This document shows, piece after piece, positions 1-64,000 of a DNA stretch of 64,000 bases. A model generated the notes under the pieces. It did not search any database and had not been told where the DNA came from. It was given only the letters and a program-made list of their open reading frames with translations. Positions within the stretch are counted from its first letter, which is position 1. Each line of letters starts with the position of its first letter. The position numbers and the translations under genes are program-made. This stretch comes from Burkholderiales bacterium (lineage in GTDB: Bacteria > Pseudomonadota > Gammaproteobacteria > Burkholderiales > JAEUOS01): NCBI GenBank assembly GCA_016790695.1, contig JAEUOS010000091.1, forward strand, positions 1-64,000, written 5' to 3'.

Positions 1-1
1 G

Positions 2-3000
2 ACCGGGGGCAGCAACACCGACATCTACCTGAACAACGTGACGGTGAACAATGCCGGGGTGTTCAACCTGAACCAGCCGAACAATGCGCACATCCTGGGG
101 CTCAACAACGGCGCGGTGTTCAACAACCAGGCGGGTGGTGAAGTGCGCTTCACCGGGCTGGACAACCAGATCGTCACCACGGCGGGGGTGGGGACGTTCA
201 ACAACAACGCGGGCAGCGTGACCGCGGTGGGCGGGCGCAACATCAACGTCGGGGTGACCACGGCCAACTACAACACCGGTACCACCATCAACCCGGGTGC
301 TGCCAGCGCCTTCCTGTACTCCGGCAGCAACAACTACAGCGGCAACGTCAATCTTGCGGGCAACAATGTCGCGATGGCCGGCGGCACGCACAACGTCGGC
401 GGCGTTCTCACCAGCAGCGCCGGAACCAGTTACAGCGTGACCGCCGGCACGGTGAATTTCGGCGACGGCGCCATGTTCAACCTCGGCGGCGGCTTCAATT
501 TCACCGGCGGGGCCGTCAACATGACCGGCACCACCACCGGCGCGACCATCGCTGCCGGGTCGACCCTGACGCTCAGTGGCCGAACCTTCGGCGGTCCCGG
601 CAAGCTCGCCAACGCCGGCACGCTCAACCTCGTCAACGCGACCATCGGCGGCAGCCTGGCAAGTTCGGGCACGCTCAACGTCAGCGGTGGCACCAGTTCG
701 GTCGACGGCGCGACCTTCGATCTCACCGGCGGCACCCTCAGCGTTGCCGGCGGTGCCACGTTCAACAAGAACACAGGCACCTTCAACTGGATCGGCGGAT
801 CGATGGGCGGCGCGGGGACGATCGCCACCGTGGGCGGCGCCACCTTCGCGATCTCGGGTGCGGGCGATCGGGTCATCGACGGCTCCAACCTCAGCCTGGC
901 CTCGCTGTCCTTGCCCGGCGGCAGCCTCGAAGTGCGCACCGGCACCCTCACGGTCACGGGCGCCACCGACATCGCTGCGGGCGCGACCCTGACCAAGGGC
1001 GGCGGCACCTTCAATCCGGTGGGTGCCTTCAACGTCGATGGCACGTTCACTGTTGCCAGCGGCACCCAGGTGCTCGCCACCAGCGGCGCCGGCAGCGGTG
1101 CGATCAGCGTGGCCGGTGGCGCCACCTTGCAGGTGGCGAGCGGCACCCTCGGCTTCGGCGCCCTCACCGGCGCGGCGGGGTCGAGCGTGGCCTTCAACGG
1201 CGGCAGCACGAGCTTTTCCGGCAGCGTCACGGCGCCGCAAGTCAGCGTCGCCGGAGGCGGCGCGAACTTCAACGGCACCACCAGCGTGGGCAGCCTCGCG
1301 CTCAGCGCCGGATCGGTGGGCGGCAGCGGGCCCCTCACCCTGACCGCCGGCACCTCGACCTGGACCGGCGGCAGCATGGGCGGCAGCGGCGGTACCCGGG
1401 TCGCTTCCGGCGTGGTGCTCGACGTTTCCGGCGTCGCGCCCAAGACCCTCACCCGTGCCCTGGACATCGACGGCACGCTCAACTGGAACGGCGGCAGCGC
1501 CATCGACCTGCAAGGCGGCACGGTCAGCATCAACGTGGGCGGGTTGATGGACGTGCGCGCGGACGGCCGCTTCTTCGACGCGACCGCCGTCGGCGGCACG
1601 ATCAGCAACGCCGGCACGCTGCGCAAGTCCGCCGGTACCGGAGTGGCGGAGCAATTCGGCAGCGGCGCCGCGGAGAACTTCAACAACCACGGCCTTGTCG
1701 ATGTGCAGTCGGGGACCCTGCAACTCGCCGGCGCCAGCCATACCGGAACCTTCCGCACCGCGGCCGGCACGCAGTTCAATTTCCATGGCGGCCTCAACGC
1801 GCTCGGCGACGGTTCGCTGCTCGAAGGAGGGGGCCAGGTCGGCTTCATTGCCGGCGCCGGCGGCGCACTCAGTTTTGCCGGCAGCGGCAGCGGCACCACG
1901 CTCGCGACCGGCGCGACGCTCAACCTCGCCGGCGTCAGTGTCGGCGGCGCCGGACGCTTCAACAACGCCGGAACGGTCAACCTCGGCGGCGGTGCGGCAC
2001 TCACCGTGGGAGCCGGCGCCGATACCGGCACGGTCAATGTCGCCGGCGGTTCCACCCTGACCTTCGGCGGCACGCGCACGCTCGGCATCGCGTCTTCGAT
2101 CAATGCCGCGGCGGGTACCGTGGTCTTCAATGCGGGCGCAGGCAACGTCGCGCTCAACGGGGCGTTCGACGCCGGCACGGTGCAGGTGCAGTCCGGCACG
2201 GTCAGCGTCGGTTCCACCGCGTCCTATGTGACCGCCGGCAGCTACACCCAGACCGGTGGCGTCCTCGCGGGCGCCGGCGGCAACGTGCGCATCACCAACA
2301 GCTTCAGCTTCCCGGGCGGCAGCATCGGTGGAACGTTCGCCAACATCGACGTCATGCAGTCGGCCGGCAACCTGCCGGTCGGCAGCCTCAACGCCACGCA
2401 GTCGATCACCCTCGCCGCGCCGGCCGGCGCGCTGGTCGATGCCAACGGCGCGGGATTGAACCTCAATGCGCCGCTGGCAACCCTCAGCGCCGGCGCAGGC
2501 ATCAGTCTCGACACGCAGGTGGCGTCGCTTTCGCTGGCCAATGGCGGCGGCACGGTGAGCCTGCGCAACACCGGCGCCCTCAGCGTGACCGGCATCACCC
2601 AGTCGGGCGGCGGCGCGCTCAATCTGGCCAATACGGGCGGCGATCTGACGCTGGCGGCGGTGAGCGCGGGCGCGAGCACGGTGGGCATTGTCGTCAACGG
2701 CGGCAGCGTGAGGCAGGGCGGCGCGCCGGGCGTTCCCGCGATCGGTGCCGCCGGCGCGACCAGTGTGACGGCCGCGGGCATCGGCAGCCCCGGCGCGCGC
2801 TTCGAAGTCGCCGGGCCGTTCAGCGTCACCTCCACCGCCGCCGGTGCCGCCGGCGACATCTACCTCAAGACCAGCGGGCCGATGTCGCTGCCCAGCGCGT
2901 CGATCACCCTGGCGCCTGGCGCCTCGCTCGACCTCCTGACCAGCGGCGCGATCAGCGTGACGGCCGACTTCAACCTCGGCGGCGGATCGGTGACGCTCAC

Positions 3001-3757
3001 CGCGCAGGGCGCGCCCCTGTCGGTCGGCGGCGGCGGCAGTGCGGCGGTGATCACGGCGCAGAACGTGCGCCTGACCGGGACGGGCGTGACGATCGGCGCC
3101 CCCGGCGCTGCCGCGCCGAGCGGCATCGCCGCGTCCGGTACGCTGGTGATCAACAGCGCCGGCGACGTGGCCGTCAGCGGCGGCGCGGCGGCCGGCGCGG
3201 CCGCGCGGATTGTCTCCGCCGGAAACGCCACGATTACCGCTGGCGGGCAACTCCTGATCACCGGCGGCAGCGCTGTCGATGCGCCCGCCTGGGTCGATCC
3301 GCAATCGGCCGGAGCGACCCTGTCGATCGGCGCGGCCGGCGGGCTGGTGCTTGCCGGCGGATCGGCGCCGGGCACCTACGCGGCGATCGGCAGCAACGGC
3401 GGCATCGACCTGGCGGGCACGCCGTCGGTGAGCCTGACGGCCGGCACGGGTACCGGTGCCAATGCGGCGCTCGCATCGGTGCAAGGCATGGTTGCCAACC
3501 TGCCGGCGCTCTGTGTCGGCTGCACTTTCCTTCCGGCCAACCCGCTGGTGCCGGGAGGCGGGGGAATTGCCGGCGTGCTCGCGCTCGGCATCTACGAAGG
3601 CTTCGCCCCGCCGCCGCCTGTGGCGGTCCCGGCCGACGGCGGCGCGATTCTGCAGAACCTGCTGTCGAACCTGCCGGTGCCGGCGCCGCAGGCGCCGCTG
3701 CCGCCCGAGCCGAAGGCCAGGGGCGAGCTGGTCGTGGAATCCGACGATGGGTGTTAG
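2..3757 (+). CDS. Two-partner secretion exoprotein (TpsA, filamentous haemagglutinin-like), 3' part
   Basis: The frame is open from the second base, so signal peptide and N-terminal TPS domain lie outside the window; about 1,251 residues are visible. The chain is almost entirely Gly, Ala, Ser, Thr, Val and Asn in short strand-turn units, as expected of a long right-handed beta-helix, with Asn-rich units near the start of the window. Recurrent units of the type WxGGSMGGxG occur. The last 90 residues differ: a CVGC pair, a Pro-rich stretch (APPPPVAVP; PAPQAPLPPEP), and a Cys as the final residue. There is no C-terminal beta-barrel, which excludes a classical autotransporter. The TpsB-type transporter encoded 1.5 kb downstream supports secretion by the two-partner route. 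The adhesin role is inferred from family; the ligand is unknown. Confidence 0.85.
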   Translation, partial: TGGSNTDIYLNNVTVNNAGVFNLNQPNNAHILGLNNGAVFNNQAGGEVRFTGLDNQIVTTAGVGTFNNNAGSVTAVGGRNINVGVTTANYNTGTTINPGAASAFLYSGSNNYSGNVNLAGNNVAMAGGTHNVGGVLTSSAGTSYSVTAGTVNFGDGAMFNLGGGFNFTGGAVNMTGTTTGATIAAGSTLTLSGRTFGGPGKLANAGTLNLVNATIGGSLASSGTLNVSGGTSSVDGATFDLTGGTLSVAGGATFNKNTGTFNWIGGSMGGAGTIATVGGATFAISGAGDRVIDGSNLSLASLSLPGGSLEVRTGTLTVTGATDIAAGATLTKGGGTFNPVGAFNVDGTFTVASGTQVLATSGAGSGAISVAGGATLQVASGTLGFGALTGAAGSSVAFNGGSTSFSGSVTAPQVSVAGGGANFNGTTSVGSLALSAGSVGGSGPLTLTAGTSTWTGGSMGGSGGTRVASGVVLDVSGVAPKTLTRALDIDGTLNWNGGSAIDLQGGTVSINVGGLMDVRADGRFFDATAVGGTISNAGTLRKSAGTGVAEQFGSGAAENFNNHGLVDVQSGTLQLAGASHTGTFRTAAGTQFNFHGGLNALGDGSLLEGGGQVGFIAGAGGALSFAGSGSGTTLATGATLNLAGVSVGGAGRFNNAGTVNLGGGAALTVGAGADTGTVNVAGGSTLTFGGTRTLGIASSINAAAGTVVFNAGAGNVALNGAFDAGTVQVQSGTVSVGSTASYVTAGSYTQTGGVLAGAGGNVRITNSFSFPGGSIGGTFANIDVMQSAGNLPVGSLNATQSITLAAPAGALVDANGAGLNLNAPLATLSAGAGISLDTQVASLSLANGGGTVSLRNTGALSVTGITQSGGGALNLANTGGDLTLAAVSAGASTVGIVVNGGSVRQGGAPGVPAIGAAGATSVTAAGIGSPGARFEVAGPFSVTSTAAGAAGDIYLKTSGPMSLPSASITLAPGASLDLLTSGAISVTADFNLGGGSVTLTAQGAPLSVGGGGSAAVITAQNVRLTGTGVTIGAPGAAAPSGIAASGTLVINSAGDVAVSGGAAAGAAARIVSAGNATITAGGQLLITGGSAVDAPAWVDPQSAGATLSIGAAGGLVLAGGSAPGTYAAIGSNGGIDLAGTPSVSLTAGTGTGANAALASVQGMVANLPALCVGCTFLPANPLVPGGGGIAGVLALGIYEGFAPPPPVAVPADGGAILQNLLSNLPVPAPQAPLPPEPKARGELVVESDDGC
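782..1500 (+). repeat. WxGGS-type beta-helix repeat units within the exoprotein
   Basis: Three units with the core W-x-G-G-S are visible at about 788-820, 1361-1400 and 1484-1500. The first two share the longer pattern WxGGSMGGxG. They are the most recognisable members of a degenerate repeat that fills the exoprotein. Such units are common in filamentous haemagglutinin-like proteins, where each forms one turn of the helix. The DNA copies are diverged, so this is a protein-level repeat rather than a recent duplication. Confidence 0.55.
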
Positions 3758-3803
3758 AACTTGACGCGGCGCTGGCCGCGCCGGCACGGGTGAGGGGGCT
3801 CAC

Positions 3804-5243
3804 ATGAACAGCAGGACACGCTTGACCGCGACCGCGATGGTCGCCTGGGCCGCCGCGGCGCTGCCGGCGGGACTGGCCGGAGATGTCGTGGCGCAGGCCA
3901 TCGGCGACGTCGAATACATTCGCGGTGCCGGCGCGGCCCAGCGCGCCGGCGAGCGCGCCCGCGTGCTCGGGCAGGGTTCCCCGATCGAGGCCGGCGAGGT
4001 GCTGACCACGGGCACCAACAGCTTCGCGGTCGTCAAGCTCAATGATGGCACGCGCATGACGCTGCGTCCCAATACCGCCATGAAGGTCGACGAGTTCGTG
4101 CTCGAACAGCCCGGCCGCGGCGACAACCTGGTGATGAACCTGTTGAAGGGCGGATTGCGCGTGGTCACAGGCGTGATCAGCAAGCGCACCGCGACCAGCC
4201 GGCTGGTGACCTCGACGGCGACCGTCGGCATCCGCGGCACCGATTTCGATGCGCGGATCTGCGACGTCGACTGCCGGGCGGAAGCGCGCCGGCCCGCCAC
4301 GCCGCTCGCGCAGGCCAGTGCCGCGACGGTCGTGCCGGCGACTGCGCGGGTGGTGCAGATTGCCGGGACGATGACCGCGGTCAGCGAGTCGGGCGAGCGC
4401 CGGCAGGTCGTCGCCGGCGGGCCCGCCTACCGCGGCGACACCCTCGAGACCCCGGCCGGCGCCCAGGCGATCCTGGTGTTTCGCGACGACACCCGCGTGA
4501 CGGTGGCGGCCAATACGCGGGTGCGCATCGACGAGTTCTCGTACGATGCGCGCAGCGCGGCCGACGGCAGTTTCGCCCTGGGGCTGCTCAAGGGCGGCAT
4601 CCGCGCCGTCACCGGCCTGATCGCGCGGGCGCGTCCGGCCAGCGTGCGCTTCACGACGGCCACGGCGACCGTGGGCATCCGCGGCACGGACCTGCACATG
4701 CGCTGCGAGGGCGCGGGCGCCGGGGAGCCCGGGGCGGGGGCGCCGGTCGACGGCTGCTTCATCGGCACGCTGCAGGGAGAGGTTGCGGTAACATCGCGCG
4801 CGGCGCCGGCGGAGACGGTCGTCGTGCCGGCCGGCGCCACGGCACAGGTGCTTGGCACCGATCGTCCGGCCATGCTGCTCACGGAGACGCCCGCACTCAT
4901 GCGCGACAACCCGCTGCCCAGCCCCGTGCAGGTGCCGGCGGACCTGCAGCAGCTGTTCGGCAGCGCGGCGCGCGCGGAGCCGGAAGCGGGCGACCTGTTC
5001 GTCTATCTGCGCGACGGGCATCTGTCGGCCGAAGCGGGCGGGCGCACGCTCGACATCGGGCGCGGCGAAGGCCTGTTCGTCGACGCCGCGGGACGCACGC
5101 TCGCGCGCCTGGACACGCCGCCGGCCTTCCTGGTCAACGACCCGACGCCGCGCCCCGACCGGATCGATTCGCGCGGCGCACAGCTGCTCGATCTGCAGGC
5201 GCTCGGCATGCGCACCCGCGCGAACCTGGTCTGCAAGCCTTGA
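3804..5243 (+). CDS. FecR-domain protein of the two-partner secretion locus
   Basis: 479 residues starting with a likely signal peptide (basic MNSRTR, Ala-rich core, possible cleavage near residues 25-31), so it is probably periplasmic or secreted. It carries two clear FecR domains (about 35-150 and 180-300), each ending in the same motif VGIRGTD (residues 141-147 and 290-296). A third, weaker FecR-like segment lies at about 395-440. There are paired Cys after each motif and a near-terminal CKP. FecR domains were named from the ferric-citrate signalling protein, but no sigma factor or TonB receptor gene is adjacent. Its place between the exoprotein and transporter genes suggests a role in export or surface assembly; that is inference. 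Its stop overlaps the transporter start by one base. Confidence 0.82.
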   Translation: MNSRTRLTATAMVAWAAAALPAGLAGDVVAQAIGDVEYIRGAGAAQRAGERARVLGQGSPIEAGEVLTTGTNSFAVVKLNDGTRMTLRPNTAMKVDEFVLEQPGRGDNLVMNLLKGGLRVVTGVISKRTATSRLVTSTATVGIRGTDFDARICDVDCRAEARRPATPLAQASAATVVPATARVVQIAGTMTAVSESGERRQVVAGGPAYRGDTLETPAGAQAILVFRDDTRVTVAANTRVRIDEFSYDARSAADGSFALGLLKGGIRAVTGLIARARPASVRFTTATATVGIRGTDLHMRCEGAGAGEPGAGAPVDGCFIGTLQGEVAVTSRAAPAETVVVPAGATAQVLGTDRPAMLLTETPALMRDNPLPSPVQVPADLQQLFGSAARAEPEAGDLFVYLRDGHLSAEAGGRTLDIGRGEGLFVDAAGRTLARLDTPPAFLVNDPTPRPDRIDSRGAQLLDLQALGMRTRANLVCKP

Positions 5244-6874
5244 TGGACGCTTCGCGTCCGCGTCTGCGCAGCCGGCGCGGCCGGGCCGGCGGATTGCTCC
5301 GGCGCGCGATCGCCGCCGGCGCGATCGCCGGCTGGGCGGTCGTGGCCTGGCCGCAGGATGGACCACGCTTCGACGTCTCCGGCTACCGCATCGAAGGCGA
5401 CAATCCGATCGGCGAAGCGCGCGCCCAGGCGGTGCTCGCGCCGTTCATCGGCGCCTCGATCGGACTGGACCGGCTGCAGGCCGCCGCCGAAGCGTTCGAG
5501 CGCGCTCTGCACGAGGCGGGATTCGGCTTCTTCCGGGTGATTCTGCCGCCGCAGGACACGGGCAGCGTGGTCGCGCTCAAGGTGCTGGCGTTCACGCTCG
5601 GGCGGGTCGACGTGAAGAGCGCGATGTTCTTCAGCGAGGCCAACGTGCGCGCGAGCCTGCCGGCGCTGCGCGACGGATCGAGCCCGAACACGCTGCAGCT
5701 GGCGCGGGACCTCGCGCTGGCCAACGAGAACCCGTCGAAGCGCGTGGTCGCCGCGTTCCGGCCGGGAGAAAAGCCGGACACCGTCGATGCGAGCCTCGAG
5801 GTGGCCGATTCGCGCCCGCTGGCGGGCTTCGCCCAGCTGGCGAACACCGGGACGGTTGCCACCGGCATGACCCGGCTCACCTTCGGCGCGACGCATGCGA
5901 ACCTGTTCGATCGCGACCATCAGCTGACCGCGACCTACACCGTGTCGCCGGAGCGGCTATCGCGCGTCAGGCAGTGGGGCATGTTCTACCGCGCGCCGGT
6001 CTACGGGGCCGGCGGCATGGTGTCGGGCTACTGGACGGAATCGAACGTGCAGTCCGGCAGCGCCGCCGGCGTGGCGATCACCGGCGGCGGCCGCTTCGCC
6101 GGCCTCCAATACACGCAGTATTTCGCCCCGCGCGGCGACTATCGCGACTATCTGACGGTCAGTTTCGACGACAAGCAGTTCGACAACAGCGTGCTGGTCG
6201 CCGGCATCAACGCGGGCACCTGCAACCGCATCGCGAGCCGGCCGATCAGCGCCAGCTACAGCGGCCGCTTCGAGGGAGCGAATCTCACGCTGTCATTCAA
6301 TGCGGACCTCGCGCGCAACCTGCCGGGCGGGCCGCACAACGCCCAGGCGGACTACGATCGCTGCAATCCGCCTGCCGATGCGTCACGCAACCTCTCGGCG
6401 GCCTGGGCGATCCTGCGCGCCGGCGCCGATATCGGCTGGCGCATCGCCGGGGACTGGCTCCTGGCGGGGCGCGTGCGCGTGCAGCACGCGCCGCAGGCGC
6501 TGATCGCGGGCGAGAAGTTCGGCGTCGGCGGCGCGCAGTCGGTGCGCGCGCTCGGCGAGCGCGCACTCGCCGGCGATTCCGGCGTGTCCGGCAGCGTCGA
6601 GCTGTGGTTCCCGCCGTGGTGGCAGGGCGCGCGGTGGCTCGCGTTCGTCGACCATGGACGGGTGCGCAGCATCCATCCGCCGCCGGGCGCCCTGGTGTAT
6701 GACGCGGTGTCGAGCGCCGGCTTCGGGCTGCGCTGGCAGTACCAGTCGAGCGTGAGTCTGGCGCTCGACTACGGCGTGGTGGTGCAGGGATTCGCGCCGA
6801 ACGCCAATGTCACCGGCGTGGCCAACGTGCGCGGACATGACCGGCTGCACCTGAACATGCTGGTGCGCTTCTAG
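5243..6874 (+). CDS. Two-partner secretion outer-membrane transporter (TpsB, ShlB/FhaC/HecB family)
   Basis: 543 residues. The ATG at 5243 shares its A with the TGA of the FecR gene; a TTG one codon upstream is less likely. Layout follows the family: N-terminal signal region, a POTRA_2 domain with the entry motif FDVSGYRIEGDNPI (about 34-115), a second POTRA (about 120-195), then an Omp85-type 16-strand barrel ending in an aromatic residue (LVRF). The lid-loop motif, usually VRGY, reads SVRALGE here (near residue 435), a departure at a normally conserved site. The role is translocation of the TpsA exoprotein across the outer membrane after recognition by the POTRA domains. It is the last gene of the TpsA-FecR-TpsB set and is followed by a strong hairpin. 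Confidence 0.88.
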   Translation: MDASRPRLRSRRGRAGGLLRRAIAAGAIAGWAVVAWPQDGPRFDVSGYRIEGDNPIGEARAQAVLAPFIGASIGLDRLQAAAEAFERALHEAGFGFFRVILPPQDTGSVVALKVLAFTLGRVDVKSAMFFSEANVRASLPALRDGSSPNTLQLARDLALANENPSKRVVAAFRPGEKPDTVDASLEVADSRPLAGFAQLANTGTVATGMTRLTFGATHANLFDRDHQLTATYTVSPERLSRVRQWGMFYRAPVYGAGGMVSGYWTESNVQSGSAAGVAITGGGRFAGLQYTQYFAPRGDYRDYLTVSFDDKQFDNSVLVAGINAGTCNRIASRPISASYSGRFEGANLTLSFNADLARNLPGGPHNAQADYDRCNPPADASRNLSAAWAILRAGADIGWRIAGDWLLAGRVRVQHAPQALIAGEKFGVGGAQSVRALGERALAGDSGVSGSVELWFPPWWQGARWLAFVDHGRVRSIHPPPGALVYDAVSSAGFGLRWQYQSSVSLALDYGVVVQGFAPNANVTGVANVRGHDRLHLNMLVRF

Positions 6875-6953
6875 GCCCGGCGCGCAATCCGAGGGCGCCG
6901 GCGCGACGGGGGGCGTCCGCCGGTCGCGCGCAGGGGCCGCGGGCTACCGGGAA

Positions 6954-6987
6954 GCGACAAGGGGCGCCGCGCGGCGCCCGTTGTCGC
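6954..6987. terminator. Bidirectional hairpin terminator between tpsB and rpoH
   Basis: An almost perfect inverted repeat: outer arms GCGACAA and TTGTCGC enclose a GC-rich inner stem (GGGCGCCGC / GCGGCGCCC). It sits between two convergent stop codons (6874 and 6998), so it can end transcription from both sides. No long T-tract follows on either strand. Confidence 0.7.
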
Positions 6988-6997
6988 TGGCCTTGCC

Positions 6998-7879
<882 letters not shown>

Positions 7880-7984
7880 CGCGAAGTTCTCCTCTCGTAA
7901 GTGTCGGCGTCACCGGCTGGTGGCCGGCTGCTGCGCACGGAACCCGGGGTCGGGTTTCGTCCCGTTACGAACTCTCAATGCATT

Positions 7985-8011
7985 TTAGCACTCTCGTCCT
8001 AAGAGTGCTAA
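7985..8011 (-). promoter_or_regulatory. CIRCE operator (HrcA site) over the rpoH promoter
   Basis: TTAGCACTC (7985-7993) and GAGTGCTAA (8003-8011) with a 9-base spacer match the CIRCE consensus at every arm position. Read on the minus strand, the element overlaps a plausible sigma-70 promoter: TTAGCA as -35 inside the first arm, an 18-base spacer, and an extended -10 TGCTAAAAT running out of the second arm. HrcA binding would therefore block polymerase directly. It points away from mraZ and towards rpoH. Confidence 0.93.
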
Positions 8012-8195
8012 TCGCGCCGCAAGTTCCCCGGCACGGGGTATCCGGTCCAGACATGTATGTTTGTACACGTTAATCGTCAGAGGTCACATGAATAAACTGG
8101 AAGTAGATAATTGTTTTGTAAGAGAATTATCTTCTTCATCCTGCGAGGAGGCGATGCTAAGTCATTGTCTTGATTGAAAAAAACCGGAAATGCCC
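8012..8195. other. AT-rich rpoH-mraZ intergenic island
   Basis: Most of this stretch, particularly 8050-8190, is far richer in A+T than anything around it. It holds no recognised gene. A 29-codon reading frame, ATG 8088 to TGA 8177, is preceded by AGAGG at 8079-8083 and is described as a finding. The remainder of the gap contains the mraZ promoter and operator (from 8196) and the mraZ leader up to 8324. Confidence 0.5.
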
Positions 8196-8224
8196 TTGCA
8201 ATTGCCGGAATGATGCTCTAGAGT
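8196..8224 (+). promoter_or_regulatory. Sigma-70 promoter of the mraZ/dcw operon
   Basis: TTGCAA (8196-8201) and TAGAGT (8219-8224) are separated by exactly 17 bases. The -10 abuts the MraZ-type direct repeats, and the predicted transcript start lies within them, about 95 bases before the mraZ GTG codon. Confidence 0.6.
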
Positions 8225-8248
8225 GGGAGAATGTAGGAAAAAGTGGTA
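8224..8248 (+). promoter_or_regulatory. MraZ operator (three direct repeats)
   Basis: TGGGA (8224-8228), TAGGA (8234-8238) and TGGTA (8244-8248) recur at exactly 10-base intervals, one per helical turn. E. coli MraZ binds TGGGN repeats with this spacing upstream of its own gene. The position just after the -10 fits autorepression. The second and third repeats are each one base off TGGGN. Confidence 0.7.
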
Positions 8249-8324
8249 AAAACTCCCAAAACCGACCCTGGCGAGCCGGCTCTTGCCGGCGGGATCGGGG
8301 TGTCGGACAGCGAGGCAGGCAAAG

Positions 8325-8753
8325 GTGTTTCAAGGAGGGGCCAATCTCAGCCTGGATGCGAAGGGGCGCATGAGCGTTCCGGCGCGCCATCGCGACGTCC
8401 TGCAATTGCAGTGCGAGGGACGGCTCACCCTGACCAAGCACCCCCACGGTTGTCTCCTGCTGTTCCCGCGCCCGGTGTGGGAGGGCTTTCGCGAAAAGCT
8501 CGCCGCCCTGCCGATGGAGGCGCGCGCATGGCAGCGCATCTTTCTGGGCAGCGCTGCCGATGTCGAACTCGACGGCGCGGGTCGCCTGCTGATCGCGCCC
8601 GAACTGCGCGCCGCCGCGCAGTTGACCAAGGATGTCACGCTGCTCGGCATGGGCAGTCACCTGGAGATCTGGGATTCGGCACTGCTCGCGCAGAAGGAGG
8701 CCGAAGCCATCGCCCAGGGCATGCCCGAGGCGATTGCCGGGTTCTCGTTCTAG
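8325..8753 (+). CDS. mraZ: Transcriptional regulator MraZ
   Basis: 142 residues from the GTG at 8325; the product begins [15 protein letters not shown], matching the family N-terminus. The frame stays open further upstream, but that part resembles no MraZ. Two SpoVT/AbrB-like halves carry the paired motifs [14 protein letters not shown] (about 9-22) and [14 protein letters not shown] (about 81-94), which bind the TGGG-type repeats upstream. MraZ represses its own operon in E. coli. It is the first gene of the dcw operon and is 12 bases from rsmH. Confidence 0.95.
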
Positions 8754-8765
8754 TGCCCGCGATCC

Positions 8766-9713
8766 GTGAGCGATGAGAGGCGCGATGTCCATGTCACGGT
8801 CATGCCGGAAGCGGCGGTCGACGCGCTGGCGGTCCGTCCCGGAGGCTTCTATGTCGATTGCACATTTGGCAGGGGAGGGCACAGCCGTCTGATTCTCGCC
8901 CGGCTCGGGCCGGAGGGGCACCTCGTCGCGCTCGATCGCGATCCGGCGGCCGTGGCCGCCGCGGATGCGATCCGCGACCCGCGATTCACCATCGTGCATG
9001 CGGGATTCGCGCGACTGGGCGAGGTGCTCGATGCGGCCGGGCGGGCGCGAGCGGACGGAATTCTCATGGACCTGGGCATGTCGTCGCCGCAGATCGAGGA
9101 CGCGCGGCGCGGCTTCTCGTTCAAGCGCGACGGACCGCTGGACATGCGCATGGACACCACGCGGGGACAGACGGCGGCGCAGTTTCTGGCGACGGCAACG
9201 GCAGGTGAGATCGGGGAGGTGCTGAAAAATCATGGGGAAGAACGGTTTGCTGTTCAGATTGCACAGGCGATTGTTGCTCGCCGCGCAGAGAGGAACCTCG
9301 CCACCACAGGCGAGCTTGCCGCCCTCGTTGCGGACGTCGTCCGCGCGCGGTCACGGCGCCCTGAGCCGGGGCAGGATCCAGCGACCCGCACCTTTCAGGC
9401 TCTACGGATTCACGTCAATCAGGAGCTTGAGGAATTGCAGGCAGGACTAGAGGTCGCCCTGGACCGGCTTGCGATCGGCGGCCGGCTCGCGGTGATCAGT
9501 TTCCACTCCCTGGAGGACCGGCTGGTCAAGCATGCGATGCGCGCGCGCTCGACCCCGGAGGAGCCGCCCAAGGGCGTGCCGGTGCGCGCGGCCGACCTGC
9601 CGGTCGCGGGCTTCTGCCTGGTCGGGCGCGCGCAGCGCGCCCCCGCCGCGGAGGTGGCCGCGAATCCGCGCGCCCGCAGCGCGATCCTGCGGGTCATCGA
9701 GAGGCTGGCCTGA
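8766..9713 (+). CDS. rsmH: 16S rRNA m4C1402 methyltransferase RsmH
   Basis: 315 residues with a GTG start. The SAM-binding segment [16 protein letters not shown] (about 29-44), the DLGMSSPQI motif (about 102) and [10 protein letters not shown] (about 250) are all present. It N4-methylates C1402 in the ribosomal P-site together with RsmI. It follows mraZ by 12 bases and precedes ftsL by 2. Codons at about 9225-9300 and 9385-9450 (AAA, AAT, GAA, GTT, ATT) are unlike the GC-ending codons around them. Confidence 0.96.
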
Positions 9714-9715
9714 CC

Positions 9716-10000
9716 GTGAGCCGGCTCAACATCGTCCTGCTCGCCGTGCTGGTCGTGTGCGCGCTGGCCACGGTGACCTCGACGCACCAGGCGCGCAAGC
9801 TCTTCGTCGAACTCGAGCGCGCCCGCGCCGAGCACAAGCGCATCGAGGTGGAGTGGGGCCAGTTGCAGCTCGAGCAATCGACCTGGGCCAAGCATGCCCA
9901 CATCGAGGCCATCGCGTCGAAGTCGCTGGCGATGCGCCTGCCCGATGCGCGGCGCCTGCAGTTCATCACGCCGGCGCCGCCCGCGGAGGCGCCACGATGA
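9716..10000 (+). CDS. ftsL: Cell division protein FtsL
   Basis: 94 residues, GTG start two bases after rsmH. A single transmembrane helix (about 5-22, NIVLLAVLVVCALATV) is followed by a periplasmic leucine-zipper-like coil (about 26-70) with the typical W-x-Q-L-x-L-E pattern (EWGQLQLEQSTW). FtsL forms the FtsQLB complex that activates FtsWI at the septum. The position between rsmH and ftsI is diagnostic for such a poorly conserved protein. Its stop overlaps the ftsI start (ATGA). Confidence 0.93.
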   Translation: MSRLNIVLLAVLVVCALATVTSTHQARKLFVELERARAEHKRIEVEWGQLQLEQSTWAKHAHIEAIASKSLAMRLPDARRLQFITPAPPAEAPR

Positions 10001-11730
10001 TGATCTCGTCGCCGAATCCGCTGCTGCAGCTGCGCCTGCCGCTGTGGCGTTCGCGCCTGATGCTGGCCATCGTCTTCGTCGGCTTCGGGGCGCTGGCGGT
10101 GCGCGCGGTCTACCTGCAGGTGGTCAACACCGATTTCCTGCAGCAGAAGGGGGAGTCGCGCTACAGCCGGGTGATCGAGATCAGCGCCCACCGCGGCAAG
10201 ATCACCGACCGGCACGGCGAGATCCTCGCGTCCAGCACGCCGGTGCGCTCGGTGTGGGCGATCCCCGAAGACGTGAAGGCGACCCGGGAGCAGCTGCGCG
10301 AACTCGCGCGCGCGCTGGAGATGGCGCCGGCGGAAGTCGAGCGGCGCCTCGCCGACGCCGATCGGGATTTCGTCTACCTGAAGCGGCAGCTGCCGCCGGA
10401 ACAGGCCGATCGCGTCGCGCAGCTGGGTTTGGCCGGCATCTACCAGCAGCGCGAGTACCGGCGCTACTACCCGGCGGGCGAGGTGGCGGCGCACGTGCTC
10501 GGCTTCACCGGCGTCGACGAAGCCGGCCAGGAGGGCATCGAGCTCGCCTTCCAGGCCGAGCTGGCGGGGCGGGCCGGCAGCCGTCGCGTGATCAAGGACC
10601 GCCGCGGCAACGTCATCGAGGATGTCGCGAGCATCCAGGCGCCGCGCGACGGACGCGACCTCGCGCTGTCGCTCGACAGCAAGATCCAGTACCTCGCGTT
10701 CCGCGAGCTGCGCGCGGCGGTTGAGGCGCACCGCGCGAAGGCGGGCGGGATCGTGGTCCTCGATGCCGCCTCGGGCGAGGTGCTGGCGCTGGCCAACCTG
10801 CCGGTGTTCAACCCCAACAATCGCGCCAACCTGACCGGCGCGCAACTGCGCAACCGGGTGCTCACCGACACCTTCGAGCCGGGCTCGACGATGAAGCCGT
10901 TCACGGCGGCGCTCGCCCTGGAACTGGGCCAGGTCAAGCCGGGCACGCCGGTGCAGACCGCGCCCGGCCGGCTGTCGATCGGGGCGTCGACGATCACGGA
11001 TGCGCATCCGCACGGCGTGCTGACGGTCGCCGAGGTGATCCAGAAATCGAGCAACGTCGGCACCGCCAAGCTCGCGCTGGCGATCGACCGCCAGGACATG
11101 TGGGAGATGTTCACGCGCGCGGGCTTCGGGGTGGTGCCGCGCGTGCAGTTCCCCGGCGCGGTGTCCGGGCGCCTGCGGCCGGCGAAGTCCTGGCGTCCGA
11201 TCGAGCAGGCCACCATGTCCTACGGCTACGGCCTGTCGGCCTCGCTGCTGCAGCTCGCGCGGGCCTACACCGTGTTCGCGCGCGAAGGCGACATCGTCGA
11301 GGCGACCTTCGTCAAGGCGCCCGGACCCGCGCCCGGCCTGCAGGTGGTGCATCCGGAGGTCGCGCGCGCGGTGCGGCAGATGCTGGAGATGGCGGCCGGC
11401 CCGGGCGGGACGGCGCCGCGCGCGCAGACGATGGGCTATCGGGTCGCGGGCAAGACCGGCACGGCGCACAAGCAGGAGGGCGCGGGATACGCCGAGAAGA
11501 AGTACCGCGCCTCGTTCGTCGGCTTCGCGCCCGTGTCGGCGCCGCGCCTGGTGGTGGCGGTGATGATCGACGAGCCGCAGGGCGGCAAGTACTTCGGTGG
11601 CGAGGTGGCGGCACCGGTGTTCTCTGCCGTCGTCGGCGGCGCCCTGCGCATCATGGGTGTCGCGCCCGATGCGCCGATGCGACCGATCGTGCTGCCCGCC
11701 GAGGGCGCGGAAGTGCGGGAGAGCATGTGA
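9997..11730 (+). CDS. ftsI: Septal peptidoglycan transpeptidase FtsI (PBP3)
   Basis: 577 residues. The ATG at 9997 overlaps the ftsL stop by four bases; a second ATG follows immediately. One N-terminal transmembrane helix (about 17-37) leads into the pedestal domain and then the transpeptidase domain with all three active-site motifs: STMK (nucleophile Ser297), SSN (351-353) and KTGT (486-489). It crosslinks septal peptidoglycan in a pair with the glycosyltransferase FtsW, encoded 6 kb downstream. It is the target of septation-blocking beta-lactams in relatives. Confidence 0.97.
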   Translation: MMISSPNPLLQLRLPLWRSRLMLAIVFVGFGALAVRAVYLQVVNTDFLQQKGESRYSRVIEISAHRGKITDRHGEILASSTPVRSVWAIPEDVKATREQLRELARALEMAPAEVERRLADADRDFVYLKRQLPPEQADRVAQLGLAGIYQQREYRRYYPAGEVAAHVLGFTGVDEAGQEGIELAFQAELAGRAGSRRVIKDRRGNVIEDVASIQAPRDGRDLALSLDSKIQYLAFRELRAAVEAHRAKAGGIVVLDAASGEVLALANLPVFNPNNRANLTGAQLRNRVLTDTFEPGSTMKPFTAALALELGQVKPGTPVQTAPGRLSIGASTITDAHPHGVLTVAEVIQKSSNVGTAKLALAIDRQDMWEMFTRAGFGVVPRVQFPGAVSGRLRPAKSWRPIEQATMSYGYGLSASLLQLARAYTVFAREGDIVEATFVKAPGPAPGLQVVHPEVARAVRQMLEMAAGPGGTAPRAQTMGYRVAGKTGTAHKQEGAGYAEKKYRASFVGFAPVSAPRLVVAVMIDEPQGGKYFGGEVAAPVFSAVVGGALRIMGVAPDAPMRPIVLPAEGAEVRESM

Positions 11731-11787
11731 GCCCGCACGCTGCCCGGGTCTGCGGCCCCGCACGGCATCCACAACGGGCCGAGCGTC

Positions 11788-13296
11788 GTGGACGCCAATG
11801 AGGTCCTCGCCATGCTGAGGGACGCCGGCGTCCGCTTCGACGATCTGTCCGCCGACAGCCGTGCGGTGCGGCCCGGCACGGTGTTTCTCGCCTACCCCGG
11901 GCACGGCGGCAGCCGCGACGGGCGCGCCTTCATCGGCGACGCCATCGCGCGAGGCGCGGCGGCGGTGTTGTGGGAACGTGACGGATTCGGCTGGGAACCC
12001 GGCTGGCGCGCGCCCAACGTCGCCGTCGACGGCCTGAAGGCGCTGGCCGGTCCGCTCGCCAGCGCCCTGTACGGGGCGCCGTCGCGCGCCATGGAAATGA
12101 TCGGCGTGACCGGCACCAACGGCAAGACGTCGGTGTCGCAATGGATCGCGCAGGCGCTGACCGGCTCGGCCATGCCGTGCGCCGTCATCGGCACCCTCGG
12201 CGCGCGCTTCGGCGGGCTCGAGGAAGCGGTGGCCAACACCACGCCCGACGCCATCGTCCTGCAGCGCCTGCTGGCGCGCGTGCGCGATGCCGGCGCCGCC
12301 GCCTGTGCGATGGAAGTGTCGTCGATCGGCCTCGACCAGTCGCGCGTGGCGGGCGTGCAGTTCGACATCGCGGTGTTCACCAACCTGACCCGCGACCATC
12401 TCGACTACCACGGCAGCATGGCTGCCTACGGCGAGGCCAAGGCGCGGCTGTTCGCCTGGGACGGCCTGGCGCACGCGGTGATCAATGTCGACGATGCCTT
12501 CGGCGCGCGCCTGGCCGGCCGCTGCGCGCAGGCCACCGGCCTGATCGCCTACGGGATCGACGGCGAGACCCCGGCGCCGGACCTGCCGGCGCGGGCCGCG
12601 TACCTCGCGGCGCGCGCGCCCCGTGTTTCCGACCGCGGCCTGGAGTTCGAGCTCGCCGGCGATTGGGCGGGCCTGCGCGTCGCCGCGCCCGTGTGGGGGC
12701 GATTCAACGTCTACAACCTGCTGGCGGTGCTCGGCGCCCTGATCGCCGCGGGGGTGGAGCCGTCGCGGGCGGCGGCGGCGCTGGGCGCGCTCGCGCCGGT
12801 GCGCGGCCGCATGGAGGCCGTCGGCGGCAGCCGCGCGCCGCTGGCGATCGTCGACTACGCGCATTCCCCCGACGCGCTCGACAAGGCGCTGTCGGCGCTG
12901 CGCCCCTTGGCGCAGCAGCGCGGCGGCCGCCTGACGGTGGTGTTCGGCTGCGGCGGCGGGCGCGACCCCGGCAAGCGACCGCTGATGGGCGCCGTCGCCG
13001 CGCACCTGGCAGACCGGGTGATCCTGACCAGCGACAACCCGCGTGACGAAGACCCGCTCGCCATCCTCGCCGCGATTGCCGCCGCCGCGCCCGGCGCCCG
13101 GATGATCGCGGATCGGGGCGCCGCCATCGGCCTCGCGATCACCGAGGCCGCGCCCGCCGATGTCGTCCTGATCGCGGGCAAGGGGCACGAGGCATACCAG
13201 GAGGCCGGCGGCCGGCGAACGCCATTTTCCGATCAGGAAGTTGCCCGGATGGCCATCGAGAATCGACTCTCCCAGTCAACCGGAGAACGATCATGA
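11788..13296 (+). CDS. murE: UDP-MurNAc-L-Ala-D-Glu:meso-diaminopimelate ligase MurE
   Basis: 502 residues. The P-loop GTNGKTS is at about residues 110-116, followed by the central Mur ligase domain and a C-terminal domain carrying DNPRDEDP, the motif that selects meso-diaminopimelate rather than lysine. It adds the third residue of the stem peptide in the cytoplasm. GTG 11788 is the only good start after the ftsI stop in this frame. Shine-Dalgarno pairing is weak. The 57-base gap to ftsI is among the larger gaps in the dcw run and is crossed by a short frame (11727-11801). It overlaps murF by four bases. Confidence 0.96.
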
Positions 13297-14648
13297 TGAC
13301 ACTGTCCGAGGCGGCAGCGATGCTCGGGGTCGCCGCGCCGCCGCGCGACGCGCCGGTCGCGCGCATATGCACCGACAGCCGCGCGCTCGCGCCCGGCGAC
13401 CTCTTCGTGGCGCTGTCGGGCGAGCGGTTCGACGGCCACGCATTCGCCGCCGCGGCGCTCGCGGCCGGCGCGGCCGGCGTCGTGGTGTCGCGCGACCTCG
13501 GGCTCGGCGCGCAGATCGTCGTCGCCGACACCCGCCGCGCGCTCGGCGACCTGGCGCGGGCCTGGCGCGCGCGCTTCAGCCTGCCGCTGATCGCGGTGAC
13601 CGGGAGCAACGGCAAGACGACCGTGACGCAGATGCTGCGCGCGATCCTGGTCGCGCATGCCGGCGACGCCGCCTTCGCGACCGCGGGCAACCTCAACAAC
13701 GACATCGGCCTGCCGCTGACGCTGCTCGGGCTGCGCGCGGCGCATCGCATCGGCGCGGTCGAACTCGGCATGAACCATCCGGGGGAGATCGGCTATCTGG
13801 CCGACATCGCGGCGCCGACCGTCGCGCTGGTGAACAACGCGCAGCGCGAGCACCAGGAATTCATGAAGACCGTCGCCGACGTCGCCGCCGAGAACGGCGC
13901 GGTGATCGCGCGCCTGCCTGCCGACGGGGTGGCGGTGATCAACGCCGACGACGCGTACGCCGGCTACTGGCGCGGCCTGGCCGGGCAGCGGCGGGTGGTC
14001 GACTTCGGCCTGGTGCGGTCCGCCGACGTCACGGCGCGCTACGACCTCGCCCTCTACGGCAGCCACGTCGAATTGATGACCCCGGACGGCAATGCCGAGG
14101 TCGCGCTGCGCATCGCCGGCCGCCACAACGTCGCCAACGCCTGCGCGGCTGCCGCCTGCGCGCATGCCGCGGGCGTGCCGCTGGCGGCGGTGGCCGCCGG
14201 CCTCGCCGCCTTCGTGCCCTATGCCGGGCGCATGCAGAAGAAGGTCGCGCGCAACGGCGCGGTCGTGATCGACGATTCGTACAACGCCAACCCGGATTCG
14301 GTCAAGGCGGCCATCGATGTGCTGGCCGCGATCGGCGGCGACACCGTGCTGGTGCTGGGGCGGATGGGCGAAGTGGGGGAGCGCGGCGCCGACTTCCATC
14401 GCGAGGTCGGCGGCTACGCGCGGGAGCGGGGCGTCGGGCGCTTGATCGCCTTCGGCGAGGAGACCGCGCCGGCGGTGCAGGCGTTCGCCGGCCGGGCCGA
14501 GCATCTTGCCGACATCGAGGCGGTCAAGCGCGCGGCGCTGTCCTGCGCGCGGCCCGGCACGACGCTCCTGGTCAAGGGATCGCGCTCGGCGCGCATGGAA
14601 CGGGTGGTCGCCGAACTCACCGGCGAGTCCGCCGGGGGAGCGCACTGA
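13293..14648 (+). CDS. murF: UDP-MurNAc-tripeptide:D-Ala-D-Ala ligase MurF
   Basis: 451 residues; the first of two consecutive ATG codons overlaps the murE stop. P-loop [10 protein letters not shown] at about 107-116, the Mur-ligase motif [10 protein letters not shown] at about 155, and the C-terminal [10 protein letters not shown] at about 327. It attaches the D-Ala-D-Ala made by DdlB to complete the pentapeptide that MraY transfers to lipid. Its TGA shares one base with the mraY ATG, consistent with coupled translation. Confidence 0.96.
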
Positions 14649-15817
14649 TGCTGCTCGAGCTGACCCAGTGGCTGGCCAAGGACATCCGCGCGTTCAACGT
14701 GTTCTCCTACATCACCCTGCGCGCGGTGCTGGCCACCCTGACCGCATTGGCGATCGCCCTCATCGCCGGGCCGGCGGTGATCCGCAAGCTGACCGCGTAC
14801 AAGATCGGCCAGTCGGTGCGGGACGACGGTCCGCAGTCGCACCTGGTCAAGGCCGGCACGCCGACCATGGGCGGGGCGCTGGTGCTCATCGCGATCGCGG
14901 TCGCGACGCTGCTGTGGGGCGACCTGACCAATCGCTTCATCTGGATCGTGCTGGTGGTCACCCTGGGATTCGGCGCGATCGGCTGGGTCGACGACTGGCG
15001 CAAGGTGGTGCACCGCAACCCCAAGGGGCTGTCCGCGCGCGAGAAGTACTTCTGGCAGAGCGTGGTCGGACTGATCGCCGCGGTCTATCTGGCGTTCGCG
15101 GTGTCGGCACCGAACGCGGACAAGATCGTCGCCCTGGTCATGCAGTGGATCGCCAGCGGATTCACCATGGACCTGCCGCAGAAGGCCGACCTCATCGTGC
15201 CCTTCTTCAAGTCGGTGTCCTATCCCCTCGGCGTGTTCGGCTTCATCGGGCTGTCCTACCTCGTCATCGTCGGCACCTCCAACGCGGTCAATCTCACCGA
15301 CGGGCTGGACGGGCTCGCAATCATGCCGGCGGTGATGGTCGGCGCGGCGCTCGGCCTGTTCGCCTACGTCACCGGAAACTCCGTGTATTCGAAGTACCTG
15401 CTCATTCCCTACATTCCCGGCGCGGGCGAACTGATCGTCTTCTGCGCCGCGCTCGCCGGCGCCGGGCTGGGCTTCCTGTGGTTCAACGCCTATCCGGCGC
15501 AGGTGTTCATGGGCGACGTCGGCGCGCTCGCCCTCGGCGGCGCGCTGGGCACGGTCGCGGTGATCGTCCGGCAGGAGATCGTGCTCGCGATCATGGGCGG
15601 CGTGTTCGTGGTCGAGACGCTGTCGGTGGCGCTGCAGGTGCTCTATTTCAAGTACACCCGCTGGCGGTTCGGGGTGGGGCGCCGCGTGCTGCTGATGGCG
15701 CCGCTGCACCACCACTTCGAGCACAAGGGCTGGAAGGAGACCCAGGTGGTGGTGCGGTTCTGGATCATCACCATGATGCTGGTCCTGTTCGGCCTGTCGA
15801 CCCTGAAATTGCGCTAG
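14648..15817 (+). CDS. mraY: Phospho-MurNAc-pentapeptide translocase MraY
   Basis: 389 residues, a polytopic protein with about ten transmembrane segments. Conserved cytoplasmic motifs are present: the Mg-binding GWVDDWRKV (about 115-123), [13 protein letters not shown] (about 215-227), and the loop [12 protein letters not shown] near the C-terminus. It forms lipid I by transferring phospho-MurNAc-pentapeptide to undecaprenyl phosphate at the inner membrane. The start ATG overlaps the murF stop by one base. Confidence 0.97.
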
Positions 15818-15822
15818 GAACC

Positions 15823-17337
15823 ATGGAACTGGCGAACCGACGCATACTGGTGCTGGGGCTGGGTGAATCGGGCCTGTCGATGGCCCGGCACCTCGCGGCC
15901 GCCGGCGCCGTGCTGTCGGCCGCGGACACCCGGCCCGACCCCCCGGGACGCGCCGCGTTCGTCGACGCGTGGCCGCAGGCCAGGATCGACCTCGGGCCGC
16001 TCGATCCGGCGGTGTTCGCCGATGTCGATGCGGTCGCGGTCTCCCCGGGTGTCGCGGTGGCGGGGCCGCAGGCCGATCCCGCGGTGGCGGCGGCGCGCGC
16101 GCAGGGCCTGCGCTTCTTCGGCGACATGGAGCTCTTCGCGGCCGCGCTGGCCGACGAGCGTGCGGCCAGCGGCTACCGCCCGAAGATCGTCGCCATCACC
16201 GGAACCAACGGCAAGACCACCGTCACCTCGCTCACCGCGTTCCTCGCGGAGCGCGCCGGGCGCCGCGCCCTGGCCGCCGGCAACATCGGTCCCGCGGTGC
16301 TCGACGCCTGGCGCGCCGCGCGCGCGGCCGGCGCGCTTCCCGAGGTCTGGGTGCTCGAACTCTCCAGCTTCCAGCTCGAGACCACGCACAGCCTGGCGGC
16401 CGACGTCGCTGTCGTCCTCAACGTGAGCGAGGATCATCTCGACCGCCATGGAACGATGGCCGACTATGCGTCGGCGAAGGCGCGCATCTTCGCCAACGGT
16501 GCCGTGCAGGTATTGAACCGCGACGATGCGCGCACGCTGGCGATGCGCCTGCCGTTCCAGCCGAAGAGCCGGCGTGAGCGGCCGCCGCCGGTATACACGT
16601 TCGGCACCGACGCGCCGGCCTCGGCGCGCGACTTCGGCCTGGTGCGCGACGCGCGGCCCGGCGGCGTGGCCTGGCTCGCGCAGGGCGCCGAGAGCGAGGA
16701 TGCGGAGGCGCCCGCGCCGCCGCGCCGCCTGATGCCGCAGGAGGCGTTGCGGATTCGCGGCGCCCACAACGCGGCCAATGCGCTGGCGGCGCTGGCGCTG
16801 CTGGGCGCGATCGGCTTGCCGCTCGCGCCCCTGCTCAAGGGACTGGCCGAGTATGCGGGCCTGCCGCACCGCGTGCAGCATGTCGCGAGGATCGACGGCG
16901 TCGATTACGTCGACGACAGCAAGGGAACCAACGTCGGCGCCACCGTCGCCGCGCTCGCCGGCCTCGGCGCCGACCTGGGCGCGGGCGCGCGCATCGTGCT
17001 GATCGCCGGCGGCGAGGGCAAGGGCCAGGATTTCGCGCCGCTCGCGGCGCCGTACGCGCGCTTCTGCCGGGCGGCGATGCTGATCGGGCGCGACGGCGCC
17101 GCGCTCGGCACCGCGCTCGGCGCCGGCGCGAACACGCTGCAGTGCGCGAGCCTCGAGGAGGCGGTGCGCGAGGCGGCGGCCCGCGCGCAGCCCGGCGACA
17201 CCGTCCTGCTGTCGCCGGCGTGCGCGAGCTTCGACATGTTCCGGAACTATGCGCACCGCGCCGAGGTGTTCGTCGCGGCGGTGCGCGATCTCGGACGCAC
17301 CGCGACGCCGCCGCAGGAAGGCTCGGCCGATGCCTGA
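15823..17337 (+). CDS. murD: UDP-MurNAc-L-alanine:D-glutamate ligase MurD
   Basis: 504 residues, longer than the roughly 440 of E. coli. The Rossmann-like N-domain begins [18 protein letters not shown], the P-loop is [13 protein letters not shown] (about 125-137), and the ATP/substrate motif [13 protein letters not shown] follows at about 201. The extra length includes an Arg/Pro- and Ala-rich insertion near residues 245-300, between the central and C-terminal domains. It adds D-Glu to UDP-MurNAc-L-Ala. ATG 15823 has GGAA just upstream and lies 5 bases after mraY. It overlaps ftsW by 8 bases. Confidence 0.95.
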
Positions 17338-18523
17338 CGCCTTGTCCGGACTGGTGCGCAACGGCCTGGGCGGCGGGGCGGCGGCGCCGCCGCGGTTCGC
17401 CGACTTCGATCCCCGCGTGCTGTGGGTCGGCGTGATCCTGCTGCTCACGGGGCTGGTCATGGTGTACTCGGCATCGATCGCCTTTGCCGAAGGGTCGCGC
17501 TTCACCGGCAATCGCGCGCAGTTCTTCCTGGTCCGCCACGCGCTCGCGCTCGCGCTCGGCTTCATCGCCGCCTACCTGGCCTTTCGCGTGCCCATGGCAA
17601 CCTGGCAGCGCGCCGCGCTGCCGCTGTTCCTGGTCGGCGTGGTGCTCCTGGTGCTGGTCCTGATCCCGGGCATCGGCAAGAGCGTCAACGGCGCGCGGCG
17701 CTGGATTCCGCTCGGCCTGATGAACATGCAGCCGTCGGAACTGATGAAGCTCTTCGCGCTGCTGTACGCGGCCGACTACACGGTGCGCAAGGCGGCGGTG
17801 ATGCACTCGATCAAGCAGGGCTTCCTGCCGATGGCGGGCGCGATGGTGTTCGTCGGCTGGCTGCTCCTGCGGGAGCCCGACATGGGCGCCTTCGTCGTGA
17901 TCGTCACCATCGCGGTCGGGGTCCTGTTCCTCGGCGGCATGAACGCCCGCCTCTTCTTCGGCCTGGTGCTGCTGCTGGTGGCGAGCTTCGCGCTGCTCAT
18001 CGCCTTCTCCGAGTATCGGCGCCAGCGCATCATCGGATTCATGGATCCGTGGAGCGACGCCTTCGGCAAGGGCTACCAGCTGTCGCATGCGCTCATCGCG
18101 TTCGGGCGCGGCGAATGGTTCGGCGTCGGTCTGGGCGCCAGCGTCGAGAAGCTGTTCTACCTGCCCGAGGCGCACACCGACTTCCTGCTCGCGGTCATCG
18201 CCGAGGAGCTCGGCCTGGTCGGCGTGCTGGCGATCATCCTGATGTTCTTCTGGCTGGTGCGGCGCGCGATCGTCATCGGCAGGCAGGCGCTCGCCCTGGA
18301 GCGCACCTTCGCGGCCCTGGTGGCGCAGGGCATCGGCCTGTGGCTCGGCGTGCAGACCCTGATCAACATGGGCGTGAACATGGGCGTGCTGCCGACCAAG
18401 GGCCTGACCCTGCCCCTGATGAGCTTCGGCGGCACCGGCATCCTGATGAACTGCGTCGCGCTGGCGATCCTGCTGCGCGTCGACTTCGAGAACCGGCGCC
18501 TGATGCGGGGGCTCAAGGCGTGA
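17330..18523 (+). CDS. ftsW: Septal peptidoglycan glycosyltransferase FtsW
   Basis: 397 residues, SEDS family, with ten predicted transmembrane segments. Recognisable segments are the first helix [27 protein letters not shown] (about 120), the long extracytoplasmic loop with [21 protein letters not shown], and the C-terminal [11 protein letters not shown]. It polymerises glycan strands from lipid II at the septum and works with FtsI. The ATG at 17330 lies inside the end of murD (8-base overlap). Confidence 0.97.
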
Positions 18524-19641
18524 TCAACCAGAACACGCGCATCAGGCTCGCGCTCGAGGCCGGCACGCGCGCGCGGACGCCGCTGATCATCGTCATGGCC
18601 GGCGGCACCGGCGGCCATGTGTTTCCCGCGCTTGCGGTCGCCGAGCGCCTGGTCGAGGGCGGCTGTCGCGTCCTGTGGCTCGGCAGCCGTGCCGGGATGG
18701 AGGCGCAGCTGGTGCCGCGCCATGGATACGAGATGGCGTGGGTGCGGTTCGGCGGCGTGCGCGGCAAGGGCCTGATGTCGACGCTGCTCCTCCCCGCCCG
18801 GCTGCTCCTGGCCTTTGCCCAGGCGTTCGCCATCATGCTGCGCGAGCGGCCGGCGGCGGTGATCGGATTCGGCGGCTACATCTCCTTTCCCGGGGGCATG
18901 ATGGCGGTGCTCCTCGGGCGCCGGCTCCTGCTGCACGAGCAGAATGCGGTCGCGGGGCTGGCGAACCGCGTGCTGGCCCGGCTTGCCGACCGAGTCCTCG
19001 CCGCGTTTCCCGATGTGCTGCCGGGCGCGCGATGGACCGGCAATCCGGTGCGTCCGGAGATCGCCCGGATCGCGGACCCGCAGGAGCGTTACCCGGCGCG
19101 CCGCGGACCGCTGCGCCTGCTGGTGGTGGGCGGCAGCCTGGGCGCGCAGTCCCTGAACGATCTGCTGCCGCGCGCCCTCGCGCTGCTGCCCGCGGCGGAC
19201 CGGCCGACGGTGGTCCATCAGTCGGGCCGTGGCAGGCTGGACCCGCTGCGCGCGGGCTATGCGGCGGCGGGCGTCGCGGCGTCGGTGGTGGAGTTCATCG
19301 AGGACATGGCGGCGGAATACGCGCAGGCCGACCTGGTGGTCTGCCGCGCCGGGGCGACCACGATCGCCGAGATCGCCTGCGCCGGCGTCGCTTCCATTCT
19401 GGTCCCCTATCCGTTCGCGGTCGACGACCATCAGACCGCCAACGCCCGTTTCCTGGCCGACGCCGGCGCCGCGCTCCTGATGCCGCAAGGCGCGCTCGAT
19501 GCGGCGAAGCTGGCGGCGGCGCTGGCGTCGCTGGACCGCGGCGCGTGCATGGCGATGGCGCTGCGCGCGCGCGAGCGCGCGCGCGCGGACGCGGCGCAGG
19601 CGGTGGCGCAGGAATGCATCAGCATGGCGGAGCGCGCGTGA
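18520..19641 (+). CDS. murG: UDP-GlcNAc:lipid I N-acetylglucosaminyltransferase MurG
   Basis: 373 residues. The first glycine-rich loop [17 protein letters not shown] is at residues 26-42 and the second, [11 protein letters not shown], at about 205-215; the donor-binding segment [15 protein letters not shown] is at about 270. It converts lipid I to lipid II on the inner face of the membrane. GTG 18520 overlaps the ftsW stop. An internal ATG at 18595 would remove the 25-residue basic leader but keep the catalytic core, so the exact start is open. Confidence 0.96.
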
Positions 19642-21035
19642 AGCACAAGATCAGTCACATCCACTTCGTCGGGATCGGCGGCGCCGGCATGTCGGGCATC
19701 GCCGAGGTGCTCGCCAACCTCGGCTACCGGATCAGCGGCTCCGACCTCGCGCAGAACGCGGCGACGCGCCGTCTCGAAGGTCTGGGGGCACGCATCGCCA
19801 TCGGGCACGATGCGGCGCACGTGGCCGGTGCGGATGCCGTGGTCGTCTCCACCGCGGTTTCCAATGCCAACCCGGAGGTGCAGGCGGCGCGCGCGCAGCG
19901 CATCCCGGTGGTGCCGCGCGCGCTGATGCTCGCGGAACTCATGCGCCTGAAGCAGGGTATCGCGGTCGCGGGTACCCACGGCAAGACCACCACGACGAGC
20001 CTGGTCGCCAGCGTGCTGGCCGAAGCGGGCTTCGACCCGACCTTCGTGATCGGCGGCCGGCTCAACGCGGCCGATGCGAACGCGCGCCTGGGCCAGGGGG
20101 AATACATCGTGGTCGAGGCCGACGAATCCGACGCGTCGTTCCTGAACCTGCAGCCGGTGATCGCGGTCATCACGAACATCGACGCCGACCACATGGAGAC
20201 CTACGGCCACGATTTCGCGCGGCTCAAGCAGGCCTTCATCGAGTTCGCCCAGCACCTTCCCTTCTACGGCAATGCCATTCTGTGCGCGGACGACGCGGCG
20301 GTGCGCCAGATCATGCCCTTCGTCAGCAAGCCGGTGACGACCTACGGCTTCGCCGACGACGCGCAGGTGCGCGCCGTCGACGTCGTGGCCGAGGACGGGC
20401 GCATGCGCTTCTCGGTGCTGCGCGAGGGGCAGCCGGGTGCCTTGCCGGTCATGCTCAACCTGCCGGGGCGGCACAACGTGCAGAACGCGCTGGCGGCGAT
20501 CGCGGTGGCCACCGAGATCGGGATCGGCGACGCGGCCATCACCGCGGCGCTGGCCGGCTTCAAGGGGGTGGGCCGGCGCTTCCAGCGCTACGGCGAGGTG
20601 GCGGCGGCCGGCGGCGGCGCCTTCACGCTGATCGACGACTACGGGCACCATCCGGCCGAAATGGCGGCGACCATCGCCGCCGCGCGGGGGGCGTTTCCCG
20701 GGCGCCGGCTGGTGCTGGCGTTCCAGCCGCATCGCTACACCCGCACGCGCGATTGCTTCGAGGACTTCGTGCGCGTGCTCTGCAGCGTCGACGCCCTGCT
20801 GCTGTCCGAGGTCTACGCGGCCGGGGAGGCACCCATCGTCGCCGCCGACGGCCGCGCGCTGGCGCGGGCGCTGCGGGTCGCCGGCCAGGTGGAGCCGGTG
20901 TTCGTCGACGACATTGGCGGCATGGCCGCCGCGATCCGGCGCGTCGCGCAGGATCGGGACGTGGTCATCACCATGGGCGCGGGATCGATCGGCGGCGTGC
21001 CGCGCGAACTGGCCGGCGGAGGCGCGCATGGCTGA
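19638..21035 (+). CDS. murC: UDP-MurNAc:L-alanine ligase MurC
   Basis: 465 residues; GTG start overlapping the murG stop by four bases. Nucleotide-sensing N-domain [17 protein letters not shown] (about 7-23), P-loop [12 protein letters not shown] (about 112-123), [10 protein letters not shown] (about 157-166), and the C-terminal [10 protein letters not shown]. It makes the first amino-acid addition to UDP-MurNAc. In many bacteria murB follows murC; here the next gene is ddlB, so MurB must be encoded elsewhere. Confidence 0.96.
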
Positions 21036-21948
21036 CTACGGGCGCGTCGCGGTGCTGATGGGCGGCAGCTCGGCCGAGCGCGAGATTTCGCTGATGAGCG
21101 GGCGCGGCGTCCTGGCCGCGCTGCGCAGCCGCGGCGTCGACGCCCATGCGTTCGATCCGGCCGAGCGCGATCTCGCCGAGTTGCGGCGCGACGGCTTCGC
21201 GCGCTGCTTCATCGCCCTGCACGGGCGCGGCGGCGAGGATGGCACCATCCAGGGCGCGCTGACCGTGCTCGGCCTGCCGTACACCGGCTCGGGGGTGGCC
21301 GGGTCGGCGATCGGCATGGACAAGTGGCGCACCAAGATGATCTGGATCGCCGCGGGCATCCCGACGCCGCGCTTTCGCATCCTCGAGCGCGGCGACGACT
21401 GGCAGGCGGTCGCCGACGACCTCGGGTTGCCGCTGATCGTCAAGCCGGCGCGCGAAGGATCGACGCTGGGCCTGACCAAGGTGACCGATTCCGCGCAGCT
21501 GCCCGATGCCTACGAACTCGCCGCGAACCGGTATCGCGACATCGCGCTCGCCGAGGAGTTCATCGCCGGTCCCGAGTTCACCGCCAGCATCCTGGGCGAG
21601 ACCGCGCTGCCCCTGATCCGCATCGAAGCGCCGGGCGGCAACTACGACTACCAGAACAAGTACTTCAGCGACGACACCCGCTATGTGTGCCCGTGCGGAC
21701 TCGAACCGTCGGCCGAGGCGGCGATCCAGGCCCTCGCGCTCAGGGCCTTCCGCCTGGTCGGCGCGTCGGGCTGGGGCCGCATCGACGTCATGCAGGATGC
21801 CGCAGGCCGCCCGCACCTGCTCGAAGTCAACACGTCGCCCGGCATGACCGGCCACAGCCTGGTCCCGATGGCGGCGCGCGCGGCGGGCATCGGGTACGAG
21901 GACCTGTGTCTGCGGATTCTCGACATGACCCTGGAGCCGCGGCCATGA
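21028..21948 (+). CDS. ddlB: D-alanine:D-alanine ligase DdlB
   Basis: 306 residues, the size of DdlB-type enzymes. The ATP-grasp fold is seen from [13 protein letters not shown] (about 9-21), [16 protein letters not shown] (about 62-77), [13 protein letters not shown] (about 137-149) and the metal-binding C-terminal [14 protein letters not shown]. It supplies D-Ala-D-Ala to MurF. It overlaps murC by 8 bases. Its stop overlaps the ATG of an 18-codon frame (21945-22001) that leads to ftsQ. Confidence 0.96.
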
Positions 21949-22000
21949 CGCGCCCGTCGGCCGCGGCCGCGACGCCGCCGGATGCGGGAGGCTGCCGCTG

Positions 22001-22843
22001 ATGTGGCACGATCCGCTCGCCCTCGACCGCCTGAGCGCGGCGATCGTCGTCGTTGCGGTCGCCCTGGCCGGGCATTCGGCCGCCCGCTGGGTGGCGCAGC
22101 AGGAGCGCTTCGCGGTGCGCAGCCTGGTCGTCGAGACCGACGCCGGCCGGACCGTGGAGCACCTGAGCGCGGAGCAGGTCGCGCGCTTCTGCCTGCCCCG
22201 CATCAGCGGCACCGTGTTCACCGCCGACATCGCGGACCTGCGCAGTGCCTTCGAGTCGCTGCCCTGGGTGCGGCGCGCCAGCGTGCGCCGGCAATGGCCG
22301 GATCGCCTGGTCGTCCATGTGGAAGAGCACCAGGCCCTGGCGCGCTGGAACGACGATGCCGGGAACCGCTTCGTCAGCGTCCTGGGCGAGGCCTTTGCCG
22401 CGCCGGGCGAGGCCGACCTCGGCCGCCGATTGCCGCTGCTGGGCGGGCCCGAAGGCAGCCAGGCCGAGGTCGCGCGCGGCTACGCGACCTTCCGCCGGTC
22501 GCTGGCCCCGATCGGCAAGGAACCGGTCGTCGTCATGCTCTCGGCCCGGCAGGCGTGGACCCTGCGACTGGGCGACGGCCTGGTCCTCGAGATGGGGCGC
22601 GACCAGCCGTCGTCGAGCGTGATCTCCCGGCTCGAGCGCTTCGTCGCCAACCATGCGTCGACGCTGGGGCGCCTGGCGGCGCGCGTCGAGGTCGTCGACC
22701 TGCGCTACGCCAACGGATTCGCGGTGCGTGTCCCCGGCCTGAAGGCCGCGCTGGCGCCGCCGCGCCCGGCGTCGAGCCGGCCGCCGCCGCGGCGCCCGGC
22801 GGCGCCGTTGCGAGGAGCGCGCGCGGCCGGGCGCGGTGCATGA
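22001..22843 (+). CDS. ftsQ: Cell division protein FtsQ
   Basis: 280 residues. The betaproteobacterial N-terminus MWHDPLAL leads into one transmembrane helix (about 11-25), then the POTRA-like domain (FAVRSLVVETDAG onward) and the FtsQ beta domain. PWVRRASVRRQWPDRLVVHVEEHQ (about 88 on; written in parts: PWVRRASVRRQW, then PDRLVVHVEEH) is the best family signature. FtsQ scaffolds FtsB and FtsL at the divisome. ATG 22001 has GGGAGG upstream, located inside the 18-codon bridging frame. The C-terminal 30 residues are Pro/Arg-rich and unlike other FtsQ. Confidence 0.94.
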   Translation: MWHDPLALDRLSAAIVVVAVALAGHSAARWVAQQERFAVRSLVVETDAGRTVEHLSAEQVARFCLPRISGTVFTADIADLRSAFESLPWVRRASVRRQWPDRLVVHVEEHQALARWNDDAGNRFVSVLGEAFAAPGEADLGRRLPLLGGPEGSQAEVARGYATFRRSLAPIGKEPVVVMLSARQAWTLRLGDGLVLEMGRDQPSSSVISRLERFVANHASTLGRLAARVEVVDLRYANGFAVRVPGLKAALAPPRPASSRPPPRRPAAPLRGARAAGRGA

Positions 22844-22865
22844 CCAGGATGCTGGAGAAGCAAAC

Positions 22866-24104
<1,239 letters not shown>

Positions 24105-24345
24105 GGGCGGACGGACATGCATTCCGTTCCAGCGGGTTCATTCTTCGCCGGCAGCGGCCGGCGGCGCCGCCGACTGGCGGCGCGACGGGCTACGAAGCGG
24201 TGGTTTCGTGGGGGGAGTCTGGTGATTAGGGGCTATCGGCTTCAACGCGGCGCGCCGCGGCGCGGGGCAGCCGGCATCCCCGAATTTCTAGGTTCCTCAT
24301 TTTCGATGATTCAAGTCTGATTGTTTCTTCAAGGAGATCTCTGGC
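24105..24345 (+). promoter_or_regulatory. ftsA-ftsZ intergenic leader
   Basis: This 241-base gap is the longest in the dcw run. A GC-rich first half with several short inverted repeats gives way after about 24280 to an AT-richer segment before the strong ftsZ ribosome site AAGGAG at 24330-24335. A dedicated ftsZ promoter is likely here, but I see no clear consensus pair. A 67-codon Arg-rich frame (24117-24320) fills the gap and is probably not a gene. Confidence 0.4.
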
Positions 24346-25548
24346 ATGTCGAACAAATTCGAGGTTCTGGAAACCGAGACCAGCGGCACCAACATCAAGG
24401 TCATCGGCATTGGCGGCGCCGGCGGCAACGCGATCACGCACATGATTCGCCGCGAGGTGCATGGCGTCGAATTCATCGCAGCCAACACCGATGCCCAGGT
24501 GCTCACGCGCACCGGCGCCGAGACGCAGATCCAGCTCGGCTCGAGCGGCCTGGGGGCCGGCGCGAACCCGGAGCGCGGGCGCGACGCCGCGCTCGCCGAC
24601 AAGGAGCGCATCCGCGAGGCCCTGGAAGGGGCGCACATGGTCTTCATCACCGCCGGCATGGGCGGCGGCACCGGCACCGGCGCCGCGCCCGTGGTCGCGG
24701 AGATCGCCAAGGAGATGGGAATTCTCACCGTCGGCGTGGTGACCAAGCCGTTCCTCTTCGAGGGCGGGCGGCGCATGCGCGCGGCCGAGTCCGGCATCAC
24801 CGAGCTCTCCGCCCACGTCGACTCGCTGATCGTGATCCTCAACGAGAAGCTCATGGAAGTCCTGGGCGACGACGTCGAGATGGAGCAGGCGTTCGCCGCC
24901 GCCGACGACGTGCTGCACAACGCCGTCGCGGGAATCTCCGAGATCATCAACCAGCCCGGCCTGATCAACGTGGACTTCGAGGACGTGAAGACCGTGATGG
25001 CGGAGATGGGCATGGCGATGATGGGGTCGGCATACTCCGAGGGGATGGATCGCGCGCGCATCGCCGCCGAGCAGGCGGTCGCCAGCCCGCTCCTCGAAGG
25101 GGTCGATCTCACCGGTGCGCGCGGCGTGCTGGTCAACATCACCGCCTCGAAGTCGCTCAAGATGAAGGAATACAAGGAGGTGATGGACACCATCAAGCAT
25201 TTCGCCGACCCGGATGCGCATGTGATCTGCGGCGCCGTCTTCGACGACAGCATGGGAGATCGCCTGCGCGTGACCGTGGTGGCCACCGGGCTGGGCCGGG
25301 CGATCGCCCGCCGTGCCGACAAGCCGACGCTGGTGCCGCAGACCGTGCTGCGCACCGGTACCGACAATGCGCCGGTCGCGGCGGTGGCGCCGTTCGATCA
25401 GCCGCCGGCGGTCAACTACCAGGATCTCGAGACCCCCGCCGTGTTCCGCTCGGGGCGCGCCGACCGCCGCGCGCAGGTCGAGGCGCTGGCCAATGCCGGC
25501 ATGGACAAGTACGAGATCCCCGCGTTCCTGCGCCGCCAGGCGGACTGA
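24346..25548 (+). CDS. ftsZ: Cell division GTPase FtsZ
   Basis: 400 residues. The tubulin signature GGGTGTGAAPVVAE is at about 106-119, with the N-terminal KVIGIGGAGGNAITHM (about 14-29) and synergy-loop segments intact. A variable linker follows about residue 320. The C-terminal tail YEIPAFLRRQAD contains the conserved peptide that binds FtsA and ZipA. It polymerises into the Z-ring at mid-cell. The start is supported by AAGGAGA ten bases upstream. Confidence 0.98.
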   Translation: MSNKFEVLETETSGTNIKVIGIGGAGGNAITHMIRREVHGVEFIAANTDAQVLTRTGAETQIQLGSSGLGAGANPERGRDAALADKERIREALEGAHMVFITAGMGGGTGTGAAPVVAEIAKEMGILTVGVVTKPFLFEGGRRMRAAESGITELSAHVDSLIVILNEKLMEVLGDDVEMEQAFAAADDVLHNAVAGISEIINQPGLINVDFEDVKTVMAEMGMAMMGSAYSEGMDRARIAAEQAVASPLLEGVDLTGARGVLVNITASKSLKMKEYKEVMDTIKHFADPDAHVICGAVFDDSMGDRLRVTVVATGLGRAIARRADKPTLVPQTVLRTGTDNAPVAAVAPFDQPPAVNYQDLETPAVFRSGRADRRAQVEALANAGMDKYEIPAFLRRQAD

Positions 25549-25641
25549 GCGAGGAGGCGGCGCGCTGCAGCCCGCGGCCGACGGCAGTCGTGCCGCGGGT
25601 CGCGGGTCGCGGCGCCGCCATCGGGGGGAGGGGGCGGACGC

Positions 25642-26055
25642 ATGGCCGAAATCAGCGGCATCTCGCACATCCAGCTGACGGTGTCGTCGATGGCGCGTTC
25701 GAGGCCGTTCTATGAACGGCTTCTGCACGCGCTCGGCATGGTCACGCTGATCGCGCGCGACGACTTCTACTACTGCATCGGCGGGCGCACCGGCGTGGCG
25801 ATCTCGCCGGCCGGGCCCGGGGCGCTGCCGTTCGATCAACGTGTCGTCGGTCTCCACCACCTGTGTTTCCGCGCCCGCACCCGCGCCGATGTCGACGCCA
25901 TCCATCGCACGGCGCAGGAACTCGGGGCGCGCATCGTGCGCGCTCCGGCGGAGACCGACTGGGCGCCCGGCTACTACTCGGTGCTGTTCGAGGATCCCGA
26001 CGGCATCCGCATCGAGGCGAATCACGTGCCGGGCCGGGGACATCTGGAGCCGTGA
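25642..26055 (+). CDS. VOC family (glyoxalase/dioxygenase-like) protein
   Basis: 137 residues with one full vicinal-oxygen-chelate module. It opens with ISHIQLTVSSMARSRPFYE, has an internal GLHHLCFRARTRADVD, and ends with FEDPDGIRIEANHVPG; the His in SHIQL, the His in LHHLC and the Glu in RIEAN are candidate metal ligands. The family includes glyoxalase I, ring-cleaving dioxygenases and resistance proteins, so the reaction cannot be named. It overlaps the following SDR gene by four bases. Both are accessory genes inserted after ftsZ. Confidence 0.8.
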   Translation: MAEISGISHIQLTVSSMARSRPFYERLLHALGMVTLIARDDFYYCIGGRTGVAISPAGPGALPFDQRVVGLHHLCFRARTRADVDAIHRTAQELGARIVRAPAETDWAPGYYSVLFEDPDGIRIEANHVPGRGHLEP

Positions 26056-26822
26056 GCACCGAGGCCAGGGTCGCGCTGGTCACCGGTGCCGCCCGCGGCA
26101 TCGGCCTGGCGATCGCGCGCCGCTTCCTGCGCGAGGGCTATCGCGTGGCGATGGTCGACATCGACGCGCCGTGCCTGGCCGGCGCCGTCGACGGACTGGG
26201 CGGGCGCGCCGACGCCATGCCGGTGGTGTGCGATGTGGCCGACCCGGCGCAGGTCGGGGATGCGGTGGCGGGCGTCGCGCGCGCGTTCGGCCGCATCGAT
26301 GCGCTGGTCAACAACGCGGGCGTCGCGGTGTTCAAGCCGCTGCTCGAGACCACGTACGAGGAGTGGTCGCGGGTGATGGCGGTCAACCTCGACGGACCCT
26401 TCCTGTTCACGCAAGCCTGTGCGCCGCTCATGATCCGGGCAGGCGGCGGCAGCGTGGTCAATATCTGCTCGATCTCGGGATTGCGCGCCTCCACCCTGCG
26501 CGTCGCCTACGGCACCAGCAAGGCGGCGCTCTCTCATCTGACGAAGCAGCAGGCCGCCGAACTCGGCACTCGCGGCGTTCGCGTCAACGCCGTCGCGCCC
26601 GGCCCGGTCGACACCGCGATGGCCAGGCAGGTGCACACACCGGACATCCGGTCCGGCTACCACGATGCGATTCCCCTGAATCGCTACGGTCTGGAGGACG
26701 AGATCGCGGCGGCCGTGTGGTTCCTGTGCAGCGACGCCGCGAGCTACGTCAACGGCCAGACCCTCGCCGTCGATGGCGGCTTCGATGCGAGCGGCATCGG
26801 GCTCCCGGCCTTGCGGCGATGA
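26052..26822 (+). CDS. Short-chain dehydrogenase/reductase
   Basis: 256 residues from a GTG overlapping the VOC gene stop (GTGA). Classical SDR motifs: NAD(P)-binding TGAARGIG (about 11-18), NNAG (about 88-91), catalytic Ser in SISGL, and YGTSK with the catalytic Tyr and Lys (about 153-157); an Asp after strand two (MVDID) favours NAD. The C-terminal LAVDGGFDASG is typical of FabG-like members. The substrate is unknown. It probably acts in one pathway with the VOC and flavin-reductase-like neighbours. Confidence 0.9.
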   Translation: MSTEARVALVTGAARGIGLAIARRFLREGYRVAMVDIDAPCLAGAVDGLGGRADAMPVVCDVADPAQVGDAVAGVARAFGRIDALVNNAGVAVFKPLLETTYEEWSRVMAVNLDGPFLFTQACAPLMIRAGGGSVVNICSISGLRASTLRVAYGTSKAALSHLTKQQAAELGTRGVRVNAVAPGPVDTAMARQVHTPDIRSGYHDAIPLNRYGLEDEIAAAVWFLCSDAASYVNGQTLAVDGGFDASGIGLPALRR

Positions 26823-26847
26823 ACGCGATCCTGTCGAGGAGGAATCC

Positions 26848-27531
26848 ATGTACTACGAACCCGGGGTCACGCCCCACGGCCTGCCGTACGACCCGTTCAA
26901 GTCCTGCGTGATTCCGCGGCCGATCGGCTGGATCTCGACCATCGACGCCGCGGGAAACCACAATCTGGCGCCGTACAGCCAGTTTCAGAACGTGACGTTC
27001 GATCCGCCGATCGTCATGTTCTCCGCCAATCAGGACAGCCAGGGGCGGCGCAAGGACTCGGCGCGCAACGCCGAGCAGACCGGGCAGTTCGTCTGGAACA
27101 TGGCGACCTACGCGTTGCGCGAGGCGGTCAACATCACCGGCGAGGAGCTGCCGCCCGAGATCGACGAATTCGATCGTGCCGGGCTGACCAAGGCACCGTC
27201 GCGACTGGTGCGCCCGATGCGGGTGGCGGAATCGCCGATCCAGTTCGAATGCGTGTACCTGAACACGCTGCGCTTTCCCGGCGTCGCGCCGATGGGCGCG
27301 GCCGACGTGGTATTCGGCCGGGTGGTGGCCGTGCATATCGCGGACGACGCCCTCGACGAGCGCGGCATGATCGACGTGCTTCGGCTCAAGCCGCTGGCGC
27401 GCATGGGGTACTTCGACTACACGTACGTCGACAACCGCTTCCAGATGATCATTCCCGGAGGCAACCGCGCCGTGCTCGCCGGCCTCGAAGGCTCGCCGGA
27501 GAAGGCGAACGCCGCGACGCGGCGCGCCTGA
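26848..27531 (+). CDS. Flavin reductase-like FMN-binding protein
   Basis: 227 residues of the split-barrel flavin-reductase-like family. The N-terminal DPFKSCVIPRPIGWISTID and the following NLAPYSQFQNVTFDPP with VMFSANQ are the usual FMN-binding region. ATG 26848 has AGGAGGA upstream; it lies 25 bases after the SDR gene, so the three genes (25642-27531) look like one operon. Relatives reduce FMN or act with oxygenases, but no partner oxygenase is nearby. It is convergent with the transglycosylase gene, with one base between the stop codons. Confidence 0.87.
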   Translation: MYYEPGVTPHGLPYDPFKSCVIPRPIGWISTIDAAGNHNLAPYSQFQNVTFDPPIVMFSANQDSQGRRKDSARNAEQTGQFVWNMATYALREAVNITGEELPPEIDEFDRAGLTKAPSRLVRPMRVAESPIQFECVYLNTLRFPGVAPMGAADVVFGRVVAVHIADDALDERGMIDVLRLKPLARMGYFDYTYVDNRFQMIIPGGNRAVLAGLEGSPEKANAATRRA

Positions 27532-27532
27532 T

Positions 27533-28219
27533 CTAGCGCGGGCCGGCGCCAGGGGCGGGTGCGGAAGCGGCATCCGCCCGCGAGGCCCAGTGCCACCGGT
27601 TCTTCCATGCGGCGGTCACCGCGTTCGGATACTCCGCGCGACCGCGGCTGCCGTTGTAGCGCCCGAGCGCCATGAACAGGTCGCCGTTCTCCAGATCGAG
27701 GTAGTGGCGCAGGATCACGCAGCCCATGCGGATGTTGGTGCGCATGTCGAACAGCGTGCGCACGTCGCCGTTGCCGATCAATCGGGTCCAGAACGGCATC
27801 ACCTGCATGTAGCCGCGCGCGCCGGCGCTGCTGATGGCGTACTTCTTGAATCCCGACTCCACCGTGATCAGGGCGAGCACCAGCTGCGGGTCGAGCCCGG
27901 CGCGCGTGGCCTCGTAGTGAACGGTCTTCAGGAACTCGATGCGGCTGCGGTAGTCCGGCTTGTGGCGCACCGGCAGGCGCTCGGACATCGCGGCAAGCCA
28001 GTTGGCGCGGTCGAGGGGCGTCGGGAACTTCGGTTCCGGCGGGGTGCGATCGGCGCGCACCGCGGCGGAGAGCGCCGTGCGCACCGCGTCGGACAAGGGT
28101 TCGTACTGCTGCGCGCCGGCCGACACCGGCGCCGGTGTCGCGAGAGGCAAGGCGCATCCGAGCGCGACCTGCGCGGCGGTGCGGCGCCATCGGATGGCGG
28201 CCGCGCGCGCCGTGTTCAC
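27533..28219 (-). CDS. Lytic transglycosylase, SLT domain
   Basis: 228 residues with a signal peptide (cleavage after about residue 34, PVSAGA). SLT motifs: catalytic Glu in LITVESGF (about 118-125), [13 protein letters not shown] (about 130-142) and GRYNGSRG (about 190) for the usual AYN. It cleaves the MurNAc-GlcNAc bond in the periplasm with 1,6-anhydro product formation. GTG 28219 overlaps the proS stop by four bases, so it is translated behind proS. Confidence 0.9.
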
Positions 28220-29961
28220 GCGGCCAGCCTGGCGCGGACGAACGCCGCGGCAGCGTCGAGCGCCACCGGCGTGGGGGCGCTGTCGCGCCTGGACTGGTAC
28301 TCGACCTTGCCTTCCTTCAGGCCGCGCTCGCCGATGGTCAGGCGATGCGGGATGCCGATCAGCTCCATGTCGGCGAACATCACGCCGGGACGCTCGCCGC
28401 GGTCGTCCATCAGCACGTCGACTCCCGCGGCCGTCAGCGCCGTGTAGAGGGCCTCGGCGGCCTCGCGCACGGCGGCGGACTTGTCCAGCCCGATCGGGCA
28501 GAGAGCGACGGTGAACGGGGCGATCGCGTCGGGAAACACGATCCCGCGCTCGTCGTGGCCCTGCTCGATGGCGGCACCGACGATGCGGGTCACCCCGATG
28601 CCGTAGCAGCCCATGACCATCAGTTGCGGCTTCCCGGTCTCGTCGAGATAGGTTGCCTTCATCGCCTCGGAATACTTGGTGCCGAGGTAGAACACGTGGC
28701 CGACTTCGATGCCGCGTTCGATCGCCAGGGTGCCCTTGCCGTCAGGCGAGGGGTCCCCTTCGCGGACGTTGCGGATGTCGGCCACGACGTCCGGCTCCGG
28801 CATGTCGCGGCCCCAGTTGACGCCGGTGAGGTGGTGGTCCCAGCGATTGGCGCCGGTGACGAAGTCGCTCATGTTCGCCACGGTGCGGTCGGCGACCACG
28901 CGCACCGGCTTGGCCGTGCCGACCGGGCCCAGGTAGCCCGGCTTGATGCCGAAGTGATCCTCGATCTCCGCCGTGGTCGCGAAGCGGAAGCCCCGGTCCA
29001 GCCCGGGCACCTTGCCGGCCTTGACTTCGTTCAGGTCATGGTCGCCGCGCACCAGCAGGAGCCACAGCCGCACCGCGCGGACCGATCCGTCGGCATTGCG
29101 GTCCTCGGTCGCCAGGACCAGCGACTTGACGGTGCGCTCCAGCGGCAGGCCGAGAAAGGCCGCGACGTCTTCGCAGGTCGCCTTTCCTGGCGTCGGCACC
29201 GCGGCCATCGGCGCCGCCGCGGCGGCGCGGGCGTCGAGCAGCGGCACCGCCTCGGCCAGCTCGATGTTGGCGGCGAAGTCCGAGTCGGGGCAATAGACGA
29301 TCGCATCCTCGCCGGTATGGGCGATCACCTGGAATTCGTGGGAGCGCGTCCCGCCGATCGCACCGGTGTCGGCCGCCACCGCCCGGTAGGTCAGCCCGAA
29401 GCGGTCGAAGATGCGCCGGTAGGCATCGAACATGCGGTCGTAGCTGGCCTCCGCCCCCTTGGCGTCGCGATCGAACGAATAGGCGTCCTTCATCGTGAAC
29501 TCGCGGCCGCGCATGACCCCGAAGCGCGGTCGCCGCTCGTCCCGGAACTTCGTCTGTATGTGGTAGAAGTTCCGCGGCAGCGCGCGGTAGGAGCGCAGCT
29601 CCTGGCGCGCGATGTCGGTGACGACCTCCTCGCTGGTCGGCTGGATGATGAAGTCGCGGTCGTGCCGGTCCTTGACCCGCATCAATTCCGGCCCCATCGC
29701 GGCGAAACGGCCGGTTTCCTGCCACAACTCGGCAGGCTGCACCACCGGCATCAACAACTCGACGGCGCCGGCGCGATCCATCTCCTCGCGAATGATCGCC
29801 TCGACCTTGCGGATCACCCGAAGGCCGAGCGGCATGTAGGTATAGATGCCGGCCGACAGGCGCTTGATCATGCCGGCGCGGATCATCAGGCGGTGGCTGG
29901 CTACCTCGGCGTCGCTGGGGGCCTCGCGTACGGTGGAGAGAAAGAACTTGGAGGCGCGCAT
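28216..29961 (-). CDS. proS: Prolyl-tRNA synthetase
   Basis: 581 residues, the bacterial-type class II enzyme. Motif 2 region is at about 137-165 ([17 protein letters not shown]); the YbaK-like editing insertion lies between motifs 2 and 3 (about 225-385; [13 protein letters not shown]); motif 3 and the C-terminal anticodon-binding domain follow. It charges tRNA-Pro, a CGG isoacceptor of which is encoded at 38820. It is divergent from rppH across 70 bases. Confidence 0.97.
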
Positions 29962-29992
29962 CGTGTGCGGGTTCCCTGAGCGTGGATGGGTC

Positions 29993-29998
29993 TATAAT
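29993..29998 (+). promoter_or_regulatory. -10 element of the rppH promoter
   Basis: A perfect TATAAT lies 34 bases before the rppH start, in the proS-rppH divergent gap. The matching -35 region (GTTCCC near 29971) is poor, so strength is uncertain. Confidence 0.5.
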
Positions 29999-30031
29999 CA
30001 AGCGAATTTTACGGGATCAGCGGGTTACTTC

Positions 30032-30637
30032 ATGCTCGATCGCGACGGCTACCGCCCGAACGTCGGCATCATCATCGTCAACCATCGCAACGAGGTCTTC
30101 TGGGGCAAGCGGGTAAGAGAGCACTCCTGGCAGTTTCCGCAGGGCGGCATCAAGTACGGCGAAACGCCGGAACAGGCCATGTACCGCGAACTCCACGAAG
30201 AAACAGGCCTCAAGGCCGAGCATGTGCGCATCCTCGGCCGCACGCGCGACTGGTTGCGCTATGACGTGCCGCGCGAATGGATCAAGCGGGATGTTCGCGG
30301 CAATTACCGCGGCCAGAAGCAGATCTGGTATCTGCTGCGCCTGATCGGTCGGGATTGCGACGTCCGGCTGCGTGCCTCGGATCATCCCGAGTTCGATGCG
30401 TGGCGCTGGCACGACTTCTGGGTTCCGCTGGACGCGGTCATCGAATTCAAGCGCGAGGTGTACAGCCAGGCCCTCAACGAGTTGTCGCGCCTGCTGCACA
30501 TCCGCCCGCGCGCAGCGCGCGCGGGGGCGTCGCGTGCCCCCGGACGCGGCGGTGCGCACGCGGTCGCGCCGGGGACGGGCGCCGCGCCGGCGCCGGCACC
30601 GCCGCCGCACATTGATTCCACCTATCCGCGCGATTGA
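30032..30637 (+). CDS. rppH: RNA 5'-pyrophosphohydrolase RppH
   Basis: 201 residues. The Nudix box [20 protein letters not shown] (followed by TGL) is at about residues 38-60 and has all catalytic Glu. The N-terminal [15 protein letters not shown] and WQFPQGGI mark the RppH branch rather than other Nudix enzymes. It trims 5'-triphosphates from mRNA, opening them to RNase E decay. A 40-residue Ala/Pro/Arg-rich tail extends beyond the E. coli protein. ATG 30032 is chosen because it begins exactly at the family N-terminus. Confidence 0.95.
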
Positions 30638-30643
30638 CACAAA

Positions 30644-30675
30644 CAATTGGCGCCGAACGGCCAATTGGCTATGAT
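30644..30675 (+). promoter_or_regulatory. Rubrerythrin promoter with overlapping dyad
   Basis: TTGGCG (30647-30652) and TATGAT (30670-30675) are 17 bases apart and form a plausible sigma-70 promoter. A perfect inverted repeat, CAATTGG (30644-30650) and CCAATTG (30661-30667), covers the -35 and most of the spacer, as a repressor operator would. An unused TTGACA at 30634 overlaps the rppH end. The regulator is not identifiable from the site. Confidence 0.6.
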
Positions 30676-30804
30676 TGAAAGCGTGTCGGACGGAGCCGGC
30701 GGGGACTGCCGGGTCCGGTCGGCTGTGGCACGGCGAAGCACCGTGCTGCCGCGCAGTGTCGATGGCGGCATTTCCAGCAATCTTGCATTGATCGGAGAGA
30801 TGAC

Positions 30805-31227
30805 ATGGCAACACTGAAGGGTTCGAAAACCGAGCAGAACCTGAAGGACGCGTTCGCCGGCGAGTCGCAGGCGAATCGCCGGTATCTGTATTTCGCAAAC
30901 AAGGCCGACGTCGAAGGGCAGAACGACGTTGCGGCGCTGTTCCGGTCGACGGCCGAAGGCGAGACCGGTCATGCGCACGGCCATCTCGAGTACCTCGAGG
31001 CGGTCGGTGACCCGGCGACCGGCCTTCCGATCGGATCCTCGCGCAACAATCTCAAGGCAGCGGTCGCCGGCGAGACGCACGAGTACACCGACATGTATCC
31101 GGGCATGGCCAAGACCGCCCGCGCCGAGGGCTTCGACGAGATCGCCGACTGGTTCGAGACGCTGGCGAAGGCAGAGCGCTCGCACGCCAACCGGTACCAG
31201 AAGGCGTTGGACGCTCTGGTCGACTGA
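30805..31227 (+). CDS. Rubrerythrin (no rubredoxin domain)
   Basis: 140 residues, ferritin-like four-helix diiron fold. Candidate iron ligands are Glu in GESQANRRY (about 19-27), the ETGHAHGH group (about 53-60), GETHEY (about 91-96) and AERSHANRY (about 126-134). The C-terminal rubredoxin domain with its CxxC pairs is absent, so electrons must come from a separate donor, possibly the Fe-S protein encoded next. Rubrerythrins reduce hydrogen peroxide. Its Shine-Dalgarno is GGAGAG. It is first in a set with the Fe-S and DUF3501 genes. Confidence 0.92.
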
Positions 31228-31277
31228 CCCGGGCGGTTCGCGCCGGCGCAGCGCCGGCGCGGACGCGAGCAGCAGGT

Positions 31278-31307
31278 GCAAGGGGCGCGCAGGCGCCCCT
31301 TGCCTTT
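31278..31307 (+). terminator. Hairpin after rubrerythrin (attenuator-like)
   Basis: An 11-base perfect stem (GCAAGGGGCGC / GCGCCCCTTGC) with a 4-base loop is followed by CTTT. It lies between the rubrerythrin and Fe-S genes and would lower, rather than abolish, transcription into the second gene, allowing more rubrerythrin than Fe-S protein. Confidence 0.6.
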
Positions 31308-31352
31308 GGCGCCGGCAGGGCATGGCGCGCACTCCCATTCATCCGAACGGTC

Positions 31353-32699
31353 ATGAGCAATCGCGAAGGCAACCTCGAGGCACCCACCCGGCATCCGCTG
31401 GACTGGCGCAATCCGGACTTCTACGACCAGAAGTCCCTGTTCAAGGAGATGGAGCGCGTCTTCGACATCTGTCACGGCTGCCGGCGCTGCGTGAGCTTGT
31501 GCGGCTCGTTCCCGACGCTGTTCGACCTGGTCGACGCGAGTGAATCGATGGAAGTCGACGGCGTGGCCAAGGAGGACTACTGGAAGGTCGTCGACCAGTG
31601 CTACCTGTGCGACGTCTGCTACATGACCAAGTGCCCCTATGTCCCGCCGCATCCCTGGAATCTCGACTTTCCGCACCTGATGCTGCGCGCGAAGGCGGTC
31701 AAGCACGAGCAGGGGCTCAACGGCATGCGCGACAGCCTGCTTTCCTCGACCGACAAGCTGGGGATGTTCGCAGGCATCCCGATCGTGACCCAGACCGTCA
31801 ACGCGGTGAACAAGACCAAGCTGGCGCGGGAGGTCATGGAGATGGCTCTCGGCGTCGACGAGAAGGCCTGGGTGCCGGAATACGCATCCAGGAAGTTCCG
31901 CTCCGGTCCGCACAAGGGCGGCGACGCGGCGGTGCGCAACGGCGAGCGCACGCCCGGAAAGGTCGCGGTGTTCTCGACCTGCTACATCAACTACAACGAG
32001 CCGGGAATCGGGCATGACCTGATCGCGGTGCTCGAGCACAACGACATTCCCTGGACCCTGGCCGAGAAGGAGGCGTGTTGCGGCATGCCCAAGCTCGAGC
32101 TGGGGGACCTCAAGGCGGTGGAGCGGCTGAAGAACAAGAACATCCCGTCGCTGGCCCGGCTGGCGCGTGACGGTTATGCGATCGTCACTCCGATCCCGTC
32201 ATGTACCCTGATGTTCAAGCAGGAACTGCCGCTGATGTTCCCGGACGACGAGGACGTGAAGGCCGTCGCCGAGGCCATGTTCGACCCGTTCGAGTACTTC
32301 ATCCTGCGCAACCGCGACGGACTGCTCAAGACCGACTTCAAGGTCGCGCTGGGGAACGTCTCGTATCACATTCCCTGCCACTCGCGCGTGCAGAACGTGG
32401 GGCGCAAGACCGCCGAGACCCTGCAACTTGTGCCCGGAACGACAGTCAACGCGGTCGAGCGCTGCTCCGGCCATTCCGGTACCTGGGGCGTGAAGAAGGA
32501 GTTTCACGCGATGGCGATGAAGATCGGCAAGCCGGTGTTCAAGGCGATGGCGGGCACGGCCGAGGCACGTCCGGACGTCATCAGCTCGGATTGCCAACTG
32601 GCCGGGCACCATATCGAACAGGGCATGCAGGAGAACGGCCTGGCCGACGTACCGATGGCGCATCCGCTGTCCCTGCTGCGGCGCGCGTACGGAATCTGA
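31353..32699 (+). CDS. Heterodisulfide reductase-related Fe-S protein (GlpC/GlcF-like)
   Basis: 448 residues. Two ferredoxin-type 4Fe-4S clusters are seen as [11 protein letters not shown] (about 40-50) and [13 protein letters not shown] (about 77-89). The C-terminal two thirds hold cysteine-rich CCG-type modules ([46 protein letters not shown]) as in HdrB, GlpC and GlcF. There is no flavin domain, so the protein is probably an electron-transfer subunit. It sits between rubrerythrin and DUF3501, an arrangement I recall from many proteobacteria. The partner and substrate are unknown; donating electrons to rubrerythrin is an inference. Confidence 0.9.
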
Positions 32700-32727
32700 A
32701 CCGACACTGCTGAAAGGAATGATGCAA

Positions 32728-33312
32728 ATGCCGCAACTGACACCCGCGAGCCTCATGACGCTCGAGGCCTACGCGAAGGCGCGCAACGAGTTCCGTGCGC
32801 GCGTGATCGCGCACAAGAAGCATCGCACGGTCCACCTGGGCGATCACGTGACACTGATCTTCGAGGACGAGTTGACGATCCGCTACCAGGTCCAGGAAAT
32901 GCTGCGGATCGAGCGCATCTTCGAGGAAGACGGCATCGCCGGCGAACTCGAGTCCTACAACCCCCTGATTCCGGATGGCGCGAACTTCAAGGCGACGATG
33001 CTGATCGAGTACGAGAACGTCGCGGAACGCAAGGTCGCGCTCGCCAAGCTGCGCGGCATCGAGCGCCGGATCTTCGTGCAGGTCGAGGGGCGCGACCGCG
33101 TCTACGCGATCGCCGACGAGGACATGGAGCGCGAGAACGAGGAGAAGACCGCGGCCGTGCATTTCCTGCGATTCGAGCTTGCGCCGGACATGGTCGCCGC
33201 GCTCAAGGGCGGGGCGCAGATGAAGATCGGCTGCGACCACGCGGAGTATCTTGCGCAGCGCAATGAACTCGAACCCGAGATGCTGGCATCGCTGGTGGGC
33301 GATCTTGCCTGA
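32728..33312 (+). CDS. DUF3501 family protein
   Basis: About 194 residues of a conserved protein of unknown function, recognised by LTPASLMTLEAYAKARNEFR and by its position after the Fe-S gene. It is soluble, acidic, without Cys clusters (one Cys near the end) and without membrane segments. Three closely spaced in-frame ATGs (32719, 32722, 32728) follow the ribosome site AAAGGA (32713-32718). Only the third has a normal spacing, so it is chosen. Co-occurrence with rubrerythrin suggests a peroxide- or iron-related role, which is not shown. Confidence 0.85.
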   Translation: MPQLTPASLMTLEAYAKARNEFRARVIAHKKHRTVHLGDHVTLIFEDELTIRYQVQEMLRIERIFEEDGIAGELESYNPLIPDGANFKATMLIEYENVAERKVALAKLRGIERRIFVQVEGRDRVYAIADEDMERENEEKTAAVHFLRFELAPDMVAALKGGAQMKIGCDHAEYLAQRNELEPEMLASLVGDLA

Positions 33313-33868
33313 TCGTTCCCGACCGGGGCGACGCCGGGCCGCTCGCGCGGCCGTTGTCGCGCTCGCCGTCTGTGCGTCGTGGGCCGCCCTGGCGCAATCG
33401 AACATCCCGGTGCCGCGGCGCGAGGAGGAGACGCCGTTGGAACTGGATGTGCCGCTTCCAGCCTACCCGAAGGAGGGCGCGCTCGTGCCGTTTCCCACGG
33501 ACGCGAGTGCGGCGCGCGTGTTCCTCGACGGCGGCACACTGATGGTCGGCGCGGATCGCATCGTGCGCTATGCGCTGGTCGTCCGCGCGGGCGGCGGGGC
33601 CGAGAACGTCACGTTCGAGGGACTGCGCTGCGCCACCGGCGAGCGGCGCGTCTATGCCTATGGCCGCAGGACTCCAGAGGGCGGGACCTGGGTGCCGGCG
33701 CGGACGAGCAACTGGACCCCGATCCGTGATCAGCGGACCAACCGCTACTATTTCGAGTTCTGGCGGGACTTGTTCTGCGACGGTGCGCGCACCGAGACGC
33801 GCGAGGAGATCCTGCGCAACGCGCCGCAGGGCGGGCGCAAGCGCGTCGACGCCATTCCGACCGATTGA
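33305..33868 (+). CDS. CNP1-like family secreted protein
   Basis: About 187 residues. A TTG at 33305 gives a standard signal peptide (basic RSRPGRRRAAR, then AAVVALAVCASWAALAQ, cleavage after the AQ pair); this start overlaps the DUF3501 stop by 8 bases. The mature part holds LPAYPKEGALVPFPTD and WTPIRDQRTNRYYFEFWRDL, as in the CNP1-like family found mainly in betaproteobacteria. Two Cys (LRCATGE and DLFCDGA) may form a disulfide in the periplasm. The function is unknown. Confidence 0.8.
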   Translation: MPDRSRPGRRRAARAAVVALAVCASWAALAQSNIPVPRREEETPLELDVPLPAYPKEGALVPFPTDASAARVFLDGGTLMVGADRIVRYALVVRAGGGAENVTFEGLRCATGERRVYAYGRRTPEGGTWVPARTSNWTPIRDQRTNRYYFEFWRDLFCDGARTETREEILRNAPQGGRKRVDAIPTD

Positions 33869-33989
33869 ACGTCGGCGATCATCGCCCCGCGCGGCGTCCA
33901 CGGCGGTGGTGCCGGTCGCGGGCGTGCTGCTGCGCCGGCGATGCGGTGCGCGGGAGCGCAAGCGGGGGGCGCACCCCTAGAATGCGGCC

Positions 33990-34778
33990 ATGCTTCTGAC
34001 GTCGACCGTTGCACTTTGGCTGAAATTGCTGTTCTGGTCGCTCGCGTTCGCCGTCTTCCTGCGGGAAGCAGCGCGCTCGCTGGGGCGGATCGATGCGGCC
34101 GACCGTCGCGCGCTCGAAGGGGCGCTGATCGGCGCGCTCGGCGGCTCCAAGCTGGTGCATGCGCTGGGCAGTCCGTGGGAGGTGACGGAGCCGTCGGCGG
34201 CACTGGCTGACCTGTTGCTGCATGTTGCCGGAGGGGATTCGACGATTGGCGGCGTGCTCGGTGCCCGCCTCGGGCTGTGGCTGGCGGCCCCGCGCGGGCG
34301 AGGCGCCGTTCTGGCGGACCGTCTGGCACCGCCGACCGCCCGTGCGCTGCTCGTGCTGGCGCTGGGCGCATTCTTCTGGGCTCTGCGCGGCAACTCCTAC
34401 GGCGCTGCGACCTCGCTGCCCTGGGGGGTGGATTTCGGCGACGGCGTGCCGCGTCATCCGGTGATGCTGTACGAGGCCATCGTCCTGACGCTGTTCTTGC
34501 TTGCCGGAGCGCCGTACCGCCGCGTTGCGCGCGCTGGCGGCGCGCGGCCGCTCCTGCTGTTGTTGTGCGTGTCGACGCTGCTGTTCGGGTTTCTCAAGCC
34601 GCCATACGACGTGGTGCTCCTGCGCGAGGCCGTGGCGCCGGCGGTGCCCCTGTATGCGCGCCTGCTTACGGCCGAGCAGTGGGCGGCGATGATCGCGATT
34701 GTCCTGGTTCTGCCGGCCGCCATCGGCCTGCGGCGCAAGGACCGCGAGGCGACGCGTCGGTTCGAGGACGGGACCTGA
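33990..34778 (+). CDS. Lgt-like (prolipoprotein diacylglyceryl transferase family) membrane protein
   Basis: 262 residues with about seven hydrophobic segments. SLPWGVDFGDGVPRHPVMLYEA (written in parts: SLPWGVDFGDGVP and RHPVMLYEA) matches the family's C-terminal signature. Two hallmark parts of true Lgt are altered: the HGG of the catalytic loop reads IGG (STIGGVLGARLG), and the GRxGNFxNGE segment is shortened to LRGNSYG. It may be a paralogue with another substrate, or inactive. It is the last plus-strand gene before convergent proB, with 15 bases between the stop codons. Confidence 0.75.
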   Translation: MLLTSTVALWLKLLFWSLAFAVFLREAARSLGRIDAADRRALEGALIGALGGSKLVHALGSPWEVTEPSAALADLLLHVAGGDSTIGGVLGARLGLWLAAPRGRGAVLADRLAPPTARALLVLALGAFFWALRGNSYGAATSLPWGVDFGDGVPRHPVMLYEAIVLTLFLLAGAPYRRVARAGGARPLLLLLCVSTLLFGFLKPPYDVVLLREAVAPAVPLYARLLTAEQWAAMIAIVLVLPAAIGLRRKDREATRRFEDGT

Positions 34779-34793
34779 CGTCCTGCGGGGTCG

Positions 34794-35909
34794 TCAGAGC
34801 AGGACGAGATTGTCGCGGTGCACGAGTTCGTCCTCGTCCACGAAACCCAGGATCGACTCGATGTCGGCGGAGGGGCGTCGCATGATGCGACGCGCTTCGG
34901 CCGCGGCGTAGTTGGCCAGGCCGCGCGCGATCTCGCTGCCGTCCGCATCGAGGACAGCGACCACCTCGCCCCGCTCGAATTCTCCCGCGACTGCGGTCAC
35001 GCCGATCGGCAGCAGGCTCTTGCCGGCCCGCAGGGCGCGCGCGGCGCCGTCGTCCAGCGTGACGGCGCCACGGACCTGCAGGTGGTCTGCCATCCAGGCC
35101 TTGCGCGCGGTGATGCGCTCGCTCCCTGCCAGCAGGTGCGAGCCGAGAGCTTCGCCGCGCGCAAGCCGGACCAGTACGTCGGGCTCGCGGCCGGAAGCGA
35201 TGACGGTATGCGCCCCGCTCTTGGCGGCGCGCTTGGCGGCGAGGACCTTGGTGATCATGCCGCCCTTGCCGATGCTCGACCCGGCACCGCCGGCCATGGC
35301 TTCGAGCGCAGGATCGCCGGCGGTCGCCTGACGGACGAGGGTCGCTCCCGCATCCTGCCGGGGATCGGCGGTGTAGAGCCCGGACTGGTCGGTGAGGATG
35401 ACCAGGGTGTCGGCGTCGATCAGATTGGCAACGAGCGCGCCAAGGGTGTCGTTGTCGCCGAACTTGATCTCGTCGGTGACGACGGTGTCGTTCTCGTTGA
35501 TGATCGGGATCGCGCCGAGTGCGAGCAGGGTGGTCAATGTCGATCTGGCATTGAGGTAGCGCTTGCGATCGGCCAGGTCGTCGTGGGTGAGAAGGACCTG
35601 GGCGGTCTTCAATCGGTGATGCCGGAAGCAGGTCTCGTAGACCTGAACCAGACCCATCTGACCGACGGCAGCTGCGGCCTGAAGCTCGTGGATCGCCTTC
35701 GGCCGGCGCGTCCATCCGAGGCGCTGCATCCCCTCCGCGATGGCCCCGCTGGAGACCAGGACCACCTCCTTGCCGGCGGACCGCAAGGCGGCAATCTGAC
35801 CGGCCCAGTGGGCGATCGCCGCAGCATCGAGGCCGCGCCCGTCGTTGGTGACCAGCGCGGAGCCGACCTTGACGACCAGGCGGCGGGCGGACTGCACCAT
35901 GTTGCCCAT
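34794..35909 (-). CDS. proB: Glutamate 5-kinase ProB
   Basis: 371 residues: amino-acid kinase domain ([20 protein letters not shown] near the start; [34 protein letters not shown]) followed by a C-terminal PUA domain (about 275-360). It phosphorylates glutamate in the first step of proline synthesis and is usually feedback-inhibited by proline. ATG 35909 lies one base after the obg stop; a second ATG three codons later (35900) is possible. The obg-proB pair is common in betaproteobacteria. Confidence 0.95.
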
Positions 35910-35910
35910 C

Positions 35911-37029
<1,119 letters not shown>

Positions 37030-37287
37030 CTAGGCCGGGATGACGTTTACCGTGCGGCGCTGACTTTCGCCCTTGACGACGAACTTCACGTGCCCGCTCG
37101 CCTTCGCGAACAGCGTGTGGTCCTTGCCCATGCCGACGTTGTCGCCGGCATGGAACTCGGTGCCGCGCTGGCGGACGATGATGTTGCCGGGAACGACCGC
37201 CTGGCCGCCGTAGACCTTCACGCCGAGCCGCTTCGATTCGGAATCGCGGCCGTTGCGCGTTGAACCGCCGCCCTTCTTGTGTGCCAT
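37030..37287 (-). CDS. rpmA: Ribosomal protein bL27
   Basis: 85 residues. [20 protein letters not shown] is the canonical N-terminus, which reaches into the peptidyl transferase centre. [18 protein letters not shown] follows. It lies 10 bases downstream of rplU in the same message, and the intrinsic terminator follows it. Confidence 0.98.
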
Positions 37288-37297
37288 GGCTGGACCC

Positions 37298-37609
37298 TTA
37301 TGCGTTGATCGCCGAGATCTCGATCTCGGTGTAGTTTTGGCGATGGCCCTGGCGCTTCTGATAGTGCTTGCGCCTGCGCATCTTGAAGATGCGGATCTTC
37401 TCGCCGCGCCCGTGTGAAAGCACCTTGGCAGTGACGCGGGCGCCAGCCACCAGCGGCGACCCGAGCCGGACGGACTCGCCGCCGCCAACCATCAACACCT
37501 GATCCAGAATGATTTCCTGGCCGATGTCTGCAGGTATCTGTTCTACCTTTAGTTTTTCGCCGGCAGCGACGCGATACTGCTTGCCGCCGGTTTTTATGAC
37601 CGCATACAT
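37298..37609 (-). CDS. rplU: Ribosomal protein bL21
   Basis: 103 residues, starting [20 protein letters not shown] and ending with the basic segment [17 protein letters not shown] and YTEIEI, both typical of bL21. It is a 50S subunit protein that contacts 23S rRNA. It is the first gene of the rplU-rpmA message and has a strong promoter 46-74 bases upstream. Confidence 0.98.
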
Positions 37610-37654
37610 GGCAACCTCGTGAAATGGCCTGCTGATGTCCGCAGGGAACAAAAA

Positions 37655-37683
37655 AATATACTCCAATACTCGTTGAAAGTCAA
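37655..37683 (-). promoter_or_regulatory. Sigma-70 promoter of rplU-rpmA
   Basis: On the minus strand TTGACT (37683-37678) and TATATT (37660-37655) are separated by 17 bases, one mismatch from consensus in each box. It points to rplU. This is the strongest promoter match in the window, as expected for ribosomal protein genes. Confidence 0.85.
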
Positions 37684-37730
37684 GGAGTTGAGGGGCCGTG
37701 TGCAGCCTCGACGACGTCCGGTCCTCCGGT

Positions 37731-37759
37731 TTGCTTTCGTTGCGCTTTCGCCCTAGTAT
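37731..37759 (+). promoter_or_regulatory. Promoter of ispB
   Basis: TTGCTT (37731-37736) and TAGTAT (37754-37759) are 17 bases apart. The expected transcript start near 37766 lies downstream of earlier in-frame GTG codons and 30 bases before the TTG start chosen for ispB. Confidence 0.6.
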
Positions 37760-37796
37760 CGGGCTGCGTTGTGCGCGGTTTACCGTAGGTGGAAGC

Positions 37797-38765
37797 TTGA
37801 TCCGATTCGATCCCAGGCAGGCGATCGCGGCCGATTTGTCTGCCGTGGATGCGTGCATCCGCACCTCGCTTGCTTCCGACGTCGCGCTGATCGACCAGGT
37901 TGCGCACTACATCATCGGCAGCGGTGGCAAGCGTCTGCGCCCGGTGCTGCTCCTGCTCGTCGCCGCGGCGCTCGGACGCGTGAAGCCGCAGGCCCATACG
38001 CTTGCGGCGGTCGTCGAACTCATCCACACCGCGACGCTGCTGCATGACGACGTGGTCGACGAATCCGGATTGCGGCGCGGCCGCAAGACCGCGAACGCGG
38101 TGTTCGGCAATGCCGCGAGCGTCCTCGTTGGGGATTTCCTCTATTCGCGCGCCTTCCAGATGATGGTGTCGGTCGGCGACATGGAAATCATGCGCGTGCT
38201 CGCGGACGCCACCAACACCATTGCCGAGGGCGAGGTGTTGCAGTTGATGAACATCGGCGACGACCGCGTCACCGAGGAAAGCTACCTGCGCGTGATCCGC
38301 TACAAGACGGCCAAGCTGTTCGAGGCTGCCGGGCGCATCGGCGCGATGGTCGCGGGTGCCGATACGCAGACCGGCGACGCGATGGCCGAGTACGGCATGC
38401 GCCTCGGGACCGCGTTTCAACTCGTCGACGACGTGCTCGACTACTCGGGTGACGTGGCGCTGACGGGAAAGAACCTCGGCGACGATCTGGCGGAAGGCAA
38501 GCCGACCCTGCCGCTGCTGCGCGTACTGGCGACCGGCAGCCCGGCGCAACAGGCGGTCGTGCGCGCGGCGCTGACCGATCCGGGCAACGCGGATTTCAAG
38601 GCCGTGATCGCGGCGCTTCGCAATACCGACGCGCTGGATTACACGGCGCGCGCCGCGCGTGCGGAAGCCGAGCGGGCGGCATCGCTGCTGTCGGTGCTGC
38701 CGGCCGGCCAGGCGACGCAAACTTTGCTAGAATTGTCATCTTTCGCGGTGGAACGCAGCAGTTGA
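37797..38765 (+). CDS. ispB: Polyprenyl (octaprenyl) diphosphate synthase
   Basis: 322 residues. Both Asp-rich motifs of trans-prenyltransferases are intact: HDDVVDESG (about 84-92) and VDDVLDYSG (about 210-218), with GSGGKRLRP (about 43-51) for substrate binding. It makes the side chain of ubiquinone or menaquinone. The start is a TTG with AGGTGGA before it, giving the family N-terminus [14 protein letters not shown]. An earlier GTG at 37698 lies upstream of the predicted promoter and is rejected. It is divergent from rplU, the usual arrangement. Confidence 0.93.
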
Positions 38766-38819
38766 GAGCGTGCCGCCGCAATGCGTCGCCGATCTTGCTC
38801 TTGCATGCGGCGGCGCCGT

Positions 38820-39098
<279 letters not shown>

Positions 39099-40814
39099 AT
39101 GGCCGCTGCGTTGTTGCCCAATACGCTTTCCGGAATCGCGCGTGCCCTCGTGCAGGGGGGGCACCTGGCCGTGCCCGATGCCGAGCGTCTTGTCAGCGAG
39201 GCCAAAGCGGCCGGCGTCACCTTCGTCGAGCAGCTGATCTCGTCGAAGAAGATGAGCGCGCGCGAGATCGCGCAGTACTGCTCGGAGATCTTCGGCTACC
39301 CGCTGCTCGATCTGTCGGCCTACGACCCGCAGCAGGTGCTGTCCGACGCGATCGACCGCAAGCTCGTGCAGCAGCATCGCGTTGTCGCACTGGCCAAGCG
39401 CGGGAACCGCCTGTCGGTGGCGATCTCGGACCCGACCAACAAGGCGGCGCTGGATCAGATCAAGTTCCAGACGTCGCTGGCGATCGATCCCGTGGTGGTC
39501 GAGGACGACAAGCTCGGCGCCATCCTGGGCACCATGGCCGAGGCTGCGGGCGCGTCCATTCTCGATGTGCCCGAGGATGATCTCAATCTCGAGTTCACCG
39601 ACGACGAAGCGCTCGCCAAGGCCGAAGAAGCGTCGATGCCGGACGTCGACGACGCGCCGGTTGTGCGATTTCTCCAGAAGATGCTGATGGACGCCATCCG
39701 CGACGGGGCGTCGGACCTGCATTTCGAGCCGTACGAGAAGTCCTATCGCATCCGCTTCCGTACCGACGGCATCCTGCGCGAGGTCGCCAGTCCGCCGATC
39801 GCGATCAAGGAAAAGCTCGCCTCGCGGATCAAGGTCATCTCCAAGCTCGACATATCCGAGAAGCGGGTGCCGCAGGACGGCCGCATGAAGCTGGTGCTGT
39901 CGAAGAACCGGGCGATCGACTTTCGCGTCAGCACGTTGCCGACGCTCTTCGGCGAGAAGATCGTCATGCGGATTCTCGATCCGTCGTCGGCGACGCTCGG
40001 CATCGACGCCCTGGGATACGAGCCTGAAGAGAAGGAGCGTCTGCTCAAGGCGGTGCACCGCCCGTATGGAATGGTGCTGGTCACCGGGCCGACCGGGTCG
40101 GGAAAGACCGTTTCCCTCTACACCTGCCTCAACATCCTCAACCAGCCGGGCATCAATATCTCGACGGCCGAGGATCCCGCGGAAATCAACCTGCCCGGAA
40201 TCAACCAGGTCAATGTCAACGAGAAGGCCGGGCTGACCTTCGCGGCCGCGCTCAAGTCGTTCCTGCGCCAGGATCCCGACATCATCATGGTCGGCGAGAT
40301 TCGCGATCTGGAGACTGCGGACATCGCGATCAAGGCCGCGCAGACCGGACACATGGTGTTCTCGACACTGCACACCAACGACGCGCCGACCACGCTCACG
40401 CGGATGATGAACATGGGCGTCGCGGCCTTCAACATCGCATCGAGCGTGATCCTGATCACCGCACAACGTCTGGCCCGGCGCTTGTGCACGTGCAAGGAGG
40501 CGACCAGCGTTCCCGACGCGGCGCTGCTCGAGGCCGGGTTCACCGAAGCCGACCTCGATGGCTCGTGGCAACCCTACCGGCCGGTCGGGTGCGAGCGCTG
40601 CAAGGGCAGCGGCTACAAGGGCCGGGTCGGGATCTATCAGGTAATGCCGATTTCCGAGGAAATTCAGCGTATTATATTGAAGCATGGAACGGCTCTCGAT
40701 ATCTCGGATCAGGCTGCGCGTGAGGGTGTGCGCACACTACGCCAGTCCGGCCTGGTCAAGGTGAAGCAAGGGTTGACGACCGTCGAAGAGGTGCTCGGTT
40801 GCACCAACGAGTAG
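39099..40814 (+). CDS. pilB: Type IV pilus extension ATPase PilB
   Basis: 571 residues. The N-terminal GspE/PilB domain (about 20-160) precedes the ATPase: Walker A GPTGSGKTVS (about 330-339), Asp box with EDPAEINLPG, Walker B IIMVGEIRDLETAD (about 395), and His box. The zinc-binding tetracysteine is present (CTCKEA and CERCKGSGYKG). It powers pilin polymerisation at the inner membrane, with PilC and PilD encoded next. The retraction ATPase PilT is not in this window. Confidence 0.97.
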   Translation: MAAALLPNTLSGIARALVQGGHLAVPDAERLVSEAKAAGVTFVEQLISSKKMSAREIAQYCSEIFGYPLLDLSAYDPQQVLSDAIDRKLVQQHRVVALAKRGNRLSVAISDPTNKAALDQIKFQTSLAIDPVVVEDDKLGAILGTMAEAAGASILDVPEDDLNLEFTDDEALAKAEEASMPDVDDAPVVRFLQKMLMDAIRDGASDLHFEPYEKSYRIRFRTDGILREVASPPIAIKEKLASRIKVISKLDISEKRVPQDGRMKLVLSKNRAIDFRVSTLPTLFGEKIVMRILDPSSATLGIDALGYEPEEKERLLKAVHRPYGMVLVTGPTGSGKTVSLYTCLNILNQPGINISTAEDPAEINLPGINQVNVNEKAGLTFAAALKSFLRQDPDIIMVGEIRDLETADIAIKAAQTGHMVFSTLHTNDAPTTLTRMMNMGVAAFNIASSVILITAQRLARRLCTCKEATSVPDAALLEAGFTEADLDGSWQPYRPVGCERCKGSGYKGRVGIYQVMPISEEIQRIILKHGTALDISDQAAREGVRTLRQSGLVKVKQGLTTVEEVLGCTNE

Positions 40815-40861
40815 CCGGCGATTGCTTCACCCAGGGGCGCTGAGGGCATAGAGGAGGGGGT

Positions 40862-42079
40862 ATGGCAACAGCGGTTGCGAAGGGTGCCAAGGAATTCACC
40901 TTTGTTTGGGAAGGCAAGGACAAGGCCGGCAAGACCGTCCGCGGCGAACTGCGGGCGACCGGCGATGCCGTGGTCAACGCCACGCTGCGTCGCCAGGGCA
41001 TCATGGTCACCAAGGTCAAGAAGCAGTCCTTCCGTTCCGGCGGCAAGGTGACCGACAAGGACATCACGCTCTTTACGCGCCAGCTGGCCACGATGATGAA
41101 GTCCGGCGTGCCCCTCCTGCAGTCGTTCGACATCGTGGGCAAGGGGCATGCGAACCCGGCCGTGTCGCGCCTGCTGTTCGAACTCAAGACGGAGGTCGAG
41201 ACCGGCTCGAGCCTGAACCAGGCGTTCCGCAAGTACCCGCTGTACTTCGACCCCTTGTTCTGCAACCTGGTGGCTGCCGGCGAGCAGGCCGGTATCCTGG
41301 AGACGTTGCTGGATCGTCTTGCCACCTACAAGGAAAAGATCCTCGCGATCAAGAGCAAGATCAAGTCCGCGCTGTTCTACCCGATTGCGATCATCGTGGT
41401 GGCGTTCATCATCACCGCGGTGATCATGATCTTCGTCATCCCGGCGTTCAAGCAGGTGTTCACCAGTTTCGGCGCCGACCTGCCCACACCAACGCTGGTC
41501 GTGATGGCGATATCCGACTTTTTCGTCAGCTATTGGTGGGCGATCTTCGGTGCGATTGGCGGCGGCATCTACTTCTTCTTCGAATCCTGGAAGCGTTCCA
41601 AGCCGATGCAGGTGTTCATGGACCGCATGATGCTGAAGGCGCCGGTCTTCGGCGATCTGGTGCGCAAGGCGACGATCGCGCGCTGGACGCGCACCTTGTC
41701 GACCATGTTCGCGGCTGGCGTGCCGTTGGTCGAAGCGCTCGATTCGGTCGGAGGGGCATCGGGCAATCAGGTCTATGTGATGGCAACCAAGACGATCCAG
41801 GGGGAGGTCGCAACGGGCACTAGCCTGACTGTTGCGATGCAAAATTCGCAGGTCTTCCCGAGCATGGTCATCCAGATGGTCTCCATCGGCGAGGAGTCCG
41901 GCGCCCTGGACTCGATGTTGTCGAAGGTTGCGGATTTCTTCGAGGCGGAGGTCGACGATGCCGTCGAGGCGTTGTCGAGCCTGATGGAGCCGATGATCAT
42001 GGTGGTGCTCGGCACGCTGATCGGCGGCATGGTGGTTGCCATGTACCTGCCGATCTTCAAGCTCGGCGCCGTCGTCTGA
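40862..42079 (+). CDS. pilC: Type IV pilus inner-membrane platform protein PilC
   Basis: 405 residues with two GspF domains (about 68-195 and 270-395), each ending in membrane helices such as ALFYPIAIIVVAFIITAVIMI. The conserved FTRQLATMMKSGVPLLQ and its second-domain counterpart WTRTLSTMFAAGVPLVEAL are present. It couples PilB to the growing pilus. A strong ribosome site GAGGAGGGGG precedes the ATG; it is 47 bases after pilB. Confidence 0.97.
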   Translation: MATAVAKGAKEFTFVWEGKDKAGKTVRGELRATGDAVVNATLRRQGIMVTKVKKQSFRSGGKVTDKDITLFTRQLATMMKSGVPLLQSFDIVGKGHANPAVSRLLFELKTEVETGSSLNQAFRKYPLYFDPLFCNLVAAGEQAGILETLLDRLATYKEKILAIKSKIKSALFYPIAIIVVAFIITAVIMIFVIPAFKQVFTSFGADLPTPTLVVMAISDFFVSYWWAIFGAIGGGIYFFFESWKRSKPMQVFMDRMMLKAPVFGDLVRKATIARWTRTLSTMFAAGVPLVEALDSVGGASGNQVYVMATKTIQGEVATGTSLTVAMQNSQVFPSMVIQMVSIGEESGALDSMLSKVADFFEAEVDDAVEALSSLMEPMIMVVLGTLIGGMVVAMYLPIFKLGAVV

Positions 42080-42130
42080 GGCGCCGACCGGGACTCCGAT
42101 CGCCGCGGTGCGCGGTGCCGCGGCGCGCGT

Positions 42131-43018
42131 ATGCTTGACCTGCTTCGCTCCGAGCCACCGTTCTTCGCGGTCTGCATGTTCGTGCTGGGCCTGGCGGTGG
42201 GGAGCTTTCTCAACGTGGTGATCCACCGCTTGCCGCGCATGCTTGAGCGTGCCTGGTTCACGGACATTGCCAGCCTGTTTGGCGAGCGTGGCTGGCAGTC
42301 GCCTGCGGCCCTGTCCGCTGCCATGGGCGCAGGAAGCGGTTACAACCTCGTCGCTCCCCGTTCCGCCTGTCCGGCCTGCGGTCATCGCATCCGGCCGATC
42401 GAGAACATCCCCGTACTGAGCTACTTGTGGCTGCGTGGACGCTGCTCGGCGTGCCGGGCGCCGATCTCCGTCCGATATCCGGTCGTCGAGATGGCCGCCG
42501 CAGTGCTGTCGGCGGCCGTGGCGGTGCGGTTCGGATTCTCTCTCGCCGCGGCAGCGGCTGTGGTGCTTCTCTGGGCGCTCCTGGCGCTGTCGCTCATCGA
42601 CTTCGACACGCAATTGCTGCCTGATTCGATCACGCTCCCGTTGGTTTGGGCAGGTCTTGCATTCAACCTGTTCGGCGCCCTTACGGACCTTCGATCGGCC
42701 GTCCTCGGCGCCATGGCCGGCTATCTGGTGCTGTGGAGCGTCTACTGGCTATTCAAGCTGGCAACCGGACGGGAGGGCATGGGGTTCGGCGATTTCAAGC
42801 TGTTGTCCGCGCTCGGTGCCTTCCTCGGCTGGCAACTGCTGCCGGTGATCGTTCTTCTTTCCTCCCTCGTGGGGGCCGTCGTTGGGGGGGCGCTGATTCT
42901 CCTCGCCCGCCGGGGCCGGGAGGTGCCGATGCCGTTCGGTCCCTACCTGGCCTGCGCCGGCGCGGTTGCGCTGTTCGCCGGACAGGAGATCACCCGGGCA
43001 TACCTGGAACTCCTGTGA
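42131..43018 (+). CDS. pilD: Prepilin peptidase / N-methyltransferase PilD
   Basis: 295 residues, polytopic. The cytoplasmic loop has the two zinc-binding CxxC pairs (CPACGHRI and CSACRAPI), and both catalytic Asp are present in IDFDTQLLPD and GFGDFKLLSA. It cleaves and N-methylates type IV prepilins, and type II secretion pseudopilins where present. Its stop overlaps the coaE start (GTGA). Confidence 0.97.
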   Translation: MLDLLRSEPPFFAVCMFVLGLAVGSFLNVVIHRLPRMLERAWFTDIASLFGERGWQSPAALSAAMGAGSGYNLVAPRSACPACGHRIRPIENIPVLSYLWLRGRCSACRAPISVRYPVVEMAAAVLSAAVAVRFGFSLAAAAAVVLLWALLALSLIDFDTQLLPDSITLPLVWAGLAFNLFGALTDLRSAVLGAMAGYLVLWSVYWLFKLATGREGMGFGDFKLLSALGAFLGWQLLPVIVLLSSLVGAVVGGALILLARRGREVPMPFGPYLACAGAVALFAGQEITRAYLELL

Positions 43019-43689
43019 GCCGGCTCGTTGACTCTGCCTCAGCCGGAACGCGCGCGGCACGGCGCCGCTTCGTGGTCGGCCTGACCGGCGGAATCGGGAG
43101 CGGAAAATCGACCGTTGCGGCACGATTCGCTGCTCTGGGCGTCGCCGTGGTCGATGCCGATGCCGTTGCGCACCAAATGACCGCCCCCGGCGGTGCGGCG
43201 ATCCCGGCGATCCGGTCGGCGTTCGGCGATGCGGCGATCGGTGGCGACGGTGCGATGGATCGCGCCCGGATGCGCGCGTTGGTATTCGAGCGCCCGCAGG
43301 CGCGCGCGGAGCTCGAGTCCATTCTGCATCCGCTGATTCGTGCCGAGACCGCGCGGCAGGTTGCTGCCGCCACGTCGCCATACTGCATCTTGATGGTACC
43401 GCTGCTGGTCGAGGCAGCGGGGCGCGATCCGGAGCACTGGCGCGACCGCTACGATCGCATCCTGGTGGCGGACTGCCGGGAGGAAACCCAGATTCGCCGC
43501 GTCATGGCGCGCAATGGCCTCGACGAGGCGACGGTGCGCCGCATCATGGACGCTCAGGTCTCCCGTGCCAAGCGACTCGAGCATGCGGACGATGTCATCG
43601 ACAACGAAGGCGAGCAATCGGCCCTGGACCGGCAGGTGGCGCACCTGCACGCGAGGTACCTTGCTCTGGCGGCGCAGCGGGACGGCTGA
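43015..43689 (+). CDS. coaE: Dephospho-CoA kinase
   Basis: 224 residues. P-loop GLTGGIGSGKSTVAARF (about 23-39), VVDADAVAHQM (about 45-55) and the lid segment RRVMARNGLDE. It performs the last step of coenzyme A synthesis. GTG 43015 overlaps pilD by four bases; the 20-residue Arg-rich leader before the core is longer than usual, and a later start is conceivable. The order pilD-coaE-zapD-yacG is conserved in proteobacteria. Confidence 0.95.
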   Translation: MSRLVDSASAGTRAARRRFVVGLTGGIGSGKSTVAARFAALGVAVVDADAVAHQMTAPGGAAIPAIRSAFGDAAIGGDGAMDRARMRALVFERPQARAELESILHPLIRAETARQVAAATSPYCILMVPLLVEAAGRDPEHWRDRYDRILVADCREETQIRRVMARNGLDEATVRRIMDAQVSRAKRLEHADDVIDNEGEQSALDRQVAHLHARYLALAAQRDG

Positions 43690-43788
43690 GCGGCGGCTCT
43701 CGTCGAGATTTCATTTGTCAATTGACGGGCCTTGCCTCACAATCCCGGCGAATTCCGCCGGCGGCACGGGTTGGCGCATCTTCTCACG

Positions 43789-44565
43789 GTGATTACGTAC
43801 GAATATCCGCTGTCCGAGCGAGTACGCACGTTGTTGCGGCTCGAGGATCTGTTTGCCCGTACGCGCCATTTTCTCGAGCGTCAGGACTCGCACGATCATC
43901 ACGCGGCGCTGGCGGCGCTGTTCGAGATCATCGATGTCGCCGGCCGGGCCGACCTCAAGTCGGACCTGATGCAGGAACTCGAGCGCCAGCGGCAGGTCCT
44001 GTCCACATTCCGGGGTTCGCCCGATGTCGCGCAGGATGCGCTGGAGCAGGTCCTGCGCGAAGCAGACGCCACGTTTTCGTCCCTCGCGTCGAACGCCGTC
44101 AAGACCGGCCAGCACCTGCGGGAAAATGAGTGGCTGATGAGCGTGAAGAGCAGGATCAGCATTCCCGGCGGCGCGTGCGAGTTCGACCTGCCTTCATATC
44201 ATTTCTGGCTGCATCGCCCCTCCGCCGCGCGCCTCGCCGATCTGAATGCCTGGCTGGCGCCGTTGCTGCCGGTGCGCGACGGCATATCGATTGTCCTGCG
44301 CCTGCTCCGGGATAGCGGCAAGCCCGCGCAGTTCTCGGCGGCGCAGGGCCAATTCCAGCAGATGTTGTCCGGGCGCGTTGCGCAGCTGATTCGCCTGCGC
44401 ATCCCGAGCGACTTGCAGATCGTGCCCGAGATCAGCGCGAACAAGTACGCCCTGATGATCCGCTTCATGAGCATCCCGGCCGATTCCGACGGCTCCTGGT
44501 CGGCACAGCGGCCGCGGCAGGCGGAAGCGGCGGTGCCGTTCGAGCTGACCTACTGCAACCTCTAG
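43789..44565 (+). CDS. zapD: Cell division protein ZapD
   Basis: 258 residues from GTG 43789, which gives the family N-terminus ITYEYPLSERVRTLLRLEDLF. An in-frame start 57 bases upstream would add an atypical leader. No Cys clusters or membrane segments. The second half is beta-rich, with FDLPSYHFWLHRP. ZapD bundles FtsZ filaments by binding the FtsZ C-terminal tail, so it links this distant locus to the dcw cluster. Confidence 0.93.
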   Translation: MITYEYPLSERVRTLLRLEDLFARTRHFLERQDSHDHHAALAALFEIIDVAGRADLKSDLMQELERQRQVLSTFRGSPDVAQDALEQVLREADATFSSLASNAVKTGQHLRENEWLMSVKSRISIPGGACEFDLPSYHFWLHRPSAARLADLNAWLAPLLPVRDGISIVLRLLRDSGKPAQFSAAQGQFQQMLSGRVAQLIRLRIPSDLQIVPEISANKYALMIRFMSIPADSDGSWSAQRPRQAEAAVPFELTYCNL

Positions 44566-44571
44566 CATCCG

Positions 44572-44754
44572 ATGCCGACGCGCGTTGCCTGTCCCACCTG
44601 CGGCGCGGAGGCGGCGTGGAACCGCGACAATCCGTGGCGCCCGTTCTGCAGCGAGCGCTGCAAGCAGATCGATCTCGGTGCCTGGGCGACCGAGTCCTAT
44701 CGCGTTCCGGTGCGGGAAGAGCCGGATCCGGGCTCGGAGTCGCTGGGCGGGTAG
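44572..44754 (+). CDS. yacG: Zinc-binding DNA gyrase inhibitor YacG
   Basis: 60 residues. The four zinc ligands are in [12 protein letters not shown] and [16 protein letters not shown], an exact family pattern. YacG binds GyrB and lowers gyrase activity in E. coli. It starts six bases after zapD. The acidic tail is typically disordered. Confidence 0.95.
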
Positions 44755-44770
44755 CCGTCGCGCCGCCGCG

Positions 44771-44801
44771 GGGCGCCTTGACGCGCGCGGATCAGGCGCC
44801 C
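44771..44801. terminator. Bidirectional hairpin between yacG and the Nudix gene
   Basis: Arms GGGCGCCT and AGGCGCCC pair perfectly, and the stem can be extended by TGA/TCA with one bulge. It sits between convergent stop codons. There is no U-tract, so it may act with Rho or merely protect the 3' ends. Confidence 0.6.
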
Positions 44802-44823
44802 GGCGGTTCGGCGAACCAGGCCA

Positions 44824-45783
44824 TCAGCTGACCTGCGCGTCGGCCGGGTCTTGCCAGGCGCCCCGGATCATCGCCAATCCGTGGGCGCCGTGTGTACGCG
44901 CGACGTCGAGATGACTCTGGTGCATGCCGCCCAGAGCGAATACGGGGAGCTGCGCTTCCGCAACGAGCGAGGCGAACTGATGCCATCCGATTCCGGGGAC
45001 CCCGACATGCGTCGGTGTGGGCATGACCGGACCGAGCACGGCGAAATCGCAGCCGATCGCCTGTGCCAGCGCGATCTCCTCGGCATTGTGGGCGGAGGCG
45101 CCAATCAGCGCGAAAGACGGTCTTTCCCGCAGCATCCGCAGCCTCGCTGCCGGCAAATGCACGCCGGCCGCACCGATCGCGTCGGCCAGCGAGAAATCAT
45201 CGCTGATCAGGAGGTGCGCGCCGTGTTCCCGGCAGCGTGCGAGCGCTTCACGCGCGACGCGGCGCAGCAAGTCGTCGGGCAACTGTCTTTCGCGCAGCTG
45301 GACCAGCCGAAGACCGTCTTCCAGCGACTGTTGCAGACGCGCCAGAAACACGTCTGCGCCGACTTGCGCAGCGTTCGAGATGCCGTACCGGATCGGGAGC
45401 CTGAGTGCCCGCAGGACGGGGCCGTTGGCCGGCAGCATCGGTCCGACCGACTCCGATCCGGCAACCTGAAATGCGAAGCGCTGGCCATCCAGGCCGCGCG
45501 GTTCGCCGCGCCAACGGGTCACCCGAAAGAACCGGATGCGCACCCGCGCATGCTCGTAGTCGTGCCGGCGCATCAGCCAGGGATCGGCGTGCAGGATGTC
45601 GATCCCGAGTTCCTCGCGGATCTCGCGCTTGATCGCTTCCACGGGAGTTTCGCCGGGCTCGACCTTTCCCCCGGGGAACTCCCAGTAGCCCGCGTAGACC
45701 TTTCCCTCCGGGCGCTGTGCGAGCAGGTAGGTATTGCCGGGACCCGCAATGACTGCGGCAACGACGTCGATGACGCCGCCCAC
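44824..45783 (-). CDS. Nudix hydrolase (MutT-like) fused to a ThiE-like domain
   Basis: 319 residues. The N-terminal half is a MutT-type Nudix hydrolase (about 1-130): VVAAVI, LLAQRPEGKVYAGYWEFPGG and the Nudix box GGKVEPGETPVEAIKREIRE. The C-terminal half (about 140-315) resembles thiamine-phosphate synthase, but its key positions differ: QLRER for QLREK, SDD for NDR, TPTH for TxTK. It is therefore probably not a working ThiE. Such fusions are known in beta- and gammaproteobacteria. MutT activity on 8-oxo-dGTP is likely. GTG 45783 begins six bases after the ATPase stop. Confidence 0.85.
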   Translation of the reverse strand: MGGVIDVVAAVIAGPGNTYLLAQRPEGKVYAGYWEFPGGKVEPGETPVEAIKREIREELGIDILHADPWLMRRHDYEHARVRIRFFRVTRWRGEPRGLDGQRFAFQVAGSESVGPMLPANGPVLRALRLPIRYGISNAAQVGADVFLARLQQSLEDGLRLVQLRERQLPDDLLRRVAREALARCREHGAHLLISDDFSLADAIGAAGVHLPAARLRMLRERPSFALIGASAHNAEEIALAQAIGCDFAVLGPVMPTPTHVGVPGIGWHQFASLVAEAQLPVFALGGMHQSHLDVARTHGAHGLAMIRGAWQDPADAQVS

Positions 45784-45788
45784 CGCGG

Positions 45789-46724
45789 CTATTTCCGGCC
45801 AGACTTTGCCCGGACGGACGTGGCGCCGCCGGGGGCCCGCTTCTTGAGGCGTCCGGCCCGGTCGCGGGCGAACTGCCAGGCCACGCGGCCCGAGCGGGAC
45901 CCGCGTTCGATGGTCCAGGTGAGAGCATCGCCGCGCGCGGCTTCGATCTCCCTGGCATCGCAGCCGAAATGCGCGAGCCAGTGCTCGACAATCGCCATGT
46001 ACTCGTCCTGGTCGAACGGGTAGAACGAAAGCCAGATTCCGAACCGCTCGGAAAGGGAGATCTTCTCCTCCGCCGACTCGCCAGGATGGATCTCCTCGCC
46101 AACGTGCTTGTACTCGAGATTCTCGTGCATGTACTCCGGCAGCAGGTGCCGGCGGTTCGACGTCGCGTAGATGAGCGAGTTCTCCGACGCCGCGTTGACC
46201 GAGCCGTCGAGCGCCACCTTCAGGGCCTTGTAGCTGGCGTCGCCTTCGTCGAACGACAGGTCGTCGCAAAAGATGATGAACCGCTCCGGCCGCCGTTCAA
46301 TCAGGTCGGTGATCTCGCCCAGGTCGACGAGTTCGGACTTGTCCACCTCGATCAGCCGCAATCCGCGCGGGGCGTACTGATTCAGCAGGGCCTTGATCAG
46401 CGACGACTTTCCCGTGCCGCGCGCCCCGGTCAACAGCACGTTGTTGGCGGGCAGTCCCTCGACGAACTGGCGCGTATTCTGTTCCAGGGCCTTGCGCTGG
46501 CGTTCGACGCCTTGCAGGTTCGACAAGCGGATCTGCGACAGGCGGGGCACCGGCTGCAGCCAGCCGCGCCCGCTGGACTTGCGCCAGCGGAACGCGACGG
46601 CCGCCTGCCAGTCGATCGCGGGCGGCGCGGGCGGCAGTACGGCCTCGACGCGATCGAGAAAAGCCCGCGCGCGGTCGATGAGCGCGGCGAGTTCGTGGGG
46701 GGCGGAGGTTTGGCGGGCGTTCAT
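45789..46724 (-). CDS. DUF815-like P-loop ATPase
   Basis: 311 residues. Walker A GARGTGKSSLIKALL is at about 97-111, and Walker B FIIFCDDLSFDEGD at about 149-162, followed by sensor-like YATSNRRHLLPEYM. These match the DUF815 (YcaC/AAA) family of unknown function, regularly found between argJ and mutT in betaproteobacteria. A Lys/Arg-rich tail is present. Its ATG overlaps the argJ stop by one base. The partner is unknown. Confidence 0.88.
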   Translation of the reverse strand: MNARQTSAPHELAALIDRARAFLDRVEAVLPPAPPAIDWQAAVAFRWRKSSGRGWLQPVPRLSQIRLSNLQGVERQRKALEQNTRQFVEGLPANNVLLTGARGTGKSSLIKALLNQYAPRGLRLIEVDKSELVDLGEITDLIERRPERFIIFCDDLSFDEGDASYKALKVALDGSVNAASENSLIYATSNRRHLLPEYMHENLEYKHVGEEIHPGESAEEKISLSERFGIWLSFYPFDQDEYMAIVEHWLAHFGCDAREIEAARGDALTWTIERGSRSGRVAWQFARDRAGRLKKRAPGGATSVRAKSGRK

Positions 46725-47950
46725 CAGCTGCGGTAGTCGGCGTTGATCGAGACGTAGTCGTGCGACAGGTCGCAGGTCCAGATCGTGGCTTTCGCCGTGC
46801 CGCGACCGAGCAGCACGCGCACGCAGATCTCGGAGCGCTTCATCACGCGCTGGCCGTCTTCCTCGCGGTAGCCGGGATGCCGGCCCCCTGCCTGTACCAC
46901 CAGCACGTCGTCGAGGTACATGTCGATCCTTGATTGATCGAGATCGTCGATGCCCCCGTAGCCCACGGCGCAAAGGATGCGGCCGAGGTTCGGGTCCGAC
47001 GCGAAGAACGCGGTCTTGACCAGTGGCGAATGGCCGATCGCGTACGCCGCCTTGCGGCACTCGGCCTCGTCCCTCCCGCCCTCGACGGAGATGGTGATGA
47101 ACTTCGTTGCGCCTTCGCCGTCGCGCACGATGGCTTGTGCGAGTTCGATCGCCAGGCTGGTGATGGCCTGGGACAAGGCGCGCCCTTCCGGCGTATGAAG
47201 CCCCGTGACGGGCGGGCCTGCCGCGCGACCGCTCGCCGCCACGACGAACGAGTCGTTGGTGGAGGTGTCGCCGTCGACCGTGATGGCGTTGAAGGATGCG
47301 TCGGCAGCCCTCCTGACCATGGCGTCGAGTACATGCTGGGACACCTTGGCGTCGGTGGCGATGAAGCCGAGCATGGTCGCCATGTTGGGCCGGATCATTC
47401 CGGCTCCCTTGGAGATTCCCGTCAACGTGACCGGGTGCCCGCCGAGTTCGACCATGCGGGAAGCGGCCTTCGGCTGCGTGTCCGTGGTCATGATCGCCTG
47501 CGCTGCGTCGAGCCACGTTGCCGGGCCTGCGCTCGCCGCCGCGACCACGCCCGGAATCAGGCGGTCCATCGGCAGCTGTTCCATGATCACGCCCGTCGAA
47601 AACGGGAGCACCTGGCGCGCACCAATGCCCAGGCGCGCGGCGACAGCCTCGCAGGTCGCACGCGCGTTGGCCAGGCCGGTCGCGCCGGTGCCGGCATTGG
47701 CATTGCCCGTGTTGACGACGATGGCGCGGATTCCCTCACCCGCGGCGAGATGCTCGCGGCAGACCGTGACGGGCGCGGCACAAAAGCGGTTGGCGGTGAA
47801 CACGCCGGCGACGCTCGCGCCTTCCGCGAGGCGAAGCACAAGAATGTCGCGCCGGCTGGCCTTGCGGATGCCGGCTTCGGCGACGCCGATGTCGACGCCC
47901 GCGATCGGGCGCAATTCCGCGGCGACAGGCAGTTTGAGATTGACGGGCAT
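46724..47950 (-). CDS. argJ: Bifunctional ornithine/glutamate N-acetyltransferase ArgJ
   Basis: 408 residues. The self-cleavage site precedes the catalytic Thr in PNMATMLGF (about 187-195); the oxyanion region [12 protein letters not shown] and substrate segment [11 protein letters not shown] are intact. It recycles the acetyl group in the cyclic arginine pathway; whether it also uses acetyl-CoA cannot be seen. It follows secA by 64 bases, without an obvious Shine-Dalgarno. Confidence 0.95.
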
Positions 47951-48014
47951 GGCGGATGGCGGAGGAGAAGCGGCTCGCGCCGCGGCAGGGTGGGGTCGAC
48001 GAGCGGCGCAGCCC

Positions 48015-50756
<2,742 letters not shown>

Positions 50757-51009
50757 AGGGGAGGGAATGTTTGGCAGCAGGTCGGGAAAGGCAGGCGGTG
50801 GCAAGCGGGGCGACGCGGTGTCGCCGTGCCCGTCCGCAGCGCCAGGCCTGCCCACGGCGACGGCCGCCGATCGTGCTGCAACCGGTGCCTGATCGCATGC
50901 GCCGCGCCGCGGAAGGCTTCAGCTCCGGCTTGCGGTTTGGCCACGGTTGCGCCAACCGACCCAAAGCTTAAAATTTTAGCATGCGCCCGTACAAGGGCGA
51001 CGGGCTTCG
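50757..51009 (-). promoter_or_regulatory. secA upstream region
   Basis: This 253-base gap contains an AT-rich spot (50966-50985) holding a perfect TTAAAATTTTA-like palindrome and, on the minus strand, the extended -10 TGCTAAAAT, 225 bases before secA. No good -35 accompanies it. No SecM-like reading frame was found between the M23 gene and secA. Confidence 0.45.
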
Positions 51010-51978
51010 CTAGCGCGATTTCGCGGTCAGGTTGCCCTGGCTTGCCGTCGGGCCGGGGCCGGCACGCTGTCCGGCCAGCAGGAACTTCGCCGGATCCTGC
51101 GCCTGGCCGCGGTAGCGCACTTCGAAGTGCAGATGTGCGCCGGTCGACCGGCCGGTCGAACCCACCTCGGCAATCTTCTGGCCGCGTCGCACGATGTCGC
51201 CGGGCTTGACCAGCATGCTCGCGCAATGGGCGTAGCGCGTGACGATTTCCCCGCCATGATCGACCTCGATCATGTTGCCGAACGAGTGGTGCCATTCCGC
51301 GGCGATCACCACGCCGCCCGCAGCAGCCACGATTGGCGAGCCTTGCGGGGCGATGAAATCGATCCCTTCGTGCATGGCCGACTGGCCCGTGATCGGATCG
51401 ATGCGCTGACCGAACCCGGAGGCATTGAACTCGGCGTCCACCGGCAGGGCCGTTGGCAGGCGCTTGCTCTTGAGCTTCGCGTGGAACAATTCCGATTCGG
51501 CGATGTTCAGGAAATCGGCCCGGGACTCGACGCCTTTGGCAAGCTTCTCGAGTTCGCGCGCGAATTCGGAGAGGGTCAGGTCCCGCATCGGCGCGACCGC
51601 GGCCCCGCCGCGCCCGGGCGGCTCGGCGGGGCGGAATTCCTGGAGTTTCACGCCGGCCAGACCCGAGACCCGCTCCCCGAGCGCGTCGAGGCGCATCAAC
51701 TGTGCCTGCATCTCGCCGAGTTTGACCGCCATCGCGTTGAGGTTCTGGCGCAGGAATTCCTCGTTGCGACGCGCCTCGTCCTCCTGAACCGACCTGAGCA
51801 GCGAGTGCAGGAGCGGCACGCGCAAGGTCGGTACGTACTTCAGCGTCGCGAAATACATGAGTGCTGCGCTCGCGAGTACCGTCAGGATGACCAGTGCTGC
51901 CCCGACCATGACGTGGCGTGCGGTCAGGGTCACCGAGCGGGGCGAGGCAAGCCGATGAGCAAAGACTATGATATGCAT
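51010..51978 (-). CDS. M23 family metallopeptidase (LytM domain)
   Basis: 322 residues. One N-terminal membrane helix (about 23-45), then a coiled coil (about 60-110; SVQEDEARRNEEFLRQNLN), and the LytM domain (about 195-295) with the zinc ligands in MHEGIDF and HLHFEVR. All ligands are present, so it may be an active endopeptidase of peptide crosslinks rather than a degenerate EnvC-type activator. ATG 51978 is preceded by AGGAGG. It lies upstream of secA on the same strand, and dciA diverges from it. Confidence 0.92.
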   Translation of the reverse strand: MHIIVFAHRLASPRSVTLTARHVMVGAALVILTVLASAALMYFATLKYVPTLRVPLLHSLLRSVQEDEARRNEEFLRQNLNAMAVKLGEMQAQLMRLDALGERVSGLAGVKLQEFRPAEPPGRGGAAVAPMRDLTLSEFARELEKLAKGVESRADFLNIAESELFHAKLKSKRLPTALPVDAEFNASGFGQRIDPITGQSAMHEGIDFIAPQGSPIVAAAGGVVIAAEWHHSFGNMIEVDHGGEIVTRYAHCASMLVKPGDIVRRGQKIAEVGSTGRSTGAHLHFEVRYRGQAQDPAKFLLAGQRAGPGPTASQGNLTAKSR

Positions 51979-52034
51979 CCGCAACAACCTCCTGCTCTAC
52001 GCATCACGAACATGGGCAGGGCTGGTGACCACGT

Positions 52035-52346
52035 GTGAAACGCGACCCCGGACAACCGCTCGCAAGCACATTCGTCGGCAGACATGAAGCCCTCGCGCCC
52101 CTGGCGGAACGGGCGGGCGTGCTGATTCGAATGCGTGCCGCATTTCGCGACTGTGTCCCGCCGGGACTGCTGGAGTCGGCCGAGGTGAGGAACTTTCGCC
52201 ACGGCATCGTCGTTGTCGGCGCCGCCGACAACGCGGCGGCGGCAAAGGTTCGTCAACTGACTCCGCGGCTGGTCACGCACTTCCGCGAAAAGGGCTGGCA
52301 GGTTAGCTCAATACAGGTGCAAGTTCAACCAGCCCAGCCTCGTTGA
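52035..52346 (+). CDS. DciA family protein (DUF721)
   Basis: 103 residues from GTG 52035. The compact KH-like domain is recognised by ESAEVRNFRHGIVVVGAADNAAAAKVRQL (in parts: ESAEVRNFRHGIVVVG and NAAAAKVRQL). DciA proteins load the replicative helicase DnaB where DnaC is missing, as in most bacteria. It is a lone plus-strand gene in an otherwise minus-strand block, divergent from the M23 gene by 56 bases. Confidence 0.8.
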   Translation: MKRDPGQPLASTFVGRHEALAPLAERAGVLIRMRAAFRDCVPPGLLESAEVRNFRHGIVVVGAADNAAAAKVRQLTPRLVTHFREKGWQVSSIQVQVQPAQPR

Positions 52347-52372
52347 GCGACAACGCCTCCTGGGGGGCGTCC

Positions 52373-52402
52373 CGGAAAAGCGTTGGTGGTCAACGCTTTC
52401 CG
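52373..52402. terminator. Hairpin after dciA
   Basis: Arms CGGAAAAGCGTT and AACGCTTTCCG pair over 11 bases with one bulged A and a 7-base loop, 27 bases after the dciA stop. A second, smaller hairpin (GCTACC-GGC-GGTAGC, 52463-52477) lies just beyond the minus-strand small gene. Neither has a U-tract. Confidence 0.5.
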
Positions 52403-52490
52403 ACGTGGCTGAACTGTCAAAAACTGTTACGACCGAAAGTGGGCGCAAACAAACGTGGATTCGCTACCGGCGGTAGCCGATGAAAACGCA

Positions 52491-52667
52491 CTAGGCCAAG
52501 CGTTCCAGGGCGAGTATTCCAAAGAAGAGCAGCGCCAAGCCGGCGACGCCGAGAAAAAGCCGACGGGCGATCAGCAGGTAGACGCGCCTGCCTGTCCACA
52601 GGTAGAGCGCCGCACTCGCGCATATCCCGATGCCCGCGAGAAGCAGCAGCCAGCGGACGATCAGCAT
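52491..52667 (-). CDS. Small two-helix membrane protein downstream of lpxC
   Basis: 58 residues, MLIVRWLLLLAGIGICASAA then LYLWTGRRVYLLIARR then LFLGVAGLALLFFGILALER and LA. Two hydrophobic helices (about 3-24 and 36-54) flank a basic loop, predicting both termini on one side of the inner membrane. GAGG precedes the ATG. It is on the same strand as lpxC and 46 bases behind it, so probably co-transcribed. The codon pattern is coding-like, with GC-rich third positions. The function is unknown. Confidence 0.7.
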   Translation of the reverse strand: MLIVRWLLLLAGIGICASAALYLWTGRRVYLLIARRLFLGVAGLALLFFGILALERLA

Positions 52668-52713
52668 CCTCGGGGGCGGGCTGGGTGCCCGGAACGATCC
52701 CGCGCTCGAGGAG

Positions 52714-53664
52714 CTACCACGCGCCCGCCAGACTTCCGGTCAGCGGCAGACGCGCGAAGTCCGGGCCGGGATCGACGCCGGCGAACGTGACGGTTTCCCA
52801 TGCATCGGCGTCCGCCAGGAGGGCGCGGAGGAGTCGGTTGTTGAGTGCGTGCCCCGACCGGTGGGCCAGATAGGCACCGATGATCGGCCGTCCGAGCAGG
52901 TAGAGGTCGCCGACCGCATCGAGGATCTTGTGCTTGACGAACTCGTCCGCGTATCGCAGTCCATCGCTGTTGAGGATGCGGAACTCGTCCATCACGATCG
53001 CGTTGTCCATGCTTCCGCCGAGGGCAAGGCCGTTGCTGCGCAGGTTTTCCACGTCCTGCATGAATCCGAACGTTCGTGCCCGCGCGATCTCCTTGGCGAA
53101 AGGTACCTTGCCGAAGTCCACCGACGCGCTCTGGCCCGTCTGATCCACCGCAGGGTGGTCGAAGCTGATGCTGAAGGTGAGCTTGAAGCCCTCGTACGGC
53201 TCGAGGCGCGCCCATTTGGCGTTCGATCCCTCGCCGTCACGAACCTCGACCGGCCGTCGGATCCGCACGAAACGCTTCGGACGATCCTGCTCGACGATGC
53301 CCGCGGACTGCAGCAGATAGACGAATGGCGCGGCACTCCCGTCGAGGATCGGAATCTCCGGGCCGTGGACCTCGATCCGCGCATTGTCCACGCCGAGCCC
53401 CGCCAGCGCCGACATGAGGTGCTCGACGGTCGACACGCGCACGTCCCGACCGGCCGACTGCGCGATCAGGCAGGAAGACAGCCGGGTATCGCCGACCGCC
53501 TCCGGATGGGCGGCGATCTGCACGACGGGATCGCAGTCCGTTCGCTCGAAGACAATGCCGTTGTCTGCCGTGGCAGGATGCACGACCAGGCGAATCTTCT
53601 CCCCGGTATGCAATCCCACGCCGGTCGTCGAGACCGGCTTGCGCAGGGTGCGTTGCTTCAGCAT
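52714..53664 (-). CDS. lpxC: UDP-3-O-acyl-N-acetylglucosamine deacetylase LpxC
   Basis: 316 residues. Zinc ligands are in EHLMSAL (about 78-84) and HKILDAVGD (His and Asp, about 236-244), with the catalytic His in HRSGHALNN (about 263). It commits UDP-GlcNAc to lipid A synthesis, showing a Gram-negative outer membrane. ATG 53664 gives the standard start [21 protein letters not shown] (first 20 residues shown by family: [11 protein letters not shown]). The C-terminal GSLAGAW extension is short. Confidence 0.97.
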
Positions 53665-53727
53665 GGCAGGCAACGGTGGCGACGCGCGGCAACGCGCCAT
53701 GGCGCGTTGCCGGGCTGCCGCCCTCGC

Positions 53728-54231
53728 TCAGATCTGAGTCAGCATCGTCTCTGCGTTGCTGACGTCGAACTTGCCCGGCGCTTCGCGATTGAGCGCCTTG
53801 ACCACGCCGTCAACGACGTACATCGAGTACCGATCGGAACGGACGCCCATGCCGCGGGCGGTCAGGTCGAGCGTCAGTCCGAGCGCCTGGCTGTAGGCGG
53901 CGCTGCCGTCGGCCATCATGCGTACCTTGCCGGCACTGCGCTGCTCGCGTCCCCAGGCCCCCATGACGAACGGGTCGTTGACCGAAATGCACCAGATTTC
54001 GTCGACCCCCTTTGCCTTGAGCGCGTCGTAGTTGGCCAGATAGCCGGGCACGTGCTTGGCCGAGCAGGTCGGGGTGAACGCACCGGGAAGGCCGAAGATG
54101 ACGATCTTCTTGCCTTTGACCAGGTCTTCGACCTTGAACGAATTCGGGCCGACCGAACAGCCGTTGCCTTCCACTTCGATGTATTCGGACAACGTGCCTG
54201 CGGGCAACTTGTCACCGACCTTGATCGTCAT
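53728..54231 (-). CDS. Prx5-type peroxiredoxin
   Basis: 167 residues. The peroxidatic Cys is in PGAFTPTCSAKHVPGY (about 50-65), the Prx5 pattern; two other Cys (NGCSV and IWCIS) may serve as resolving residues. It reduces hydroperoxides, probably with glutathione or glutaredoxin. AAGGAGA precedes the ATG. In betaproteobacteria this gene usually stands between ftsZ and lpxC; here it still precedes lpxC but is 28 kb from ftsZ. Confidence 0.94.
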   Translation of the reverse strand: MTIKVGDKLPAGTLSEYIEVEGNGCSVGPNSFKVEDLVKGKKIVIFGLPGAFTPTCSAKHVPGYLANYDALKAKGVDEIWCISVNDPFVMGAWGREQRSAGKVRMMADGSAAYSQALGLTLDLTARGMGVRSDRYSMYVVDGVVKALNREAPGKFDVSNAETMLTQI

Positions 54232-54552
54232 GCTTGCATCTCCTTCATGTGCGCGTTGGATACGGGGATCGAATGAACGGCACCGTCGGTGGGGCAGGCA
54301 GTGTGTCTGCTGCCGCGCGTCGGCGCGCGTCAATGTCATGCGGATTGTATCGTTGCTTGCGCGCGGGGCGAAGCGCCATGACATGGAATGTTCGTGCCCC
54401 AATCCCGCAATGCCAGCATGGGCAAGGCCGTGCGAGCGGGACTGCCGGTGTCTCCGGACTGCGCCTTCCCGGTGACTCCGGTTGGGCATAGAATGCGGCC
54501 AAAGGACGTTGGACGGGTCGGCGACACGACGCAATCGGACCGGGGATTCGGC
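54232..54552. promoter_or_regulatory. Divergent region of peroxiredoxin and kinase-like/BON gene
   Basis: On the minus strand TTCGCC (54372-54367) and TACAAT (54349-54344), 17 bases apart, form a likely peroxiredoxin promoter. It is bracketed by an 8-base inverted repeat: ATGTCATG (54333-54340) and CATGACAT (54377-54384). On the plus strand TAGAAT (54489-54494) is a possible -10 for the kinase-like gene, without a clear -35. I see no gene in the region. Confidence 0.55.
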
Positions 54553-55359
54553 ATGGCCATCGTGGCAATGGGGCGTGAAATGGGCAGTCAGGGCAAAGCA
54601 GTGGCCGATGGAGTGGCTGCTGGCCTCGGCGCCGTTGTCGTCCACTACGAAATCATTGATCACCTGGCCGACCGCAGCCGCATCCGCAAGAGCCATGTGG
54701 CGCGGCTGCTCGACACCGGGGACGACCTTGATCGCCCCTTGACGCCGGACGATACGTTGCCGACCATCCTGTCGGCGACCGAGATCCTCGAGATCGCGGC
54801 GATCCCCGAGAGCGTCGTCCTGCGGGGATGGGGAGGCGTGGCGCTGCTGCGCGAGGTGCCGCACGTGGTGCGCGTACGCATCACGGCACCCCTCGAAGTG
54901 CGGGTGCGCAATCTGATGGCCACGGTCCGGCGTCCGGACGAGAAGCGGATTCGCGAGGAGATCCGGTTGTTCGACGAAGCGCACGCCGCAGTCATGCGTC
55001 GTCACTTCAATGTCGACTACCAGGATGCCGCGCTGTACGACCTGGTGCTCGACACCAGCGAATTGCCCCCCGATCAGTGCGCCCAGTGCATCATCGACTT
55101 CACTCGCGACCGGCGCTTCATCGAGACGCGTACGTCGCGGTTGCGCCTGGTCGGCCTGACCACCGCGGCGCACGTTCGCGCGCTGCTGAAACTGCATCCG
55201 CCGACGCGCGACTTGCGGATCGAGGTTGCGGCCCACGAAGGCGTGGTATCGCTGGCCGGGGACGTGGCCACAGCCGAATTGCGCCAGCGCTGCGAGCAGG
55301 TGGCGCTGCGCGTGCCGGGAATCACCGCAGTGCGCAACGATCTGCGCGTGGCTGCCTGA
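54553..55359 (+). CDS. Cytidylate kinase-like protein with C-terminal BON domain
   Basis: 268 residues from ATG 54553. The N-terminal 190 residues resemble the cytidylate-kinase-like family: MAIVAMGREMGSQGKAVADG has the degenerate P-loop G-R-x-x-G-S-x-G typical of that group, then RIRKSHVARLL and VVLRGWGGVALLREVPHVVRV. The last 70 residues form a BON domain (LRIEVAAHEGVVSLAGDVAT and VPGITAVRNDLRV), usually found in periplasmic or membrane-associated proteins. No signal peptide is visible. Substrate and purpose of the fusion are unknown. It is convergent with ffh. Confidence 0.75.
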   Translation: MAIVAMGREMGSQGKAVADGVAAGLGAVVVHYEIIDHLADRSRIRKSHVARLLDTGDDLDRPLTPDDTLPTILSATEILEIAAIPESVVLRGWGGVALLREVPHVVRVRITAPLEVRVRNLMATVRRPDEKRIREEIRLFDEAHAAVMRRHFNVDYQDAALYDLVLDTSELPPDQCAQCIIDFTRDRRFIETRTSRLRLVGLTTAAHVRALLKLHPPTRDLRIEVAAHEGVVSLAGDVATAELRQRCEQVALRVPGITAVRNDLRVAA

Positions 55360-55369
55360 GCGGCGCGCC

Positions 55370-56737
55370 CTAGCGCATGCCGGGCATGCCCGGCCCCATG
55401 AAACGGCCCATGCCGCGCATCATCTTGGCCAGGCCGCCCTTCTTCATCTGCTTCATCATTCCCTGCATCTGCTCGAATTGCCGTAGCAGACGATTGACCT
55501 CCTGCACCTGAACACCGGCACCCTTGGCGATCCGCTGCTTGCGCTTCGCCTTGATCAGGTCCGGATGCGCGCGCTCGGCAGGCGTCATGGCATTGATGAT
55601 GCCTTCCATCCGCCGCACGTCGCGTTCCGCGCGATCCAGATCGGCTCCCTGCGCGGCCTGCGTGAGTTGACTGGGAAGCTTGTCCATGAGTCCGGCAAGC
55701 CCGCCCATGTTGCGCATCTGGCCGATCTGCAGCTTGAAGTCCTCCAAGTCGAATCCGCGGCCGCTGCGCAGCTTGTCCGCCACCTTCTTGGCGGCTTCAA
55801 CGTCGATCCCCTTCTGCGCCTCCTCCACGAGCGAGACGATGTCGCCCATGCCAAGGATACGGCTGGCCATCCGCTCCGGATGGAAGACTTCGAGGCCGCC
55901 GAGCTTCTCGCCGACACCGGCGAACTTGATCGGCGCGCCCGTGACCTGTCGCACCGAAAGCGCTGCGCCGCCCCGCGCGTCGCCATCGAGCTTTGTCAGG
56001 ATCACGCCTGTCAGCGGCAGCGCGTCACTGAATGCCTTCGCCGTGTTGACAGCGTCCTGGCCCAGCATCGCGTCGACGACAAACAGGGTCTCGATCGGCC
56101 CCGTCGCGGCGTGAAGCGCGCGGATCTCATCCATCATTTCCGTGTCGACGCCGAGCCGGCCCGCGGTATCGATGATCAGCACGTCGTGGTAGTGCGTCTT
56201 CGCCCAGGCGATCGCGCGGCGCGCGATGTCCACCGGCGCCTCGCTGGTCTGCGAGGCAAGGAAGTCCGCGCCGGCCTGGGCGGTCACCGTCTCGAGCTGC
56301 TGGATCGCCGCCGGCCGATACACGTCCGTCGACACGGTCAATACCTTGCGCTTGTGCTGCTCGCGCAGATACTTGGCGAGCTTTCCCGCCGTCGTCGTCT
56401 TTCCCGCGCCTTGCAGGCCGGCGAGCAGGATGATTGCGGGCGGGGTCGTGGCAAGGTTCAGCGCGCTCGATTCTCCGCCCATGATGGCCGCGAGCTCGCG
56501 ATTGACCACGCCGACCAGCGCCTGTCCGGGGGTGAGGCTCCCGATGACCTCGGTGCCCTGGGCGCGCTCGCGGATCCGCGCAATCAGATCGCGCACGACG
56601 GGCAGCGCGACGTCTGCTTCGAGGAGCGCCAGGCGGACCTCGCGGAGCATGTCCGCCATGTTGGCGTCGGTGAGGCGCGCCTGCCCCCGCAAGGTCTTGA
56701 CGACGCGCGACAGGCGACTGGTGAGATTGTCCAGCAT
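55370..56737 (-). CDS. ffh: Signal recognition particle GTPase Ffh
   Basis: 455 residues. N domain, then the G domain with GLQGAGKTTTAGKLA (about 106-120), DTAGRLGVD (about 190) and TKLDGDARGG (about 247). The C-terminal M domain is rich in Met (QMQGMMKQMKKGG, MMRGMGRFMGPGM) and binds 4.5S RNA and signal sequences. It targets membrane proteins co-translationally with FtsY. It is divergent from the ccsA-like gene by 37 bases. Confidence 0.98.
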   Translation of the reverse strand: MLDNLTSRLSRVVKTLRGQARLTDANMADMLREVRLALLEADVALPVVRDLIARIRERAQGTEVIGSLTPGQALVGVVNRELAAIMGGESSALNLATTPPAIILLAGLQGAGKTTTAGKLAKYLREQHKRKVLTVSTDVYRPAAIQQLETVTAQAGADFLASQTSEAPVDIARRAIAWAKTHYHDVLIIDTAGRLGVDTEMMDEIRALHAATGPIETLFVVDAMLGQDAVNTAKAFSDALPLTGVILTKLDGDARGGAALSVRQVTGAPIKFAGVGEKLGGLEVFHPERMASRILGMGDIVSLVEEAQKGIDVEAAKKVADKLRSGRGFDLEDFKLQIGQMRNMGGLAGLMDKLPSQLTQAAQGADLDRAERDVRRMEGIINAMTPAERAHPDLIKAKRKQRIAKGAGVQVQEVNRLLRQFEQMQGMMKQMKKGGLAKMMRGMGRFMGPGMPGMR

Positions 56738-56774
56738 GGAGATGCGTCCGCGGGGCTTGAACTACAATGAATCG

Positions 56775-57593
56775 ATGCAGGGAATTCTACTCCACGCACT
56801 CTGCGCGGCCTTGTATGCCGGGCTGGCGTGGCACTTCTGGCGCAGCAGGTGGCGTGCCCGCGACGGCAGTCCGCACGCGCTCGGCTGGGAGCGCACTGCC
56901 ATGGCGGCGGCGGTGGCGCTGCACGCGTTCGTGCTGTTCGAGGACGTCGCCGCGGACGGGGGCTTTCGGTTCGGCTTCGCCCATGCACTGTCGATGATGA
57001 CGCTGCTGTCGCTCGTCTTCTACGGCGTCGAGAGCCTGTTCTATCCGTTGGCCGGTATTCCTGCCCTCGTATTGCCGCCGGCAGCAGTGAGCGTGCTGCT
57101 GCCGGCATTCTTCGCCGGTGCCGCCATGTCCGGCAAGGTGGCCGCGCCGGCTTTCGTTGCGCACGTCGTCATCGCGATGGGCGCCTATGCATTCATCGCG
57201 ATCGCCGCGGTTCACGCCATCCTGATGGCAATCATCGAAAGGCGCCTGCACGCGCCGGGGCGGACCAAGCCGTCGGTCGGCCTGCCCCCGCTCCTGACGA
57301 TGGAGCGCCTGTTGTTCCAGATGCTGACCGCGGGATTCATCCTGTTGACCCTGACGGTCGTTTCCGGCGCGGTCTTCTCGGAGCAGATCTTCGGCCGTGC
57401 GCTTCGCTTCGACCACAAGACCGTCTTCGGTTTGGTTTCGTGGTTGATCTTTGCCGTGCTCCTGCTCGGTCGACATGCCTATGGCTGGCGCGGCCGCGCC
57501 GCGCTCAACGGGACATTCGCCGGCTTCGGCATGCTGTTGCTTACCTACATCGGTACGCGCTTCGTGGTTGAAGTCGTGCTTGGTCGCGGCTGA
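56775..57593 (+). CDS. CcsA/YpjD-like cytochrome c assembly family membrane protein
   Basis: 272 residues with about eight membrane helices. The C-terminal half (FDHKTVFGLVSWLIFAVLLL and GRHAYGWRGRAAL) and the central VHAILMAIIERRLH carry the conserved His of the cytochrome c assembly (CcsA/HemX) domain. It lacks the Trp-rich heme-handling loop of true CcsA, so it fits the YpjD group found next to ffh in many proteobacteria, whose function is unclear. TACAAT sits only 7 bases before the ATG. Confidence 0.85.
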   Translation: MQGILLHALCAALYAGLAWHFWRSRWRARDGSPHALGWERTAMAAAVALHAFVLFEDVAADGGFRFGFAHALSMMTLLSLVFYGVESLFYPLAGIPALVLPPAAVSVLLPAFFAGAAMSGKVAAPAFVAHVVIAMGAYAFIAIAAVHAILMAIIERRLHAPGRTKPSVGLPPLLTMERLLFQMLTAGFILLTLTVVSGAVFSEQIFGRALRFDHKTVFGLVSWLIFAVLLLGRHAYGWRGRAALNGTFAGFGMLLLTYIGTRFVVEVVLGRG

Positions 57594-57617
57594 GCTCGTG
57601 CAGACGCGAGGGCGGTG

Positions 57618-57848
57618 GTGAAGTATCTGCTCCTGGCGATTGTCCTGGTGGCGGCCGTGCTCTGGATTCGGCACAAGGCCGCCGCGGCGCGGCGCGCCGA
57701 CACGGCGCCGCGCACGGCGGCTGCGGAAACCATGGTGCCCTGCGCGCACTGCGGCGTCCATGTTCCGGCCCGCGAGGCGCTGCGCGATCCCGCCGGAGCG
57801 GCGTTCTGCAGCCCGGCCCACCGCGACACCGGGAGCGGCACGCGATGA
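57618..57848 (+). CDS. PP0621 family small membrane-anchored zinc-ribbon-like protein
   Basis: About 76 residues. An N-terminal membrane helix (KYLLLAIVLVAAVLWI) is followed by an Ala/Arg linker and a C-terminal CAHCGVHVP ... FCSPAHRD pattern (CxxC and CxxxH), suggesting a small metal-binding module. The second of two GTG codons (57618) has GAGGG at a good distance. It overlaps the pilS start (ATGA). The family often accompanies pilS. The role is unknown. Confidence 0.8.
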   Translation: MKYLLLAIVLVAAVLWIRHKAAAARRADTAPRTAAAETMVPCAHCGVHVPAREALRDPAGAAFCSPAHRDTGSGTR

Positions 57849-59482
57849 GCGCGGTGGTCGCCGCGACCGGACTCACCGCCGGCAGCGGGCACGGCGCGGT
57901 TCCCGAGGCGTTCTGGCGCTCGCTCGGGTACTTCAACCTCTCGCGGCTGCTGCTGGCTGCCGTCCTCCTGGTGGCCATCGGTTTGTACGGCGACAGCCGC
58001 GTCTTCGGCGCCACCGATCCCGGGCTCTTCTATCGCGTCTGCATCGCCTATCTGCTGCTGTCTGCCGCGTTCGCATGGGCTCTCAATCGGCTTCGAACGC
58101 TGTTCGCGGTGCATCTTGCAATACATGCGGTCTGCGACGTGATCGTCATCACGCTGCTGCTGCACGCGAGCGGCGGCATCCGCTCCGGCCTCGGCATCCT
58201 GCTGCTCATGCCGCTGGCGGCGGCGGCGACGTTGTCCGGCGGTCGGACGTCGCTCTTCTACGCCTCCATCGCCACCTTCGCCCTTTTCGTCGAGAACACC
58301 TATTGGGTGCTGCAATACGAGATCGGCTGGACCGACTACTTTCCCGTCGGCATGCTGGCAGCAGGCTGCTTCGCCGTTGCTCTGGTCACGAACCGGCTGG
58401 GAAAGCGGCTGATCGCCAACGAGGCCCTGGTGCGGCAACGGTCCGAGGACCTGCGCAATCAGATCGCGATCAACCGGCTGGTGATTCGCGACATGCCCAG
58501 CGGGGTGCTCGTGGTCGACGCGGACGGAAAGGTGCGGCTGGCCAATCCGGAGGCTGAGCGGCTGGTCGGCCGCTCCGGCCTCAACGGATTGGCGCTCGAC
58601 CAGCTCGCGCCCGCGCTCGAGCAGGCGCACCGGCGTCTGCTCGAATCCACCGGCAGCGGGCGTGCGCAGATCGCGATCGACGGACGCGGGATGCATGCCA
58701 GGTTGCTCCGCGCGTCCGGCGAGCACGGCGGCGAGGTGCTCATCTTTCTCGATGATGCCGTCAGGCTGCGCGCGCAGGCGCAACAGGAGAAGCTGGCCGC
58801 GCTCGGGCGCTTGACTGCCAACATTGCCCACGAAATTCGCAATCCGCTGTCGGCTATCGGCCATGCGTCGCAGTTGCTGGCCGAGGAATCCCGGGGTCGC
58901 CAGGATTTTCTGCGGCTGACGCGGATCATTGGCGACAACACCATCCGGCTGGATCGCATCGTGCAGGAGGTCCTGCAACTGAATCGCCGTGATCGTGCCG
59001 AGACGGAGGAGATCGCGCTCGGCCCGTTTCTGCAGGGGTTCCTCGAGCAGATCAGTCAGACCGAACGCATCGATCCGGCGTCGTTCGTGCTGCAGGCCGC
59101 GCCGGGCGTCCGCGTCAATTTCGACCGTCAGCACCTGCACCGGGTCTTGTGGAATCTCGTGGTCAATGCCTGGCGGCATTGCCGGCATGCGAAGGCATCG
59201 ATCGCGATCGTGGCGCTGCCTGCCGGCCAGGGACTGGTGGAGCTCCATGTGGTCGACGACGGCACTGGCGTGAGCGAGGAGCACGCGGGCAAGCTGTTCG
59301 AGCCGTTCTTCACGACGGAGGCACGCGGCACCGGGTTGGGCTTGTACATCGCCCGCGAGCTGGCCGAGGCCAACCATGCCGCTCTGGACCAGATTCCGGC
59401 GGGCGAACGGCCCGACTTCGCCGCGCGGTTGACCGGCGCAGATTTCCGACTGCTGATGGAAGGCCATGTCAAGTCAGCGTGA
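57845..59482 (+). CDS. pilS: Sensor histidine kinase PilS
   Basis: 545 residues. Six membrane helices (about 25-190), a PAS domain (about 215-290; DMPSGVLVVDADGKVRLAN), then the kinase core: H-box NIAHEIRNPLSAIGH (phospho-His, about 332), N-box LWNLVVNAWRH, and G-boxes VDDGTGVS and GTGLGLYIA. PilS phosphorylates PilR and in Pseudomonas senses pilin levels in the membrane. It overlaps pilR by 17 bases. Confidence 0.94.
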   Translation: MSAVVAATGLTAGSGHGAVPEAFWRSLGYFNLSRLLLAAVLLVAIGLYGDSRVFGATDPGLFYRVCIAYLLLSAAFAWALNRLRTLFAVHLAIHAVCDVIVITLLLHASGGIRSGLGILLLMPLAAAATLSGGRTSLFYASIATFALFVENTYWVLQYEIGWTDYFPVGMLAAGCFAVALVTNRLGKRLIANEALVRQRSEDLRNQIAINRLVIRDMPSGVLVVDADGKVRLANPEAERLVGRSGLNGLALDQLAPALEQAHRRLLESTGSGRAQIAIDGRGMHARLLRASGEHGGEVLIFLDDAVRLRAQAQQEKLAALGRLTANIAHEIRNPLSAIGHASQLLAEESRGRQDFLRLTRIIGDNTIRLDRIVQEVLQLNRRDRAETEEIALGPFLQGFLEQISQTERIDPASFVLQAAPGVRVNFDRQHLHRVLWNLVVNAWRHCRHAKASIAIVALPAGQGLVELHVVDDGTGVSEEHAGKLFEPFFTTEARGTGLGLYIARELAEANHAALDQIPAGERPDFAARLTGADFRLLMEGHVKSA

Positions 59483-60887
59483 TGGGGGGCGGCGCCTGGT
59501 CGCCGGCGCGCAGGCGCCGCGGGTCCTCGTGGTGGACGACGAGGCGGACATCCGCGAGCTGCTGGAATTGACACTGGTGCGGATGGGGCTCGACGTGGAT
59601 CAGGCCGCCGGCGTTGCGGAGGCGCGCGCGCGGCTGGCGGAGCGGGACTACGACCTGTGCCTGACCGACATGCGCATGGAGGATGGCGACGGCCTGGATC
59701 TCGTGCGCTTCATCAGCGAGTCGCGGGCGGATACGCCGGTGGCCGTGATCACTGCTTTCGGCAGCGCCGACAATGCCGTCGCAGCACTCAAGGCAGGCGC
59801 TTTCGACTACCTCTCGAAGCCGGTCGCGCTGGACCAATTGCGCGCGCTGGTGCGGTCCGCCATCGATGTTCCCGGGCGGACCGTTTCGCCGCAGTCGCTG
59901 CCCGAGCCGCGGGCCCTGATCGGCGAGTCGCCGGCGCTGGCCGATGCCCGGGCGCTCATCGATCGGGTGGCGCGCAACATGGCACCTGTCCTGGTCAGCG
60001 GCGAGTCGGGCAGTGGCAAGGAGCTTGCGGCCCGGAGGATACATGCCCTCAGTGGCCGGGGCGGCGCCTTCGTCGCCGTCAATTGCGGTGCGATCCCCGA
60101 GCAGCTCATGGAGAGCGAGTTCTTCGGATATCGCAAGGGCGCCTTCACCGGCGCCGACGAGGATCGCGGCGGCTTCTTTCAGGCAGCGCAGGGCGGGACG
60201 CTGTTCCTGGACGAGATCGCGGAATTGCCGCTGTCCATGCAGGTGAAGCTCTTGCGCGCCATCCAGGAGCGGCAGGTGCGCCGGGTCGGCAGTGTCGCCG
60301 AGGAAGCGGTCGACGTGCGCATCGTCAGCGCGACCCACCAGAACCTCGGGGCGATGGTTGCCGCGGGCCGGTTTCGGCAGGACCTGCTCTATCGGCTCAA
60401 TGTGGTCGAGATCAGGATGCCGTCCCTGCGGGAGTTCCGTGACGACATCCCGATGCTCGCGCGGTCGATACTGGATCGCGTGTCGATGCAGAACGGCCGG
60501 ACGGCGCGGCTCAGTGATGCGGCGATCAGGGAGCTGCTCTCCTACGATTTCCCCGGCAACGTGCGCGAGCTCGAGAATGTGATCGAGCGGGCGCTGGCGT
60601 TGTCGTCCGGCGAGTGCATCGACGCCGCCGACCTGCGGCTGGTGCCGGCCGGGGCCGACCTGCCGGCGCGGCAGGGTGCGGGTGGCGGGGCGCCGGTCGA
60701 CGTCAGCCGCGTGGCCATGGGGCTGCCGTTGCAGGACTACCTCGACCATCTCGAACGCGAGGCGATCCTTGCCGCGCTGGCCGAAACCGGCGACAACCGC
60801 ACGGCCGCGGCGAAACTCCTCGGCGTGACCTTCCGCTCGCTGCGGTACCGACTGCAGCGTCTGAACATTGCGGAGCGCGGTGGCTGA
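59466..60887 (+). CDS. pilR: Sigma-54-dependent response regulator PilR
   Basis: 473 residues. The receiver domain (about 20-135; VVDDEADIREL, phospho-Asp in CLTDMRMEDGDG) is followed by the AAA+ domain with Walker A GESGSGKELAARR (about 179-191), the sigma-54 contact loop GAFTGA (about 223-228) and Walker B GGTLFLDEIAELP. The Fis-type helix-turn-helix closes the protein (NRTAAAKLLGVTFRSLRYRL). It should activate the pilin gene, which is not in the window. Confidence 0.95.
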   Translation: MSSQRDGGRRLVAGAQAPRVLVVDDEADIRELLELTLVRMGLDVDQAAGVAEARARLAERDYDLCLTDMRMEDGDGLDLVRFISESRADTPVAVITAFGSADNAVAALKAGAFDYLSKPVALDQLRALVRSAIDVPGRTVSPQSLPEPRALIGESPALADARALIDRVARNMAPVLVSGESGSGKELAARRIHALSGRGGAFVAVNCGAIPEQLMESEFFGYRKGAFTGADEDRGGFFQAAQGGTLFLDEIAELPLSMQVKLLRAIQERQVRRVGSVAEEAVDVRIVSATHQNLGAMVAAGRFRQDLLYRLNVVEIRMPSLREFRDDIPMLARSILDRVSMQNGRTARLSDAAIRELLSYDFPGNVRELENVIERALALSSGECIDAADLRLVPAGADLPARQGAGGGAPVDVSRVAMGLPLQDYLDHLEREAILAALAETGDNRTAAAKLLGVTFRSLRYRLQRLNIAERGG

Positions 60888-61464
60888 GCGCATGGCCCAC
60901 GGCCGGGGCGCGCTCTGGCGCGACGGGTGGTACCGTCGAGCCCGGCAGGTGCCCTCGCCCAACCACGATCGCCGCCCGTCCGCATGCGCGGTCGAGCTGG
61001 TCGTCGTGCACTGCATCAGCCTGCCGCCGCGCGCCTACGGCAGCGGCGATGTCGTGCGCCTGTTCACCAACTCGCTTGACGCGTCCGCGCACCCGTACTA
61101 TCCGGCCATTGCCGGACTCCGGGTGTCCGCGCACTTCCTGATCGAGCGCGGCGGCGGGATCCTCCAGTTCGTCTCCTGCGACGATCGCGCCTGGCATGCC
61201 GGCGTATCCTCGTGGCGCGGTCGCGAGCGGTGCAATGACTATTCCATCGGTGTCGAGCTCGAAGGCAGCGACGACCGGCCGTTCACCGCTCGCCAGTACG
61301 AGCGGCTCGCCACCCTGATGCGCGCGCTGCGCGGCCGGTATCCGAGCATACGCGGCGTCGCCGGGCATTCAGAGATCGCCCCGGGGCGCAAGACGGATCC
61401 CGGCCCGCACTTCGACTGGGGGCGCCTGGAACGTGACGGGGTGATCGCCGCCGCCGAGCGCTAG
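60880..61464 (+). CDS. ampD: 1,6-anhydro-N-acetylmuramyl-L-alanine amidase AmpD
   Basis: 194 residues. The N-acetylmuramoyl-L-alanine amidase fold has zinc ligands in VVVHCISLPP (His, about 46), a His in the AGHSEIAPGRKTDPG segment (with the nearby catalytic Lys and Asp), and WHAGVSSWRGRERCNDYSIG. It recycles muropeptides in the cytoplasm. GTG 60880 has GGAG upstream and overlaps the pilR end; ATG 60892 is an alternative. Confidence 0.93.
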   Translation: MAERMAHGRGALWRDGWYRRARQVPSPNHDRRPSACAVELVVVHCISLPPRAYGSGDVVRLFTNSLDASAHPYYPAIAGLRVSAHFLIERGGGILQFVSCDDRAWHAGVSSWRGRERCNDYSIGVELEGSDDRPFTARQYERLATLMRALRGRYPSIRGVAGHSEIAPGRKTDPGPHFDWGRLERDGVIAAAER

Positions 61465-61923
61465 TCGCGGGCGCTGTGGCGAGCCCGGCGGCGTCGGGAC
61501 CGTATCCACGCGCAGGCGGGCGCCGTGCAGCGAACCATGGCGGCGGGCACGACCGAATGGGTGCGGCGCGCTGGAATGACGGAGCAAGGGTCTGCGACGG
61601 CGGCGCGGTGTGCCGGTCGTTGCGTGAAACCTCTTGCATGTGTAAAAAACCTATACTAGACTTTGTTCTTGGCGACGTGCCGCATACAACATATTGTGGA
61701 AGCGCACGAGCCCCGTGTCCACGAGAGCGGATTTCACTGCGCAAGAGGGGTGAGTTCTGCCGGTAGCCGGGGCCGGCGGTTCGAGGGGTGGCGCGACCCG
61801 GGCGTTCTTCGAGCGTGTCGAATGTGATGGGGCTGGCCGGCCGGACGGGGCGACCGCCCTGGCTACCGTTGGGCGGGTGCTTCCCGCCGGGATCGCAATA
61901 ACAAGATCTGGGAGACAGGACCA
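61465..61923 (+). promoter_or_regulatory. nrdA promoter region and long leader
   Basis: 459 bases without a convincing gene. A promoter (TTGCAT 61634-61639, 17 bases, TAGACT 61657-61662) and two NrdR-like boxes are present. The predicted leader is over 250 bases long and GC-rich, with a hairpin GGCGGG-TGCTT-CCCGCC shortly before the ribosome site (GGGAGACAGG). No known riboswitch signature was recognised. Confidence 0.55.
61653..61699 (+). promoter_or_regulatory. Tandem NrdR-like boxes
   Basis: The better box, ATACAACATATTGTGG (61684-61699), is close to the NrdR consensus ACACAATATATTGTGT. A weaker one, ATACTAGACTTTGTTC (61653-61668), lies 31 bases upstream centre to centre, about three helical turns, and covers the -10. 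Paired boxes at this spacing are usual for NrdR, which represses ribonucleotide reductase genes. Confidence 0.65.

Positions 61924-64000
<2,077 letters not shown>

Follow-up and report, generated by a model that had tools for sequence, protein, structure and literature searches.

The heat-shock sigma factor gene rpoH in the 64,000-nucleotide stretch of DNA analysed here (the window) is preceded by a CIRCE element. The best explanation, with a probability of about 0.87, is that an HrcA operator controls rpoH, the right operator arm forming the extended -10 of a sigma-70 promoter, the left arm holding its -35, and a putative sigma-E promoter lying just upstream with its -10 in the left arm. The operator is genuine and strongly conserved; its kind is already known, and the fused register and the spread are the less expected part. 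The features concerned, in window coordinates, are as follows.

6998..7879, minus strand: rpoH, sigma-32, 293 aa, the likely target (TIGR02392, NF005143)
7982..7990, minus strand: extended -10 TGCTAAAAT, of which six bases close the right CIRCE arm and three lie beyond it (scan and alignment)
7985..8011, minus strand (palindromic, given on the rpoH strand): CIRCE operator, predicted HrcA site, 18/18 to consensus, recurring before rpoH
8000..8004, minus strand: putative sigma-E-type -10, TCTTA, beginning within the left CIRCE arm (motif scan)
8006..8011, minus strand: -35-like hexamer TTAGCA, within the left CIRCE arm (promoter consensus scan)
8021..8027, minus strand: putative sigma-E-type -35, GGAACTT, P3-like (exact match, 16-nt spacer)
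8325..8753, plus strand: mraZ, divergent neighbour and unlikely target (TIGR00242; GTG start inferred within the open reading frame 8283-8753)

The operator at 7985-8011 reads TTAGCACTC-TCGTCCTAA-GAGTGCTAA, and the minus strand 5′ of rpoH runs GGAACTTGCGGCGCGA-TTAGCACTC-TTAGGACGA-GAGTGCTAA-AATGC, with the operator 105 bp from rpoH on its upstream side. A preliminary description had placed a perfect CIRCE at exactly this position, with a -35 inside the operator and an overlap with an extended -10; all 18 arm positions match the consensus, and both promoter elements were recovered by an independent consensus scan and by promoter alignment. The site is the only CIRCE at ≤3 mismatches in the window (mean of 0.01 such sites over 100 dinucleotide-shuffled versions), and also the only one in the source genome (5.49 Mb, 228 contigs, 90.9% complete), in which a reversed-pattern control gave 0. 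A chance match was ruled out by the shuffles, the genome control, and the recurrence of the site before rpoH in relatives. The identity of rpoH is supported by a TIGR02392 score of 399.8 bits, against an equivalog cut-off of 323.1, and by an NF005143 score of 419 bits. Absence of an hrcA gene would have refuted the preliminary description, but a search of the source genome recovered a single HrcA (contig C168, PF01628, 219 bits) in a complete open reading frame of 378 aa with both the C-terminal domain and a winged-helix DNA-binding domain (PF03444, 24.2 bits). An RpoE equivalog is encoded as well (315.5 bits, cut-off 236). The arms (TTAGCACTC-N9-GAGTGCTAA), the hrcA gene in the same genome, and the position in the promoter of a heat-shock gene (rpoH) are those of a CIRCE/HrcA operator.

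The same arrangement recurred widely. Among 80 named betaproteobacterial loci, a CIRCE with ≤2 mismatches was found within 400 bp upstream of rpoH at 78, 64 of them perfect; the sole loci without one were those of Nitrosospira sp. Nl5 (L075) and Nitrosovibrio sp. Nv17 (L109). Other genomes of the same order carried it (≤2 mismatches) at 48 of 57 loci (56 genomes), and the reversed pattern had at least 6 mismatches at every named and order locus except one (L035, 2 mismatches). Beyond the order, 39 of 60 genomes of the wider class had a CIRCE (≤3 mismatches) before rpoH; rpoH was found in 62 of the 66 genomes in the class set, the source genome included, one genome (G118) was left out because its match was cut at a contig end, and the two rpoH genes each of G050 and G091 were merged in per-genome counts. 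In G050 both rpoH genes carry a CIRCE, and in G091 one of the two does. The suggestion that the site is a lineage feature of betaproteobacteria was thus borne out and has to be widened to other members of the class. The comparison also makes it very likely that rpoH is under the HrcA repressor, as had been proposed; the simple two-tier cascade proposed with it does not hold, as set out below.

Promoters were aligned on the CIRCE for 127 rpoH genes with ≤2 mismatches (78 named, 48 from the order, and the window), of which 125 entered the column counts after identical segments and flanks shorter than 45 bases were dropped; the dropped rows are apparently L137, identical to L034, and L089. In the window, the consensus scan of the minus strand gave a -35 of TTAGCA (8011-8006), an 18-nt spacer, and a -10 of TAAAAT (7987-7982) preceded by TG, and two promoter-like sites were found in 7860-8345 where 0.2 were expected. 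Past the right arm, all 125 rpoH promoters have T as the third base and 112 have A as the second, so that the right arm followed by WAT spells TGCTAAWAT, an extended -10. In the wider class this T is present in 37 of 39 rpoH promoters, whereas among the matches listed it is found at only 5 of the order's 34 groESL operators (Fisher 5e-27 against rpoH). The arms themselves diverge in a corresponding manner: position 3 of the left arm is off consensus in 25 of 125 rpoH sites, 24 of these being G, which gives TTGGCA and brings the hexamer nearer to the -35 sequence TTGACA, and its partner in the right arm, the first T of the -10, is never off consensus (0/125). At groESL the bias is opposite, with one variant at left-arm position 3 and six at its partner among the 34 loci in the matches listed (Fisher 8e-6), and TTGGCA occurs at 1 of those 34 sites versus 24 of 125 for rpoH. 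HrcA should read both arms alike, yet the rpoH arms are unequally constrained, the asymmetry that would arise if, at rpoH alone, the left arm served as a -35 and the right arm as a -10. A fixed register of this kind predicts that changes to operator bases not used by the promoter would derepress rpoH, and that the outer T would be needed for transcription. In one genome (G069, locus L230), two CIRCE plus extended -10 units stand in tandem 5′ of rpoH; the outer copy is degenerate, and the layout looks like a duplication of the whole promoter-operator.

A further input, absent from the preliminary description, is suggested by a sigma-E promoter motif on the rpoH operator. GGAACTT followed after 15-17 nt by TCNNA, the sigma-E promoter motif of the rpoH P3 type, was found (≤1 mismatch in GGAACTT) upstream of the CIRCE or running into it in 73 of the 125 rpoH promoters, whereas 100 shuffles averaged 1.16 and never exceeded 4; the GGAACTT motif by itself was present in 94 of 125, against a shuffle mean of 21.7. 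The commonest start, 16 bases before the CIRCE as in the window, was shared by 27 of the 125 promoters (≤1 mismatch) and by 15 of the 39 wider-class promoters, and other starts lay 31 bases (11 promoters) or 12 bases (12 promoters) before it. Sequence, spacing, and an rpoE gene in the genome all agree with a sigma-E promoter, which is regarded as putative. The Escherichia coli counterpart reads TGAACTT-N16-TCTGA (NC_000913), known as the sigma-E promoter P3, compared with GGAACTT-N16-TCTTA in the window. E. coli differs from the window in having no CIRCE ahead of rpoH (the best match has 7 mismatches over 400 bp, and 8 over the 244 bp immediately upstream of the start codon) and from the source genome in having no hrcA (control genome list).

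HrcA activity is supported by GroEL in Bacillus subtilis, and in other bacteria HrcA loses activity on heating or when unfolded protein occupies GroEL. Most likely, HrcA would block RNA polymerase at rpoH: a dimer on the operator would cover both the sigma-70 and the sigma-E elements and hold rpoH low, and heat, or the engagement of GroEL with unfolded protein, would inactivate HrcA and derepress rpoH, so that sigma-32 would rise and drive the chaperone genes. The groESL operon would then receive both signals, with GroEL feeding back on HrcA. Among the matches listed, 46 CIRCE loci of the order were classified, 12 before rpoH, 34 before groESL, and no others. At the 34 groESL loci in those matches, operator and repressor are as at rpoH, and a conserved CCnTAT block directly precedes the CIRCE, in the manner of a sigma-32 -10, which puts the operator right after a sigma-32-like -10 (CCCTAT) and over the expected start; the base invariant at rpoH is free there (T in 5 of 34). 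In genomes sharing the genus and family of the source (G001-G004), groESL likewise carries a CIRCE (loci L181, L182, L026, and L180). The simple two-tier cascade is therefore not borne out, since groESL has a CIRCE of its own in the nearest relatives, and the presence of the operator at both rpoH and the groESL of relatives points instead to a coherent feed-forward loop. If this is true, two heat-shock systems often called parallel would be wired both in series and in parallel.

The loop is drawn from relatives because the groESL operator of the source genome itself is invisible: its assembly yielded no groES match, and its second groEL is represented only by an end fragment at a contig edge (C132:5-139). 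The view that a single genomic CIRCE is a biological peculiarity was rejected on the same grounds, and the lone CIRCE is probably an assembly effect. A full-length groEL is present elsewhere in the assembly (G000:C215:35765-37333; L032, L171), with an alanine dehydrogenase/PNT gene as its divergent neighbour. Neither a groES open reading frame nor a CIRCE at ≤7 mismatches was recognised near this groEL, and it may be a specialised second chaperonin.

The alternative that fares best grants that HrcA tunes rpoH and supposes that the heat induction of sigma-32 is mainly post-transcriptional, through an RNA thermosensor and DnaK/FtsH, in the manner of E. coli, where sigma-32 control of this kind is established. 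It is considered rather unlikely, although a real contender; the 336-nt 5′ mRNA was predicted to fold no more stably than its shuffles (z -0.38), a result from one sequence that weighs little either way and so speaks neither for nor against the preliminary description's proposal that HrcA control stands in place of the E. coli RNA thermosensor. The textbook account of sigma-32 control comes from E. coli, which is without hrcA. Should HrcA occupy the rpoH promoter in the majority of relatives with an hrcA gene, the scheme of E. coli would be one variant and not the rule. A class-wide version of the preferred reading can be offered tentatively, at somewhat less than even odds: across betaproteobacterial and many gammaproteobacterial lineages that keep hrcA, the HrcA operator itself would be the vegetative extended -10, in many of them with a sigma-E -10 inside or beside it, and HrcA would gate both, so that the E. 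coli arrangement of P3 without CIRCE plus a thermosensor would be a derived state that arose once hrcA was lost, P3 being what survived.

The rpoH operator was distributed much as hrcA was. Over the order and class together, a CIRCE preceded rpoH in 82 of 88 genomes with hrcA versus 5 of 29 without. For the order, the source genome included, the figures were 47 of 50 versus 1 of 7 (Fisher 1.5e-5, ignoring relatedness), and for the class 35 of 38 versus 4 of 22 (Fisher 7.9e-9, ignoring relatedness); the class counts (35/3/4/18) omit the source genome and E. coli and merge the G091 genes, and become 36/4/4/19 with those included. A sign test on the RpoH tree, which takes relatedness into account, gave 5 supported independent pairs, a mean of 3.7 agreeing and none opposing, with a median p of 0.125 and low power, the tree of 118 rows having 12 of 115 inner branches well supported and a midpoint root only, which gives no ground for calling the state ancestral; the direction is consistent with CIRCE presence following hrcA but not proven. 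Six genomes with hrcA had no rpoH CIRCE at ≤3 mismatches, namely G012 and G029, which have 4-mismatch sites, and G031, G072, G085, and G096, in the last of which only the right half, AGAGTGCTAAAAT, is left of the element. Absence of the rpoH CIRCE from G031, which has hrcA, and from L075 and L109 may mark a lineage that removed rpoH from HrcA control.

These exceptions bear on a second alternative, that the element persists solely as a strong promoter (TTAGCA-18-TGCTAAAAT) for which HrcA no longer matters. Such a reading would suit the half-site of G096, as well as the five genomes that retain the CIRCE although no hrcA was found in them (G002, G064, G075, G092, and G097); however, four of these five assemblies, all but that of G075, are incomplete (<87%). 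Against it, moreover, arm positions not needed by the -35 or -10 are conserved, with CACTC and GAGTG near invariant, and the site has been lost in 24 of the 29 genomes without hrcA, one of which (G037) still shows a 5-mismatch remnant where the site normally lies before rpoH. Maintenance as a promoter alone is accordingly improbable, and control of rpoH by HrcA is the reading retained.

With respect to earlier work, a 2003 study by Permina and Gelfand reportedly treats, by its title, the HrcA/CIRCE and sigma-32 regulons of this lineage; CIRCE sites ahead of rpoH may already be among those it lists. Within the scope of our literature search, to which subscription papers and regulon databases did not belong, no report of a CIRCE before rpoH other than PMC545781 was found, and none of a fused extended -10. 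A CIRCE before rpoH is thus already in print for Geobacter sulfurreducens, where, according to the accessible part of that paper, a perfect TTAGCACTC-N9-GAGTGCTAA precedes rpoH and control by HrcA was predicted (PMC545781, Table 8). Geobacter belongs to another phylum, the site there is given at -51 from the start codon, and the accessible part of the paper describes no promoter register or sigma-E input (PMC545781).

Lastly, an operator acting on the divergent mraZ/dcw cluster and not on rpoH is the most improbable alternative, for although the palindrome sits in the gap common to both genes, it lies 105 bp from rpoH versus 313 bp from mraZ, the promoter fused to it points toward rpoH, and the two genes are neighbours at only 1 of the 80 named loci, at 3 of 30 from the order, and at 1 of 30 from the class, where the single case is the window, so that the CIRCE tracks rpoH whatever its neighbour and rpoH is the target to be expected. 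On the other side of rpoH and convergent with it, window positions 3804-6874 encode a FecR-domain protein and, after it, a two-partner secretion transporter of the ShlB/FhaC type. Before mraZ, at 8223-8252, three 10-bp near-repeats were observed (GTGGGAGAAT/GTAGGAAAAA/GTGGTAAAAA), which resemble MraZ self-regulation boxes.
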